Below, one piece after another: positions 1-64,000 of a stretch of 64,000 bases of DNA; positions within the stretch are counted from its first letter, which is position 1; every line of letters begins with the position of its first letter. Source of the stretch: Planctomonas sp. JC2975 (GTDB lineage Bacteria > Actinomycetota > Actinomycetes > Actinomycetales > Microbacteriaceae). The DNA lies in assembly GCF_012985205.1 (NCBI RefSeq), contig NZ_JABEKS010000001.1:248001-312000 (forward strand), written 5' to 3'. The notes beneath the pieces are model-generated. The model was not told the DNA's origin. It made no database searches and saw only the letters and a program-made list of their open reading frames with translations. A program made the translations under genes and the position numbers.

Positions 1-280
1 ACAGGGCGTAGGCGGCCGGCGCCGCCACGACAAGGGCGACGACGGTGGTCGTCACGGACACCAGCAGGCTGTTGCCCAGCCAGGTGAGCGCCGGCGTGAA
101 CTGGAACGTCGCGAGGATGCCGGCCAGCGGTCCGCCGGGGCCGCGCATTCCGACCGCAGCGGTCAGCGTCGGCAGCAGCGGCGATACCACCAGCAGCGTG
201 ATGATCACGACTGCCACGAGGCGCAGGATCATGCCGATGAGGGCGCCAGGGCGACGGATCAGGCGGTTGCGGCGAGGCAT
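1..280 (-). CDS. Partial ABC transporter permease, MalG-like (N-terminus only)
   Basis: Only about 93 codons are present; the gene continues past the left edge. The visible protein starts with a basic stretch (MPRRNRLIRR), then a hydrophobic segment at about residues 16-38 and a second one beginning around the motif WLGNSLLVS near residue 68. Basic N-terminus, first helix, extracytoplasmic stretch and an NS motif before the second helix is the usual start of MalG-family sugar permeases, integral membrane partners of a solute-binding protein and an ATPase. The diagnostic EAA loop lies outside the window, so the family call is an inference. The start could instead be the GTG at 313, directly after the ctaA stop, which would add 11 residues and suggests co-transcription with ctaA. 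Confidence 0.5.
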   Translation of the reverse strand, partial: MPRRNRLIRRPGALIGMILRLVAVVIITLLVVSPLLPTLTAAVGMRGPGGPLAGILATFQFTPALTWLGNSLLVSVTTTVVALVVAAPAAYAL

Positions 281-313
281 CGCCCGTCGGACGTCGCCAG
301 AAACGGCCTGCAC

Positions 314-1309
314 TCAGCTCGCTCGCTCGAGCGGCGCACCGGCCGCTCCGACCGACGCTGTGTCGGGTTCCGCGGTGTGCACGCTCGGGAACAGCTGCGG
401 ATTGACGTCGAGCAGCACGCGCAGCGCTCCCACCCAGACCATCGCAGCGAGAACGAGATGCACTGCGACAAGCAGGGCAGGCAGCGCGGTCAGCGCCTGG
501 ATGAGTCCGACGACGCCCTGCAGCGCAACGATGACGAGGAATCCGAGCGTGCGGACGAGTGGGAGCGTGGCGTGGGAGCGCCAGAGCAGCATCGCCAGCA
601 CGACGGCGACGACGAGCGTCGAGGCACCGAGCACACCGTGCACGATCGTGATGTCGATCCAATCGAAGCCCATGCGGGGAACGTCGGCCGAGTCGCCGGA
701 GTGAGGTCCGGATCCGGAGACGAGGGTTCCGACCACGATGAGCACGGCGGTGAGGGCCGCCAACGCCCAGCTCAGGGCGCGGGCGGCTGCGGTGATGCGG
801 GCGCGGGCATCCGCGGTCACCGGCTTCTCGTGCACTCGGTGCCAGGTGAGCGTCGTCGTCGTGAGCAGGCCCATCGCCATCACGAAGTGGAACGCCACGA
901 CGTACGGGTTGAGGCCCGTCCACACGCTGATGCCGCCGGCGACAGCGTTCACCACGACGAGCCAGAACTGCGACCAGGCAAGGCGCGTGATGCTGCGCAC
1001 ACGCGGCCGCTGCAGCCTGGCGGCGATGATCACCCACGCCACGGCGACGCACAGCAGCACGGTGAGCATGCGATTGGAGAACTCGATCAGGGCGTGGATG
1101 CCCATGGCCGGCGTCGGCGTGATCGAGCTCGCGTCACAGGTCGGCCAGGTCGGGCAGCCCAGACCGGAGCCGGTGACGCGCACGATGCCGCCACCGAGCA
1201 CGATGAGGATGCTCACGACGAGAGACGCGGTGGTCGCCCAGCGGAGCGACCGCGGCGAAAGCGTCCAGCGGTCGGCGAGCCAGCCGAGCGGGGTTTTCAG
1301 CGTTGCCAC
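314..1309 (-). CDS. ctaA: Heme A synthase CtaA
   Basis: The 331-residue integral membrane protein oxidises the methyl group of heme O to give heme A for aa3-type cytochrome oxidase. About eight hydrophobic segments are visible. The N-terminal third has the paired cysteines CPTWPTCD typical of Gram-positive CtaA, and histidines in HFVMAMG, HGVLGAS and HLVLAAM are candidate heme ligands. A GTG start is chosen because the CtaA-like sequence (VATLKTPLGW) begins there, two bases after the ctaB stop. No good Shine-Dalgarno is seen, so translation probably depends on coupling to ctaB. An open frame continues upstream through ctaB, but that extension is arginine-rich antisense-like sequence and was discarded. 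Confidence 0.9.
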   Translation of the reverse strand: MATLKTPLGWLADRWTLSPRSLRWATTASLVVSILIVLGGGIVRVTGSGLGCPTWPTCDASSITPTPAMGIHALIEFSNRMLTVLLCVAVAWVIIAARLQRPRVRSITRLAWSQFWLVVVNAVAGGISVWTGLNPYVVAFHFVMAMGLLTTTTLTWHRVHEKPVTADARARITAAARALSWALAALTAVLIVVGTLVSGSGPHSGDSADVPRMGFDWIDITIVHGVLGASTLVVAVVLAMLLWRSHATLPLVRTLGFLVIVALQGVVGLIQALTALPALLVAVHLVLAAMVWVGALRVLLDVNPQLFPSVHTAEPDTASVGAAGAPLERAS

Positions 1310-1311
1310 GA

Positions 1312-2232
1312 TCAGAACGGGAGGAGGGGATCGATGGCGATCGCCACGAACAGCACCGACAGATACGTGATCGAGCCGTGGAAGACGCGCATCGGCGAAG
1401 GATTCTCGTGGCGGATCGCGAGGGCGTACAGGCGGTGCGTCTCGTAGACGAACCAGACGCCGGAGACCAGCGCCGTCACGGTGTAGACGAGTCCCATGTG
1501 CGCAACGGGGATGAGCAGCAGCGAGCACGCGACAGTCGCCCAGGCGTACAGGATGACCTGCAGTCCGACGACGGCGCGACCGCGCGTCACGCCCAGCATG
1601 GGCACCCCGACCGACTTGTAGTCGTCGCGGTACTTCATGGACAGCGGCCAGTAGTGCGGCGGGGTCCAGAGGAACACCACGCCGAACAGGATGAACGGTG
1701 CCCAGTCGAGCGAGCCGGTCACGGCGGCCCAGCCGATGAGCACGGGGAAGCATCCAGCGATCCCGCCCCAGATGATGTTCTGCTGGGTGCGGCGCTTCAG
1801 CCAGAGCGTGTAGATGAAGACGTAGAAGAGGATGGCGGCCACCGAGAGCACGGCGGCGAGCCAGTTCGTCGTGAAGCACAGCCACACCGTGGAGCCGACC
1901 GCGAGTGTCCACGAGAAGACGTACGCTTCGCGCGGCGTCAGTTCGCCGGTGACGAGCGGCCGCTTCTTGGTGCGGTTCATCACCTTGTCGATGTCGCGGT
2001 CGATGTAGCAGTTGAACGCGGCGGCGGAGCCGGCGCTCATCGCGCCGCCGATCACCGTGGCGACGACGAGCCAGAGGTTGGGCACGCCGCCCTGGGCGAG
2101 GAACATCACCGGGATGGTGGTGACGAGCAGAAGCTCCATCACCCGAGGCTTCGTCAGAGCGACGTAAGCGGCGAACTTGCGCCGGAAACCGATCCGCGCC
2201 GGTGCCAACCGGCTCTCTACAGCAACGCCCAT
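1312..2232 (-). CDS. ctaB: Protoheme IX farnesyltransferase (heme O synthase) CtaB
   Basis: The 306-residue membrane prenyltransferase of the UbiA superfamily adds a farnesyl group to protoheme IX to make heme O, the substrate of CtaA next door. The signature loop [20 protein letters not shown] carries the aspartates that bind Mg-diphosphate, and nine or so hydrophobic segments follow the start [19 protein letters not shown]. The length matches the family. It is the first gene of a minus-strand pair with ctaA and is divergent from the transketolase operon across a repeat-bearing intergenic region. An ATG start at 2232 agrees with the family. Confidence 0.95.
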
Positions 2233-2269
2233 CGCTCCTCAATCACGCACAAACCCGCCTTCGAGTCTA

Positions 2270-2506
2270 GAGGCGATTGAGGTGAGAGTCGTGCGAGCTT
2301 GCTCGTACGACCGAGCCGATTGAGCCTTTGAGGGGCGAAGCCGCGATAGAGGCGATTGAGGTGAGAGTCGTGCGAGCTTGCTCGTACGACCGAGCCGATT
2401 GAGCATTTGAGGGGCGAAGCCGCGATAGAGGCGATTGAGGTGAGAGTCGTGCGAGCTTGCTCGTACGACCGAGCCGATTGAGCATTTGAGGGGCGAAGCC
2501 GCGATA
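2270..2506 (+). repeat. Three 79-bp tandem repeats with hairpin core (family locus A)
   Basis: Three head-to-tail units start at 2270, 2349 and 2428, exactly 79 bp apart and almost identical (unit 1 has gagcctttgag where units 2 and 3 have gagcatttgag). Each begins ggcgattgaggtgag, has a hairpin with arms gtcgtgcgagc and gctcgtacgac around a tt loop (11 pairs, one G-T), then cgagccgattgag and a tail aagccgcgata. The same frame of conserved blocks recurs at 48389 and 51272 with different arm sequences. There are no unique spacers, so it is not a CRISPR array. Confidence 0.95.
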
Positions 2507-2658
2507 CGGGTGATCGAGGCGCGGTCGTGCGAGCGTGTGCTCGTGCGACCGCCCGGCCCATCCATCCGCGGCCTCGACTCCCTGACTTCCGGGAGGCGGC
2601 TTTGTGGGGATGGCACAGCACCGACCGGCCGCAGACCATGGCTTTCTGGCAATCTCCC

Positions 2659-2664
2659 TATACT
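2659..2664 (+). promoter_or_regulatory. Possible -10 element of the tkt operon
   Basis: TATACT is the closest match to a housekeeping -10 hexamer between the repeats and tkt. The position 17 bp upstream (ccatgg) does not resemble a -35, so this is a weak suggestion. If correct, the tkt message has a leader of about 160 nt. Confidence 0.3.
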
Positions 2665-2830
2665 TGGTGGTGCTCGCCTCTCGATGCATTCCCCTGCCCA
2701 CGGATCTTCTCCGCGGGCGTCGTGTGCACGGGTGCCGAAGAAGTCTGGGGCGCGCGCACTACCTCCACCGGTGCGGGTCCGTTCTACGGGACCCCTCTCG
2801 CATCGACGACACAAGAAGGGTCAGTCTCAA

Positions 2831-4924
2831 GTGGCAGCACTGCAATGGGATCCCATTGACAACAAGGCAGTCGACACCGCGCGCATCCTGGCGGCGGACG
2901 CCGTGGAGAAGGTGGGCAACGGGCATCCCGGCACGGCCATGAGCCTCGCTCCGGCGGCGTACCTGCTGTTCCAGCGCGTGATGCGCCGCGATCCGAAGGA
3001 CCAGCACTGGCTGGGCCGCGACCGCTTCGTCCTGTCGGCGGGTCACAGCTCGCTGACCCAGTACGTGCAGCTCTACCTGGGCGGCTATGGCCTCGAGCTC
3101 GACGACCTGAAGGCGCTGCGCACCTGGGGCTCGCTCACGCCTGGTCACCCCGAGTACCGCCACACCGACGGCGTCGAGATCACCACCGGCCCGCTCGGCC
3201 AAGGCCTCTCCTCCGCCGTCGGCTTCGCATACGCGAGCCGCTACGAGCGCGGACTCTTCGACCCGGATGCCGCGCCAGGCACGAGCCCCTTCGACCACTT
3301 CGTCTACGTCATCGCCAGCGACGGCGACCTGGAAGAGGGCATCACGAGCGAGGCCTCCTCGCTCGCCGGCCACCAGGAACTGGGCAACCTCGTCGTCATC
3401 TACGACAGCAACCAGATCTCCATCGAAGACGACACCAACATCGCCTTCACCGAAGACGTCGCTGCGCGCTACGAGGCGTACCACTGGCACGTGCAGGTCG
3501 TCGACTGGAAGAAGACCGGCCAGTACGTCGAAGACGTGCAGGAGCTGTTCGACGCGATCGAGACGGCCAAGGCCGTCAGCGACAAGCCGTCGATCATCAT
3601 CCTGAAGACCATCATCGGATGGCCGAGCCCGAAGAAGCAGAACACCGGCAAGATCCACGGATCCGCGCTCGGCGCCGACGAGCTGCGCGCCGTCAAGGAG
3701 GTGCTCGGTTTCGACCCGGAGCAGACCTTCGAGGTCGCCGATGAGGTCATCGAGCACACCCGCGGAGCCATCGAGCGCGGCGCGGACCAGCGTGCCGCGT
3801 GGCAGGTCGGCTTCGACGCTTGGGCTGCCGCCAACCCGGAGCGCAAGGCGCTCCTCGACCGGCTGCTGAGCGGGGAACTGCCCGATGGCGTCGAGGATGC
3901 ACTCCCGGCGTTCGAGGCTGGCAAGGACGTCTCCACGCGCGCAGCCAGCGGCAAGGTGTTGAGCGCACTCGGACCCGTCGTGCCCGAACTGTGGGGTGGA
4001 TCGGCGGACCTCGCCGAGTCGAACAACACGACCATCGAGGGTGCGGCATCCTTCGTACCGAGCGAGCGCTCGACGCACGAGTGGGCCGGAAACCCGTACG
4101 GCCGCGTGCTGCACTTCGGCATTCGCGAGCACGCGATGGCCGCCATCCTGAACGGCATCGTCCTGCACGGACCGACGCGTCCTTTCGGCGGCACCTTCCT
4201 CATCTTCAGCGACTACCAGCGTCCGTCGCTGCGCCTTGCCGCCCTGATGAACGTGCCGTCGACGTTCGTCTGGACGCACGACTCCGTCGCGCTCGGCGAG
4301 GACGGCCCGACGCACCAGCCCATCGAGCAGCTCGCGACGCTGCGCCTCATCCCGAACTTCACCGTTGTGCGCCCCGGCGACGCGAACGAGGTGGCGTACG
4401 CCTGGCTCGAGATCCTGAAGCGTCGTGGCGGACCGGCAGGCATCGCGCTGACGCGGCAGAACATCCCCGTGTTCGAGCGCGGCGACGGTGCGGCATCCGG
4501 TGAGGTCTTCGCATCCGCGGCGAACGTCGCCAAGGGCGGGTACGTGCTCGCCGAGGCGCCGAACGGCACGCCGGACGTGATCCTGATCGCCACCGGATCC
4601 GAGGTTCAGCTGGCCGTGAACGCTCGCGAGGAGCTGAAGGCGGCGGGCGTCAACGCCCGTGTCGTCTCGATGCCCAGCCAGGAGTGGTTCGAGGAGCAGA
4701 GCGCGGAGTACAAGGAGTCGGTGCTGCCGGTATCCGTCACCGCTCGCGTCTCCGTCGAAGCCGGCCGCGCGCTCACCTGGCGCGACTACGTCGGCGACAA
4801 GGGTCGTAGCGTCTCGATCGAGCACTTCGGTGCGTCGGCCGACTACAAGACGCTGTTCACGAAGTTCGGCATCACCACGGAAGCCGTGGTGGCCGCAGCC
4901 AAGGAGACCATCGCCGCCCAGTAG
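2831..4924 (+). CDS. tkt: Transketolase
   Basis: The 697-residue thiamine-diphosphate enzyme moves two-carbon units between pentose and triose/hexose phosphates in the cytoplasm. The N-terminal domain has [11 protein letters not shown] and the cofactor-binding motif starting GDGDLEEG and ending at the asparagine of DSNQ; the pyrimidine domain has GIREHAM. The GTG at 2831 is chosen because the conserved N-terminus ([18 protein letters not shown]) begins there, with agaagg about 10 bases upstream. The frame is open further upstream but encodes nothing family-like. It is the first gene of the tkt-tal-pgi-zwf-opcA-pgl operon, 45 bp before tal. Confidence 0.96.
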
Positions 4925-4969
4925 GGCCGCGATGACAGGCGAAGAAGTCAAGAAGAAGAGGCGAGAGAA

Positions 4970-6097
4970 ATGACCGAAACCAGCACCGCACGACTCGCGG
5001 CGGAAGGCGTGAGCATCTGGCTCGACGACCTGTCCCGCGAACGCATCACCTCCGGCGGGCTGCAGAAGCTGATCGACACGCGCAACGTCGTCGGCGTCAC
5101 CACCAACCCGACCATCTTCGCGACAGCTCTCTCGAAGGGCGAGTCGTACGACGAGCAGGTCCGTGAGCTCGCGGCGGCAGGCAAGGACGTTCACGAGGCG
5201 GTCTTCGAGATCACCACCACGGATGTCCGCAACGCCGCCGATGTGTTCGCGCCGGTCTACGAGGCGTCGGCCGGCAAGGACGGCCGAGTCTCGATCGAGG
5301 TCGAGCCGGGTCTCGCGCACGACGCGGCCGGCACCATCGCGCAGGCCAAGCAGCTCTGGGCGAAGGTCGACAAGCCGAACGCGATGATCAAGATCCCGGC
5401 GACGGTCGAGGGCCTCGAGGCCATCGCCGCCGTCACCGCTGAGGGCATCAGCGTCAACGTGACGCTGATCTTCAGCCTCGAGCGTCACCGCGAGGTCATC
5501 AACGCCTACCTCACCGGCCTCGAGCGGGCGAAGGAGGCGGGCATCGACCTGTCGACGATCCGCTCCGTCGCGTCGTTCTTCGTCTCGCGCGTCGACACCG
5601 AGATCGACAAGCGCCTCACGGCGATCGGCACGCAGGAGGCGCTTGCCCTGAAGGGCAAGTCGGCCGTCGCGAACGCACGTCTCGCCTACCAGGTGTTCGA
5701 GCAGGCGTTCGACTCCGAGCGCGCCAAGGTGCTGCTCGCCGCCGGCGCGAACAAGCAGCGCCCGCTCTGGGCGTCCACCGGCGTCAAGGACCCGGCATTC
5801 CCCGACACGCTGTACGTGACAACGCTCGTCGCTCCCGACGAGGTGAACACCATGCCGGAGAAGACGCTCGAGGCCACCTTCGACCACGGCGACATCACCG
5901 GCAACACCATCGAGGGCACGTACGACGAGTCGAACGAGGTCCTGAACCAGATCGCCGCTCTCGGCATCTCCTACGATGACGTCACCCAGACGCTCGAAGA
6001 CGAAGGCGTGTCGAAGTTCATCGTGTCATGGGACGAACTGCTCGACACCGTCTCCGCCGCGCTCGCACACGCCGGCGCCAAGGAGACCGTGCAGTGA
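4970..6097 (+). CDS. tal: Transaldolase
   Basis: The 375-residue cytoplasmic enzyme transfers a dihydroxyacetone unit from sedoheptulose-7-phosphate to glyceraldehyde-3-phosphate through a Schiff base. The lysine of MIKIPAT is the expected Schiff-base residue, and GVTTNPTIF near residue 43 is the conserved N-terminal motif. The length fits the long actinobacterial transaldolases. The ATG follows a purine-rich ribosome site (agaggcgagag). The stop overlaps the pgi start in the sequence GTGA, so the two are probably translationally coupled. Confidence 0.96.
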
Positions 6098-7707
6098 GCT
6101 TCAAGATCCACGTCAGCGGCGACGCGGAGGCCGCGGTCAAGCGGCACGTGCCGTCGCTCGTTGCGGATCTGGTGGCATCCGGGATCACGGCCCAGGATGC
6201 GGCGCTCTGGGGGCCGGACGCGGAGTCGGAGGCTTCCGTCCGGCTGAGCTGGACGGAAGCGGTCGCCATCGCGCGGCCCCTTGTCCCGCAGATCGTGGAG
6301 CTTCGCGAGAGGTTTCTCGCCGAGGGCGTCAACCACTTCGTGCTGGGCGGCATGGGCGGCTCGTCGCTCGCGCCCGAGGTGATCACGCGCACCGGCAACC
6401 TCGAGTTGACCATCCTCGACACCACTGATCCAGGCCAGGTGCTCGACGCGGTCACGGACCGCATCGCCACCAGTGTGCTCATCGTGTCGTCGAAGTCCGG
6501 CTCCACGGTCGAGACGGACAGCCATCGCCGCACGTACGAGAAGGCGTTCCGCGACGCCGGCATCGACCCGGCAGGACGCATCGTCGTCGTCACCGACCCC
6601 GGCTCGCCGCTGGACGCGTCGGCCCGCGAAGCCGGCTACGCCGTCTTCAACGCCGACCCGAACGTCGGCGGTCGCTATTCGGCGCTGACCGCGTTCGGCC
6701 TCGTGCCGTCCGGGCTCGTCGGATTCGACATCGAGGAGTTGCTCGAAGAGGCGGAGACCATCTCGCTCGAGCTGGCCATCGACGATCCGACGAACCCCGG
6801 CCTCATCCTCGGCGCGGCGATCGCCGGCACTCAGCCGCTTCGCGACAAGCTCGGCATCATCACCGACGGCACGCACATCGTGGGCTTCGCCGACTGGGCC
6901 GAGCAGCTCATCGCGGAGTCGACGGGCAAGCTCGGCAAGGGCCTGCTGCCCGTGGTGCTCGACGTGGTCTCCCCCGAGCTCGACGAGAAGCTGCCCGACC
7001 TGCAGGTCGTGCGCCTCGTCGACAATGCCGAGGCGCACCATCTCTTCCCTGCGGATCGCCACCACGGCGAGATCCTGGTCTCCGGCACGCTGGGCGCCAT
7101 GTTCCTCGTGTGGGAGTATGCAACGGCGATCGCGGGCCGGCTGCTGGGCATCAACCCGTTCGACCAGCCCGACGTGGAATCCGCCAAGGTCGCCGCGCGT
7201 GGCCTGCTGGACGCCCGTCCGGAGCCGACCGATCCGGCGTTCGTCGACGGCGGCATCGAGGTGCGCGGCGACGCCGCTCTGCTCGGTGACGCGGCGACGG
7301 TCGACGACGCGATCGGCAGGCTGCTGGCACTGCTGCCCGCCGACGGATACGTCGCAGTCCAGGCCTACGTGAACAGGGTCGCGCTGCCGCAGCTGGCCGG
7401 CATCCGCGATCTGCTGGCGGCCCGCGCCAAGCGCCCCGTGACCTTCGGGTGGGGGCCGCGCTTCCTTCATTCCACGGGCCAGTTCCACAAGGGCGGGCCG
7501 GCAGTCGGCGTGTTCCTGCAGATCCTGAGTCACGAGACCGACGATCTTCAGGTGCCCGACCGTCCGTTCACCTTCGGCCAGCTCATCACGGCCCAGGCGG
7601 AGGGCGATGCGGCGGTGCTCGCCGAGCACGGTCGTCCCGTGCTGACTCTCACGCTCACCGACCCCGCCGCCGACATCGAAACGCTGTTCGGCGACGTCGA
7701 CGCCTGA
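6094..7707 (+). CDS. pgi: Glucose-6-phosphate isomerase
   Basis: The 537-residue enzyme interconverts glucose-6-phosphate and fructose-6-phosphate. [13 protein letters not shown] and [10 protein letters not shown] are sugar-phosphate binding (SIS) motifs. The GTG at 6094, overlapping the tal stop by four bases, gives the family-like start [12 protein letters not shown]; the frame upstream is only an antisense-type extension inside tal. Placing pgi between tal and zwf lets one transcript set the partition of glucose-6-phosphate between glycolysis and the pentose phosphate pathway. Confidence 0.93.
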
Positions 7708-7725
7708 ACCGATACGAGGAGATCC

Positions 7726-9264
7726 ATGTCACCGGTGGAGATCACCGCGAACTCCAACCCGCTGAGGGTGCCGACGGACCGTCGGCTCAACCGCATCGCC
7801 GGCCCGAGCAGCCTCATCATCTTCGGCGTGACGGGTGACCTGTCGCGCAAGAAGCTGATGCCGGCCGTGTACGACCTGGCCAACAGAGGCCTCCTCCCCC
7901 CTGGCTTCGCGCTCGTCGGCTTCGCCAGGCGCGACTGGGAGGATGAGGACTTCGAGAAGGTCGTCTACGACGCGGTGAAGCAGTACGCGCGCACCGAGTT
8001 CCGCGACGAGGTCTGGAAGCAGCTCGCGCAGGGCATCCGCTTCGTTTCGGGCGAGTTCGACGACGATGAGGCGTTCGAGCGCCTCAAGAAGACCGTCGAT
8101 GAACTCGACCGGGACCGCGGAACGATGGGCAACCACGCGTTCTACCTGTCGATCCCGCCGAAGGCGTTCCCGCTCGTCACCGAGCAGCTGCGCCGATCCG
8201 GCCTCGCAGAGCAGTCCAAGGGATGGCGCCGCGTCGTCATCGAGAAGCCCTTCGGGTCCGACCTCAAGACGGCGCGCGAGCTCAACGCCGTCGTCGAGTC
8301 GGTCTTCCCGCCGGACTCCGTGTTCCGCATCGACCACTACCTCGGCAAGGAGACGGTGCAGAACATCCTCGCTCTGCGCTTCGCCAACGAGCTCTACGAG
8401 CCGATCTGGAACGCGAACTACGTCGACCACGTGCAGATCACCATGGCCGAGGACATCGGCGTCGGCGGTCGTGCCGGATACTACGACGGCATCGGAGCGG
8501 CGCGCGACGTCATCCAGAACCACCTGCTCCAGTTGCTCGCCCTCACGGCCATGGAGGAGCCGGTGTCGTTCGACGCCGCAGACCTCCGCGCCGAGAAGGA
8601 GAAGGTGCTGAAGGCGGTGCGGCTGCCGAAGGATCTCTCGACGGCGACCGCGCGCGGCCAGTACTCCAGCGGCTGGCAGGGCGGCGAGAAGGTGGTCGGC
8701 TTCCTCGAGGAAGACGGCATGAACCCGCAGTCCACCACCGAGACCTACGCGGCGATCAAGCTCGACATCGGAACCCGCCGCTGGGCCGGCGTGCCGTTCT
8801 ATCTGCGGGCCGGCAAGCGGCTCGGGCGACGCGTCACCGAGATCGCGGTCGTCTTCAAGCGGGCGCCGCAGCAGCTCTTCGCGAAGAGTCAGACGTCGGC
8901 GCTCGGACAGAACGCGCTCGTCATCCGCGTGCAGCCCGACGAGGGCGTGACCATCCGCTTCGGCTCCAAGGTGCCGGGCGCCGGCATGCAGGTGCGCGAC
9001 GTGAGCATGGACTTCGGCTATGGACACGCCTTCACCGAGGCGAGCCCTGAGGCGTACGAGCGTCTCATCCTCGACGTGCTGCTCGGCGATCCGCCGCTGT
9101 TCCCGCGGCACGAGGAGGTCGAGCTGTCCTGGAAGATCCTCGACCCGATCGAGGAGTACTGGGCGTCCCACGGCGCACCGGAACAGTACCGGCCGGGAAC
9201 GTGGGGTCCGGCATCCGCCGATGAATTGCTTGCCCGCGACGGCCGCACTTGGAGACGCCCATGA
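7726..9264 (+). CDS. zwf: Glucose-6-phosphate 1-dehydrogenase
   Basis: The 512-residue enzyme oxidises glucose-6-phosphate to 6-phosphogluconolactone with NADP+. The Rossmann motif is FGVTGDLSRKKLMPA near residue 32, and the active-site signature is RIDHYLGKETVQN near residue 201. The length is typical. The ATG follows acgaggaga. The stop overlaps the opcA start (ATGA at 9261-9264), consistent with OpcA acting on this enzyme in actinobacteria. Confidence 0.97.
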   Translation: MSPVEITANSNPLRVPTDRRLNRIAGPSSLIIFGVTGDLSRKKLMPAVYDLANRGLLPPGFALVGFARRDWEDEDFEKVVYDAVKQYARTEFRDEVWKQLAQGIRFVSGEFDDDEAFERLKKTVDELDRDRGTMGNHAFYLSIPPKAFPLVTEQLRRSGLAEQSKGWRRVVIEKPFGSDLKTARELNAVVESVFPPDSVFRIDHYLGKETVQNILALRFANELYEPIWNANYVDHVQITMAEDIGVGGRAGYYDGIGAARDVIQNHLLQLLALTAMEEPVSFDAADLRAEKEKVLKAVRLPKDLSTATARGQYSSGWQGGEKVVGFLEEDGMNPQSTTETYAAIKLDIGTRRWAGVPFYLRAGKRLGRRVTEIAVVFKRAPQQLFAKSQTSALGQNALVIRVQPDEGVTIRFGSKVPGAGMQVRDVSMDFGYGHAFTEASPEAYERLILDVLLGDPPLFPRHEEVELSWKILDPIEEYWASHGAPEQYRPGTWGPASADELLARDGRTWRRP

Positions 9265-10226
9265 TCGTCGACCTGCCAGACACCACGACCAGCAATGTCT
9301 CGAAGACGCTGATCAAGATCCGCGAAGAGGGCGGCGCCGTCGCCCTCGGCCGGGTGCTCACGCTCATCATCGCCACGCAGCTCGGCCAAGAAGAAGAGGT
9401 CATCGAGGCCGCCAACGAGGCGTCGCGCGAGCATCCGATGCGCGTCATCGTCGTGTCGACCGCCGATCGAGACCACCCTCATGCGGATGCCGGCAGCCGG
9501 CTGGACGCGCAGATCCGTGTCGGCGGTGACGCAGGGGCCAGCGAGGTCATCGTGCTGCGCGCCTACGGCGACACCGCCAGCGATGAGGAGGGCCTGGTCA
9601 CGGCGCTCCTGCTGCCGGATGCGCCCGTCGTCGTGTGGTGGCCAGGGACCGCGCCCGACGTCGTGTCCACGTCGCCGCTCGGCCGGATCGCCACCTGCCG
9701 CATCACGGATTCGTCTGCCGCAGGCGACCCGCACGAGGCGCTGCTGCACCTGGCCGAGACGTACGCCCCTGGCGACACGGACTTCGCCTGGACGCGTCTC
9801 ACGCTCTGGCGTGCACAGCTCGCCGCGGTCCTCGATCAGCCGCCGTACGAGCCCGTCGTGTCCGTCGAGGTGTCGGGTGCGCCGGATTCGCCGTCGACCG
9901 TTCTGCTCGCCGCCTGGCTGCGACTGCAGCTGGATGCTCCGGTGCAGCACGACCTGACGGCTCGCCAGCGCGGCCTGAGCGGCATCCACGGCGTGCAGCT
10001 GGTCCGTGCCTCCGGCACGATCGAGCTGGTGCGCGACATGCCCGATCTGGCAACGCTCACGCAGCCGAACCAGCCGACGCACGACATCGCACTCCCCCGC
10101 CGCAACCTGCGCGACTGCCTCGCGGAGGAGCTGCGTCGACTCGATCCCGACGAGCTGTACGGTGAGGTGTTGACCAAGGGACTTCCGCTGCTGGAGGCCG
10201 AGGAGCAGGGAGCCGGAGCGCGATGA
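9261..10226 (+). CDS. opcA: Glucose-6-phosphate dehydrogenase assembly protein OpcA
   Basis: The 321-residue protein is the actinobacterial OpcA, a redox-responsive allosteric activator or assembly factor of G6PDH in characterised relatives. The N-terminus MIVDLPDTTTSNVSKTLIKI and the internal PDAPVVVWWPG are typical. The ATG at 9261 is preferred over 9249 because it overlaps the zwf stop and has ggaga seven bases upstream. It is coupled to pgl by another ATGA overlap at 10223-10226. Confidence 0.94.
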   Translation: MIVDLPDTTTSNVSKTLIKIREEGGAVALGRVLTLIIATQLGQEEEVIEAANEASREHPMRVIVVSTADRDHPHADAGSRLDAQIRVGGDAGASEVIVLRAYGDTASDEEGLVTALLLPDAPVVVWWPGTAPDVVSTSPLGRIATCRITDSSAAGDPHEALLHLAETYAPGDTDFAWTRLTLWRAQLAAVLDQPPYEPVVSVEVSGAPDSPSTVLLAAWLRLQLDAPVQHDLTARQRGLSGIHGVQLVRASGTIELVRDMPDLATLTQPNQPTHDIALPRRNLRDCLAEELRRLDPDELYGEVLTKGLPLLEAEEQGAGAR

Positions 10227-10993
10227 GCGGGGAACGGCGGGTGCTCGTCCACCCGGACAAGAACGCACTCGTCGCGTCGGTCGCGGCGCGGTTCCTCACG
10301 AAGACGGCGGACATCATCCGTGACCGCGGCACCGCGCACGTCTGCCTCACCGGCGGCACCGCCGGAATAGCCGTGCTGGCGGCGGCGGCCGTCTCGCCGG
10401 CGCGCGACACCGTCGACTGGGCTTCCGTGCACTTCTGGTGGGGCGACGAGCGGTGGGTTCCTGCCGACTCGGACGACCGGAACGACAAGCAGGCGCGCGA
10501 GGCCCTGCTGGACGATCTCGACCTGCCGGCGGGCAACGTGCATCCGTTCCTCGCGTCGGACTCCGGCGTGGAGCTCGACGAGGCCGCTGACGCGTACGCG
10601 AGCGAGTTGGCCCGCTTCGGCAACGACGAGCTCGCCTATCCCCGGTTCGACATCACGTTCCTCGGCGTCGGCCCCGACGGACACATCGCCTCGCTGTTCC
10701 CGGATCGCAGTGGCATCCGCGAGACGGAACGATCGGTGATCGCCGTCCGCAACTCGCCGAAGCCGCCGCCAGAACGGCTCAGCCTCACGCGCCCGGTGCT
10801 GAACGCGTCCGCCCGCATCTGGCTCGTGCTGTCCGGCTCGGACAAGGCGTCAGCCCTCGGGCTGGCACTGGCTGGTGCCAGTTACACGGAAGTGCCGGCG
10901 GCGGGAGCGAAAGGACGCAAGCGCACCGTGTTCTTCGTGGACCGCGATGCAGCGGCCGAGGTTCCTGAGAGCCTCATCTCGCCGGAGTACTGA
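10223..10993 (+). CDS. pgl: 6-phosphogluconolactonase
   Basis: The 256-residue enzyme (DevB/SOL family) hydrolyses 6-phosphogluconolactone made by Zwf. LTGGTAGIAVL, WWGDERWVP and LGVGPDGHIASLFP are the phosphate-binding and catalytic-loop motifs. It is the last gene of the operon and is followed within 21 bp by a strong hairpin. No gnd gene for the next step is in this window. Confidence 0.95.
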   Translation: MSGERRVLVHPDKNALVASVAARFLTKTADIIRDRGTAHVCLTGGTAGIAVLAAAAVSPARDTVDWASVHFWWGDERWVPADSDDRNDKQAREALLDDLDLPAGNVHPFLASDSGVELDEAADAYASELARFGNDELAYPRFDITFLGVGPDGHIASLFPDRSGIRETERSVIAVRNSPKPPPERLSLTRPVLNASARIWLVLSGSDKASALGLALAGASYTEVPAAGAKGRKRTVFFVDRDAAAEVPESLISPEY

Positions 10994-11013
10994 CTCCGTC
11001 CTGACGAACGACG

Positions 11014-11053
11014 AAAGGGGCGGTTCCGATCATCAGATCGGAACCGCCCCTTT
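11014..11053. terminator. Bidirectional intrinsic terminator between pgl and rbpA
   Basis: A perfect 18-bp stem (arms 11014-11031 and 11036-11053) closes on the four-base loop atca. The stem starts with AAA and ends in TTT, so read either way it gives a GC-rich hairpin followed by T residues. It lies between the convergent pgl and rbpA genes and can stop both transcripts. Confidence 0.93.
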
Positions 11054-11096
11054 TCGCTCCGTATGGGACTCGCTCGTGCGAATCGTCCCGTACGGG

Positions 11097-11465
11097 TCAG
11101 TTCGTGGGCGTGAGACGTCCTCGGCGCTCGCGCAGCTGCTGGAGCGCCTCATCGAGGAGCTGCTCCGCCTCCTCTGCCGTGCGGCGCTCCTTCACGTATG
11201 CGAGGTGCGTCTTGTACGGCTCGAGCTTCGACAGTGCCGGCGGGTTGTCCTTGTCGCGGCCGGCGGGGAGCCCGGACGTCGGGCAGTCGATGGTGTCGGG
11301 AATCTCCTCATCGGGGAGGTTCGCCGCGAAGTAGCGCACCGTCTCGTTGCCGAGCGCGTCCCAGTACCGAACCGCAATGCGGTCCGCGTGGTAACCGTGG
11401 TCCTGCTCCCCCATCGGACCGGATCCGACTCGGGATCCCCTGATCGCACTGCCGCCTGAAGCCAT
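11097..11465 (-). CDS. rbpA: RNA polymerase-binding protein RbpA
   Basis: The 122-residue protein binds the principal sigma factor and RNA polymerase and stabilises the open complex. It is restricted to actinobacteria. The start MASGGSAIRGSRVGSGPMGE matches the conserved basic N-terminal tail. The central domain (VRYFAANLPDEEIPDTIDCP) and the helical sigma-interaction domain (KTHLAYVKERRTAEEAEQLL) follow. It has its own spacing of 45 bp from secG upstream. Confidence 0.95.
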   Translation of the reverse strand: MASGGSAIRGSRVGSGPMGEQDHGYHADRIAVRYWDALGNETVRYFAANLPDEEIPDTIDCPTSGLPAGRDKDNPPALSKLEPYKTHLAYVKERRTAEEAEQLLDEALQQLRERRGRLTPTN

Positions 11466-11510
11466 GAATCCTCCTTGATCGTTCGAACGTCGTACCGGCC
11501 GTGAGGGCCG

Positions 11511-11756
11511 CTACGCGCTGAACTTCGTGATGAGACCCAGCACCACGATGCAGGCGATCCAGACCAGGGCGAGGATGACCGTGATGCGGTTGAGGTTGCG
11601 CTCAGCCACACCGGATGCCCCGAGGTTGGAGGTCATGCCGCCGCCGAACATGTCGGACAGGCCGCCGCCGCGCCCCTTGTGCAGCAGGATGAGGAGGGTC
11701 AACAGGAGGCTCGTGATGCCGAGCAGCACCTGGAGAACGACCGTGAGAATCTGCAC
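11511..11756 (-). CDS. secG: Preprotein translocase subunit SecG
   Basis: The 81-residue membrane protein is the small accessory subunit of the SecYEG channel. It has two hydrophobic segments around the cytoplasmic loop HKGRGGGLSDMFGGG, the family hallmark, followed by GASGVAERNLNRIT. The frame is open to 11849, but GTG at 11756 is preferred because the family sequence begins VQILTVVLQ and an aaagg motif lies upstream. It follows tpiA as in many Gram-positive genomes. Confidence 0.93.
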   Translation of the reverse strand: MQILTVVLQVLLGITSLLLTLLILLHKGRGGGLSDMFGGGMTSNLGASGVAERNLNRITVILALVWIACIVVLGLITKFSA

Positions 11757-11966
11757 GAGGTGAAGCCTTTCGGGTTGTGGTCCGGTCCGGCGAACACGCG
11801 CTGGACCGACATTCATTATATCGACTAGCTGTGGCGTCGCACCGATCACCGATCGTCAGCCGTCGCGGCGGTCCGATGGCCGCCGGGACGAGAACGGGCG
11901 TCCGGACTGAGACGGCGCCCGGCGCCCTCCCCTTCCGAACGCCCGACCAGCGTGGAATTCCGTCGG

Positions 11967-12767
11967 CTACACGCCGACGTGCTTCTGGTATCGCGCGATG
12001 GCGGAGAACCCTTCGACGTCGAGGCTGGCGCCTCCGACGAGCGCGCCGTCGACGTCCGCCTGACGCATGAAGCCGGCGATGTTGTCCGCCTTCACCGAGC
12101 CGCCGTACAGGATGCGCGTGGCCGCTGCCGCCTCGTCGCCGAGGTGCTCCGCGATCGTGTCGCGCAGTGCCTTGGCGACCTGCTGCGCCTGTTCCGGCGT
12201 CGCGGCCTGCCCCGATCCGATCGCCCAGACCGGCTCGTAGGCCACCACGAAGTCGGATCCCTTCGGGATCGACGCCAGCGCGACCTTCAGTTGGGCGACG
12301 GGCACAGCGCTGGCGCCGCGCGTCTCGAGGTCCTCGGCGGTCTCGCCGACGCAGATCAACGGGACGACTCCCGCGCCGATGGCCGCCGCGGTCTTCGCCG
12401 CGACGATCTCGTCGGTCTCACCGTGCAGCGTGCGGCGCTCGGAGTGTCCGATGATCACGTAGGCGCAGTCCAGCTGGGCGAGGAACGGAGCCGCGATCTC
12501 GCCGGTGAACGCCCCGGAGGCGTGCTGGCTGACGTCCTGCGCCCCGTAAGCGATCTGCAGCTTGTCGCCCGACACGAGGGTCTGCACGCTGCGCAGGTCG
12601 GTGAACGGCGGGAAGACCGCCACCTCGACGGCACCGAAGTCGTGGCGGGCGTCCTTGAGACTCCATGCCAGCTTCTGCACGAACGCGATGGCCTGCAGGT
12701 GGTTGAGATTCATCTTCCAGTTGCCGGCGATGAGCGGAGTGCGTCCGCCCGTTGTCACGCTTGCCAT
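11967..12767 (-). CDS. tpiA: Triosephosphate isomerase
   Basis: The 266-residue TIM-barrel enzyme interconverts dihydroxyacetone phosphate and glyceraldehyde-3-phosphate. IAGNWKMN holds the catalytic lysine, IIGHSERR the electrophilic histidine and VAYEPVWAIG the catalytic glutamate. The ATG at 12767 lies inside the end of pgk (13-base overlap), so the two are translationally linked. The longer open frame is antisense-like sequence inside pgk. Confidence 0.96.
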   Translation of the reverse strand: MASVTTGGRTPLIAGNWKMNLNHLQAIAFVQKLAWSLKDARHDFGAVEVAVFPPFTDLRSVQTLVSGDKLQIAYGAQDVSQHASGAFTGEIAAPFLAQLDCAYVIIGHSERRTLHGETDEIVAAKTAAAIGAGVVPLICVGETAEDLETRGASAVPVAQLKVALASIPKGSDFVVAYEPVWAIGSGQAATPEQAQQVAKALRDTIAEHLGDEAAAATRILYGGSVKADNIAGFMRQADVDGALVGGASLDVEGFSAIARYQKHVGV

Positions 12768-13972
12768 CCGAGTACCTCCAGTCCGGGGAGGGACTTGCCC
12801 TCGAGGAATTCGAGGCTCGCGCCGCCTCCGGTCGAGATGTGGCCGAACTGGTCGTCGTCGAATCCGAGCGCGCGCACAGCGGCCGCGGAGTCCCCACCGC
12901 CGACCACGCTCAGGCCGCGGGTCTCGGTCAGCGCCTGCGCGACAGCACGCGTGCCGTCTGCGAACGGTGCCAGTTCGAAAACGCCCATCGGGCCATTCCA
13001 GAACACCGTGACGGATTCGCGGATGATCTCCGCGAACTTCGCCGCGGTCTCCGGTCCGATGTCCAGGCCCAGGCCGGCGGATCCCCATGGCGAATCCTCG
13101 ATGGAGGATGCTGGGCGTACCTCGTGCTCGGCATCCGCCCCGAACTTCGAGGCGACGACGACGTCGGTCGGCAGGATGAGCTCGACGCCCAGCTCCTCGG
13201 CCTTCTCGAGGTAGCCGCGGACGGTCTCGATCTGGTCGGATTCGAGCAGGCTGGAGCCCACCTTGTGCCCCTGCGCGGCGAGGAAGGTGAAGAGCATGCC
13301 GCCGCCGATGAGCAGCGTGTTCACACGCGGCAGCAGGTGGCCGATGACGCCGAGCTTGTCGGAGACCTTCGAACCGCCCAGCACGACCGTGTAGGGACGC
13401 TCTGGGCTGCCGGTGAGGCGATCGAGCACCTCGAGCTCGGCAGCGATGAGCAGTCCGGCAGCACTGGGAAGCGCCTTGGCGAGTTCGTAGACGCTGGCCT
13501 GCTTACGGTGCACGACACCGAATCCGTCGGACACGAAAGCGTCGCCGAAGGCGGCGAGCTTCGCCGCGAACGTCGAGCGCTCCTCCTCCGATTTGCTCGT
13601 CTCCTCCGGGTTGAAACGGAGGTTCTCGAGCACGGCGACATCGCCGTCCGCCAGGGATGACACGGCATCCTTCGCGGATTGACCGACGGTGTCGGAGGCG
13701 AACCGAACGGGTTTGCCGAGCAGCTCCCCCAGCCGCTTCGCGACCGCGCCGAGGCTGTACTTCGGATCGGGAGCGCCGTCTGGACGTCCCAGGTGCGAGA
13801 CGACGACGACGCGGGCGCCCTGGTTCGTGAGGGCGTTGATGGTGGGCAGCGACGCACGGACACGGCCGTCGTCCGTGATCTCCCCGTCCTTCAGAGGGAC
13901 GTTGAGATCACAACGGACGACGACCGTGCGGCCGGCGAGCGAACCCAGTGAGTCGAGAGTGCGGAGCGTCAC
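12755..13972 (-). CDS. pgk: Phosphoglycerate kinase
   Basis: The 405-residue enzyme makes ATP from 1,3-bisphosphoglycerate. VVVRCDLNVPL is the N-terminal substrate motif and VVGGGDSAAAV the C-terminal nucleotide-domain motif. A GTG start at 13972 (VTLRTLDSLG) is preceded by gaaggaac. It is 20 bp downstream of gap in a gap-pgk-tpiA-secG string. Confidence 0.96.
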   Translation of the reverse strand: MTLRTLDSLGSLAGRTVVVRCDLNVPLKDGEITDDGRVRASLPTINALTNQGARVVVVSHLGRPDGAPDPKYSLGAVAKRLGELLGKPVRFASDTVGQSAKDAVSSLADGDVAVLENLRFNPEETSKSEEERSTFAAKLAAFGDAFVSDGFGVVHRKQASVYELAKALPSAAGLLIAAELEVLDRLTGSPERPYTVVLGGSKVSDKLGVIGHLLPRVNTLLIGGGMLFTFLAAQGHKVGSSLLESDQIETVRGYLEKAEELGVELILPTDVVVASKFGADAEHEVRPASSIEDSPWGSAGLGLDIGPETAAKFAEIIRESVTVFWNGPMGVFELAPFADGTRAVAQALTETRGLSVVGGGDSAAAVRALGFDDDQFGHISTGGGASLEFLEGKSLPGLEVLGWQA

Positions 13973-13992
13973 CGGAGTTCCTTCGTGGTGGA

Positions 13993-15015
<1,023 letters not shown>

Positions 15016-15067
15016 TTACTGGGGCGCCGTTCGGCGCTGGATTGCGATAAGGGAACGAACGGACGAC

Positions 15068-15098
15068 GGTGTCCCGGGCGGATCCCACCCGGGACACC
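15068..15098 (-). terminator. Hairpin after sodA
   Basis: Arms ggtgtcccggg (15068-15078) and cccgggacacc (15088-15098) pair perfectly over 11 bp around a nine-base loop, just past the sodA stop and upstream of gap. There is no T-run, so it is either a T-less actinobacterial terminator or an attenuating hairpin in the gap leader. Confidence 0.55.
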
Positions 15099-15104
15099 TA
15101 CCCG

Positions 15105-15731
15105 CTAAGACAGTAGCAGCAGGCCCGACGTCTTTTCGCGGGCCTTGGTGAAGCGCTCCTGCACGTCACCCCAGCCCACGATGTTCCAGAACGCCTTGAC
15201 GTAGTCCGCCTTGACGTTGCGGTAGTCGAGGTAGAACGCGTGCTCCCACATGTCCAGCATGAGGAGCGGCACGGTGGCCGTTGCGAGGTTGCCCTGGTGG
15301 TCGTAGAGCTGCTCGATGATCAGCTTCTGTCCGAGGGAGTCCCAGGCGAGGATCGACCAGCCGGAGCCCTGGATACCGAGAGCCGACGCCGTGAAGTGGG
15401 CGCGGAACTTGTCGAACGATCCGAAGAACTCGTCGATCGCGGAGGCCAGTTCGCCCGTCGGCTTGTCGCCGCCGTCCGGAGACAGGTTGGTCCAGAACAC
15501 CGTGTGGTTCACGTGGCCGGCGAGATTGAACGCGAGGTCCTTCTGCAGCTTGTTCACGTAGGTCAGGTCGTCGGCGTCACGCGCTTCCTGGAGCTTCGCG
15601 ATGGCGGTGTTCGCCCCGTCGACGTATGCCTTGTGGTGCTTGTCGTGGTGGAGCTCCATGATCGTCCCGCTGATGCTCGGCTCGAGCGCCGAGTAGTCGT
15701 AGGGAAGATCAGCGAGCGTGTAGTCAGCCAT
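15105..15731 (-). CDS. sodA: Superoxide dismutase, Fe/Mn type
   Basis: The 208-residue cytoplasmic enzyme disproportionates superoxide. Metal ligands are recognisable: the histidine in [10 protein letters not shown], the histidine in [11 protein letters not shown], and the aspartate and histidine in [12 protein letters not shown]. Which metal it uses cannot be told securely from sequence alone. The ATG at 15731 follows gaggagaga. It is monocistronic by spacing, with a hairpin behind it and a repeat-filled region in front. Confidence 0.95.
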
Positions 15732-16082
15732 TCACTCTCTCCTCGTTCTTCGAGCGCGATGCGAGGGCCGCACCGCGGTCTGAGCAACGTTTCCACTCTA
15801 GTGAGACGGCACCGCGCGCGGCGGAGCGGGCCTGTGGTGCACCGCGGGAGGTCAGAGGGCGCGGGATGGTGTCGCGCGGGGCGTTGGCCCCTCTTGGAGG
15901 CGGCGGCGTGCACGCCGCCGGTGGTGTGGTCTCAGGAAGTCGACGGCAGCGCGCCGGGCAGGGACCGGCGAATTCATGGGGATGTGAGCCGCTCCTGGAG
16001 GCGGCGGCGTGCACGCCGCCGGTGGTGTGGTCGCAGGAAGTCGACAGCGGCGCGCCGGGCAGGGACCGGCGCGCAAGAAAGC
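15732..16082. other. sodA/whiA intergenic region
   Basis: These 351 bp hold no credible gene. The half nearest whiA (15891-16071) is a duplicated 80-bp hairpin element. The half nearest sodA should contain the sodA promoter; on the minus strand TAGAGT (15800-15795) is a possible -10, without a clear -35. Confidence 0.6.
15891..16071. repeat. Duplicated 80-bp hairpin element between whiA and sodA
   Basis: Two copies, 15891-15970 and 15992-16071, differ at four of 80 positions and are separated by 21 bp. Each contains the perfect 18-bp palindrome GGCGGCGTGCACGCCGCC (15902-15919 and 16003-16020) and a second hairpin with arms cgccgg and ccggcg around a seven-base loop. Each copy can thus fold into two hairpins. 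It sits behind whiA and may help terminate it, but the high identity suggests a mobile or recently duplicated intergenic element. Confidence 0.85.
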
Positions 16083-17090
16083 TCAGAGGTCGAGGTCGGC
16101 GGGGAGGTTGGCTTCGGTGCCAGGGATGCCGAGCTCGATGGCGCGCTTGTCGGCCATGGCGAGCAGGCGGCGGATGCGGCCGGCCACGGCATCTTTCGTC
16201 ATCGGCGGGTCTGCATGGTGGCCGAGCTCGTCGAGACTGGCGTCGCGGTGCGCGAGACGGAGCTCGCCCGCGTAGCGCAGGTGGTCGGGCATCGTCGGTC
16301 CGAGGATCTCCATGGCTCGCTCGACACGGGCGCACGCTGCGACGGCGGCCTGAGCGGACCGGCGCAGGTTCGCGTCGTCGAAGTTGACGAGGCGGTTGGC
16401 GGTAGCCCGCACCTCGCGGCGCTGGCGGAGCTCTTCCCAGGTGCGAACGGTGCCATCGGCGCCCATGCGCGTGAGCATGGCGCTGATCGCCTCGCCGTCG
16501 CGGATGACGACCCGATGCACCCCGCGCACCTCGCGCGCCTTCGCCGGCACCCCGAGCCGACCAGCAGCTCCGACGAGGGCCATCGCGGACTCGTTGCCGG
16601 GGCAGGTGATCTCCAGCGCAGCGGAGCGGCCGGGATCGGTGAGCGAACCGTGTGCCAGGAAGGCTCCGCGCCAGACGGCGGCGAGGTCTTCCTTCGATCC
16701 GGTCGTGAGCCTGTTCGGCAGACCACGGATAGGTCGGCGGTGCTGATCGAGGAGTCCGGTCTGCCTGGCCAGCGTCTCGCCGCCGTCGAGCACCCGAACC
16801 GTGTACACGGTGGTCTTGCGGATGCCGCTCGCCGACGTCACTGACACCTCGCTGCGCACTCCGTACAGCTCGGCGAGTGCCTTGCGCACGTGCCTGGCCA
16901 GGCCGGGCGAGTCCAGTTCGGCCTCGACGGCGATGCGACCGGAGATGAGGTGAAGTCCACCGGCGAGACGCAGGATGGTGGCGAGTTCCGCCGCGCGCAC
17001 CGTGTTCTTGCCCGCCTCAACGCCGAGGAGTTCTTCTTTGACGTCAGCGGTCAGTGCCAATCGCGTGGGTCCGTTCTGTGTTTCGTGCAT
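16083..17090 (-). CDS. whiA: DNA-binding protein WhiA
   Basis: The 335-residue regulator combines a LAGLIDADG homing-endonuclease-like N-terminal fold (no endonuclease activity known) with a C-terminal helix-turn-helix. In Streptomyces it acts with WhiB to trigger sporulation septation; in non-sporulating relatives it is linked to division. The C-terminal part [20 protein letters not shown] is the expected DNA-binding region. The family core starts ADVKEELL. The ATG at 17090 is used here, but a TTG at 17060 ([10 protein letters not shown]) would match the usual WhiA start more closely. It is 39 bp downstream of rapZ. Confidence 0.93.
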
Positions 17091-17129
17091 GGTCGCCGGG
17101 TGCGGCAGAGGAGCAGCGCTCAGTGCCCG

Positions 17130-18020
17130 TCATTCCCGGCCGAGGTCGCGATGCTTGATCGAGACCGCCACGCCGGGAGCATCGCGCAACCGTGCAGCCA
17201 AAGCCTCCGCAATGCAGACGGAGCGATGCTTACCCCCAGTGCAGCCTACCGCGATGGTTGCGTGCCTCTTGTTCTCACGCCGATACCCCTCGAGCACTGG
17301 ACGCAGTGCACGCGAGTAGTCGTCGACGAAATCCAGGGCCCCTGGCTGGTCGAACACGTAGTCGCGCACGGGCGCGTCGAGTCCGGTCAGCGGCCGCAAT
17401 TCCGGCTGCCAGAACGGATTCGGCAGGAACCGGGCGTCGGCGACCATGTCGGCGTCCGGCGGCAGTCCGTATTTGAAGCCGAAGCTGAGTAGCGTGAGCT
17501 GGATGTCTGCCGCGTTCTCCGCGGAGAAGATCTGGTTGATCTCGACCGCTAGCTGGTGGATGTTCAGGTCGGACGTGTCGATGATGATGTCCGCCGACTC
17601 GCGGAGCTCGCGCACCCGTGCCCGTTCGGCCATGATCCCGTCGAGGATCGTGCCTGAAGCCTGAAGCGGATGCGGACGGCGAACGGATTCGAAGCGGCGC
17701 ACGAGCGCGGCATCCGTCGCATCCAGGAAGAGCACTCGCACCTGCGTTCCGCTGCGCAACGACTGGAGCATGTCTTGCAGGTCGGAGAAGAAGCCCCTCC
17801 CCCGAACATCGACGACGGCCGCAATGCGCGGCAGTGTCGATCCGGCACGCGCCACGAGGTCGATGAGCGGCCGCAGCATCTGAGGCGGCAGGTTGTCGAC
17901 GACGTACCAGTCGAGGTCCTCGAGTGCGTTCGCCACGGTGGATCGTCCTGCCCCGGACATGCCAGTGACGACCAGCAGTTCTTGGTGCTGGCCCTCTGTT
18001 TCCGTCTGCTCCTCGCTCAT
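17130..18020 (-). CDS. rapZ: RNase adapter protein RapZ (YvcJ family)
   Basis: The 296-residue P-loop protein binds nucleotides; in E. coli its homologue directs RNase E to GlmZ, but the actinobacterial role is uncertain. The Walker A is GMSGAGRST, with arginine in place of the usual lysine. The conserved [10 protein letters not shown] follows, and the C-terminal motif [11 protein letters not shown] is intact. It lies in the uvrA-uvrC-rapZ-whiA string. The yvcK gene that separates rapZ and whiA in many Gram-positive genomes is missing here. Confidence 0.93.
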
Positions 18021-18075
18021 CCCCCGCCTCGGATCGAGAATCGACTGTCTCTCAACCCTACGGGGTGTTGGGCGA

Positions 18076-20175
18076 TCAGCGGCTGGAAGCGGTGCGCTCG
18101 GCGACCGCGGATTCGTCGGATACCACCTGTGCGTGCGGGGATTCCGGTCGTGATGCGGTGTTCTCGGTCTCGGTGTGCAGGGTGGAATGGATCGTCGCGG
18201 CCAGCGTCGGTCCGATCCCCTTCACCTCGGCGATGAGCTCTGGCGTCGCCTGCCGCAGGCGCGCGACCGAGCCGAAGTGCTTCAACAGCTCTCTCACGCG
18301 CGCAGGGCCGAGTCCTGGGATGTCGGCGAGCGTCGACGAGATGTCCCGACGTCGCTTCGCTCGCTGATAGGTGATCGCGAAGCGGTGCGCCTCATCGCGG
18401 ATGCGCTGCACGAGGAACAGCGCGTCGCTGTTGCGCGGCAGGATGACCGGGAAGTCGGAGTCCGGAAGCCAGAGCTCTTCGAGGCGCTTGGCGATGCCTG
18501 CCAGCTGGATGCCGGTGACACCGGATTCCTCGAGGGCGCGCCGCGCTGCAGCGACCTGCGGCTGCCCGCCGTCCACGAGAAGGAGCTGCGGTGGGTAGGA
18601 GAACTTCCGCGGGCGGCGTCCCACTTCGGGAAGATCGGACTCCGCCTGCTCGGCCTCTGCAGACTCCCCGACAGCTGCGTTCTCGCCGGCGTTCTCGACG
18701 GATACCAAGGCGGCAGCCGTGTCGAGCTCATCGTCGAACGATCCGTCTCTGCCATCAGGACGCAGGTACGCGAGACGCCGCGTGAGCACCTGGTAGATGG
18801 ACTCGGTGTCATCGGTGGACGCCGGAATGCTGAACCGGCGGTACTGATCTTTGCGGGGCAGTCCGTCTTCGAACACCACCATCGAGGCCACGATGTTCGT
18901 GCCGGAAAGGTGGGACACGTCGTAGCACTCCATGCGCAGCGGCGCTTCCGTCATGCCGAGCGCGTCGCGGATGTCCTCGAGCGCCTGCGACCTGGTGACG
19001 AAATCCGCGCTGCGCCGCGTCTTGTAGAGCATGAGAGCGTTCTTGGCGTTGGTCTCGGCTGTCTGCGCGAGCGCCGCCTTCTCCCCGCGCTGCGCAACGT
19101 GGAGCCGCACCTTCGATGGGGCGATCCCCCTGGTTCGCCGGGACTCGGCGTCCTCAGCCCGACGGCCTCCGAGCCACAGCTCGAGTTCGGCGGCATCGTC
19201 CGGCAGGACGGGGACCAGGATTTCCCGCGGCGGCGCGAACTCGCCATCGTAGGCATTCTCGAGCACGGTCTCGATCAGCTCCGCGACCTCGACGTCGAGT
19301 TCCTTGTCGACGACCCAGCTGCGCGTACCGCGGATACGTCCACCCCGAACGATGAACTGCTGAACGGCTGCGGCGAGCTCGTCGTCGGCGATGCCGAAGA
19401 CGTCGACGTCGACGTCCTCGGAGAACACAACTGCGGTCTTCTCCATGACGGCGCGCATGGCCTGGATGCTGTCACGGTAGCGCGCGGCCGCTTCGTATTC
19501 CTGCTGCCCGGCGGAGTCGCGCATCCGCTGCTCGAGGGCACGGATGTAGCTCGTGTCGTTGCCTGCCATGAACGACACGAAGTCGTCGGCGACCTCGCGG
19601 TGCTCCTCTTGTGTCACGCGGCCGACGCACGGCGCGACGCACTTGCCGATGTCGCCGAGCAGGCAGGGGCGTCCGGTCAGCTCCGCCCGCCGATACACGC
19701 CGTCGGAGCAGCTGCGCATCGGGAACGCCTTGAGCATGAGGTCGAGCGTCTCGCGGATGGCCCACACCTTCGTGTACGGGCCGAAGTAGCGCGCCCCCGC
19801 GATCTTGCGGTTGCGCGTCACCATGGCGCGAGGGATGTCGTCTGCCAGGGTGACCGCGAGATACGGATAGGTCTTGTCGTCGCGGAACTGCACGTTGAAC
19901 GGAGGGTTGAACTCCTTGATCCACGTGTACTCGAGCTGCAACGCCTCGAACTCGTTTGCGACGACCGTCCACTCGACGCTCGCCGCTGTCGTCACCATGC
20001 GGCGGGTGCGGTCGTGCAGGTTGCGCAACGGCTGGAAGTAGTTGCTCAGCCTGGCGCGCAGGTTCTTCGCCTTGCCGACGTAGAGGACCCGCTTCGTGGC
20101 ATCCCTGAACCGGTAGACGCCCGGCTCCGTCGGGATCTCGCTCGTCTTGGGACGATAGGCGACGGTGTCTGCCAT
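18076..20175 (-). CDS. uvrC: Excinuclease ABC subunit UvrC
   Basis: The 699-residue nuclease makes both incisions in nucleotide excision repair. In order it has a GIY-YIG domain (GVYRFRD to [11 protein letters not shown], about 20-95), a UvrB-binding coiled-coil ([16 protein letters not shown], about 220), an RNase H-like nuclease domain ([10 protein letters not shown] and [11 protein letters not shown]) and C-terminal helix-hairpin-helix repeats ([25 protein letters not shown]). It is longer than the roughly 610 residues of E. coli UvrC, partly because of an acidic Ala/Glu-rich insert near residues 480-525. It is six bp downstream of uvrA. Confidence 0.97.
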
Positions 20176-20181
20176 CGCGGC

Positions 20182-23073
20182 TCAGGCGGTCTTCTGCTCG
20201 GGGCGGGCGTCGGCATCCAGGATCTCGCGCAGGAAGACGCCGGTGTGACTGCCCTTCACCCTTGCGATCTTCTCGGGAGTGCCCGTCGCGATCACCTTGC
20301 CGCCTCCTGAGCCCCCCTCGGGCCCGAGATCGATGATCCAGTCGGACGATTTCACGACGTCGAGGTTGTGCTCGATGACGATGACCGTGTTGCCCTTGTC
20401 GACCAGGCTGTTCAAGACCTCGAGCAACTTGCGCACGTCCTCGAAGTGCAGGCCCGTCGTCGGCTCGTCGAGCACGTAGACGCTGCGACCGTTGCTGCGC
20501 TTCTGCAGCTCAGTGGCGAGTTTGACGCGCTGGGCCTCGCCGCCGGACAGCGTCGTGGCGCTCTGGCCGAGCCGCACGTAGCCGAGTCCGACGTCGACGA
20601 GCGTCTGCAGGTAGCGGTGGATGGCCGTGATGGGACGGAAGAACTCGGCGGCCTCCTCGATCGGCATGTCGAGGACCTCCGCGATGTTCTTGCCCTTGTA
20701 GTGCACCTGCAGCGTGTCGCGGTTGTACCGCGCTCCCCCGCACACCTCGCACGCCACATAGACGTCGGGCAGGAAGTTCATCTCGATCTTGATCGTGCCG
20801 TCGCCGGAGCACGCCTCGCAGCGTCCGCCCTTGACGTTGAAGCTGAATCGTCCCGGCAGGTAGCCCCTGGCCTTCGCCTCGGCGGTCTCGGCGAAGAGCG
20901 TACGGATGCGGTCGAAGACGCCCGTGTACGTTGCCGGATTCGAACGCGGGGTGCGTCCGATCGGCGCCTGGTCGACGTGCACCACCTTGTCGAGGTTGTC
21001 CGTTCCGAGGACGCGCGTGTGCTTGCCCGCCACCTTGCGCGCCCCGTTCAGCCGGTTGGCGAGCACTCGATACAGGATGTCGTTCACCAGCGACGATTTG
21101 CCCGACCCGCTGACGCCCGTGACCGAGACGAACACGCCGAGAGGGAAGTCCACTGTGACGTTGCGCAGGTTGTTGGCGTTGGCCCCGACCACCCGGAGCA
21201 TCCGCTCGGGATCGACGGGACGACGACGCCGCGGCGTCTCGATGACCCGACGACCGGCGAGGTAGTCGCCGGTCAGCGACTCCGTGTTGTCGAGAAGGTC
21301 GTCATACGTTCCGGAGTGCACGACGCGGCCGCCGCCCTCGCCGGCGCCCGGTCCGATGTCGACGATCCAGTCCGCGGTGCGGATGGTGTCTTCGTCGTGC
21401 TCGACGACGATGAGCGTGTTGCCCAGGTTGCGCAGTGCGACGAGGGTCTCGATGAGGCGCCTGTTGTCGCGCTGGTGCAAGCCGATGCTCGGCTCGTCGA
21501 GCACGTACAGCACACCGGTGAGACCGGAGCCGATCTGAGTGGCGAGGCGGATGCGCTGCGCCTCTCCCCCGGACAGCGTGGCCGCAGCCCGCGCCATGCT
21601 CAGGTAGTTGAGGCCCACCTGGATGAGGAAGTCCAGCCGCACCTTGATCTCGCGCAGCACCTGGGCTGCAATGACCTGCTCGCGCTCGGTGAGGTCGAGC
21701 TTGTTCATGAACGCCCTGGCGTCGGCGAGGCTCAGGTCGGCGACATCCGCGATGCTGTGGCCGTGGATCAGCACGGCGAGCACCTCCGGCTTGAGTCGCT
21801 TGCCCTGGCACACCGGGCACGGGACCTCACGGAGGTACTCCGACCAGCGCTGCCGCTGCGTGTCGGAGTCGGCCTGGAGGTACTGGCGCTCGATGTACGG
21901 GACGACGCCCTCGAAGCCCGAGGTGTAACTGAGCTCACGACCGTAACGGTTGCGCCACTTGACCTTGACCTTGAAGTCCTTGCCGCGCAGGATCGCGTCG
22001 CGCACGCCGCGCGGCAGCTCATCCCACGGCGTCTGGAGGTCGAAGTCGAGGTCGCGCGACAGACCGTCGAGCAGCTTGTCGTAGTACTGGTACAGACCCT
22101 TGCCCTGCGTGCTCCACGGAAGGATCACGCCCTCGGTGATGCTCAGCGTCTGGTCGCCGAGGAGCAGCTCCTCGTCGACGGACATGCGGGTTCCGAGTCC
22201 GGAGCACTCGGGACAGGCGCCGAAGGGGGCGTTGAACGAGAAGGTGCGCGGCTCGATCTCGGTGAGCTGGATCGGGTGGCCGTTCGGGCACGCGAGCTTC
22301 TCGCTGAAGTTGCGCGTGGCATCCGGTCCGGACTCGTCGACGAACGAGACGGTGACGAGGCCGTCGGTCAGCCGGAGCGCCGTCTCGAGCGAATCGGTGA
22401 GCCGGGTGAGGATGTCGGGGCCCGCGACCAGGCGGTCCACCACGACCGAGATGTCGTGCTTGTACTGCTTCTTGAGTGTCGGAGGGCTGGAGAGTTGGAT
22501 CTGCTCGCCGTCCACCATGGCACGCGAGTAACCGGACGCCGACAGCTCGGCGAAGAGGTCGACGAACTCGCCCTTCTTCTGCTTCACCACCGGACTGAGC
22601 ACCAGGTAACGCGTACCGGACTCGAGTTCCATGAGCTGATCGGCGATCTGCTGCACGGTCTGCCGCTGGATTCTCTCCCCGCAGACGGGACAGTGCGGAA
22701 CGCCGATGCGCGCCCACAGAAGACGCATGTAATCGAAGATCTCGGTGATCGTGCCCACCGTGGACCGGGGGTTGCGGTTGGTGGACTTCTGGTCGATGGA
22801 GACCGCCGGGCTGAGTCCCTCGATGAAATCGACATCGGGACGGTCCACCTGGCCCAGGAATTGGCGCGCGTAGGCCGAGAGGGACTCCACGTAACGCCGC
22901 TGCCCCTCGGCGAAGATCGTGTCGAAGGCGAGGGACGATTTGCCGGACCCGGAAAGACCGGTGAAGACGACGAGGGAATCACGAGGGATCTCGACGTCGA
23001 CGTTGCGGAGATTGTGCACGCGGGCACCGCGAACGCTCAGTTTGGAGTGGGATTCCACTTTCGAGATCGACAC
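20182..23073 (-). CDS. uvrA: Excinuclease ABC subunit UvrA
   Basis: The 963-residue damage-recognition ATPase loads UvrB onto lesions. It has two ABC modules with Walker A motifs GLSGSGKSS and GVSGSGKSS, two signature motifs ([13 protein letters not shown] and [13 protein letters not shown]), and zinc-finger cysteines in [16 protein letters not shown] and [14 protein letters not shown]. The length is canonical. No LexA-type palindrome was recognised upstream. It is followed directly by uvrC. Confidence 0.97.
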
Positions 23074-23586
23074 CCGAAAAGTCTAGGTAAGGGCACCGAC
23101 ATTTTCCGGCGTGTGCGCTCAGGGCGGAGACGGACCGCCCCATAGGCGCGGATCCCGGTGACATCGACGCGACCGATCGCACGCGAAACGGGAATGTCGG
23201 TGGTCGTCGATACTGTGCCGTCATGGCGGCGATGGCAGATGACGGGTGCGGCCTGGACGACAGGCTGGAGCACGAGCTCTTCAGCAGAAGCGTGGCATCG
23301 GTGATGCTGCAGCAAACGGTGCGGCCGGCGGTGCCGAGGCAGGCTCGAGGCCGACAGGATGCCCTTCGGCACGTACCTGATCGGCACGAGCTGATCCGGC
23401 GAGAGCTGAGTTCGCAGGAACAGATTCGACACGAACGGGGCGGACACGAGCTCGTTCCGCAGGGACTGATGCCGCAGACGCCGCGGCGTCAGGCAAGCGG
23501 GCGGCTGAGCGATGTCGCACGGCGCGACGCAGTGCGTGAACATGCGTCACTCCATCGCGCCGTCGCCGCGCGCTTCCGCGAGAGCG
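23074..23586. other. 513-bp region upstream of uvrA, coding status unclear
   Basis: No recognisable gene. On the plus strand an ATG at 23223 opens a 125-codon frame ending at 23600, overlapping the end of the next minus-strand gene. It has no Shine-Dalgarno, but GATACT lies nine bases before the ATG, the layout of a leaderless actinobacterial promoter. The predicted peptide is charged and repetitive around residues 54-80 (RHELIRRELSSQEQIRHER) and resembles nothing I know. The palindrome gacgccgcggcgtc is at 23477-23490. The uvrA promoter should also lie here. Confidence 0.4.
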
Positions 23587-24117
23587 TCAGCGCCGCCTGA
23601 CGACGAGGAAGGCGGCAACCCCGACCGCCAGTACCGCCAGCACTGCGAAGACACCGGGGAGAACGGCGGAGCGCAGGCCGCCGGACGACGACAGCACCAG
23701 GGTGGCGGCGAGCACGGCCTGAGTGGGCACCTGGATGACGATCCAGCGCCTCAGCGGCCGGCCGAGAGCCCGAACCTGCATGCGTCCGACCGGCTCGACG
23801 ACGAGAGTCATCGCCCCGAGCACGTGCAGGAGATGCACGACAGCGAGCACCGCATACGGATGCCAGTCGGCGGCATCCGCAGGACGCGCGAGTTGCGCCA
23901 GACCGATCACGAGCGCCGCGCCCCACGCCGCCAGGCTCGCCGGAAGCACGGTGCCCAGCAGGGCGAGCCCCGCGGAGATGACGGTGAAGGGTTCCGGCAC
24001 CAGAAGGAACGAGGCCGCACCGCCGACGAGCGCGACGAGCAGGCGGGGAGTGATGGACGGCATCCAGGCGCCGATGGCGATGACGCTGTGCGGACGCCGC
24101 TGAGAGTGATCGGTCAT
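23587..24117 (-). CDS. Membrane protein of the MoxR/DUF58 cluster
   Basis: The 176-residue protein is almost entirely hydrophobic, with about five membrane segments and short basic ends (MTDHSQRRPH, LVVRRR). I do not recognise a family. The ATG overlaps the stop of the DUF58 gene (ATGA), so it is the last gene of a tightly coupled five-gene minus-strand operon (DUF4129, small membrane protein, MoxR, DUF58, this one). A membrane partner of that system is an inference from position only. Confidence 0.7.
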   Translation of the reverse strand: MTDHSQRRPHSVIAIGAWMPSITPRLLVALVGGAASFLLVPEPFTVISAGLALLGTVLPASLAAWGAALVIGLAQLARPADAADWHPYAVLAVVHLLHVLGAMTLVVEPVGRMQVRALGRPLRRWIVIQVPTQAVLAATLVLSSSGGLRSAVLPGVFAVLAVLAVGVAAFLVVRRR

Positions 24118-25376
24118 GGCCGCCTCCGTTGCCGGGTGAGGGCGCGCAGCGCCGTGAGACGGGACTCGGCGTCGGCGTCCCAGCGAAGGCGATCTGCGCC
24201 GACCGCGAAAAGGTCGTGCAGGCGGTCGTCTCTGCGGCCGAGCACGACCCGGAGCGCCGTCAGGCGCTCGCGCGACAGGTCGTCGGTGATCAGCCTAGGC
24301 AGCGTGTCGACAGCGATGACCCGGTGTCCGGCCGCCCTCCACAACTGGGCGAGGTGTCCAGGATCGTCGTCGAGGAACGGCGAGAGCACGAAGACGAGAG
24401 CCCCAGGGGCCACCTGCGGCGTCCTCGCCCGTGCGAATCCACGCGGATGCGCGGACACCCTGGCGATCGCCGCGCGGAGGAGTTCGCGGTGCCGGGCTCC
24501 TGCACCGCGCCGCACGGATCCTCTTGCGCGGGAGAGCACCTGGAATGACACGGAGTCCCCGGCATCGAGATACCCGCAGGTGAGGCTCCACGCCGCCTCG
24601 CGTGCGACGTCGAGTGTGGTGTTGCCGCCGACAGCAGGATCGCCGAACGGCCACGTGCTGACGCGCTCCCCGACGTCGGTGTCGTCGTCGATCACGATCG
24701 CGACGTGCGCGTCGGACGTCGCATGCGTGCGACGGACGAACAGGTCACCCGGACTGCGGGTCAGTCTCGCGGTCGCCTTCCAGTCGATCCTGCGGAGACG
24801 GTCGCCTGCCACGAACGGGTGGATGTCGCGGAACTCCCCGCCGTCGCCCGGACGGGACGAATCGTGGGTACCGGTGAGTCCGCGAAGCCGGGAGGGCAGC
24901 GGCAGCGACCGGAGATCCACCGCCACCGGCTCGACGACGATCCTGGAGGCCACCTCGTCGGCCGGTCCGCTGACCCGCACCGCGTCGGCCGAGGCCTCGC
25001 GGAATGTGACCGCGAGCAGTTCCTGGTCTCCGGTGTGGAGCACGGGGATGTCGACGCGCACGTCTCGCGCGCCCGACGCCAGAGTGACGCGGCGCAGCTC
25101 GGAACCCATGGCGGTGAGGCGAAGTGTCGCGAAGTCGGTGTCCGCAGCAGTCTGCACGTGGATCTCGGCATCCACTCGACCCGCGTGCCGCTTCCCCATC
25201 GCGATCCGGGCGGATCCGGCCGCCGCGCGTGGTTTCGACGCGGCGACGCCGACGGCGGTGATCAGCGTGAGCGCGACGACCAGGACATCCGCGCGCCCCA
25301 GGATGACGGACGTCACGGTGAGGATGAGCGCAACGGCGATCCCGGCCGCGACGACCGGCGATCGCAGGGTCTTCAC
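24114..25376 (-). CDS. DUF58 domain-containing protein
   Basis: The 420-residue protein has two N-terminal membrane segments (about 8-50), a beta-rich middle and the DUF58 signature FRDIHPFVAGDRLRRIDWKA near residue 180, followed by a von Willebrand A-like region (VAIVIDDDTDVG). DUF58 proteins sit beside MoxR ATPases and are proposed to act with them in assembling or activating membrane or envelope complexes. The GTG start at 25376 overlaps the moxR stop (GTGA). Confidence 0.88.
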   Translation of the reverse strand: MKTLRSPVVAAGIAVALILTVTSVILGRADVLVVALTLITAVGVAASKPRAAAGSARIAMGKRHAGRVDAEIHVQTAADTDFATLRLTAMGSELRRVTLASGARDVRVDIPVLHTGDQELLAVTFREASADAVRVSGPADEVASRIVVEPVAVDLRSLPLPSRLRGLTGTHDSSRPGDGGEFRDIHPFVAGDRLRRIDWKATARLTRSPGDLFVRRTHATSDAHVAIVIDDDTDVGERVSTWPFGDPAVGGNTTLDVAREAAWSLTCGYLDAGDSVSFQVLSRARGSVRRGAGARHRELLRAAIARVSAHPRGFARARTPQVAPGALVFVLSPFLDDDPGHLAQLWRAAGHRVIAVDTLPRLITDDLSRERLTALRVVLGRRDDRLHDLFAVGADRLRWDADAESRLTALRALTRQRRRP

Positions 25377-26467
25377 GACACGCCGGCGGTGCGGGACACC
25401 GCCGGCGGACCGGCGACGGCGTCGACGAGGCCGCCGACCACGGATTCCGGCAGCGTGCCTGCCGCCCAGGCGGCAGGCGTGAGCGTGAGCCGGTGCGCAA
25501 GGGCCGGCACGGCGACGGCCTTCACGTCGTCGGGCGTGACGAAGTCGCGTCCGTCGATCACGGCCAGGGCCCGCGCGACGAGCATGAGCGCCTGGGATCC
25601 GCGAGGCGATGCGCCGACTTCGACGGAGCGGTCAGCACGAGTGGCGGCGGCGAGGTCGACGCAGTAGCGGAGGATGTCGGGGTCGACGTGGAGCCGTTCG
25701 ACGCCGGCCTGCATCGCCGCCAGGCCGGCGGCATCCGTCACCGGATCCACCGTCGTCGCCTCCGTGCGCCTGGCCAACCGGTTGCCGAGGATGCGCTCCT
25801 CCTGCTCCCGCTCCGGATACCCGACGGAGAGTCGCACGAGGAAGCGGTCCAGCTGGGCTTCTGGCAGCGCGTAGGTACCCTCGTACTCGATCGGATTCGC
25901 CGTTGCGATCACATGGAACGGCGCCGGCAGCGCGAAGCTGTTGCCCTCGACCGTGACCTGATGCTCCGCCATCGCCTCGAGGAGGGCCGACTGCGTCTTG
26001 GGCGCCGTGCGGTTGAGCTCGTCGGCGAGGAGGAGCCCGGTGAAGACTGGGCCTGGCCGGAAGACGAAGTCGCCGCTGGCCGGCGCATAGACGTACGACC
26101 CGGTGATGTCAGCCGGGAGCAGGTCGGGCGTGCACTGAAGCCTGCGGAACGGCAGCCCCATCGCGGCGGCGAGACTGCGCGCGGCGAGCGTCTTGCCGAG
26201 GCCCGGCACGTCCTCGAACAGCACGTGCCCACCCGCGAGGATGGCCGCCAAGGCGATCCGCAGCGGTGTGTGCTGGCCTATCACCACTTCCTCAACGGCA
26301 GCAAGGATGCGCCCTGCGCGCTCCGAGATCTCCTCAGCGCTGAGCGTCTCGGCGCTGGGTGTCTCGGCGGCGGGCGGCTCGGCGCTGTGCGATCCCGTGC
26401 CCGCCTGCACTGCGCGAGGTTCCTGGATGCGGCCGTCCGGGCCGAGGATGTCGTCGCCTTCGTTCAC
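25373..26467 (-). CDS. MoxR family AAA+ ATPase
   Basis: The 364-residue ATPase has Walker A in EDVPGLGKTLAARS, Walker B in LLADELNRTAPKTQSALLEAM, sensor 1 in ATANPIEYEGTYALPEAQLDRF, and an AAA lid. Such proteins act as chaperone-like ATPases for metal insertion or complex maturation. The GTG start at 26467 overlaps the upstream gene's stop by four bases; the much longer open frame is discarded. The N-terminal 40 residues are a low-complexity Ala/Glu/Pro/Ser tract (AAETPSAETLSAEE). Confidence 0.92.
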   Translation of the reverse strand: MNEGDDILGPDGRIQEPRAVQAGTGSHSAEPPAAETPSAETLSAEEISERAGRILAAVEEVVIGQHTPLRIALAAILAGGHVLFEDVPGLGKTLAARSLAAAMGLPFRRLQCTPDLLPADITGSYVYAPASGDFVFRPGPVFTGLLLADELNRTAPKTQSALLEAMAEHQVTVEGNSFALPAPFHVIATANPIEYEGTYALPEAQLDRFLVRLSVGYPEREQEERILGNRLARRTEATTVDPVTDAAGLAAMQAGVERLHVDPDILRYCVDLAAATRADRSVEVGASPRGSQALMLVARALAVIDGRDFVTPDDVKAVAVPALAHRLTLTPAAWAAGTLPESVVGGLVDAVAGPPAVSRTAGVS

Positions 26468-26988
26468 GTTCGTGCGGGTCCTTCCGTGGTGCGTACCGCT
26501 CGGGGGGTCACCAGCGCGCCTTGTGCGCCGAGGACGTCCAGTGCGTCCAGGCACTGTTCGACGGCGCGCAGCGAGGGCATGATGCCGTGGTGCGGGGTGA
26601 GTGTGGCGTATGCGCTCTGCCCGATGAGTGCAACGATGCGCTCTCGGTCGGCCGGATCGCCGAGCCGCAGTTCGTGCCGGTCCAATCGAGACTGTGCGAG
26701 GGCCCGTACCGCCGCGAATCCCTGTTCCCGCACCGAGCCGCGGTTCTGTTGGAACATCGGGGCGAGACGTGCGACATCCGTTCGTGATCCTGGGCGGGGC
26801 TCTCGCGACGGGGTGGCCCAGACGAGCGACGATTCGTCGTCCGAGCGGAAGACGCCCCACATCACGCAGATCAGTGCGAGGAGCACGCCCATGGCAGCGG
26901 CGAACCAGGCGTCGACGCCCAACAGCCACAGGCCGGCGCCGAGGATCAAGCCGGCCACCGACGAGCCGACGATTCGTCGTACGGTCAT
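26464..26988 (-). CDS. Hypothetical membrane protein between DUF4129 and MoxR
   Basis: The 174-residue protein has two adjacent hydrophobic segments (about residues 7-23 and 27-45) and a soluble, mostly helical C-terminal part. I recognise no family. The ATG at 26988 overlaps the stop of the DUF4129 gene and its own stop overlaps the moxR start, so it is translated as part of the MoxR operon. Confidence 0.7.
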   Translation of the reverse strand: MTVRRIVGSSVAGLILGAGLWLLGVDAWFAAAMGVLLALICVMWGVFRSDDESSLVWATPSREPRPGSRTDVARLAPMFQQNRGSVREQGFAAVRALAQSRLDRHELRLGDPADRERIVALIGQSAYATLTPHHGIMPSLRAVEQCLDALDVLGAQGALVTPRAVRTTEGPART

Positions 26989-27722
26989 CGGATGCCCTCT
27001 GTGCCGACCGAATGCCAGGATGCCCGGAGCGCGAGCAGGCACGCGCGAGCCGTGTCGACATCCGCTGCCATCGCGGGATGCGCACCGAACCGCACACCCT
27101 GGTAGAGGCGGAGCAGCCGAGTCGCTGCAGCGTCGTCGGCGCCGATGCGGCTGATGATGCGTGCCGTGTACTCGGCAGGCGTCTCCGACGGACGGCGTCG
27201 CACGCCGGAGTCGGCGGCGGCCTCCTGCAGGCCGAGCCACGCCGCGACGATCGCGTCGCCTGGCTCTCGAGGCTCATCCACGAGCTGGAGTGCGCGGGCG
27301 ATGCCCCGCGCGACGGCGGGTGCCGGGTCGGACTCCTCGAGCTCCTCCTCGGCCGGCGTCTCGGCGAGGGCGACGGCGCCGGATGCCGCGTCGTGGGTCA
27401 GGCGGTCGCCTCGTCTGCTCAGCAGTCGCCACAGCAGATAGGCGAGCAGGATCGCCGCAATGATCGCCAGAACGATGAGCACTTTCGGCGCGACGGTCGC
27501 CACGATCGAGGACTGCGTGTGCTGCGGATTCGCAGGCGCACCTGTACGCGGCACGACCGTCGGTGCGATGTGCACGGGACTCTCGGTCGGTGGGATCCAG
27601 GGCGGTGCACCGATGCGGATCGGTCCGGCGACGAGCACCGCGAAGACGGCCACGAGGCCGAGGACGACCGGCAGGATGACGGCGACCGCTCGGGTCCGAC
27701 CTGTGCCGACGTCACTGCCCAC
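26985..27722 (-). CDS. DUF4129 domain-containing membrane protein
   Basis: The 245-residue protein has two membrane segments (about 12-32 and 77-98) separated by a Pro/Thr-rich external stretch. The C-terminal cytoplasmic domain carries the DUF4129 pattern: AWLGLQEAAADSGVRRRPSE, then TPAEYTARI and LYQGVRFG. DUF4129 domains commonly accompany MoxR/DUF58 or transglutaminase-like proteins. It is the first gene of the MoxR operon; the gap to the HAD gene upstream is only nine bp. Confidence 0.82.
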   Translation of the reverse strand: MGSDVGTGRTRAVAVILPVVLGLVAVFAVLVAGPIRIGAPPWIPPTESPVHIAPTVVPRTGAPANPQHTQSSIVATVAPKVLIVLAIIAAILLAYLLWRLLSRRGDRLTHDAASGAVALAETPAEEELEESDPAPAVARGIARALQLVDEPREPGDAIVAAWLGLQEAAADSGVRRRPSETPAEYTARIISRIGADDAAATRLLRLYQGVRFGAHPAMAADVDTARACLLALRASWHSVGTEGIR

Positions 27723-27731
27723 GCGACAACG

Positions 27732-28487
27732 CTAGCGCGTGTTCACACGCTCGCCGTGCGCCCTCGTCCCCGCGCGGATGACACGGATCGCCTCGGCGTG
27801 CGTCACGCCGTCGTTGACGATGTACGAGCCCTGCACCAGGATCGGACGGATGCCGGCGCCCGCCGCACCCTCGACATCCGCAACGGGATTGTCGCCGATG
27901 AGCCAGACCTCGTCCGGATGGCCGAACTCCAGCAGGGCATGACGGAAGATCCCCGCATTCGGCTTCTCCCAGCCGATGGCCGCTGAGGTGAACACGCGCT
28001 CGAAGTAGTCGCCGAGGCTGAGGCTGTCGACGATCTCCGGCAGCTCCGGAACGTGATTGCTGAGGATGGCCTGCCGTGCGCCGGCATCGCGGAGGGTCTC
28101 CAGCGCCGTCCTGGCCTCGGGGATGACGCGCCACGTGTCCGGGTCCCTGAAGCGCGGACGCACGCCGGTGACGGCGTCGTCGACTACGGAGACGGACACG
28201 CCCGCCGCGAGGTACGCCGCCCGCAGCACGGCGTCGATCGCCCGCCACCAGTCGTCGGGCCGGATGAGGTGCGTTCTGTCGATGCTCGTGTCCTGCCAGG
28301 GAAAGCCGTGCCGGAGATACAGCTCGAGACTTTCCGCCGTGAGGATGCTGTCCGGCTCGACTCGGAGGAGCGCGTCGATCATGCAGGAGGACCAGTGTCC
28401 TGGGCGTTCGGCGATGGTGCCGTCGAAGTCCCAGAAGACGACCGTTCCGCTCAGGTCGCGCCCACCGAGGTCGGAGAGCGCCGTCAC
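27732..28487 (-). CDS. HAD family hydrolase
   Basis: The 251-residue protein has all HAD motifs: VFWDFDGTI (motif I, nucleophile and acid/base aspartates), ILSNH (motif II), a lysine in [11 protein letters not shown] (motif III) and [11 protein letters not shown] (motif IV). A helical cap lies between motifs I and II, as in phosphoglycolate phosphatase-like enzymes. The substrate cannot be told. The GTG start overlaps the uvrB stop (GTGA at 28484-28487). Confidence 0.88.
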
Positions 28488-30553
28488 GCGTGCCCCGCCT
28501 TCTCCATCTGGCGCAGGTCCCGTTTCAGGTCGGAGAGCTCATCGCGCAGCCGCGCTGCGAGCTCGAACTTGAGTTCGCCGGCCGCGGCGAGCATCTGGTC
28601 GTTGAGATCGGCGATCAGCGACTCTAGCTCCTGGGCACCCTCCGCGGCAATGCCCTCCCTGCGGAGGTTCGGCGTCGGCGCCTTCTTCTTCGATGATCCG
28701 TCGCGGGCGGCGAGCATCTTCTGCGTGTCGGCACCTTCGCGCGCCAGCACGTCGGTGATGTCGGCGATGCGTTTGCGAAGAGGCTGCGGGTCGATGCCGT
28801 TGACGGTGTTGTACTCGATCTGCCGTTCACGGCGACGATTGGTCTCCTCGATGGCGTTCCGCATCGAATCAGTGAGCACGTCCGCGTACATGTGCACCTC
28901 GCCCGACACGTTGCGGGCCGCGCGACCGATGGTCTGGATCAGCGACGTCGACGAGCGCAGGAAGCCCTCCTTGTCGGCGTCGAGGATGGCCACCAGCGAC
29001 ACCTCTGGCAGGTCGAGACCCTCGCGCAGCAGGTTGATGCCGACGAGCACGTCGTAGACGCCCTGACGCAGCTCCGTGAGCAGCTCGACGCGTCGCAGGG
29101 TGTCGACGTCCGAGTGCAGATAGCGCACCCGAACGCCCGCTTCGGCGAGGTAGTCGGTGAGCTCCTCGGCCATCTTCTTCGTCAGCGTCGTGACGAGCAC
29201 CCGTTCGTTGCGCTCAACGCGCACACGGATCTCCTCGAGCAGGTCGTCGATCTGCCCCTTCGTGGGCTTCACGATCACCTGCGGGTCGACGAGGCCCGTC
29301 GGACGGATGATCTGCTCCACGATGCCGTCGGCGATGCCCAGCTCATAGCGTCCCGGGGTCGCCGACATGTACACCGTCTGGCCGATGCGCTGCGTGAACT
29401 CCTCCCACGTGAGCGGGCGGTTGTCGAGCGCGCTGGGGAGTCGGAAGCCGTGCTCAACGAGTGTGCGCTTGCGCGAGGCATCCCCTTCGTACATCGCCCC
29501 GATCTGCGGCACTGTCACATGCGACTCGTCGATGACGAGGAGGAAGTCCTCCGGGAAGTAGTCGAGCAGGCAGTGCGGCGCCTCGCCGGGCTGCCTGCCG
29601 TCGATGTGGCGCGAGTAATTCTCGATGCCCGAGCAGAAGCCGATCTGCTCCATCATCTCGATGTCGAACGTGGTGCGCATGCGCAGCCGCTGCGCTTCCA
29701 GCAGCTTGCCCTGCCGCTCGAGCTCTTCCAGCCGCTCAGCGAGCTCGGTCTTGATGGTGCCGATTGCGCGGTGCATGGTCGCGGGGCTGGCCGCGTAGTG
29801 CGTGGCGGGGAAGACGGAGACGGCGTCGAGCTGCTTGATCACTTCGCCGGTGAGCGGATGCAGCGAGTAGAGCGCCTCGATCTCATCGCCGAAGAGCTCG
29901 ATGCGGATGGCGTGCTCCTCGTACATCGGGATGATCTCGATGGTGTCTCCGCGGACCCGGAACTTGCCGCGCGAGAAGTCGATGTCGTTGCGCTGGTACT
30001 GCATGTTCACGAACATGCGGATGATGTTGTCCCGCCCGATGTTGTCGCCCACCTGAAGGGCGGCCATGGCGTCGAGGTACTCCTCGGCGGCGCCAAGACC
30101 GTAGATGCACGACACGGTGGAGACCACGACCACATCGCGCCGGCTGAGCAGCGAGTTCGTCGTTGAGTGCCGCAGACGCTCCACCTCGGAGTTGATGGAC
30201 GAGTCCTTCTCGATGAAGGTGTCCGTCTGCGGGACGTACGCCTCCGGTTGGTAGTAGTCGTAGTACGAGACGAAGTACTCGACAGCATTGTGCGGCATCA
30301 GGTCGCGGAATTCGTTGGCGAGCTGGGCCGCCAGCGTCTTGTTGTGCGACAGCACGAGGGTGGGACGCTGGACCTGTTCGATGAGCCAGGCGGCCGTCGC
30401 GGACTTGCCGGTTCCGGTTGCACCGAGCAGCACGACATCCGTCTCCCCCGCATTGATGCGGGCGGCGAGCTCCTTGATCGCTTGCGGCTGGTCGCCGTTC
30501 GGTGCGTATTCGCTCACGACCTCGAAGGGGCGCACGACTCGGGTCGGTTGCAT
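28484..30553 (-). CDS. uvrB: Excinuclease ABC subunit UvrB
   Basis: The 689-residue helicase-like subunit verifies DNA damage. It has Walker [14 protein letters not shown], the beta-hairpin tyrosines in [17 protein letters not shown], helicase motifs [17 protein letters not shown] and [10 protein letters not shown], and a C-terminal UVR motif ([17 protein letters not shown]) that contacts UvrC. The ATG at 30553 ([20 protein letters not shown]) fits the family. It is some distance from uvrA/uvrC, separated by the MoxR operon. Confidence 0.97.
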
Positions 30554-30762
30554 GCGTTCCAGTCTAGGAAGACCCCCCGACGAACGTGCGGCAGGCGGCC
30601 ACGGTGACGGTCGCGCTGCCTCTCGGTGCCGCGCTCGTCGCGCGCGGTGTCTGGTGGAATCCATGAGCACTCAGGAGACTGCTGACATGCGCATCAGGTG
30701 TACTTACGGTTAACAGGTACTTTCCGAAGAATGCTCTCAGCTACCGGCTATGGATCGAAACG

Positions 30763-32085
30763 ATGACGATTACTGACACGAAACCGATGACGAAGCGGGG
30801 AACCCCCATCCTGTGGCACAGGCGACGAGGACGTGTGGTGGTGCTGCTCTGCATCATGTACTTCATCGCATACTTCGACCGGAACAACATCGCCACCGCC
30901 GGTCCGAGCATCATGAAGGAATTCGATCTCACCAATGCGCAGTTCGGACTCGCGGCCAGCGTCTTCGCTTTCTTCTACGCGCTGCTGCAGGTGTTCGGGG
31001 GCTGGATCGGCGAGAAGATCGGCCCGCGCCGTGGGCTCCTGATCCTCGGACTGCTGTGGGGGCTCTCCACGCTCTTCACCGGTCTCGCCGTCGGCCTCGT
31101 CACGCTGCTCGTGGCGCGCGCCATCCTCGGATTCAGCGAGTCGGCCACCTTCCCCACCGCCACTCAGGCGATGAGCCGGTGGGTGCCGAAGGATCGCAAC
31201 GGGCTCGTGCAGGGCATCGTGCACTCGGCATCCCGGTTGGGAACGGCGCTCGCGCCGATCGCCGTCGCCGCGCTGATCCTGTGGAGCGGATGGCGCTCCT
31301 CCTTCATCTACGTCGGCATCCTGAGCATGCTGTGGGCGCTCATCTGGTACGCCATGTTCCGAGACCGCCCCAAAGACATGAAGGGCATCACGAAGCAGGA
31401 GCTCGCCGAGGTGCCGGATCTGCCGAACGCGGCCGACCTGCCTCCTGTGCCGTGGAAGCGGCTCATCCGCACGATCCTTCCTGTCACGCTCGTGGACTTC
31501 GCGTACGGCTGGGTCGCGTGGGTCTTCTTCACCTGGATCCCCACGCTGCTGTCGACCACCTACCACCAGGACGTCGCGAAGTACGGGCTCCTCACCTCGC
31601 TCATCCTCATCGGCGGCGTCGTCGGCGACACGCTGGGCGGTGTCGCGAGCGACTGGCTCATCCGGCGCGGCAGCCCGGCGAGAAGCGCTCGTCGCACGCT
31701 GCTGCTGATCGGCTTCATCGGCTCGGGCGTCTGCCTGATCCCGCTGGTCTTCACTCCCCCGCTCACCGTCACCGTCGTCGCGCTCTCGCTGTCGTTCTTC
31801 TTCCTCGAGTTGACGAACGCGCAGCTGTGGGCGATCCCGATGGATGTCGCACCCATGTGGTCGGGGACCGCGAGCGGCATGATGAACACCGGCTTCGGCG
31901 TTGCCGGCATCATCTCGCCGATCATCGTGGGTTCCATGGTCGACTGGACGGGCGGATTCGCCTGGCCGTTCGGCCTGTCGATCGGAATCCTGGTCGCCGC
32001 GACCCTGCTCGCCGCGCTGATGCGGCCGAAGCCCGTGCGACCGAACGTGTCGGCGGAGGACGCGGCGTTCACCGGGCAGGCGTAG
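30763..32085 (+). CDS. MFS transporter, anion:cation symporter (ACS) type
   Basis: The 440-residue protein has 12 predicted membrane segments. YFIAYFDRNNIATAGPSI in helix 1 is typical of the ACS family (hexuronate, glucarate, phthalate and related organic anions), as is GWIGEKIGPRRGLLILG between helices 2 and 3. The exact substrate is unknown. It stands alone on the plus strand between minus-strand operons; the 209 bp in front contain gttaac flanked by gtac motifs (about 30699-30721), possibly part of its control region. No catabolic genes adjoin it. Confidence 0.87.
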   Translation: MTITDTKPMTKRGTPILWHRRRGRVVVLLCIMYFIAYFDRNNIATAGPSIMKEFDLTNAQFGLAASVFAFFYALLQVFGGWIGEKIGPRRGLLILGLLWGLSTLFTGLAVGLVTLLVARAILGFSESATFPTATQAMSRWVPKDRNGLVQGIVHSASRLGTALAPIAVAALILWSGWRSSFIYVGILSMLWALIWYAMFRDRPKDMKGITKQELAEVPDLPNAADLPPVPWKRLIRTILPVTLVDFAYGWVAWVFFTWIPTLLSTTYHQDVAKYGLLTSLILIGGVVGDTLGGVASDWLIRRGSPARSARRTLLLIGFIGSGVCLIPLVFTPPLTVTVVALSLSFFFLELTNAQLWAIPMDVAPMWSGTASGMMNTGFGVAGIISPIIVGSMVDWTGGFAWPFGLSIGILVAATLLAALMRPKPVRPNVSAEDAAFTGQA

Positions 32086-32147
32086 CTTCGGCACGTGCAG
32101 CGGAACGGGATCCGATCACCAATGCCCGAACCATGCGGCTGAGCCGT

Positions 32148-33449
32148 TCACGCCTTCGACGAGACCGGGGACCCGTCGTGCGGAGCCGGCTCGGTGACGG
32201 ATCCGTCGGCCGGCGACCCGACGCGAGGCGCCTGGGTGGCTGCGCCCGGACCGCCGGACTGCGCACCTCGCGGACGTGCCTTGTAGCGACGACCGGTGAG
32301 CGCCAGGCTGAGCGGCGTGCGGCGAGCGACCTCCGTGATGAGCACGGCGCCGATGATCACGAGCACATAGGTGACGAGCGTGAGCCATGGGGTCGGAACG
32401 GTGCGCTCGAGCCAGTCGTCTCCCACCCAGAGAAGGATCCAGATCACCATCGGGTGCGACAGGAAGATGCCGAAGGAGCGGTCGGAGGCGAGATCGACGA
32501 CGCGCGCCGTGACTGATCCGGCCTTCCGCCGGTCGGCCCACCACGTGCCGATCGCGAGGAATCCGATCCCGACCGCGACGCCCCAAAGGATCATCACCGG
32601 CTGCATCGGCGTGCCCGCCCCGTAGAAGCTGTGGTGCCCGACGAGCACCTCGACCCAGTACATGCCCAGCATGATGGCGGCGGACGCCAGCACCAGCCAT
32701 CCGATCAGCGCGCGGTGCGTGCGCACCCACGTCAGGAATTGCGCCGCGTGATCGGCGGCGACGGCGCCAGCGATCACGAAGAACGAGTACGTGAAGACGA
32801 TCTGCTTCGCCCAGTCGCCGTACCAGCTGTACGACGACTGACCGTAGTGGTACCACGCCATGAGTCCGGCTTGCACGGCGAGGGCGCCGAGAAGCAGGAG
32901 CCAGTGCTTGCCGCGAGTGCGGCGCACCAGCCACACGATCACGGGCACGAGCAGATATACCTGCATCGTCACCAGCAGGAAGTACAGGTGGTACCACGCG
33001 CTGCCGGTCAGAGTGGTCACGACGAACTTCAGGACGAGGTCGCCGACGCTGCCGGTCGGGTGGTGCAGATATCCGGCGACGACGTAGATCGCCGACCACG
33101 CGACGTACGGAACGCCGACGAGCAGGAACCGCTTCGGCCAGAACTTCCGCATCGGCACCGGACGTGCCAGGAAGCTGTAGACGAGCACGAATGCCGTCAG
33201 CGCGAAGAACACCTCGCGGGTGAAGTGCATGAGGTCGAGCAGCATGTAGAGGCCGACATCGTCGGGGCCCGCTGTGTGGCTGGTGGTGTGCACGCCGATG
33301 ACGCAGACGAACGTCAGGATGCGCAGCACGTCGATTTCGTAGAGGTGGCGCTGGCTGCTGCGCGGCTTCGCAGCGGTGTCGCTCGCGGCGACAGAGTCCT
33401 CCGCGGCCGCAGAACGCTCTGGATGGAGTGCCGGACTGTCGCCGCTCAC
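32148..33449 (-). CDS. Acyltransferase 3 family membrane protein
   Basis: The 433-residue protein has about ten membrane segments and the family N-terminal motif (YEIDVLRILTFVCVIGVHTT), whose histidine is the presumed catalytic or acyl-binding residue. Such proteins O-acylate sugars, lipids or peptides at the membrane. The C-terminal 60 residues are a low-complexity Gly/Ala/Pro tail. It is the last gene of the cyd operon, with its GTG start overlapping the AMP-ligase stop by four bases. The acceptor is unknown. Confidence 0.87.
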   Translation of the reverse strand: MSGDSPALHPERSAAAEDSVAASDTAAKPRSSQRHLYEIDVLRILTFVCVIGVHTTSHTAGPDDVGLYMLLDLMHFTREVFFALTAFVLVYSFLARPVPMRKFWPKRFLLVGVPYVAWSAIYVVAGYLHHPTGSVGDLVLKFVVTTLTGSAWYHLYFLLVTMQVYLLVPVIVWLVRRTRGKHWLLLLGALAVQAGLMAWYHYGQSSYSWYGDWAKQIVFTYSFFVIAGAVAADHAAQFLTWVRTHRALIGWLVLASAAIMLGMYWVEVLVGHHSFYGAGTPMQPVMILWGVAVGIGFLAIGTWWADRRKAGSVTARVVDLASDRSFGIFLSHPMVIWILLWVGDDWLERTVPTPWLTLVTYVLVIIGAVLITEVARRTPLSLALTGRRYKARPRGAQSGGPGAATQAPRVGSPADGSVTEPAPHDGSPVSSKA

Positions 33450-34974
33450 TCGGCGCTCGCCGAGACCTCGGCCACGGCGCTGCGCAGGCGCACGCGCTGG
33501 ACCTTGCCCGTCGCGGCACGCGGCACGTCGTCGACCACGGTGATCGTGCGCGGTCGCTTGAACCTGGGCAGCCGCTCCTCCGCGAGACGGCCGAGCCGGT
33601 CGACGAGCTCGTGGTCTCCGTCCTCGGTGCGCGTGGCATCCGCTGGGATGACGAAGGCGACGGGCACGAATCCGAGCACGTCGTCCGGAGCGCCGACGAC
33701 GACGACCTCGCGCACGGCAGGATCCGTCAGCAGCACCTCTTCCACCTCGAGCGGATAGACCTTCTCGCCTCCGCGGTTGATCACGTCGTCGACACGGCCG
33801 GCGAGCGTGACGTATCCGTCGGCGTCGATCGAGCCGAGGTCGCCCGTCTTGAGCCAGCCGTCGGCATCGAAACGGTCAGCGGCCGCACCGCGGAAGTAGG
33901 CGTCGACGACGCCGCGTCCGCGGATCCACAGCTCCCCGACCTGGTCGAGCTGGAGGACGCCCTTCTCGCCGCGTGCCTGCACTTCGGTGCCGACCGGGAT
34001 GCCGACGGTTCCGGCGCGTGGAGCGTCGACGGGAGTCGCGGTGATCTGGCTGGCCGCCTCCGTCATGCCGTAGCTGACGACGAGCGGAATGCCCGCGAAC
34101 GCATCGGCGACAGGGCCGGGCAGCGGAGCCGACGCCGTGCGGATGAGCCGCAGGCGCGGCGGCGGGCTGATCGTCTCGGTCGCCAGCACCGCGAGGATGG
34201 CCGGAACGGCATTGATCCAGCTGATGTCGCGCTGCTCCATGAGCGGCCAGAACCCGGTGCGGTGGAACCGCCGGTCGACGACGAGCGTCGCGCCGGCGGT
34301 GAGGGTCGCGAGCAGGCCGACCACTTCGGCATTGATGTGGAAGAGCGGAAGCGAGTTGTACCCGCGATCGGCCTCCGTGAGCCGGAGGTGCTCGGCGACT
34401 GCGGCCCCGACGAATGCCAGGCGGTCCGCGGTCAGTTCGACGCCCTTCGGCGTGCCGGTCGAGCCCGAGGTGAACAGCATCGCCGAGCCGCCGGAGCGGA
34501 ACGCGGATGCCGCGTCCGTCGTGGGCTCGCCACCGACGTTCACGTCCTCGGATCCGCCGCCCTCCAGAACGTCGGCAACATGGGGCGGGGCGATGCGGCG
34601 CAGCCCTGCGGCATCGGCACGCGCGGGATCAGTCGTGACCAGGGCGGTCGGACCGTCCACGAGTCCGGCCAGACGAGTGACGTCCTCTGCCGTGAGAGCA
34701 GGATCCAGCGGCACGGATCGGTGACCGGCGGCCACCGCGCCGAGGTGGGCGACGGCGAAGACGAGCGGATCCGGCTCGTCGACGAACACCGTCGAGTGCT
34801 CATCGAGTGCGGCAGCGCTGAGGAACGCGTCGATCGCGCGGACGGTGTCTGCGTACGTCAGCATCCGGTCGTTGCGGGCGTCCTCGAGGTACGGCCGATC
34901 CCCGTGAAGGAGCGCCGCGCGGGTCAGAAGCTCTCCGATGGTCGGAATGCCTGCACCGTTCGTCCACTCTTTCG

Positions 34975-34978
<4 letters not shown>
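33446..34978 (-). CDS. AMP-forming acyl-CoA ligase / class I adenylate-forming enzyme
   Basis: The 510-residue enzyme should activate a carboxylate as an acyl-AMP and then probably as a thioester. The P-loop-like motif is FTSGSTGTPKGVELT, followed by SYGMTEAASQ (A5), WLKTGDLGSIDADGYVTLAGR (A7-A8) and the catalytic lysine in PRAATGKVQ (A10). MenE-like, short-chain and medium-chain ligases share these, so the substrate is open. The GTG start overlaps the cydDC stop (GTGA at 34975-34978). No PCP or other NRPS domain is attached. Confidence 0.88.
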
Positions 34979-38585
<3,607 letters not shown>

Positions 38586-38589
<4 letters not shown>

Positions 38590-39617
38590 TGGGGCTTCAC
38601 CGCCGCTTCGACCGCGTGCGTCGCCGGGATGCTGGCGCCGCTGATCCGCTTGCGGAACACCCAGTACGTCCAGCCTTGGTAGGCGAGCACGAGCGGGATG
38701 CCGAACGCGGCCACCGTCGTCATGACTCCGAGCGTGTACGGCGAGCTGGAGGCGTTGGCCACTGTGAGGTCGAACGCCGGGTCGAAGGTCGACGGCAGGA
38801 CGGTCGGGAACACGTTCGCGAAGATGGACGCTGCGCCCAGCACGAGGAACGCGCCCATGCCGGCGAAGGTCATGCCCTCGCGGTCGCGACGGGCAGCGAT
38901 CCAGGACCATACGGCGGCGGCGACCGCGATCGCGACGAGGATCCAGGTGTATGCCTTGCCGTTCATGAGCTCTACGCCGAGCACCCAGACGGCGAGCGGG
39001 ATGAGGAGCACGGGCATCCAGCGCACCGTGAATCTGCGCGAGCGGACGCGGACATCACCGTCGCTCTTCAGTGCGAGGAAAGCGGCGGAGTGCGCGAGGC
39101 AGAATCCGACGACGGCGAGTCCGCCGACGATCGCCCAGCCGTTGAACCAGCCGAACGGTCCGCCGACGCCGTCGCCGTTGGAGTTGATCGGCAGACCCGT
39201 CGTGGTGAGGGCCAGGGCCGCCCCAACCCCGAACGCCGCGACGAACGAACCGACGCCGAGCGCGACATCCCAGGCCCGCGTCCACCGCGCGGTGTGGCCC
39301 TTGCCGCGGTACTCGATGGAGACGGCTCGGAAGATGAGGCCGAGCACCGCCACGACCAGCGGGATGTACAGCGTCGAGAACAGTGACGCATACCAGAACG
39401 GGAATGCTGCGAAGGTGGCGCCGCCGGCCGTGAGCAGCCACACCTCGTTGCCGTCCCAGACGGGTCCGATGGTGTTGAGCATGACGCGGCGATCAGTCTC
39501 GTTGCGTGCCGAGAGGAGCATGTGCATGCCCACGCCCAGGTCGAATCCCTCCAGGAAGAGGTATCCGGTCCAGAGCACGGCGATCAAGATGAACCACAGT
39601 GTGGGGAGGACGTCCAC
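38586..39617 (-). CDS. cydB: Cytochrome bd ubiquinol oxidase subunit II CydB
   Basis: The 343-residue membrane subunit starts MDVLPTLWFILIAVLWTGYL, continues FLEGFDLGVGM, and carries GPVWDGNEVWLL near residue 51, the usual CydB signature. About eight membrane segments are visible. It forms the oxidase with CydA, without hemes of its own. It lies 41 bp after cydA and is coupled to cydDC by ATGA. Confidence 0.96.
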
Positions 39618-39658
39618 GATCGTTCCTTCTTCTGGTGTCTCGTGTGGATGATGCGGTG

Positions 39659-41245
39659 TCAGTACGCGAAGGCGAGCACGTCGTCATCTGCGGGAGCGTC
39701 GGGATCTTTCGGCTTCTCGGTCAGCTCGGGCAGGGCGGCGGCGACTCCGCCGCGGATGTACTTGGTGAGCAGCCGCACCTCGACCACCATGAGCACGGCG
39801 TAGACGATCGTGAACGAGACGAGCGAGAAGAGGATCTCGCCGAAGCTCACGCCGGGCGACACGGCCGCCGCCGTGAACATGAACACCCCGTCGATTCCGC
39901 CCGGTGTCGGGTTCGGCGCCACCACGAACGGCTGGCGGCCCATTTCCGTGAAGATCCAGCCGGCCGAGTTCGCGGCGAATGGTGCGAAGATTCCGGTCAC
40001 CGCCAGCCACATCAGCCAGCGCGGTGCGGGAACGGTCCCCCGTCTGGTGAGCCAGAGCGCGACGACGGAGGCGAACGCAGCCAGCGCACCGAACAGGATC
40101 ATCAGCCGGAATCCCCAGTACGTGACGGCCATGATCGGCACGTAGTTGATGGTCTCGCCGGCCCTCGATCCGAGCTTCGGATCGTCGGGCAGGTGGGTGC
40201 CGTACTTCTGCTGGTAGATCGGTACGAGCTCGTTCACACCCTTGACGGGCTCGTTGAAGTCGCCGTTGGCGAGGAATCCGAGCACGCCCGGCACCTCGAT
40301 GACGTTGACGACGCCCTTGCAGTCCTTGGAGCCGATGTCGCCGAAGGCCAGCAGCGAGAAGCTGGTTCCCGTGTGACACGCGGCCTCGGCTGACGCCATC
40401 TTCATGGGCTGCTGCACGAACATCAGGCGGGCCTGAGCGTCGCCGGTGATCGCGACGCCGGCGAACGCGATGATCGCGGTCACGGCGCCGATGCGCAGCG
40501 ACGTCAGCCAGACGTTGTGGTCCGCCTTGTCCCGGCCGGGCACGTCAGGAGCCTCGCCGACGATGACGCGCTTGTCGAGCCCCACTGTGTCGATGCCGTC
40601 ACGGCGCCGCTGCCACAGGTGGTACCAGCCGACTCCGAGCAGGATCGCGCCGCCCACCGCGAACGCCCCGAAGATCGTGTGGGTGAAGGCCGCGACGGCG
40701 GTGTTGTTGCCGAGCACCGCCCAGATGTCCGTCATGATCGGGCGGCCGTCGACGAGCTTCACGCCGACCGGATGCTGCATCCACGAGTTCGCCGCGATGA
40801 TGAAGTACGCGGAGACCACCGATCCCGCCACGGCCAGCCACAGGCAGGCCAGGTGGATGCGCCCCTGCAGTTTGCCCCATCCGAAGATCCAGAGACCGAG
40901 GAACGTCGACTCGACGAAGAACGCCAGCAGCGACTCCATGGCCAGGGGGGCGCCGAAAACGTCTCCGACGAATCGGCTGTACTCGCTCCACGCGAGCCCG
41001 AACTGGAACTCCTGCACGATGCCGGTGGCGACACCCATGATGAAGTTGATCAGGTAGATCTTTCCCCAGAACTTCGTCATGCGGTAATAGCGGTCGTTTC
41101 CCGTGCGCATCCACAGCGTCTGCATGAGCGCGACCAGCGGACCGAGACCGATCGTCAGGGGCACCATCCAGAAGTGGTACACGGTGACGATGCCGAACTG
41201 CCATCGGGCGATGAGCAGCGGATCCAGGTCGGTGACGACGTGCAC
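39659..41245 (-). CDS. cydA: Cytochrome bd ubiquinol oxidase subunit I CydA
   Basis: The 528-residue subunit binds hemes b558, b595 and d and oxidises quinol with oxygen. Expected ligands are visible: the histidine in VTVYHFWM, the glutamates in MESLLAFFVESTFLG, the histidine in AAFTHTIFGAF and the methionine in FTEMGRQP. The quinol loop is short, without the long E. coli insert. The GRQPW motif reads GRQPF here. The GTG at 41245 is preferred over 41260 because gagg lies just ahead; both are possible. The divergent promoter region has three palindromes. Confidence 0.94.
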   Translation of the reverse strand: MHVVTDLDPLLIARWQFGIVTVYHFWMVPLTIGLGPLVALMQTLWMRTGNDRYYRMTKFWGKIYLINFIMGVATGIVQEFQFGLAWSEYSRFVGDVFGAPLAMESLLAFFVESTFLGLWIFGWGKLQGRIHLACLWLAVAGSVVSAYFIIAANSWMQHPVGVKLVDGRPIMTDIWAVLGNNTAVAAFTHTIFGAFAVGGAILLGVGWYHLWQRRRDGIDTVGLDKRVIVGEAPDVPGRDKADHNVWLTSLRIGAVTAIIAFAGVAITGDAQARLMFVQQPMKMASAEAACHTGTSFSLLAFGDIGSKDCKGVVNVIEVPGVLGFLANGDFNEPVKGVNELVPIYQQKYGTHLPDDPKLGSRAGETINYVPIMAVTYWGFRLMILFGALAAFASVVALWLTRRGTVPAPRWLMWLAVTGIFAPFAANSAGWIFTEMGRQPFVVAPNPTPGGIDGVFMFTAAAVSPGVSFGEILFSLVSFTIVYAVLMVVEVRLLTKYIRGGVAAALPELTEKPKDPDAPADDDVLAFAY

Positions 41246-41265
41246 GGTTCCTCGCTTCACGAGTC

Positions 41266-41282
41266 TTCTACGCTGCGTAGAA
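41266..41282. promoter_or_regulatory. BlaI-type operator O1 (cydA-proximal)
   Basis: TTCTACGCTGCGTAGAA is a perfect 17-bp palindrome apart from its central base. It lies 20 bp before the chosen cydA start, where a bound repressor would block cydA transcription. Confidence 0.75.
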
Positions 41283-41299
41283 TTCTACGCGCTGTAGAA
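41283..41299. promoter_or_regulatory. BlaI-type operator O2
   Basis: TTCTACGCGCTGTAGAA has the same half-sites (TTCTAC, GTAGAA) and five-base spacer as O1 and abuts it directly. On the minus strand the O1/O2 junction contains TAGAAT (41287-41282), a plausible cydA -10. Confidence 0.72.
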
Positions 41300-41324
41300 C
41301 GTTGTACCACTGGCGCCCGAAGAT

Positions 41325-41341
41325 TTCTACACGCGGTAGAA
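41325..41341. promoter_or_regulatory. BlaI-type operator O3 (blaI-proximal)
   Basis: TTCTACACGCGGTAGAA repeats the half-sites and spacing seven bases before the blaI ATG. TTGTAC at 41302-41307 could be a -35 with O3 covering the -10, so the repressor probably also controls its own gene. Confidence 0.72.
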
Positions 41342-41348
41342 TCGATGC

Positions 41349-41753
41349 ATGGCAGGTCGCACGTTGGTCAATCTCGGGGAGCTCGAACGAGCCGTCATGG
41401 ACGTCGTCTGGGACTCCCCCGCGCCCATCGCCGCGACCGATCTGCGCGAGAAGCTGCAGGCATCCGCCGACCAGGGCAGTGCGGAGCAAGGCGACGCGGT
41501 GCAGGGCAAGGGCCCGGCGATCACGACGGTGATGACAGTGCTCTCCCGGCTGGAGGCCAAGGGCTTCGTCGTGCGCGACAGGGATGCCAGGCCGCACCTC
41601 TACCACGCGGCCATGAGCCGCGAAGTCCACGTCGCCGAACTCATGCACGAGGTGCTCGGATCGGCATCGGACCGCGACGCCGTTCTCGCTCGCTTCGTCG
41701 GACAGGTCACGCCGCACGACGCTGAGCGTCTACGCAGGCTCCTGGACGTCTGA
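41349..41753 (+). CDS. BlaI/MecI/CopY family transcriptional repressor
   Basis: The 134-residue protein has the winged-helix start LGELERAVMDVVWDSPAPIAATDLREKL and the recognition region TTVMTVLSRLEAKGFVVRDRD, then a dimerisation tail. Family members bind palindromes as dimers and are inactivated by proteolysis through a membrane M56 peptidase. A Gly/Gln/Ser-rich stretch (about 41-54) interrupts the usual helix-turn-helix spacing. It is divergent from cydA, with three 17-bp palindromes between them, and five bp upstream of the M56 gene. Confidence 0.92.
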   Translation: MAGRTLVNLGELERAVMDVVWDSPAPIAATDLREKLQASADQGSAEQGDAVQGKGPAITTVMTVLSRLEAKGFVVRDRDARPHLYHAAMSREVHVAELMHEVLGSASDRDAVLARFVGQVTPHDAERLRRLLDV

Positions 41754-41758
41754 CGTCC

Positions 41759-42718
41759 ATGCTCGCCGTCGCCGCATCGTTGGCGCTCCTCGCCTTCGCA
41801 CTCGCCTGGCCCGTGCCCGTCGCCCTGGCCCGGGCTGAGTGGCCGCGACGCATGCCGGGACAGGCGCTCGTCCTCTGGCAGGCGATAGCGCTGGCCGGGG
41901 GCCTTTCCATGATCGGATCCCTGCTGGTCTTCGGCCTGATCCCCTTCGGCTCCGATCTCCCTCACGCGGCGGGCGCCTTCACCGCAGACCTCGTGGCCGG
42001 ACGCCTTCCGACCGACGCCAACTTCTTCGAGATGTTCGCGCTCGCGGGTGCCGCGCTGCTCGGCGCCCACCTCCTGCTGAACCTCGTTCGCACGGCCTGG
42101 CGTGCCGAGCGGCAGCGCCGTCATCACGCTCAGTTGCTCCGTCTGCTCTCCGATCCGATGCCGGAGCGTCCCGGAACCCGTGTGATCGACCACGCCACGC
42201 CAGTCGCGTACTGCCTGCCGGGCACACCGCGGGCGGTCACCGTGCTGTCGGCCGGTCTGCTGGAACTGCTCTCCGACGAGGAACTCGCCGCGGTCGTCGC
42301 GCACGAACGGGCCCACGTGACGCAGCATCATCACGTGCTGCTCGTCGCGTTCAGCGCCTGGCGCAGCGCGCTGCCGTGGTTCCCGATCGCCACCAGGGCG
42401 CACGAGGCGGTCGGACTCCTCGTCGAACTGCTCGCCGACGACCACGCGCGGCGAACCGTCTCCGAACGCAACCTGTCGCGTGCCGTCGCCAGGGTCGCAC
42501 TGGCGGGCGCTCCCCGTGTCGATGCCTCGTCGGCGGTTCCGGCTCGGGCCTTCGCCTCCGAAACGTCGTCTCCCGGCGAGTGGGCGGATGCCAGGGTCGC
42601 CCGCCTCACGGAACTCACGGCGCCCAGCGCTCCCGCGCTGCGCTTCTCCGTGCTCGCCATGGCGCTCGCGCTCGTCGTGGTTCCGACGATGCTGCTGCTG
42701 GGACCCGCGCTGTACTGA
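41759..42718 (+). CDS. M56 family (BlaR1-type) membrane metallopeptidase
   Basis: The 319-residue protein has membrane segments near residues 1-25, 38-60, 92-112 and 295-318, and a zinc motif AHERAH (HExxH) with nearby histidines. It lacks the penicillin-binding sensor domain of BlaR1, so beta-lactam sensing is not implied. By family analogy it should cleave the adjacent BlaI-type repressor after an unknown membrane signal. It starts five bp after blaI and converges on coaE. Confidence 0.9.
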   Translation: MLAVAASLALLAFALAWPVPVALARAEWPRRMPGQALVLWQAIALAGGLSMIGSLLVFGLIPFGSDLPHAAGAFTADLVAGRLPTDANFFEMFALAGAALLGAHLLLNLVRTAWRAERQRRHHAQLLRLLSDPMPERPGTRVIDHATPVAYCLPGTPRAVTVLSAGLLELLSDEELAAVVAHERAHVTQHHHVLLVAFSAWRSALPWFPIATRAHEAVGLLVELLADDHARRTVSERNLSRAVARVALAGAPRVDASSAVPARAFASETSSPGEWADARVARLTELTAPSAPALRFSVLAMALALVVVPTMLLLGPALY

Positions 42719-42744
42719 TCCGCGGACTACCGGTTCCCGTGGAG

Positions 42745-43350
42745 TCAGCGGGCGAGCAGCTGCTCCCAGAGCGCGTCCACCTGCCGGATCAGGGCGTCAC
42801 GGTCGCCGTTGTTGTCGAGGATCACGTCGGCGACCGCTCGACGCTGCTCGTCGTCCGCCTGGGACGCGATGCGGCTGACGGCATCCGCCTCGGCCATGCC
42901 GCGATCCTGGATCAGACGGCGGACGCGCTCGTCGCGCTCCGCCTCCACCACGACGATGCCATCGAAGCGGAGCGGACGATCGGCGGATGCCTCCACCAGA
43001 AGTGGCACGTCGTACACCACGATCGCGTCGGGGTCGGACGCCTTCGCCCGCGAGAGGCGGTCCTGAACGGCCTCCCACACGGCCGGATGGGTGATCGCAT
43101 TGAGGTCGCGGAGCGCCTCGGAGTCGTGGAACACGATCGCGCCGAGCGCGGCCCGATCCAGTGTGCCGTCACCCGAGATGACACCATCCCCGAAACGTGC
43201 CCGAACGGCCTCCAGGCCCTTGGTACCCGGCTCGACCACTTCGCGGGCGAGGCGATCGGCGTCGACGATCACGGCGCCGTGCTCGGCGAGCCGTGCGGAC
43301 ACAGTTGACTTGCCGGAGGCGATGCCTCCCGTCAGGGCGATGATCAGCAC
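42745..43350 (-). CDS. coaE: Dephospho-CoA kinase
   Basis: The 201-residue kinase does the last step of coenzyme A synthesis, phosphorylating the ribose 3-hydroxyl of dephospho-CoA. Walker A is LTGGIASGKSTV at the N-terminus; VDADRLAREVV and YDVPLLVE are the substrate motifs. The length is typical. It is downstream of rpsA and the MOSC gene, the usual actinobacterial neighbourhood. Confidence 0.96.
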   Translation of the reverse strand: MLIIALTGGIASGKSTVSARLAEHGAVIVDADRLAREVVEPGTKGLEAVRARFGDGVISGDGTLDRAALGAIVFHDSEALRDLNAITHPAVWEAVQDRLSRAKASDPDAIVVYDVPLLVEASADRPLRFDGIVVVEAERDERVRRLIQDRGMAEADAVSRIASQADDEQRRAVADVILDNNGDRDALIRQVDALWEQLLAR

Positions 43351-43410
43351 GCCCGCAAGCCTAGGGTGTGCGCCGATCCAGAGCGGACCGCTGGGCGGTT
43401 CGCGTACGCG

Positions 43411-43971
43411 TCACACGGGTTGGAGCGCAACGGGAACACCCGTTGGAAGCTCTACGGTCACCGAGTCGCCAGGACGTACGAGGCCGCCCTCGAGCACGAC
43501 GGACATGACTCCCGCCTTGCGCACGATCGTGCCGTCGGCGGCCCGGCTTACCATCTCCTTCATCAGCCCCGGCGCGAGCCCATTGATCTGATCGCACGGG
43601 TTGCGCAGACCGGTGAGTTCGACCGTCGCCGTCTCGCCCAGGTGCAGAACGGTTCCCGTCGGCAGCGCGAGCAGGTCGATGCCGGCCGTTGTGATGTTCT
43701 CGCCCATCTCGCCCGGACGCACGGCGAAACCGTGGCCGGCGACCTCGTCGAACAGTTCGGCCTGGATCAGATGCACCTGACGGAGGTTCGGCTGCAAGGG
43801 ATCTCGGGCCACCCGCGACCGGTGCTGCACGGTGGTGCCGGCGTGTGCATCGCCTTCGACGCCCCACGCCTCGATGAGCCTGATCTCGGCAACGACGGGC
43901 TTGCTGAATCGGTGACCGTCGTCCCGGCTGACGGCGACCACCTGCGCCCCACGCACGTCCCTGCTCTCCAC
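43411..43971 (-). CDS. MOSC domain-containing protein
   Basis: The 186-residue protein has a MOSC beta-barrel: KPVVAEIRLIEAWGVEGDAHAG, VHLIQAELFDEV, RPGEMGENITTAGIDLLAL and a conserved cysteine in TGLRNPCDQI. MOSC proteins carry sulfur and relate to molybdenum-cofactor sulfuration, though free-standing ones are mostly uncharacterised. The start is uncertain: GTG 43971 is used, GTG 43956 with agcagg ahead is equally good. Sequence further upstream belongs to the rpsA terminator. Confidence 0.85.
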   Translation of the reverse strand: MESRDVRGAQVVAVSRDDGHRFSKPVVAEIRLIEAWGVEGDAHAGTTVQHRSRVARDPLQPNLRQVHLIQAELFDEVAGHGFAVRPGEMGENITTAGIDLLALPTGTVLHLGETATVELTGLRNPCDQINGLAPGLMKEMVSRAADGTIVRKAGVMSVVLEGGLVRPGDSVTVELPTGVPVALQPV

Positions 43972-44025
43972 CCGGACACTCTCCCATGCGTGGGCGCTGC
44001 CGTCCAAAGCGGTGCCGCACGCGGA

Positions 44026-44068
44026 AACGGCAACGGCCGGGCCCACGAAGGACTCGGCCGTTGCCGTT
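44026..44068 (-). terminator. rpsA terminator
   Basis: Arms aacggcaacggcc (44026-44038) and ggccgttgccgtt (44056-44068) pair over 13 bp around a 17-base loop, ten bases past the rpsA stop. On the minus strand the stem is followed by TTT. Confidence 0.7.
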
Positions 44069-44078
44069 GATTGCAGTT

Positions 44079-45533
44079 CTACGAGTTGCTGGACAGCTTC
44101 TCGCGAAGAGCAGCGAGCGACGCGTCGTCGGCAAGAGTGCCGCCGGTGCTGGAGTCGCTGGAGTAGGTCGCACCGCTGCGGGCGGACTCGGCCTGCGTGG
44201 CCTCCTCCTCGATGCCCTTGGCCACCTGGCGCTTGTGCGCCTCCCAGCGAGTCTGAGCCTCGGCGTACTCCTGCTCCCACTTCTCGCGCTGAGTGTCGGA
44301 GCCTTCCTTCCACTCGCCCGTCTCGGGGTCGAAGCCCTCCGGGTACTTGTAGTTGCCCTGCTCGTCGTACTCCGTGAGCATGCCGTAGAGAGCCGGGTCG
44401 AACTCGGTGCCCTCGGGGTCGACGCCCTCGTTCGCCTGCTTCAGCGACAGCGAGATGCGGCGACGCTCGAGGTCGATGTCGATGACCTTGACGAAGACCT
44501 CGTCACCGACCGACACGACCTGCTCGGCGAGCTCGACGTGCTTGCCCGACAGCTCGGAGATGTGCACGAGACCCTCGATGCCGTCCGCGACGCGCACGAA
44601 CGCACCGAACGGAACGAGCTTCGTGACCTTGCCGGGCGCGAACTGGCCGATGGCGTGCGTACGGGCGAAGACCTGCCACGGGTCCTCCTGCGTCGCCTTG
44701 AGCGACAGGGAGACGCGCTCGCGGTCGAGCTCGACGGAGAGCACCTCGACGGTGACCTCCTGGCCGACCTCGACGACCTCGCTGGCGTGCTCGATGTGCT
44801 TCCACGACAGCTCGGAGACGTGCACGAGGCCGTCAACGCCGCCGAGGTCGACGAACGCGCCGAAGTTGACGATGGAGGAGACGACACCCTTGCGCACCTG
44901 GCCCGGGTGGAGGTTCGCAAGGAACGTCGAACGGCTCTCGGACTGCGTCTGCTCGAGCAGGGCGCGGCGGGAGAGGACGACGTTGTTGCGGTTCTTGTCG
45001 AGCTCGAGGATCTTCGCCTCGATCTCCTGGCCCAGGTACGGCGTGAGGTCGCGCACGCGGCGCAGCTCGATCAGGGATGCGGGCAGGAAGCCGCGCAGTC
45101 CGATGTCGACGATCAGACCGCCCTTGACGACCTCGATGACCGAACCGGTCACGACGCCATCGGCTTCCTTGATCTTCTCCACGTCGCCCCACGCACGCTC
45201 GTACTGCGCGCGCTTCTTGGACAGGATCAGGCGGCCTTCCTTGTCCTCCTTCTGGAGAACGAGGGCCTCGACGGTGTCGCCGACGCCGACGACCTCGCTG
45301 GGGTCGACGTCGTGCTTGATCGAAAGTTCGCGGGAGGGGATCACACCCTCGGTCTTGTATCCGACGTCGAGGAGAACCTCGTCGCGGTCGATCTTCACCA
45401 CGGTGCCTTCGATAAGGTCACCGTCGTTGAAGAACTTCAGAGTCTTCTCGACCGCGGCAAGAAAGTCCTCGGCCGAGCCGATGTCGTTGATCGCGACCTG
45501 CTTGGCCTTCTTGTCGGTCGTTGCGGTTGTCAT
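44079..45533 (-). CDS. rpsA: 30S ribosomal protein S1
   Basis: The 484-residue RNA-binding protein helps load mRNA on the 30S subunit. Four S1 domains are visible, starting near FFNDGDLIEGTVVKI (35), GVVTGSVIEVVKGG (125), GQVRKGVVSSIVNFGAFV (210) and QFAPGKVTKLVPFGAFV (297). An acidic, low-complexity tail follows, as in actinobacterial S1. The ATG follows ctggag. It has its own promoter candidate and terminator. Confidence 0.97.
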   Translation of the reverse strand: MTTATTDKKAKQVAINDIGSAEDFLAAVEKTLKFFNDGDLIEGTVVKIDRDEVLLDVGYKTEGVIPSRELSIKHDVDPSEVVGVGDTVEALVLQKEDKEGRLILSKKRAQYERAWGDVEKIKEADGVVTGSVIEVVKGGLIVDIGLRGFLPASLIELRRVRDLTPYLGQEIEAKILELDKNRNNVVLSRRALLEQTQSESRSTFLANLHPGQVRKGVVSSIVNFGAFVDLGGVDGLVHVSELSWKHIEHASEVVEVGQEVTVEVLSVELDRERVSLSLKATQEDPWQVFARTHAIGQFAPGKVTKLVPFGAFVRVADGIEGLVHISELSGKHVELAEQVVSVGDEVFVKVIDIDLERRRISLSLKQANEGVDPEGTEFDPALYGMLTEYDEQGNYKYPEGFDPETGEWKEGSDTQREKWEQEYAEAQTRWEAHKRQVAKGIEEEATQAESARSGATYSSDSSTGGTLADDASLAALREKLSSNS

Positions 45534-45636
45534 TGAGTGGGTACTCCAGTGTGGACATGAATCAGGCCCGGAAAATAATGCTTCAGTTGGAATTTTGCCG
45601 GGCAGGCGAATAGGACCGTCACAAAAGTGACTCTCC

Positions 45637-45666
45637 AGACTACCGTTCTCCGGCAGCCTTTCGCAA
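45637..45666 (-). promoter_or_regulatory. Putative rpsA promoter
   Basis: On the minus strand TTGCGA (45666-45661) and TAGTCT (45642-45637) are 18 bp apart. A small hairpin, GTCAC TTTT GTGAC (45631-45618), lies just downstream of the expected start point. The leader to the rpsA ATG would be about 95 nt. Confidence 0.5.
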
Positions 45667-45712
45667 CAACGCTCCCCCGGGCTCCGCTATTCCACCCCTT
45701 GCCGGTGCCGAG

Positions 45713-46606
45713 TCAGTCCAACCCCGGCCGTAGGGACGCCACGGGCTGGGGGTCCGGCCGGCGCGGCGGATACACCCATGTGACCAGCACGACGGAGATG
45801 ATCATCAGGAGGAACCACGACACCAGCTTCGCCGCCGAGACCGGATGCCATCCGTCGACCTGGTCCGGATACGTCCACGCGTGCGAGTAGGTCGCGATGT
45901 TCTCGGCGAGCCAGATGAAGAAGGCGACGAGCGCGAACGCGACGACCAGCGGCATCCTGAACCGACGACGGAAGACGTGGAACTGCATCATCGACGCGCC
46001 GAACACGGCGAGCACGGCGGCCAGCAGCACCCAGCGCAGGTCGACCATGAAGTGCTGGGTGAAGAAGTTGGCGTAGATGGCGGCAGCCACGATGGCGGTC
46101 AGCCAGCGTGGCGGGTAGCGCGTGAAGCGCAGATCGAAGAGCCGGTACACCCGCACCAGGTACGAGCCCACCGCGCCGTACATGAAGCCGGTGAAGAGCG
46201 GCACGCCCATGATGTGCAGCACGCCGCCCGGATCGTAGCTCCAGGAGCCGACGTCGGTCTTGAACAGTTCCATTCCGGTTCCGACGATGTGGAACACGAC
46301 GATCACGCGCAACTCGCTCCGCGTTTCGAGGCCGCCCCACACCATGGCGATCTGGATGAGGACGGCGGCGATCGTCAGCGCGTCGTTGCGCGCAAGGACG
46401 GCGTCCGGCGGGTACCAGAGCCGGGCGGCGAGGATGACCGCCAGCAGTGCGGCACCGAACACGCACGCCCACGCCTGCTTGGCGCCGAACACGAGGAATT
46501 CGACGAGTCCGGCCCACGCCCTGCTCGTCGGGCCGCGGTCGAGCAGTCGGTTGGCTGCGTCGTCGAGGTGCCGCTCCAGTGCGGTGAGGTCGGGACGGCG
46601 CGCCAT
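45713..46606 (-). CDS. DUF817 family membrane protein
   Basis: The 297-residue protein has about eight membrane segments. LVEFLVFGAKQAWACVFG, VFHIVGTGMELFKTDVGSW and WLAENIATYSHAWTYP are hallmark DUF817 stretches. The function of the family is unknown. It sits alone between rpsA and the DUF885 gene. TACCAT on the minus strand lies just before the ATG, so the message may be nearly leaderless. Confidence 0.85.
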   Translation of the reverse strand: MARRPDLTALERHLDDAANRLLDRGPTSRAWAGLVEFLVFGAKQAWACVFGAALLAVILAARLWYPPDAVLARNDALTIAAVLIQIAMVWGGLETRSELRVIVVFHIVGTGMELFKTDVGSWSYDPGGVLHIMGVPLFTGFMYGAVGSYLVRVYRLFDLRFTRYPPRWLTAIVAAAIYANFFTQHFMVDLRWVLLAAVLAVFGASMMQFHVFRRRFRMPLVVAFALVAFFIWLAENIATYSHAWTYPDQVDGWHPVSAAKLVSWFLLMIISVVLVTWVYPPRRPDPQPVASLRPGLD

Positions 46607-46623
46607 GCTCCGATGGTAGAAGG

Positions 46624-46659
46624 CTGCCGCACGTCACCCCGGCGGGCGACGTGCGGCAG
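46624..46659 (-). terminator. Hairpin after the DUF885 gene
   Basis: Arms ctgccgcacgtc (46624-46635) and gacgtgcggcag (46648-46659) pair perfectly over 12 bp around a 12-base loop, 38 bp past the DUF885 stop. Only a few T residues follow. Confidence 0.6.
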
Positions 46660-46697
46660 TGAGAAGCGCTGAAGCTGCGGTCAGCCGACCGTGCCCA

Positions 46698-48374
46698 TCA
46701 GCCCAGCAGGGCCGTCTTCAACGTGTCGAGGCCGACGCCGCCGATGTCGAGAGCCTTCTTGTGGAACGCCTTGATGTCGAATGCGTCGCCTTCACGGCGC
46801 TTGGACTCGTCGCGGAGCTGCTCCCAGATGCGCTGCCCGATCTTGTACGACGGCGCCTGGCCCGGCCAGCCGAGGTAGCGGTTCACCTCGAAGCGCACGA
46901 ACCCCTCGTTCATGTTCACGTTCTGGCCGAGGAACTCGAAGGCGTAGTCGCCGGTCCAGACACCCTGGCCGTCCGGGCGCTGCTTGCCGAGGTGAACGCC
47001 GAGGTCGAGGACGACCCGGGCGGCGCGCATCCGCTGGCCGTCGAGCATGCCGAGGCGGTCGGCCGGGTCGTCGAGGTAGCCGAGCTGCTCCATGAGACGC
47101 TCAGCGTAGAGCGCCCAGCCCTCGCCGTGTCCCGACACGAACTGGTTGCGTCGCCACGTGTTGAGTTGCGCTGAGTTGTAGATCGCGATGCCGCACTGAA
47201 GGTGGTGCCCTGGAACACCCTCGTGGAACACCGTGGTGAGCTCGCGCCAGGTGTCGAACTCGGTCACGCCTTCCGGCACGCTCCACCACATGCGTCCTGA
47301 GCGCGAGAAGTCGTCGGTCGGCGGCGTGTAGTAGATGCCGCCCTCCTGGGTCGGCGCGATCATGCACTCGATCCGGCGCAACGGCTCGGGAATGTCGAAC
47401 TGGGACCCGTTGAGCTCGGCGACGGCACGGTCGGCCGTCTCCTGCATCCACCGTTGGAGGGCGTCGGTGCCGTTCAGCTTGCGCGACGCATCGCCGTCGA
47501 GGAAGGCGATGGCTTCCGCGACGGATGCGCCGGGCTTGATCTCCCTGGCGATCGCCTCCTGCTCGTCCACCATGCGGCGCAGCTCCTCGACGCCCCACTC
47601 GTAGGTCTCGTCGAGATCGACGGCAGCGCCCAGGAATCCACGGGATGCGATGGAGTAGATGTCGCGGCCGACGGCGTCGTCCTCTGGCGCGTGCACCGCG
47701 AGCTCGTCCTCGAGGAACACCGCCAGCTCGCCGTACGCCGCTGCGGCTTCCGTCGCGCCCTTCCGCAGATCGATCTTCAGCGACTCCGGAAGATCGGCGC
47801 TCTCGCCCTTGGCGTTCTCGGCCAGGGCGAAGAAGAATCCGCTCGGTGCCACCTGCTTGTTCGCCTGGGCGACTCCCTCGCGCACCTGCCTGATGGCCGG
47901 AACGTTGCCGGCGTGGATGCCGCTGCGCAGCGTCGCGATGTAGCCGCGCATCGCATCCGGAATGTTGTGCAGGCGGGTGGCGATGGCCTCCCAGTCCTCG
48001 ACTGATGCGGTCGGCGCGACATCGAAGACGTCGCGCAGCCCCTGCACGGGAGAAGCGATCACGTTGAGGTCACGCTGCTCGAAGCCCGCCTCGTGCTTCT
48101 CCGCCTCCAGACGCAGTTCACGGGTCAGGTCGAGCTTGGTCACGCGGTCGACGTCGTCGACGGGTTCCGCCGCCTCGATGCGGCGGAGCGCGGCTGCCGC
48201 CGCTTCGGCGGCGCGGGCGGCACCGTCGGGTGAATAGTCTGCGTACTCGCCCTCGCGCCCCGGACGCCCCAGATAGACGTGCATCTCGGGGAAGAGTTCG
48301 AGCTGGGTGTCCACCCATTCCTCAGCGATCGTGTCGATGGGGGTGGGAGTCCGTTCCTGTTCCTGATCGGTCAT
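46698..48374 (-). CDS. DUF885 family protein, putative zinc peptidase
   Basis: The 558-residue protein has the zinc-peptidase-like motif TVFHEGVPGHHLQ near residue 385 and GHGEGWALYAERLMEQLGY about 30 residues later, which supplies the third ligand and active-site surroundings. Family members are cytoplasmic or lipoprotein peptidases; no signal peptide is present here. The ATG at 48374 (MTDQEQERTPTPIDTIAEEW) is preferred; the upstream open frame is made of translated repeat units and is not protein. Confidence 0.87.
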   Translation of the reverse strand: MTDQEQERTPTPIDTIAEEWVDTQLELFPEMHVYLGRPGREGEYADYSPDGAARAAEAAAAALRRIEAAEPVDDVDRVTKLDLTRELRLEAEKHEAGFEQRDLNVIASPVQGLRDVFDVAPTASVEDWEAIATRLHNIPDAMRGYIATLRSGIHAGNVPAIRQVREGVAQANKQVAPSGFFFALAENAKGESADLPESLKIDLRKGATEAAAAYGELAVFLEDELAVHAPEDDAVGRDIYSIASRGFLGAAVDLDETYEWGVEELRRMVDEQEAIAREIKPGASVAEAIAFLDGDASRKLNGTDALQRWMQETADRAVAELNGSQFDIPEPLRRIECMIAPTQEGGIYYTPPTDDFSRSGRMWWSVPEGVTEFDTWRELTTVFHEGVPGHHLQCGIAIYNSAQLNTWRRNQFVSGHGEGWALYAERLMEQLGYLDDPADRLGMLDGQRMRAARVVLDLGVHLGKQRPDGQGVWTGDYAFEFLGQNVNMNEGFVRFEVNRYLGWPGQAPSYKIGQRIWEQLRDESKRREGDAFDIKAFHKKALDIGGVGLDTLKTALLG

Positions 48375-48388
48375 GCTGGCCAGCTTAT

Positions 48389-48546
48389 GGGCGATTGAGG
48401 TGAGCGCCGCGGGAACTCGTTCACGCGGCCGAGCCGATTGAGTCCGTGAGTGGCGCAGCCGCGATATGGGCGATTGAGGTGAGCGCCGCGGGAACTCGTT
48501 CACGCGGCCGAGCCGATTGAGTCCGTGAGTGGCGCAGCAGCGACAT
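48389..48546 (+). repeat. Two 79-bp tandem repeats (family locus B)
   Basis: Units start at 48389 and 48468, exactly 79 bp apart, and differ only near the end of the second (gcagcagcgacat for gcagccgcgatat). The conserved blocks are those of locus A: ggcgattgaggtgag, cgagccgattgag, agccgcgata. The hairpin arms, however, are gccgcgggaac and gttcacgcggc (one mismatch) around a tc loop. The repeat lies between polA and the DUF885 gene, and a decayed third copy (gggcgatcgag) follows at 48547. Confidence 0.95.
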
Positions 48547-48578
48547 GGGCGATCGAGTGGCGCGGGGGCACCGGCCGG

Positions 48579-51245
48579 TCAGTGTGCTGCTGCGTCCCAG
48601 TTCGGACCGCCGCCGACCTGCACCGTGAGCGGCACCCGCAGATCAGCGGCCCCTGACATCCGCTTGGTGACGATGGCGGAGAGGGAGTCCCACTCCCCCT
48701 CCTTCACCTCGAAGATCAGCTCGTCGTGCACCTGCAGCAGGAGACGAGACTGGAGGCTCGCCTCGCGCATGTCAGAGTCGATGCCGATCATGGCGATCTT
48801 CATGATGTCGGCCGCTGAGCCCTGGATCGGTGCGTTGAGCGCTGCCCGTTCCGCGTTGTCGCGCAGCACCCGGTTGGTGCTCAGGAGATCGGGGAATGGA
48901 CGACGCCGACCGTAGATCGTCTCGGTGAAACCGTCGACGCGGGCCTTCTCGACCACGTCGCGCAGGTAGTCGCGCACGGCCCCGAATCGGGCGAAGTAGT
49001 CGGTCATCAACTGACGGGCCTCGGCCGTCTCGATGCGCAGCTGCTTGGAGAGCCCGAACGCGCTCAAGCCGTAGGCGAGACCGTACGACATGGCCTTCAC
49101 CTTGGTGCGCATGATGGGCGTCACGTCTTCGGGAGCCACGCCGAAGATGCGCGCGCCGACGAAGCGGTGAAGGTCTTCCCCTGCGTTGAACGCCTCGATG
49201 AGACCGGCGTCCTCGGAGAGGTGCGCCATGATGCGCATCTCGATCTGGGAGTAGTCGGCGGTGAGCAGCGTGTCGAACTCGGCTCCGCTGATGAACGCCG
49301 AGCGGATCTGCTTGCCAACCTCTGTGCGCACCGGGATGTTCTGCAGGTTGGGGTCGTTCGACGAGATGCGTCCCGTCGAGGCGCCGGTCTGGTCGTACGT
49401 CGTGTGGATGCGGCCGTCGGATCCGACCGACTTCTCCAGCGTCTCGATGATCTGCTTGAGCTTCGTGGCGTCCCTGTGCTGCAACAGGAGGTCGAGGAAC
49501 GGATGCGGGCTCTTCTCCTGCAGGTCGGCCAGCGAGTTGGCATCCGTCGAGTACCCGGTCTTGGTGGAGCGGGTCTTGGGCATTCCGAGCTCGTCGAAGA
49601 GCACCTGCTGCAGCTGCTTCGGGGATCCGAGGTTCACCTCGTGGCCGATCTCCGTATAGGCGGCCTGTGCGAGGCCGTCCGCGCGCACCGTGAGCTCTTC
49701 GCGCTGCGTGCGCAGGATGTCGGAGTCGATGGCGACGCCGTTCAGCTCCATGCGCGCGAGCACGCCGGAGACGGGTTGCTCGATGGTCTCCAGCACCCTG
49801 CGCGTGCCCTCTTCGAGGCCGGCCGAGACGGCTTCGGCGAGCCTGTGCACGTACCAGGCTTCGGTCGCCGCGCCGATCGGTTCCACCTCGGGCACCAGCT
49901 GTGCAGGGTCCGACTGCGGCAGCTGCTCGCCGAGCACCTCGTACACCTGATCGGCGAGACCGCTCGGCGTTCGGTTCGGGTTGCCCAGCCAGAAGGCCAC
50001 CCGTGCGTCGAATGCGAGTCCGTCGACGACTATGCCGGCTGACCCGAGTGCTTTGAGCTGGTTCTTGGCGTCGTAGAACTGCTTCGGCGACGGCGAGGCC
50101 AGCCAGTCGACGAGCGTGTCATCCCAGAGACCGTCTTCATCGGGGCGCAGCTGCACCGACGCGTCAGCTGTGGACAGCCCGACGGCGGCGACGCGTGCGC
50201 CCGCGTAGTCGAGCTGCACCGCGATCGGACGCGAGCCATCAGCGGATGCCGCGGCGAGCCATCCGCTCAGCTCCTCGCCCTCCAGCTCCTGAACCTCGGG
50301 CGCCGAGACGGCATTCGCGTGCGAACCGGTGACGGCGCCGCTGTCCGAGCCGTCGCCATCGATCAGCTTGAACACGCGCTCCAGCAGCGTGCGGAACTCG
50401 AGCCTGGCGAACAGGTCGCGGACCGCCTGCTCGTTCATCGGCCGGCGCGCCAGGTCGGAAGGGCCGAACGGCAGCTCCACGTCGCGCACCAGCTGGTTCA
50501 GCCGGCGGTTGCGCAGCGCCTTCTCCTTCTGGTCGCGCAGGTTCTGCCCGACGACGCCCTTGATCTCATCGGCGTGCTCGATGAGATTCTGCACGTCGCC
50601 GTACTGCAGCACCCACTTGACGGCGGTCTTCTCCCCGACCTTGTCGATGCCGGGAAGGTTGTCGCTGGTCTCGCCGACGAGCGCAGCGATCTCCGGATAC
50701 TTCTCCGGCGGAACGCCGTACCGTTCGAGCACCGTTGCAGTGTCGTAGCGCTTGAGCTCCGAGACGCCCCGCACGTTCGGGTAGAGCAGGGTGACGTCGT
50801 CGTTCACGAGCTGGATCGTGTCCCTGTCGCCTGAGACCACGAGCACCCGGTACCCCTGGTCGGCTCCCTCGGCCGCAAGAGTGGCCAGGATGTCGTCCGC
50901 CTCGAATCCCGCCTTCTCGATGACGGGGATGTTCATCGCGTTCAGCGCGTCCTGCAGCAGCGGGACCTGGCCGGAGAACTCGGGCGGCGTCGCCCCGCGG
51001 GTGCCCTTGTAGTCCGCGTACTCGTCGGTGCGGAACGAGTGGCGCGACACGTCGAACGCCACGGCGAGGTGGCTCGGACGCTCGTTCTGCAGAAGCAGGA
51101 GAAGCATCGAGAGGAATCCGTGGATCGCGTTCGTGTGCTGTCCGTCGCGCGTGGTGAAACTGTCGACCGGAAGCGCGTAGAACGCACGGAAAGCCAGCGA
51201 ATGGCCGTCGACGATGAGGAGGGTAGGCTTTTCCGAGTCGGACAC
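48579..51245 (-). CDS. polA: DNA polymerase I
   Basis: The 888-residue protein has a 5'-3' exonuclease domain (LLIVDGHSLAFRAFYAL, YKGTRGATPPEF, LVGETSDNLPGIDKVGEKTA), a middle 3'-5' exonuclease-like domain without recognisable catalytic acids, and a polymerase domain with motif A (TADYSQIEMRIMAHLS), motif B (MRTKVKAMSYGLAYG) and motif C (QVHDELIFEV). Motif B has tyrosine where E. coli has Phe762. The GTG at 51245 follows ggcagg. It fills gaps in Okazaki processing and after UvrABC excision. Confidence 0.97.
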   Translation of the reverse strand: MSDSEKPTLLIVDGHSLAFRAFYALPVDSFTTRDGQHTNAIHGFLSMLLLLLQNERPSHLAVAFDVSRHSFRTDEYADYKGTRGATPPEFSGQVPLLQDALNAMNIPVIEKAGFEADDILATLAAEGADQGYRVLVVSGDRDTIQLVNDDVTLLYPNVRGVSELKRYDTATVLERYGVPPEKYPEIAALVGETSDNLPGIDKVGEKTAVKWVLQYGDVQNLIEHADEIKGVVGQNLRDQKEKALRNRRLNQLVRDVELPFGPSDLARRPMNEQAVRDLFARLEFRTLLERVFKLIDGDGSDSGAVTGSHANAVSAPEVQELEGEELSGWLAAASADGSRPIAVQLDYAGARVAAVGLSTADASVQLRPDEDGLWDDTLVDWLASPSPKQFYDAKNQLKALGSAGIVVDGLAFDARVAFWLGNPNRTPSGLADQVYEVLGEQLPQSDPAQLVPEVEPIGAATEAWYVHRLAEAVSAGLEEGTRRVLETIEQPVSGVLARMELNGVAIDSDILRTQREELTVRADGLAQAAYTEIGHEVNLGSPKQLQQVLFDELGMPKTRSTKTGYSTDANSLADLQEKSPHPFLDLLLQHRDATKLKQIIETLEKSVGSDGRIHTTYDQTGASTGRISSNDPNLQNIPVRTEVGKQIRSAFISGAEFDTLLTADYSQIEMRIMAHLSEDAGLIEAFNAGEDLHRFVGARIFGVAPEDVTPIMRTKVKAMSYGLAYGLSAFGLSKQLRIETAEARQLMTDYFARFGAVRDYLRDVVEKARVDGFTETIYGRRRPFPDLLSTNRVLRDNAERAALNAPIQGSAADIMKIAMIGIDSDMREASLQSRLLLQVHDELIFEVKEGEWDSLSAIVTKRMSGAADLRVPLTVQVGGGPNWDAAAH

Positions 51246-51271
51246 GCCTGCCAGCCTACAAGCGGCCTCGG

Positions 51272-51431
51272 ACACTCGATTGTGGTCCAGACGCAGACGC
51301 TTGCATCTGTGGCTGGACCGATTGAGAGCGTCGAGCGGCGTGGCCGCGATCACACTCGATTGACGCTCGGACGGGGACGCTCGCGTCCATGGCCGGGGTC
51401 GATTCAGGAGCGGCTCGGCGTGGCCGCGAAC
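51272..51431 (+). repeat. Two 80-bp tandem repeats (family locus C, diverged)
   Basis: Units start at 51272 and 51352, 80 bp apart. Unit 1 keeps ccgattgag and ggccgcgatc from the family, with a 14-pair imperfect hairpin: ggtccag pairs with ctggacc and cgcaga with tctgtg around an eight-base loop. Unit 2 is more decayed but keeps cgattg, cggcgtggccgcga and a short hairpin (ggacg, ctcg loop, cgtcc). It occupies the divergent polA/thioesterase intergenic region. Confidence 0.85.
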
Positions 51432-51480
51432 ACACTCTTCGGCAAGGCCGGAACCGGCCTCCGAGCACGACAGGAGAGCC

Positions 51481-51912
51481 ATGTCCGACAGCCATGGAGC
51501 GGATGCCGCACCCGACGCGCTCGAGTACGTCCGACGTCGCGGCATGGGAGCCCTCGCCGCGAAGATGGGCATCGAGATGATCGAGTTCTCGGTCGATCGG
51601 GCCGTCGCCACGATGCCCGTCGAGGGCAATACGCAGCCCGCGGACCTGCTCCACGGCGGAGCCTATGTCGTGCTCGGGGAGACCCTCGGATCCATGTCGG
51701 CCAACCTGTGGGCAGGCCAAGGCCGGCTGGCGGTCGGCATCGAGATCAACGCCACCCACACGCGGTCGGCGACGAGCGGCTTCGTCACGGGCGTCTGCAC
51801 GCCCGTTCATCTGGGCCGCACGCTCACCACCCACGAGATCGCCGTCACCGACGACAAGGGCCGTCGCTGCTCGACGATCCGCATCACGAACCTGATCAAG
51901 GATCTGACGTAG
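51481..51912 (+). CDS. Hotdog-fold thioesterase (PaaI-like)
   Basis: The 143-residue protein has the 4HBT/PaaI pattern: QPADLLHGGAYVVLGETLGS, with a conserved histidine-glycine-glycine and catalytic-helix glutamate, then VGIEINATHTRSATSG. It probably hydrolyses an acyl-CoA; in actinobacteria such genes near polA are often annotated as menaquinone or general thioesterases. An aggagag site precedes the ATG. It is separate from the paaI gene of the paa cluster. Confidence 0.88.
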   Translation: MSDSHGADAAPDALEYVRRRGMGALAAKMGIEMIEFSVDRAVATMPVEGNTQPADLLHGGAYVVLGETLGSMSANLWAGQGRLAVGIEINATHTRSATSGFVTGVCTPVHLGRTLTTHEIAVTDDKGRRCSTIRITNLIKDLT

Positions 51913-51987
51913 TCGGCTCTGGGGTGCTCGGGTGCGACGCACCCGGGTCGACCGGAGGCGTGGGACGTGCGGCGTCGCCGCCCGTCC

Positions 51988-52590
51988 CTACTTCTTCGGC
52001 GCCAGCTGGTCGATGATCGCCTTGGCGACGTCGTGCATTGTCAGGCGACGGTCCATGGACGCCTTCTGGATCCAGCGGAACGCCTCGGGCTCCGAGAGGC
52101 CCATCTTCTCATTCAGCAGACCCTTGGCGCGGTCCACCAGCTTGCGGGTCTCGAACCGCTCGTTGAGGTCGGCGACCTCGGCTTCCAGCGCGATGATCTG
52201 CGCGTAGCGCGCGAGTGCGATCTCGATCGCGGGCAGCAGGTCGTTCGGGGTGAAGGGCTTGACGACGTAGGCCAACGCGCCGGCCTCGGTAGCCCGCTCG
52301 ACGAGTTCCTTCTGGCTGAAGGCGGTCAGGAGCACGACCGGTGCGATGTGGTCCTTGGAGAGACGCTCTGCCGCGGAGATTCCGTCGAGCTGCGGCATCT
52401 TCACGTCCATGATGACGAGGTCGGGACGGAGCTCCGTTGCGAGTGCGACGGCCGTCTCGCCGTCGCCTGCTTCGCCGACCACCTCGAACCCGTTGTCACG
52501 CAGGATCTCGACGATGTCGAGACGGATCAGCGATTCGTCTTCCGCAACGACGACTCGTCGCGGTGCAGCGGTGTTCTCAGTGTCTGTCAC
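51988..52590 (-). CDS. pdtaR: ANTAR-domain response regulator (PdtaR-like)
   Basis: The 200-residue regulator has an N-terminal receiver domain (VVVAEDESLIRLDIVEIL with paired acids, phospho-acceptor aspartate in DLVIMDVKMP, lysine in YVVKPF) and a C-terminal ANTAR RNA-binding domain (RKLVDRAKGLLNEKMGLSEPEAF). ANTAR proteins act by binding paired hairpins and preventing termination. In mycobacteria PdtaR pairs with the kinase PdtaS; no kinase gene is next to it here. The GTG at 52590 gives the family start. Confidence 0.9.
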   Translation of the reverse strand: MTDTENTAAPRRVVVAEDESLIRLDIVEILRDNGFEVVGEAGDGETAVALATELRPDLVIMDVKMPQLDGISAAERLSKDHIAPVVLLTAFSQKELVERATEAGALAYVVKPFTPNDLLPAIEIALARYAQIIALEAEVADLNERFETRKLVDRAKGLLNEKMGLSEPEAFRWIQKASMDRRLTMHDVAKAIIDQLAPKK

Positions 52591-52783
52591 GAACGACAAG
52601 CCTACGACATGAGCGACCCGAGGTCTGGGTGGGGCAAGCGTGCCCGGGCCTCCCGAACCGCGTGCGCGTTCGCGGCGACGCCGCGGCAGGGGCGATCGAG
52701 GTTCGCGGATAGTGTGCCGTGACATGGCGGAGCGCTCTTGAGCACTGCCTGGCCGCGATAGGGTGGAGCGCGGCGTGCGGCAG

Positions 52784-52866
52784 GCCGGTGTGGCGGAATG
52801 GCAGACGCGGAGCACTCAAAATGCTTTGTCCGAAAGGGCGTGTGGGTTCGAGTCCCACCACCGGCA
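52784..52866 (+). tRNA. tRNA-Leu (anticodon CAA)
   Basis: A complete class II cloverleaf: acceptor arms GCCGGTG (52784-52790) and CACCGGC (52859-52865) with discriminator A, D-arm with GGCAGACGC, anticodon loop CTCAAAA with CAA at 52817-52819, a long variable arm (TGTCCGAAAGGGCG) and T-arm GTGGGTTCGAGTCCCAC. CCA is not encoded. CAA reads leucine TTG codons. Confidence 0.97.
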
Positions 52867-52896
52867 CGGACTATGGCTTCGCACGTCGCAACTGAT

Positions 52897-52935
52897 CGAG
52901 GACCCCGACTGCGCATGACGCAGGCGGGGTCCTCG
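52897..52935. terminator. Terminator after tRNA-Leu, also facing the paa operon end
   Basis: Arms cgaggaccccg (52897-52907) and cggggtcctcg (52925-52935) pair perfectly, with a further ctgcg/cgcag stem inside, giving a 16-pair hairpin with one mismatch. It lies between the tRNA and the convergent enoyl-CoA hydratase gene and can serve both. Confidence 0.8.
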
Positions 52936-52971
52936 ACGCTCCCCCGTCATGGGACGGCATCCTTCACGGGA

Positions 52972-53742
52972 TCATCGCCCGCGGAAGACGGGCTCCCGTT
53001 TCCCCTGGAACGCCGCGAATCCCTCTCGGTAGTCGTCGGTGTCGCAGAGCGCGGTCTGAGCGACGTTCTCCGCGGCGACGGCCGACCACAGGCCGAGGCG
53101 CTGCTCGCGGAGATCGGCGACGAGCCGCTTGCTGGCACGGAACGCGGCCGTCGCGCCGTGCGCCGCCCTGCGCGCGGCGTCCTCGGCCGCCTGAAGGACG
53201 TCGTCCCCAGGGAGCACCTGGGAGAACAGGCCCGACTGCACGGCCTCCGAACCCGACATCAGCCGGCCCGTATAGATCAGATCGAGGGTCTTGTGCGCAC
53301 CGAGGCGCTCGTAGAACAGTGCGTGGCCGCCGGAGTCGAGGGTCGCGCCCAGTGCGGCGAAGGGTGATCCGATCGTGGCGGTGTCCGCAACGTAGACCAC
53401 ATCCGTCGCGATGAGGAGACCGAGGCCGACGCCCAGGCAGGCGCCGTGGGCGGCGGCGAAGGTCGGCGCAGGGAAGGCCGACATCTGCTTGAGGAGTGGC
53501 GTGACCAATCCGTCCAGGTAGCCCATCACGTCGTCGTCCTTCGGGTCGACACCCGAGATGTCGCGGCCGGCGCAGAACGCGCGGCCGGATCCGTGCAGTA
53601 CGAGGGCCCTGGCATCCGCTCGCTCCGCGTCGGCGTACGCCTCGCTGAGGTCGCGCACCGCCTGTTCGTCGAGGGCGTTGAGCTTGGCCGGGTTGTCCAG
53701 GGTGATGTACGCGACATCGCCGTCGATGCTCAGGTCGATCAC
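52972..53742 (-). CDS. Enoyl-CoA hydratase/isomerase family protein, PaaG-like
   Basis: The 256-residue crotonase has oxyanion-hole motifs GRAFCAGRDIS and GACLGVGLGLLIATD. In the catalytic region FAALGATLDSGGHAL, an aspartate replaces the second hydratase glutamate, as in PaaG isomerases that convert ring-epoxyphenylacetyl-CoA to the oxepin. The GTG at 53742 is preceded by ggggag. It is 16 bp after paaE and so the last gene of the paa operon. PaaG is likely but not proved. Confidence 0.85.
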   Translation of the reverse strand: MIDLSIDGDVAYITLDNPAKLNALDEQAVRDLSEAYADAERADARALVLHGSGRAFCAGRDISGVDPKDDDVMGYLDGLVTPLLKQMSAFPAPTFAAAHGACLGVGLGLLIATDVVYVADTATIGSPFAALGATLDSGGHALFYERLGAHKTLDLIYTGRLMSGSEAVQSGLFSQVLPGDDVLQAAEDAARRAAHGATAAFRASKRLVADLREQRLGLWSAVAAENVAQTALCDTDDYREGFAAFQGKREPVFRGR

Positions 53743-53758
53743 GGAATGCTCCCCTTCG

Positions 53759-54967
53759 TCATACGTCGTAGTCCACGCGGACGCGTTCCGACGTCGGATG
53801 CGACTGGCACGTGAGCACATAGCCCCGCTCCAGCTCCTCCGGTTCGAGCGCGTAGTTCTCGCTCATCGTCACGGATCCGTCGAGCAGCCGGGCCCGGCAC
53901 GTGCCGCACACGCCGCCTGCGCATGCGAACGGCACGTCCGGTCGTACACGGAGCGCCGCGTTCAGGATGGTCTCGTTCGCCGCCACAGGGCTCTGCACCG
54001 TGGAGGACTGACCGTCGAGCGTGAAGTCGATGGCGACGACCGGCTCGTCCTCCCGCACGACGACGGGGCTGCCGCTGTAGCCGGACGGGCCAGCGCCGTG
54101 CGACGCGTCATCGTCGGTGGTGAAGAGCTCGTAGCGGATGTGCTCCCGGGGCACCCCGATGTCGGCGAGGGTGTCGCGGCAGAGTTGCACCAGGTCGAAC
54201 GGCCCGCAGAGGAACCACTCGCTGATGGTCTCTGGCAGCACGAGTTCGTCGAGGATCGTGCGCAGCCGTGGCTCGTCGATGCGCCCCGAGAGCAGGGGCG
54301 CCGAGCGTTGCTCCCGCGACAGCACGTGATGGAGGGCGAGGCGGGTGGGATGCCGGTCCTTCAGATCAGCGAGCTCGTCCAGGAACATCACGTCGCTCGT
54401 CGACCGGTTCGTGTAGACGAGCGTGAACTGCGAGGTCCCTGACCGGGAGAGCACGGCGGTCGCGAGCGCCATGAGCGGGGCGATCCCGGATCCGGCCGCG
54501 ATGCCGGCGAGGTGCTTGCCGTCGAGGTCCGCGATGGATGACGTGAACGTGCCCTCCGGACTCATCACGTCGAGCGTGTCGCCGACCCCCAGCTCGGTCT
54601 GGGCCCACGTTGAGAACACTCCCCCGATGTCGCGCTTGATCGCGACACTCAGCGACCCCGGCTCCGGCGGACGGCAGAGGGAGTACGACCGTCGAAGCTG
54701 CGCGCCGTCGATCGTGGCGCGCAGGGCGACGAACTGTCCAGGCAGATAGTCGTATTCGCCGACAAGCTCCGGCGGCACGGCGAACGTCACCTCGACGGAG
54801 TCCGCGGTGAGTCGACGCACCCCCGAGACGGCGAGTGGATGGAACCGCGCGCGCCGACGCGGGCCGGCGGGCGGCCCTCCGACGGTGCTGCGCAGGAACG
54901 TCGTTGCGACGTGGTCGGCCTCCGCCTGGTCGCGGGGAGCGGCGGAACGCGGTTCGATCATCGCCAT
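53759..54967 (-). CDS. paaE: Phenylacetyl-CoA epoxidase reductase subunit PaaE
   Basis: The 402-residue reductase passes electrons from NADPH to the PaaAC diiron centre. In order it has an FAD domain (RRSYSLCRPP near 113), an NAD(P) domain (IAAGSGIAPLMALA; FLCGPFDLV) and a C-terminal plant-type [2Fe-2S] ferredoxin domain (CAGGVCGTC with the last cysteine in LTCQSHP). An N-terminal extension of about 40 residues precedes the flavodoxin-reductase fold. Confidence 0.95.
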   Translation of the reverse strand: MAMIEPRSAAPRDQAEADHVATTFLRSTVGGPPAGPRRRARFHPLAVSGVRRLTADSVEVTFAVPPELVGEYDYLPGQFVALRATIDGAQLRRSYSLCRPPEPGSLSVAIKRDIGGVFSTWAQTELGVGDTLDVMSPEGTFTSSIADLDGKHLAGIAAGSGIAPLMALATAVLSRSGTSQFTLVYTNRSTSDVMFLDELADLKDRHPTRLALHHVLSREQRSAPLLSGRIDEPRLRTILDELVLPETISEWFLCGPFDLVQLCRDTLADIGVPREHIRYELFTTDDDASHGAGPSGYSGSPVVVREDEPVVAIDFTLDGQSSTVQSPVAANETILNAALRVRPDVPFACAGGVCGTCRARLLDGSVTMSENYALEPEELERGYVLTCQSHPTSERVRVDYDV

Positions 54968-54998
54968 CGGGATGCCCCCGACATCGCGTGGCGCACGA

Positions 54999-55565
54999 TC
55001 AGTGCACCTTGAAGTGGTCGAACGGCTCGAGGCAGGCGAGGCACTCGTAGAGCGCCTTGCACGAGGTGGAGCCGAACCGGGAGAGTTCTCGGGTGTCGAG
55101 GGATCCGCAGTGCGGGCAGCGCACGCTCAGCTGCAGCCGGACCGGCCCGGCCTGCGCTCTGCCTGCCGGCGCGCGCCCTGTTGGTGGAGCGATGCCGAAC
55201 TCGGCCAGCTTGCGCTTGCCGGCAGGCGTCATCCAGTCCGTTGTCCAGGCCGGCGCGAGTGTCAGGCGCACGACGATGTCGTCGAATCCCGCGGCGGCGA
55301 GCGCACGGACGACGTCGTCGCGGATGGCTGCCATCGCAGGACATCCGGAGTACGTCGGCGTGATCGTGACAGTGACGCGTCCTTGCTCGATTCCGACCCC
55401 TCGGAGAACGCCGAGGTCCTCGATGGTGAGCACGGGGATCTCCGGATCGCAGACGCGTGCCGCCACCTCCCACGCACGCCGCTCGTCGGGTGTGGCTGCG
55501 GTCCGCAGAGTCGTGTCAGCTTCCGGTGCCACTGCGCCGGTGGCATCGCGTGTCGTCGTCACCAT
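54999..55565 (-). CDS. paaD: Phenylacetyl-CoA epoxidase assembly protein PaaD
   Basis: The 188-residue protein belongs to the MIP18/SufT-like group that helps mature Fe-S or metal centres. VCDPEIPVLTIEDLGVL and TPTYSGCPAM are the family core. The C-terminal cysteines CPHCGS and CKALYECLAC form a zinc-ribbon-like site seen in PaaD proteins. The ATG at 55565 overlaps the paaC stop by seven bases; the longer open frame is discarded. Confidence 0.93.
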   Translation of the reverse strand: MVTTTRDATGAVAPEADTTLRTAATPDERRAWEVAARVCDPEIPVLTIEDLGVLRGVGIEQGRVTVTITPTYSGCPAMAAIRDDVVRALAAAGFDDIVVRLTLAPAWTTDWMTPAGKRKLAEFGIAPPTGRAPAGRAQAGPVRLQLSVRCPHCGSLDTRELSRFGSTSCKALYECLACLEPFDHFKVH

Positions 55566-56461
55566 GTCGCTCCCGGATGCCGTCGTGCGAGCACCTGCAG
55601 TTCCGTCAGGATGAAGCCCAGCGTCGGAGAGTGGCTGCCGTGCCGCCCTCCGGCGGAGGATGGCCGCACGTCCGGTGCCGCCAGCTCGGCTTCGGCGAAC
55701 ACGGCGTCGACCGTCGCGTCGAATCCCGCTCTGAGAGTGGACGGCAGCGGCGCGATCCCGGCGAGGCGATCCGCGGGCGGCTCGTCGCGGAAGAGCTCGT
55801 CGACGTAGGGCCAGACATCCGTCAGCGCGGCGATCATGCGACGGCGGGACTCGTCCGTTCCTCCTGCCAGGCGCAGCGTCCACTGCACGGCGTGATCGCG
55901 GTGGTAGTCGACCTCCTTCACAGCCTTGGCGGCGATGGCGGCGAGCGCCGCATCCGTCGAGGAACCGAGTGCCGTGTAGAGCTCGAACTGGTAGGCGGAG
56001 GCGACGAGCTGCCTGGCGATGGTGTGGGCGAAGTCGCCGTTGGGCTGCTCGAAGAGCCACGCGGATCGGAATTCGGGCTCGTCGCGCCAGTAGGCGAGAT
56101 CGTCTTCGGTGCGTCCGTCGAAGCTTCCCGCGTAGCGGAGCAGGCTGCGCGCGTGGCCGAGGAGGTCGAGAGCGATGTTCGCCAGCGCCATGTCCTCCTC
56201 GAGCTCCGGCGCCCTCGCGATCCAGCCACCGAGCTGTTGCGCGAGGATCAGGGCGTCGTCGCCGAGCCAGAGAGCGTATTCGGCGACCTCCGGGCTGTCA
56301 GGCGTGCTCTCGGTGCCCTCCAGCTCGGCGGACAGGTGCACCAGGTCGACGACGACGTCGCCGTGCGTCTCCACTTCTGTGCTCGCCGGCTCGACAGGGT
56401 CGCTTGCTGCCGCTGCCGGCGCGGTCCTCGTCCGAGTGGGCGTCGTCCTCGACTCCGTCAC
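55559..56461 (-). CDS. paaC: Phenylacetyl-CoA epoxidase structural subunit PaaC
   Basis: The 300-residue ferritin-like subunit scaffolds the catalytic PaaA. LGDDALILAQQLGGWIARAPELEEDMALANIALDLLGHA and KAVKEVDYHRDHAVQW are typical of PaaC. The N-terminal 40 residues are a low-complexity extension. The GTG start overlaps the paaB stop (GTGA). Confidence 0.94.
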   Translation of the reverse strand: MTESRTTPTRTRTAPAAAASDPVEPASTEVETHGDVVVDLVHLSAELEGTESTPDSPEVAEYALWLGDDALILAQQLGGWIARAPELEEDMALANIALDLLGHARSLLRYAGSFDGRTEDDLAYWRDEPEFRSAWLFEQPNGDFAHTIARQLVASAYQFELYTALGSSTDAALAAIAAKAVKEVDYHRDHAVQWTLRLAGGTDESRRRMIAALTDVWPYVDELFRDEPPADRLAGIAPLPSTLRAGFDATVDAVFAEAELAAPDVRPSSAGGRHGSHSPTLGFILTELQVLARRHPGATW

Positions 56462-56766
56462 AGGTGCGGCACCCCCTCCGATGCCGTGTAGTAGCGGGCG
56501 TGCCGGTAGTTCTTGCCTGCCGCGGATTCGAAGAAGGCGCCTTTGGCATCCGGGTCGCTCGTGGTGATCGCCTCAGAGGGGACCACCCAGATGGACACTC
56601 CCTCGCCGCGACGGGTGTACAGGTCGCGGGCGTTGCGCACGGCGAACTCGGCGTCCGGTGCGTGCAGTGAGCCGACGTGCACGTGGCTGAGGCCGCGGCC
56701 CGCCCGCACGAACACTTCCCACAGCATCCAGGTCTCCCGGTCGGATGCTCCCGGCGCGCTCATCAT
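56458..56766 (-). CDS. paaB: Phenylacetyl-CoA epoxidase subunit PaaB
   Basis: The 102-residue small subunit bridges PaaAC dimers. [22 protein letters not shown] and [20 protein letters not shown] are conserved. Two ATGs (56766 and 56763) are adjacent; the first overlaps the paaA stop as ATGA and follows gggagg. Confidence 0.94.
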
Positions 56767-57785
56767 GCGGCCTCCCGTTCGGACTTCGCGGCCTGTTTGC
56801 GCGCGTATTCGGCGGCGGCCTCGCGCACCCACGCGCCTTCCTCGTGCGCGTCGCGCCGGTTCTGCAGCCGGAGTGCGTTCAGCGGACCGCGTCCGGAGAG
56901 CACCTCGGTGAACTCGTTCCAGTCGATCTCGCTGGTGTGCCAGCGGGCGCGTTCCTCGTCCCAGCGCAGCTCAGGATCCGGCAGCGTGACGCCCAGCACC
57001 TCCGCCTGCGGCACGAGCATGCCGATGAAGCGCTGTCTCAGCTCGTCGTTGGAGAATCTCTTGATCTTCCAGGCCATCGACTGCGCGGAGTGGGTTGACT
57101 TGTCATCCGGCGGTCCGAACATCATCAGGGACGGCCAGTACCAGCGATTCACCGACTCCTGCGCCATGTCGCGCTGCGCCTGCGTTCCCTGCATGAGTGT
57201 GAGCAGGATCTCGAAACCCTGCCGCTGGTGGAACGACTCCTCCTTGCAGATGCGCACCATGGCGCGCCCGTACGGTCCGTACGACGCCCGGCACAGCGGC
57301 ACCTGGTTGCAGATCGCTGCGCCGTCGACGAGCCAGCCGATGGCGCCCATGTCGGCCCAGGTCGGGGTCGGATAGTTGAAGATCGACGAGTACTTCGCTG
57401 TGCCGTCGATGAGCTGCTGCGTCATCTCGTCCCTCGCGATGCCGAGCGTCTGCGCCGCCGAGTACAGATACAGTCCGTGGCCCGCTTCGTCCTGAACCTT
57501 GGCCATCAGGATGGCCTTGCGCTTCAGGCTGGGTGCTCGGGTGATCCAGTTGCCCTCCGGCTGCATGCCGATGATCTCCGAATGGGCGTGCTGCGAGATC
57601 TGGCGGATGAGCGTGCGACGGTACGCGTCGGGCATCCAGTCGCGCGGCTCGATGCGCTGCTCGGCTGCGACGATCGCGTCGAACGCCGCCAGTCGTTCGG
57701 ATTCGCCGGATTCCTCCGCGTCGGTGGTTGTCGAACCGGCCTCAGGCGTGCCGTCCGCCGGCACGTTGTCAGGGAGTGTCGTCAT
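56763..57785 (-). CDS. paaA: Phenylacetyl-CoA epoxidase catalytic subunit PaaA
   Basis: The 340-residue diiron oxygenase subunit forms ring-1,2-epoxyphenylacetyl-CoA. Iron ligands lie in [15 protein letters not shown] and [14 protein letters not shown]. The ATG at 57785 has aaggag upstream. It begins the paaABCDE-ech transcript behind a palindrome-bearing promoter; the gap to paaI upstream is 58 bp. Confidence 0.96.
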
Positions 57786-57801
57786 CGTCCGCTCCTTTAC
57801 A

Positions 57802-57823
57802 GAACGATCGTTCACTTATTGTA
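57802..57823 (-). promoter_or_regulatory. paaA promoter and candidate TetR operator
   Basis: On the minus strand TACAAT (57823-57818) is a good -10, and the 12-bp palindrome gaacgatcgttc (57813-57802) covers the predicted start point. The paaA leader would be about 25 nt. The CGATCG centre recurs next to the divergent TetR gene, so both are candidate sites for that repressor. Confidence 0.65.
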
Positions 57824-57843
57824 GATCGGGTGCCACGCACCGG

Positions 57844-58311
57844 CTAGGAGGCCGGTCGGCGGCCGAGGGACTCGGCGGTCGCTGACGCGTCTGCTGACGT
57901 GCGATCCGTCGTCAGGGAGCGCCCGCGCAGCTCGGCCACGACGTCGCCCGTCTCGTCGGTCACCGTGACGTCGTACAGGCCGCCCCTCCCCGCTACGACG
58001 CGGCGCACGGCGGAGGCGGTGAGCGTCTGTCCGGCGTGAGTCGCCTTGAGGAACGCGATGTCTGCGCCCGCCGCGACGGTCACCCGCTCGTCCTCGTTGC
58101 AGGCCAGCGCGAAGGCCGTGTCGGCGAGCGCGAAAACCAGGCCCCCGTGCGTGATCGCGAACCCGTTCGTCATGTCCTCACGCACGACCATCGAGACGAC
58201 GGCCGTGCCCGGTTCGTCCCGTTCGACGACCATCCCCAGTGCCGCCGAGGCGCGATCGCGCTGCATCATCGCGCGGTGCCCCTCTCGTGCGCCGTCGAGC
58301 CTGCTCGTCAT
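57844..58311 (-). CDS. paaI: Hydroxyphenylacetyl-CoA thioesterase PaaI
   Basis: The 155-residue hotdog thioesterase hydrolyses dead-end acyl-CoAs of the phenylacetate pathway and frees CoA. NGFAITHGGLVFALADTAFALACN is the PaaI signature (HGG, catalytic aspartate). The ATG overlaps the paaZ stop (ATGA at 58308-58311). Confidence 0.93.
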   Translation of the reverse strand: MTSRLDGAREGHRAMMQRDRASAALGMVVERDEPGTAVVSMVVREDMTNGFAITHGGLVFALADTAFALACNEDERVTVAAGADIAFLKATHAGQTLTASAVRRVVAGRGGLYDVTVTDETGDVVAELRGRSLTTDRTSADASATAESLGRRPAS

Positions 58312-60416
58312 GCGCCGGCCGTCTCGTGGAGGGTGTCGGCGCTGTATTCGTGAGCCCGCTGCTCGTCGGCGTGCTTGGCGACCAGGGTCAGCACGTCGTA
58401 GGCGGCGACGGTCTCGTCGCGCTGGTTGCGGATGACGGCATCCCAGCGCACCTCGCCGTAGTCGTCCGTCTCACGCGGGGTGATCTGCTTCGCCGTGAGG
58501 GTCACGCGGATCGCGTCGCCCGGTGAGACCGGCGTCAGGAACCGGAGGTTCTCCAGTCCGTAGTTGGCGAGCACCGGACCGGGATCCGGATCCACGAACA
58601 GCCCGGCAGCCCAGGACACGAGCAGGTACCCGTGCGCGACCCGTCCGGGGAAGAACGGGTTCGCTGCCGCCGCGTCCTCGTCCATGTGCGCGTAGAAGGT
58701 GTCGCCGGTGAAGTGCGCGAACGTCTCGATGTCCTCAAGGCTCACCTCGCGCGACGCGGAGGCGAGCTGGTCGCCGATGCGCAGCTCGTCCAGCGACTTG
58801 CGGAACGGATGCCGGTCCCCAGCGGAGGCTCGGGCCCCCTGATGCCACTCCCCCGTGAGCGCCGTCAGCAGATCCGGCGATCCCTGCACGGCCGTGCGCT
58901 GCATGTAGTGCAGCACGGAACGGATGCCACCCAGCTCCTCGCCGCCACCCGCGCGGCCTGGTCCGCCGTGCACGAGGTGCGGAACAGGCGCTCCGTGTCC
59001 GGTGGACGTGCGCGCGTCGTCCCGGTCCAGGAAGAGCACGCGGCCGTTGTACGGAGCGATCCGCGTGAAGAGTTCGGCTGCGACGTCGGGGTCGTGGATG
59101 GCCACGCTGGTGACGAGGGATCCGCCGCCCAGATTCACTAGGGCCGCCGCCTCGTCGAGCGTCGAGTACGTCAGAACGGTGGACACCGGGCCGAACGCCT
59201 CCACCCGGTGCGCTTCTGGCGTGGCAGCATCCGCGAAGCCGATCAGCATCGGGGCGACGAAGGCCCCCTCCGGTGCCGGGCCCCGTGTGCCGTCCGCCCG
59301 CACGACCTCGGGTGCGTCCGTCGAGCCGAGGAGAAGCGTACCGCCGGCGTCCCGCAGGTCGCTGATGCGACCGAGCACCTCGTCGCGCTGGCCGAGCGAC
59401 ACGAGCGGACCCATCGTGACACCCTCAGCGTGCGGATCCCCGATCACCACCCGTTCCTCGATCATCGTCCGCACGGCACCGACGAGGGCGTCGGCGGTCG
59501 CCGCCGGAACGATCGCCCTGCGGATGGCTGTGCACTTCTGGCCGGCTTTCGCCGTGAGCTCGACGAAGAGCTGACGGACGTACGCGTCGAACTCGGGTGT
59601 GCCTGCCACGGCATCCGGCCCCAGAACGGATGCGTTGATCGAGTCCGTCTCGCTCGTGAAGCGCACGTCGGGATCCGCCTGCCTTCGCAGCCTCTCGGCC
59701 GTCGTCGCACTGCCCGTGAAGCTCACCAGGTCGCCGAGCCGCAGCTGGTCGAACAATCCGGGCACGCTCCCGCTGACCAGTTGCAGCGAACCGGATGGAA
59801 GGAGTCCCGAGTCGACGAGTATGCGCACCCACGCCTCGGCGACGTACGCGGTCGGCGTCGCGGGCTTCACGATCGACGGCACGCCGGCGAGGAACGCCGG
59901 GGCGAACTTCTCCAGCGCGCCCCACATCGGGAAGTTGAACGCGTTGATCTGCACCGCCGCCCCCGGCAGCCGCGCATACAGGTGACGACCGAGGAACGAG
60001 CCGTCCTTCGACAGCGACTCCGGCGGTCCGTCGAGATAGACCCTGGCATTCGGCAGCTCACGCCGTCCCTTCGACGAGTACGTGAACAGCACGCCTATTC
60101 CACCGTCGATGTCGCTGAGCGAGTCCCGTGCTGTCGATCCTGCGTGCTTCGACAGCTCGTACAGCTCCTCCTTGCGCTCGCCGAGCGCCTTGGCGAACTG
60201 CTTGAGCAGCAGTGCGCGCTGATGGAAGGTCAGCTCGCCGAGGCTGCGCTGCCCGACCGTTCTGGCGTGCTCGAGCGCCGCGGCGAGATCGACTCCCCTC
60301 GTGCCGACGCGAGCGACGGGTTCGCCGGTCGACGCGTCGCAGACCGAGACGGTGTCTCCGTCGTCCTCGGGACGCCACCACGCGTCCCGGAGATAGCTGG
60401 GCAGGATTTCGGTCAT
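58308..60416 (-). CDS. paaZ: Bifunctional oxepin-CoA hydrolase / semialdehyde dehydrogenase PaaZ
   Basis: The 702-residue fusion opens the oxepin ring and oxidises the resulting aldehyde. The N-terminal aldehyde dehydrogenase (about 1-530) has FNFPMWGALEKFAPAFLAG, FTGSA and the catalytic cysteine in AGQKCTAIRR. The C-terminal MaoC-like hydratase (about 550-690) has FAHFTGDTFYAHMDEDAA and GRVAHGYLLVS. The ATG at 60416 fits the family; 67 bp separate it from the thiolase. Confidence 0.95.
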   Translation of the reverse strand: MTEILPSYLRDAWWRPEDDGDTVSVCDASTGEPVARVGTRGVDLAAALEHARTVGQRSLGELTFHQRALLLKQFAKALGERKEELYELSKHAGSTARDSLSDIDGGIGVLFTYSSKGRRELPNARVYLDGPPESLSKDGSFLGRHLYARLPGAAVQINAFNFPMWGALEKFAPAFLAGVPSIVKPATPTAYVAEAWVRILVDSGLLPSGSLQLVSGSVPGLFDQLRLGDLVSFTGSATTAERLRRQADPDVRFTSETDSINASVLGPDAVAGTPEFDAYVRQLFVELTAKAGQKCTAIRRAIVPAATADALVGAVRTMIEERVVIGDPHAEGVTMGPLVSLGQRDEVLGRISDLRDAGGTLLLGSTDAPEVVRADGTRGPAPEGAFVAPMLIGFADAATPEAHRVEAFGPVSTVLTYSTLDEAAALVNLGGGSLVTSVAIHDPDVAAELFTRIAPYNGRVLFLDRDDARTSTGHGAPVPHLVHGGPGRAGGGEELGGIRSVLHYMQRTAVQGSPDLLTALTGEWHQGARASAGDRHPFRKSLDELRIGDQLASASREVSLEDIETFAHFTGDTFYAHMDEDAAAANPFFPGRVAHGYLLVSWAAGLFVDPDPGPVLANYGLENLRFLTPVSPGDAIRVTLTAKQITPRETDDYGEVRWDAVIRNQRDETVAAYDVLTLVAKHADEQRAHEYSADTLHETAGA

Positions 60417-60483
60417 TGCTCGCTCCCTCGGTCGATTGCGCGATCGGGATCCGACCGGTCTTGCTGGAAGGTGGTCACCGGTC

Positions 60484-61698
60484 TCATGCGGCACCACCCG
60501 ATGCGGCGCCGACACGTTCGAGGATCACCGCTGTCCCCTGCCCGACGCCCACGCACATTGTTGCCAGGCCGAAGCGAGCGTTCTCGCGTTCCATGCGGCC
60601 GAGCAGGGTGACGAGGATGCGGCATCCGCTCGAGCCCAGCGGATGCCCGAGCGCGATCGCCCCGCCGTCGAGGTTCACCCGGTCGAGGTCGATCCCGAGC
60701 CGTCTGGCGGATGCCAGAGACTGCGTCGCGAACGCCTCGTTCAGTTCGACGGCGCCGATGTCGTCGATGGTCAGGCCGGCCCGCGCCAGCGCCTTCTGCG
60801 TGGCCGGCACCGGGCCGAGTCCCATGATCTCGGGAGCGAGCGCTGCCGATGCGGAGGCAACGATGCGCGCCCGCGGGGTGAGTCCATGGCGCTCGACGGC
60901 GGCACCGCTGGCAACCAGGACGGCGGAGGCGCCGTCGTTCAAGGAGCTCGAGTTGCCCGCCGTGACCACACCGTCCGCGGTCACGACGGGTCTCAGCGCG
61001 GCGAGCGCTTCCATCGTCGTGTCGCGCCGGGGTCCCTCGTCCGTCGTGATGATCCCCTCCATCGTCGGCACGGACACGATTTCCGGCGCGAATCGCCCGC
61101 CGTCGATCGCGTCGACCGCCCGGCGATGGCTGCGAAGGGCGAATGCGTCGGCATCTTCCCGAGTGATGCCGTCGAGGCGTGCGACCTCCTCCGCGGTCTC
61201 CAACATCGAGAACGTGGCCTTGTCTCGCGACGCCAGTCGCGGGTTGACGAAGCGCCAGCCGAGCGAGGTGTCGAACGTCGCGCCCGGCTTGCCCCACGCC
61301 TTCTCGGGTTTGGCCTGCACCCACGGGGCGCGGGTCATCGATTCCACTCCGCCCGCGACGATGAGGTCCGCGTCGCCGGCACGGATCGCCTGGCCGGCGA
61401 GCACGATCGCCGACATGCCGGAAGCGCACAGCCGGTTGACGGTGAGCCCAGGCACGGAGTCGGGCAACCCCGCAAGCAGCACGGCCATACGGGCGACGTT
61501 GCGGTTGTCCTCCCCCGCCTGGTTCGCGGCCCCGAGATAGACCTCGTCCAGTTCCTCTGCCGGCGCTCCGGACCGGGTCAGCACCTCACGCACGACGAGC
61601 GCCGCCAAGTCGTCGGGACGCACGCGGGCGAGGGAACCGCCGTAGCGGCCGACCGGGGTTCGCACCCCCGAGACGAGAAACGCTTCGGACATCGTCAT
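60484..61698 (-). CDS. Acetyl-CoA acyltransferase (3-oxoadipyl-CoA thiolase-like)
   Basis: The 404-residue thiolase has the acyl cysteine in VNRLCASGMSAI near residue 93, the histidine in NLDGGAIALGHPLGSSG and the second cysteine in TMCVGVGQG. In a paa cluster it most likely cleaves 3-oxoadipyl-CoA to succinyl-CoA and acetyl-CoA (PaaJ/PcaF). An ATG six bases inside (61692) is an alternative start. Its promoter region faces the TetR gene and has a palindrome. Confidence 0.92.
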   Translation of the reverse strand: MTMSEAFLVSGVRTPVGRYGGSLARVRPDDLAALVVREVLTRSGAPAEELDEVYLGAANQAGEDNRNVARMAVLLAGLPDSVPGLTVNRLCASGMSAIVLAGQAIRAGDADLIVAGGVESMTRAPWVQAKPEKAWGKPGATFDTSLGWRFVNPRLASRDKATFSMLETAEEVARLDGITREDADAFALRSHRRAVDAIDGGRFAPEIVSVPTMEGIITTDEGPRRDTTMEALAALRPVVTADGVVTAGNSSSLNDGASAVLVASGAAVERHGLTPRARIVASASAALAPEIMGLGPVPATQKALARAGLTIDDIGAVELNEAFATQSLASARRLGIDLDRVNLDGGAIALGHPLGSSGCRILVTLLGRMERENARFGLATMCVGVGQGTAVILERVGAASGGAA

Positions 61699-61753
61699 CC
61701 TCGGTTCGCCAGCGGTTCGCCACTACCATGTGGGTGTCGGATGGGATTTCCCA

Positions 61754-61763
61754 ACCGATCGGT
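61754..61763. promoter_or_regulatory. Candidate TetR operator in the thiolase/tetR intergenic region
   Basis: The perfect palindrome accgatcggt, within aaccgatcggtcagt, resembles operators of PaaR-type TetR repressors, which are built from ACCGACCGG-like half-sites. It shares the CGATCG centre with the paaA site. The nearby gggatttccc (61743-61752) is a second near-palindrome. Confidence 0.6.
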
Positions 61764-61885
61764 CAGTAATGTTGCCACGTGGAGCGCGGGCGCGCAACGC
61801 CCGCACCGGCTCGTCGTGCACAGCGCCGCACGCGAGCCGCGCAAGGAGCGGATGCCGCGCATCCGCCCGTCGAAAGGGGAACCCC

Positions 61886-62551
61886 ATGAGCGTGGCCGGC
61901 ACGGCTGCACCGCACTGCGACCCGCCGACCCGTTCGCGTCGCGGCCGGCCCGGCCACGACCGGGAGCAGGTGCTCGTGGCGGCGGTCGCGCTCTTCAACG
62001 AAAAGGGATACGACGCCACCTCGGTCGCGGACCTCGCCGACCGGCTCGGTCTGACGAAGTCGGCGCTCTATCACCACTTCGAATCGAAGGAGGAGCTGCT
62101 CTCGCTGGCCCTGGACGAGGCGTTGGCCGGACTCGAGCGGGTCATCGACGAACCCGCGGCCCGAACCGGATCTGCGGCAGCGCAGCTCGCGCACGTCATC
62201 ACCGGCGCGGTCACCGTGCTGATCGAGAAACTCCCGTACGTCACGCTGCTCCTTCGCGTGCGCGGCAACAGCCCCGTGGAGGCGGCGGCGCTGGAGCGGC
62301 GCCGTGAGTTCGACAGGCGGGTTGCCGACGTCGTGCGACGGGCGCAACGCGATGGACTGTTGCGGGACGACGTCGACGCATCCGTTGCCACCCGCCTTCT
62401 CTTCGGCATGGTCAATTCGCTCGTCGAGTGGTACAGGCCGGACGGGACCTTGGACGCGCACGCCATGGGCTCGATCGTGCTCGCAACGGCGCTCGACGGA
62501 CTCAGGGCGCGCGGCGGATCCGTGGACGCCTCGGCGTCACCGCTCCGTTGA
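61886..62551 (+). CDS. TetR/AcrR family transcriptional regulator (likely PaaR)
   Basis: The 221-residue regulator has an N-terminal TetR helix-turn-helix (LFNEKGYDATSVADLADRL, LTKSALYHHFESKEELL, about 37-77) and an all-helical ligand domain. The ATG at 61886 follows gaaagggga; the longer frame is low-complexity upstream sequence. It is divergent from the thiolase-paaZ-paaI operon, so it probably represses it, with phenylacetyl-CoA as the expected inducer by analogy. Confidence 0.9.
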   Translation: MSVAGTAAPHCDPPTRSRRGRPGHDREQVLVAAVALFNEKGYDATSVADLADRLGLTKSALYHHFESKEELLSLALDEALAGLERVIDEPAARTGSAAAQLAHVITGAVTVLIEKLPYVTLLLRVRGNSPVEAAALERRREFDRRVADVVRRAQRDGLLRDDVDASVATRLLFGMVNSLVEWYRPDGTLDAHAMGSIVLATALDGLRARGGSVDASASPLR

Positions 62552-62707
62552 GCCACGGCTTCGGCCGCACACCGAAAGCATCGTGTGCAGGTGCATCCGC
62601 ATGCCTGCTCTCCTGAGCATGCCCCTTTCGGGGGCAGCTGTGCTCCTCCTATGTTGTGGGGGACGACAACCCATCCCCCGAAGAGGGGGTGAACGAGAGG
62701 CGGAGCA

Positions 62708-64000
62708 ATGGCGCAACCCAGGAAGTCGGAACGAGCGGGCGTCCACGTGAGAGGCCGGGCAGGAGCGATCGGTGGCGTCGCGGCGACCGCAGCACTGGCC
62801 ATCGCGCTCACGCTCGTCGGTGCGAGCGGCGCACAGGCGCTGCCGTCCGGCGCCGCCTCCCAGGGGCAGAACGGTCAGGGGCAGAACGGCCAAGGCCAGG
62901 GCGGACACGGCCAGAACGGTCAGCTCGCGCCGCGCACCCAGTTTACGATGGCGCCGGACGGCTCCAGCGGAGCGACCCAGGGCGGCGACGGCATTCCGAA
63001 CATCGACTCCGTCAAGAAGACCATCGCCACGTACTACGGCGACCCCGGCACGGGGATCGCGAACACCCAGTCCTCGCCGTACATCTCTGAGATGACCCGC
63101 ATCGTCGCGCGAGCGACGTCGCAGCTCCGGCACACCTACGACAAGGCAGTGGCCAAGGGCGAAAAGCCCGCCATCGTGTTCGATGCCGACGACACAACGC
63201 TGTGGACCTACGACATGGAAGTCGGCGACATGCACTTCAACTACAACCCCGCCGAACAGGATGTCTGGGTGCAGGGCGAGAGATTCCCGGCCGTCCCCGG
63301 CATGGTCGCGTTCGTGAACCAGGCGGCAGCCATGGGATACACCGTGTTCGGCTTGACCGGACGAGCCGACAACCAGAAGGCAGCAACCCTCGGCAACCTC
63401 GCGAAGGTCGGCTACACGGCCTTCACGTCCGACGACTACTTCACGAAGTGGACAGGGCAGGGCGCGTCGCAGCAGCCGTCGTACATCACGTGTGCGACGA
63501 CCAGCTGCACGACCGTCGAGTACAAGGCGCTCACGCGCAAGCACATCGAGCAGGATCTGGGATACACGATCACGCTCAGCGTCGGCGACCAGTGGTCTGA
63601 CCTGCAGGGCGGATACGCGGACAGCATCCTGAAGCTGCCCAACCCCACGTACTATCTGCCGTCGCCCGACCTTCCCGGTCTCTCCGAGCCGAAGCTGGCG
63701 CCGCGCACTCACTTCACGATGAAGCCGGACGGCTCCAGCGGGGCGACGGAACCGGGTGACGGCATCCCGAACATCGACTCCGTGAAGAAGACCATCGCCA
63801 CCTACTACGGCGACCCCGGCACGGGCATCTCGAACAAGACCGCCTCGCCCTACATCACCGAGATGAGGCGAATCGTCGGCCAGCAGATTCCGTCGGTGAC
63901 CCAGCGGTGCCGTCTCGAGGCCGAGCAGCACCGCAACCCGGCCATCGTGCTCGATGCCGACGACACAACGCTGTGGACCTACGACATGGAAGTCGGCGAC
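62708..64000 (+). CDS. Secreted HAD acid phosphatase with duplicated domain (partial)
   Basis: The 431 codons seen run off the right edge with no stop. A Sec signal peptide (basic start, hydrophobic core at about 17-40, likely cleavage after AQA at 44) is followed by a Gln/Gly/Asn-rich linker (52-72). Domain 1 (73-329) has the class B/IIIB HAD motifs FDADDTTLW (nucleophile D159), GLTGRAD and VGDQWSDL. Domain 2 starts at 330 with the same sequence and repeats DADDTTLW at 416, exactly 257 codons later. The ATG follows a purine-rich site (gaggcggag). Substrate unknown; phosphomonoesters outside the cell are likely. Confidence 0.88.
   Translation, partial: MAQPRKSERAGVHVRGRAGAIGGVAATAALAIALTLVGASGAQALPSGAASQGQNGQGQNGQGQGGHGQNGQLAPRTQFTMAPDGSSGATQGGDGIPNIDSVKKTIATYYGDPGTGIANTQSSPYISEMTRIVARATSQLRHTYDKAVAKGEKPAIVFDADDTTLWTYDMEVGDMHFNYNPAEQDVWVQGERFPAVPGMVAFVNQAAAMGYTVFGLTGRADNQKAATLGNLAKVGYTAFTSDDYFTKWTGQGASQQPSYITCATTSCTTVEYKALTRKHIEQDLGYTITLSVGDQWSDLQGGYADSILKLPNPTYYLPSPDLPGLSEPKLAPRTHFTMKPDGSSGATEPGDGIPNIDSVKKTIATYYGDPGTGISNKTASPYITEMRRIVGQQIPSVTQRCRLEAEQHRNPAIVLDADDTTLWTYDMEVGD

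Follow-up and report, generated by a model that had tools for sequence, protein, structure and literature searches.

The stretch of DNA analysed here (the window) comprises 64,000 nucleotides of Planctomonas sp. JC2975 (contig NZ_JABEKS010000001.1, positions 248,001 to 312,000) and carries two tandem arrays and one single copy of a repeated element, all on the + strand. Array B consists of two 79-nt units (48386-48464 and 48465-48543) that differ by a single base, followed by an incomplete third unit (48544-48557) made up of the outer left arm and CGATCGAG. To its left lies a gene encoding a DUF885 protein on the - strand (start codon 48374-48372), and the left edge of the array extends into the -10-like hexamer TAAGCT (48382-48387, - strand) of the promoter predicted for this gene from sequence only. 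To its right lies polA (48579-51245, - strand), beyond which the single copy (51271-51354) abuts with its left edge, flush, a RecA-NDp (PafBC)-like polA promoter; polA is thus flanked by element copies on both sides. Array A comprises three 79-nt units (2268-2346, 2347-2425 and 2426-2504) and a decayed partial unit at its right end (2505-2556) that retains a GC-rich hairpin. Its left edge abuts the reverse complement of the -10-like TAGACT, upstream of a UbiA-family gene (1312-2232, - strand). The pattern GATTGAG-N10-40-GATTGAG has eight matches in the window and none in each of 100 shuffles, so the repeat is not a chance occurrence. The 79-nt units are contiguous, without the unrelated spacers between repeats that mark a CRISPR array. 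Two other repeats were seen in the window: a diverged, coding-looking pair of copies 771 bases apart (62922-63229 and 63693-64000), and a tandem duplication of 101 bases (15878-16071) with the palindrome GGCGGCGTGCACGCCGCC in both copies.

Each unit folds into an outer stem of about 5-6 pairs, followed by CGATTGAG facing CGATTGAG. The CGAUUGAG/CGAUUGAG internal loop is symmetric and built of tandem G.A and U.U pairs; inside it come a G-C pair, a pair of variable sequence, a further tandem G.A, a bulge of one base and hairpin 1, which is long, free in sequence and conserved in pairing. Hairpin 2 is short, mostly with a GNA loop, and has a tandem G.A at its foot. In unit 1 of array B, the left arm of the outer stem, ATGGG (48387-48391), is common to the unit and the host flank and pairs with the right arm TCCGT (48443-48447), which tracks that flank. 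The internal loop, with strands at 48392-48399 and 48435-48442, reads C-G, G.A, A.G, U.U, U.U, G.A, A.G, G-C. The arms of hairpin 1 lie at 48406-48416 and 48419-48429, and hairpin 2, GAG-TGGC-GCA-GCCG-CGA, with the extra tandem G.A at its base, at 48448-48464. An earlier note on this DNA, which had concentrated on hairpin 1, quoted its arms correctly, as re-reading of the sequence confirmed: 11-nt arms with a 2-nt loop in both arrays, forming 10 Watson-Crick pairs and one G.U in array A (GTCGTGCGAGC/GCTCGTACGAC), and 10 Watson-Crick pairs and one G.A mismatch in array B (GCCGCGGGAAC/GTTCACGCGGC). Between the two arrays, both sides have changed in three pairs, one G.U has become G-C and one position no longer pairs in B. 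The present analysis adds to that note the G.A loops, the outer stem, hairpin 2 and the copy at 51271-51354. The minimum-energy fold of unit 1 of array B is the family structure. However, the folding energy of one unit alone (z -1.79; 10 of 200 shuffles fold as well) is weak evidence, and it is the comparative evidence that is strong.

A BLAST search with array B returned 30 matches in its own genome. A covariance model (R1) was then built with one unit from each of 24 loci, most of them of the -10 class described below, so that the TA at the left edge of the model is partly there by construction. R1 gave 72 matches in the same genome at E<=0.1 and matches in all five genomes examined from its genus (65, 54, 26, 21 and 6 at E<=1e-4); among 31 other genera of the bacterial family, each represented by one genome, it found no match. 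Larger samples, in which 11-15 candidates per genome were scored so that the counts are lower bounds, contained matches in at least 7 of 299 family genomes (five of the own genus among them), at least 7 of 396 order genomes and at least 5 of 396 phylum genomes, the own genome being counted. A strict DNA pattern matched 14 of 398 family genomes, four of which belong to the own genus, and its reversed control matched 5 genomes; most single strict-pattern hits outside the genus are therefore due to chance.

For comparison within the genus, a set of 100 loci from the five genomes was assembled, using the leftmost unit of each locus. Loci from the other genomes are the top-scoring part among the matches listed, and four loci of the own genome (L108-L111, 28-35 bits) are omitted. 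At four of the 100 (L133, L114, L154 and L165), the unit used has another unit before it, and its left edge is not a host edge. Grouping by left flank gave 69 groups, 23 of which span more than one genome, and 18 of 40 own-genome loci have an element in the orthologous place in another genome. Hairpins have a mean identity of 0.91 between adjacent units, 0.73 between orthologous loci and 0.59 between non-orthologous loci, where just 1 of 4521 pairs is identical; no recent master copy is therefore visible. The spacer between the DUF885 gene and polA is short and without the element in three other genomes (G001, G003 and G004), which have a -10-like hexamer in the same place; in a fourth (G002) the match is limited to a 25-nt piece.

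The fold is maintained by compensatory change. In the alignment of the 24 loci, both sides have changed in 20 of 28 pairs, with 91 both-side cells against 23.5 in shuffled data, a figure that none of 500 shuffles reached, while versions of the structure slid along the alignment gave at most 24 such cells each. In a larger alignment of 130 matches, which is fitted to the model, 94.9% of cells are paired, and both-side change is seen in 25 of 26 pairs (652 both-side cells vs 164.9). The non-canonical parts are conserved as well: the G.A cells of the main loop are present in 23 or 24 of the 24 rows and those of the other two tandems in 18-22. Within the internal loop, a C at left position 4 is accompanied by G at right position 5 in 20 of 23 loci, compared with 0 of 73 where the left base is T, and the closing pair is C-G in 85 and T-A in 8 of the 100 loci.

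The pairing is also asymmetric between strands. G.U pairs far outnumber A.C (55:8 in the 24 rows; 120:28 in the 96 of 100 first units that could be mapped, which also underlie the orthologous-pair counts below), which indicates that it is the + strand that folds. By class, the ratio in these 96 units is 66:6 beside -10 hexamers, 22:12 at stop codons and 32:10 in the rest. For the 84-nt unit, folding favours the + strand over the - strand in 96 of 100 loci; when hairpin 1 is taken by itself, 76 loci favour the + strand and 15 the - strand, and the two are equal in 9. Thus, one strand is selected, although strand bias by itself does not make it RNA.

The left arm directly abuts a functional edge in most of the 100 loci. 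In the largest class (44 of 100) the edge reads ANNNTA, which on the - strand is TANNNT, a -10-like hexamer of a gene on that strand. For 41 of the 44, an open frame on the - strand has its start codon within 45 nt, and for 31 the distance is 10-13 nt, a spacing as in leaderless genes. By eye, no + strand promoter was seen in the left flanks of this class. A further 31 loci lie at the stop codon of a + strand open frame, which falls within the first 13 nt in 25 and at 24-27 nt in 6. Seven loci are exactly flush with TGTC-N12-[TG]ANNNT (background 0.085 per kb), which we take to be the layout of the RecA-NDp motif. The use of this motif by PafBC is described in published accounts (PMC6789036; also PMC5087735). 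The genes at these seven edges are polA and uvrA (two loci each), dnaX and, at two loci, one for a small protein of unknown family, those at L161 and L151 being named from sequence only. A bubble-geometry model for the promoter class was rejected, given that the edge shifts upstream together with the motif at the RecA-NDp-like promoters. Two loci (L157 and L131) are flush with called tRNA-Leu ends. The other 16 comprise the four inner units, two loci with TGG TAC TGA at the edge by eye (L127 and L130), one that is tRNA-end-like (L162) and nine without assignment. Two left edges (L147 and L120) enter TTATCCACA and TTATGCACA, which in our judgement resemble DnaA boxes; L120 lies away from the dnaA locus of G001.

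Placement outside the genus was inspected at 17 distinct loci. Seven immediately follow a called tRNA, in sense (two tRNA-Ile, three tRNA-Leu, one tRNA-Lys and one tRNA-Arg), and the start of the motif lies 3 nt past the called end at five of them and 1 nt past it at two; with those of the genus, nine loci have the motif 1 or 3 nt past a called tRNA end. Three lie in sense on a stop codon: that of rpoC in another genus of the family (L215), of an ABC-transporter-type gene in another family (L066) and, in a genome further removed, of a gene for a transketolase-like subunit (L224). The remaining seven have no assigned class, among them L093 (a Nonomuraea record) and L089, which lies 119 nt past a tRNA-Leu and whose edge carries a tRNA-like stretch. 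At L089 and L157, a stretch resembling the tRNA-Leu 3' end occurs again 100-250 nt past the tRNA, next to a second copy of the element. The same sites recur across taxa. The gene end at L066 is the same as at L107 and L164, so that the stop codon of this ABC-F-like gene carries the element in two species of the own genus and in another family, and that of rpoC carries it in four species of the own genus and one other genus. The -10 class was assigned to 0 of the 17 loci, the seven without a class having been analysed in part. This placement at tRNAs and stop codons, with none assigned to the -10 class, favours RNA 3' ends as the basic place of the element.

The main find is the outer stem, whose left arm is host sequence (a stop codon with the last codons, the edge of a -10 box or a tRNA 3' end) and whose right arm follows it. 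All five pairs form in 64 of 100 loci, with a mean of 4.36 of 5 over the five genomes; when right arms were dealt at random among loci, the mean was 2.99 and the maximum of 2000 trials 3.27. Mean pairing is 4.65 in array loci (n=55) vs 4.0 in single-unit loci (n=45). Under a two-register model, the partner of the right arm would instead be the left-arm copy that follows hairpin 2. This was dropped as a general rule because in several arrays in which the next unit has a different arm (e.g., L134, L015, L116, L119, L021 and L139) the right arm matches the left flank rather than the arm of that unit.

Compensation can be followed in place at orthologous loci. Among 39 orthologous pairs of first units, 196 changed base pairs are kept and 66 broken. 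Where both sides have changed, 146 are kept vs 14 broken; where one side has changed, the outcome is even (50 kept vs 52 broken). When the left base of the outer stem has changed, the pair is kept in 35 of 43 cases, compared with about 20 expected for a random right base, and in hairpin 1 in 114 of 142 compared with about 62. Two gene ends illustrate this: GTG CAC ACG GTC GCC TGA with downstream AACCGT (L031) and GTG CAC ACC GTC GCC TGA with downstream AACGGT (L169), where a synonymous ACG/ACC change is matched in the 3' flank. Similarly, the rpoC end is TAC or TAT AAC TGA and the right arms in four species are GTTGC, GTTAT, GTTGT and GTTGT, so that a synonymous TAC/TAT change is followed by the 3' flank; the outermost of these gene-end pairs is broken at L104. 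Synonymous codons thus appear to be constrained by an element outside the gene.

These counts bear directly on the earlier note, which had argued from the two arrays that the hairpin is kept by compensatory change and had proposed a covariance model as the check. The 24-locus alignment and the orthologous pairs both bear this out, and arm changes that break pairing as often as they preserve it, which the note had named as its refutation, were not seen. Its claim that arms are identical within an array and locally homogenised stands for both arrays of the window and accords with the identity of adjacent units, but over the loci compared, hairpins are identical in only 11 of 22 adjacent pairs. 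The suggestion that the arms specify an identity for each array was not borne out: the locus-specific part is the outer stem, whose left arm is simply the host edge sequence, followed by the right arm.

In our view the folded strand is probably RNA, given that G.U pairs are tolerated and that codons, stop codons and tRNA ends form part of the fold in sense orientation. The sense placement also makes transcription likely at the tRNA and mRNA ends, and a structure at the edge or 3' end of an RNA seems the likeliest of the readings considered. A structure welded to a coding or tRNA end would be suited to protect or define a 3' end. Our tentative explanation, to which we give somewhat less than an even chance, is an interspersed family selected for the fold of one strand, most simply RNA, that would form a compact edge structure closing on the transcript end and blocking 3'-5' decay or setting end processing. 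The unit has the 5-nt edge sequence of the host as the left arm of its outer stem, and would in this way close directly on the last codons and stop codon of an mRNA or on the 3' end of a tRNA. Such closure could then exclude 3'-5' decay or define where the end is processed. The element has multiplied in its own genus and is found beside promoters as well, where it would act on divergent or antisense RNA, which is the weakest step. Indeed, the promoter-edge copies are the main difficulty, as they need either such RNA or a folded DNA strand: about half of the own-genus loci, including the -10 class and the seven RecA-NDp-like loci, are not at transcript 3' ends, and the bias of G.U over A.C is strongest in the -10 class and weakest at stop codons. 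The even outcome of one-sided changes also counts against an RNA edge structure. Furthermore, a folded single DNA strand would fit the G.U bias and the sheared G.A pairs too.

A folded DNA strand is central to the alternative that the element is small, mobile and non-autonomous and travels as folded single-stranded DNA, like REP/IS200-IS605 relatives, with the outer stem as a guide for target pairing and the left-arm copy after hairpin 2 as a target duplication. Such an origin, which we consider unlikely, would account for a family that is multi-copy in one genus and sporadic elsewhere, for its absence from the orthologous DUF885/polA spacer in the three readable genomes, for its occurrence at the same sites in distant genomes and for the left-arm copy itself, which follows hairpin 2 at 13 of the 45 loci with a single unit, where shuffling gives 2.7 on average and 8 at most. 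However, hairpins at non-orthologous loci are nearly unrelated, pairing is upheld after insertion at orthologous loci, codons included, and no element match was found in viral contigs (phages outside scope) or plasmids. The element shows no bias in orientation with respect to replication (14 vs 15 of the 29 G001 loci listed, the terminus being assumed opposite dnaA), and a search for the Y1 (RAYT) transposase (PF01797) gave 0 matches in the own genome, while the control matched 5 of 14 named genomes. As REPtrons can be lost, the absence of Y1 is not conclusive for the origin. Transcription terminators or insulators, halting RNA polymerase as it leaves a gene, a tRNA or a divergent promoter, would explain the sense placement at gene and tRNA ends, the strong hairpins and the flush left edges. 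Nevertheless, no U-tract of the kind that marks intrinsic terminators follows the hairpins in the array sequences inspected by eye, and in two loci of Microbacterium the element separates tRNA-Ile from tRNA-Ala, a unit that a terminator would cut if both tRNAs are transcribed together; these points make a plain terminator less likely, and we rate this explanation as improbable. At L215, moreover, a separate GC-rich inverted repeat was seen by eye further downstream.

Explanations that dispense with selection for a fold fare worse. Quasipalindrome correction by template switching could keep arms complementary without selection, and would explain why arms differ between loci and yet pair. It would, however, convert the G.A and U.U mismatches to Watson-Crick pairs, and these persist; the outer stem, beyond the mismatches, still covaries; and a strand-neutral process predicts G.U equal to A.C, in conflict with the ratio observed. 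Protein-binding DNA repeats (operator or nucleoid sites), with hairpins in appearance only, would suit the strong conservation of the CGATTGAG motifs and the many copies upstream of promoters, but double-stranded binding leaves the compensation in stems of free sequence and the excess of G.U over A.C unexplained. Both are disfavoured, and we regard either as very improbable.

Within the RNA edge reading, a more specific version is possible, if rather doubtful: a new class of edge-templated RNA elements, in which a mobile or recurrently formed fold recruits the terminal bases of a functional unit (a stop codon and the codons before it, a tRNA 3' end or a promoter edge) for one side of its outer helix, the opposite side evolving to match. 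If this were true, the fold would be welded to the gene edge and selection would be fed back onto synonymous codons; an outer helix stacked on a tRNA end or on a terminating ribosome might couple the element to 3' processing or translation termination.

A structured repeat family that combines compensatory evolution of this strength in place with conserved non-canonical loops and with an outer arm taken from the host (its stop codon, promoter edge or tRNA end) is absent from Rfam and from the literature searched, in which no paper on the present family was found. At the Rfam gathering score the window contains only a tRNA (52784-52866), and permissive scans added sub-threshold chance matches and real tRNAs only. 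K-turn and hammerhead folds, for which we took a 3-nt bulge and a CUGAUGAG core, respectively, as the criteria, were rejected by eye. Composite repeats such as BOX, BIME and MIRU consist of tandem modules, variable in number, that lie between genes. The present element resembles them in this respect, with no shared sequence claimed, and to our knowledge a host-derived outer stem has not been noted for them. In the same bacterial family, hairpins of the form GGTTGAG...CGAAACC, for which we know of no published name, are present in 61 copies in G001 and in 0 in the own genome. They share with the element the high copy number and a stem that is free in sequence and has a tandem G.A, GAG/CGA, at its base, and the nearest called gene is a sense gene ending upstream in 13 of 24 inspected; they differ in being single hairpins with fixed outer arms, often in facing pairs. 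In G001 (e.g., L200, L205 and L213) such facing pairs are frequent, and the hairpins sometimes supply the stop codon of a gene.

A report on Beggiatoaceae describes TAACTGA direct repeats as heptamers just upstream of start codons (PMC4679880); the likeness to the element lies in a short repeated motif with an unknown regulatory role, and the architecture is different. Closest in kind are the REP elements tagged with GTAG/CGTC, which two papers describe as short extragenic hairpins in many copies, with very short loops, with G-T pairs suggesting RNA and in some cases within 15 nt of a stop codon (PMC3733652, PMC12306157). The element shares these features, and in the broad sense of the term it behaves as a REP: copies are many, dispersed, mainly outside coding sequence and able to fold, with a left arm that often overlaps the last codons. 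Unlike REP, it has direct tandem units, tandem G.A internal loops and a host-supplied outer arm tracked by the other arm, and the GTAG/CGTC palindrome tag is absent from its consensus, ANNNN-CGATTGAG...CGATTGAG-NNNNT-GAG-hairpin-CGA. It is a real and strongly constrained repeat family, REP-like in kind, that lacks the tag and has no detected transposase, and our best reading is that it would represent an undescribed REP-like structured-RNA repeat. The function of a REP-like repeat becomes testable here, since each locus is a matched pair of arms and orthologous loci exist with and without the element.
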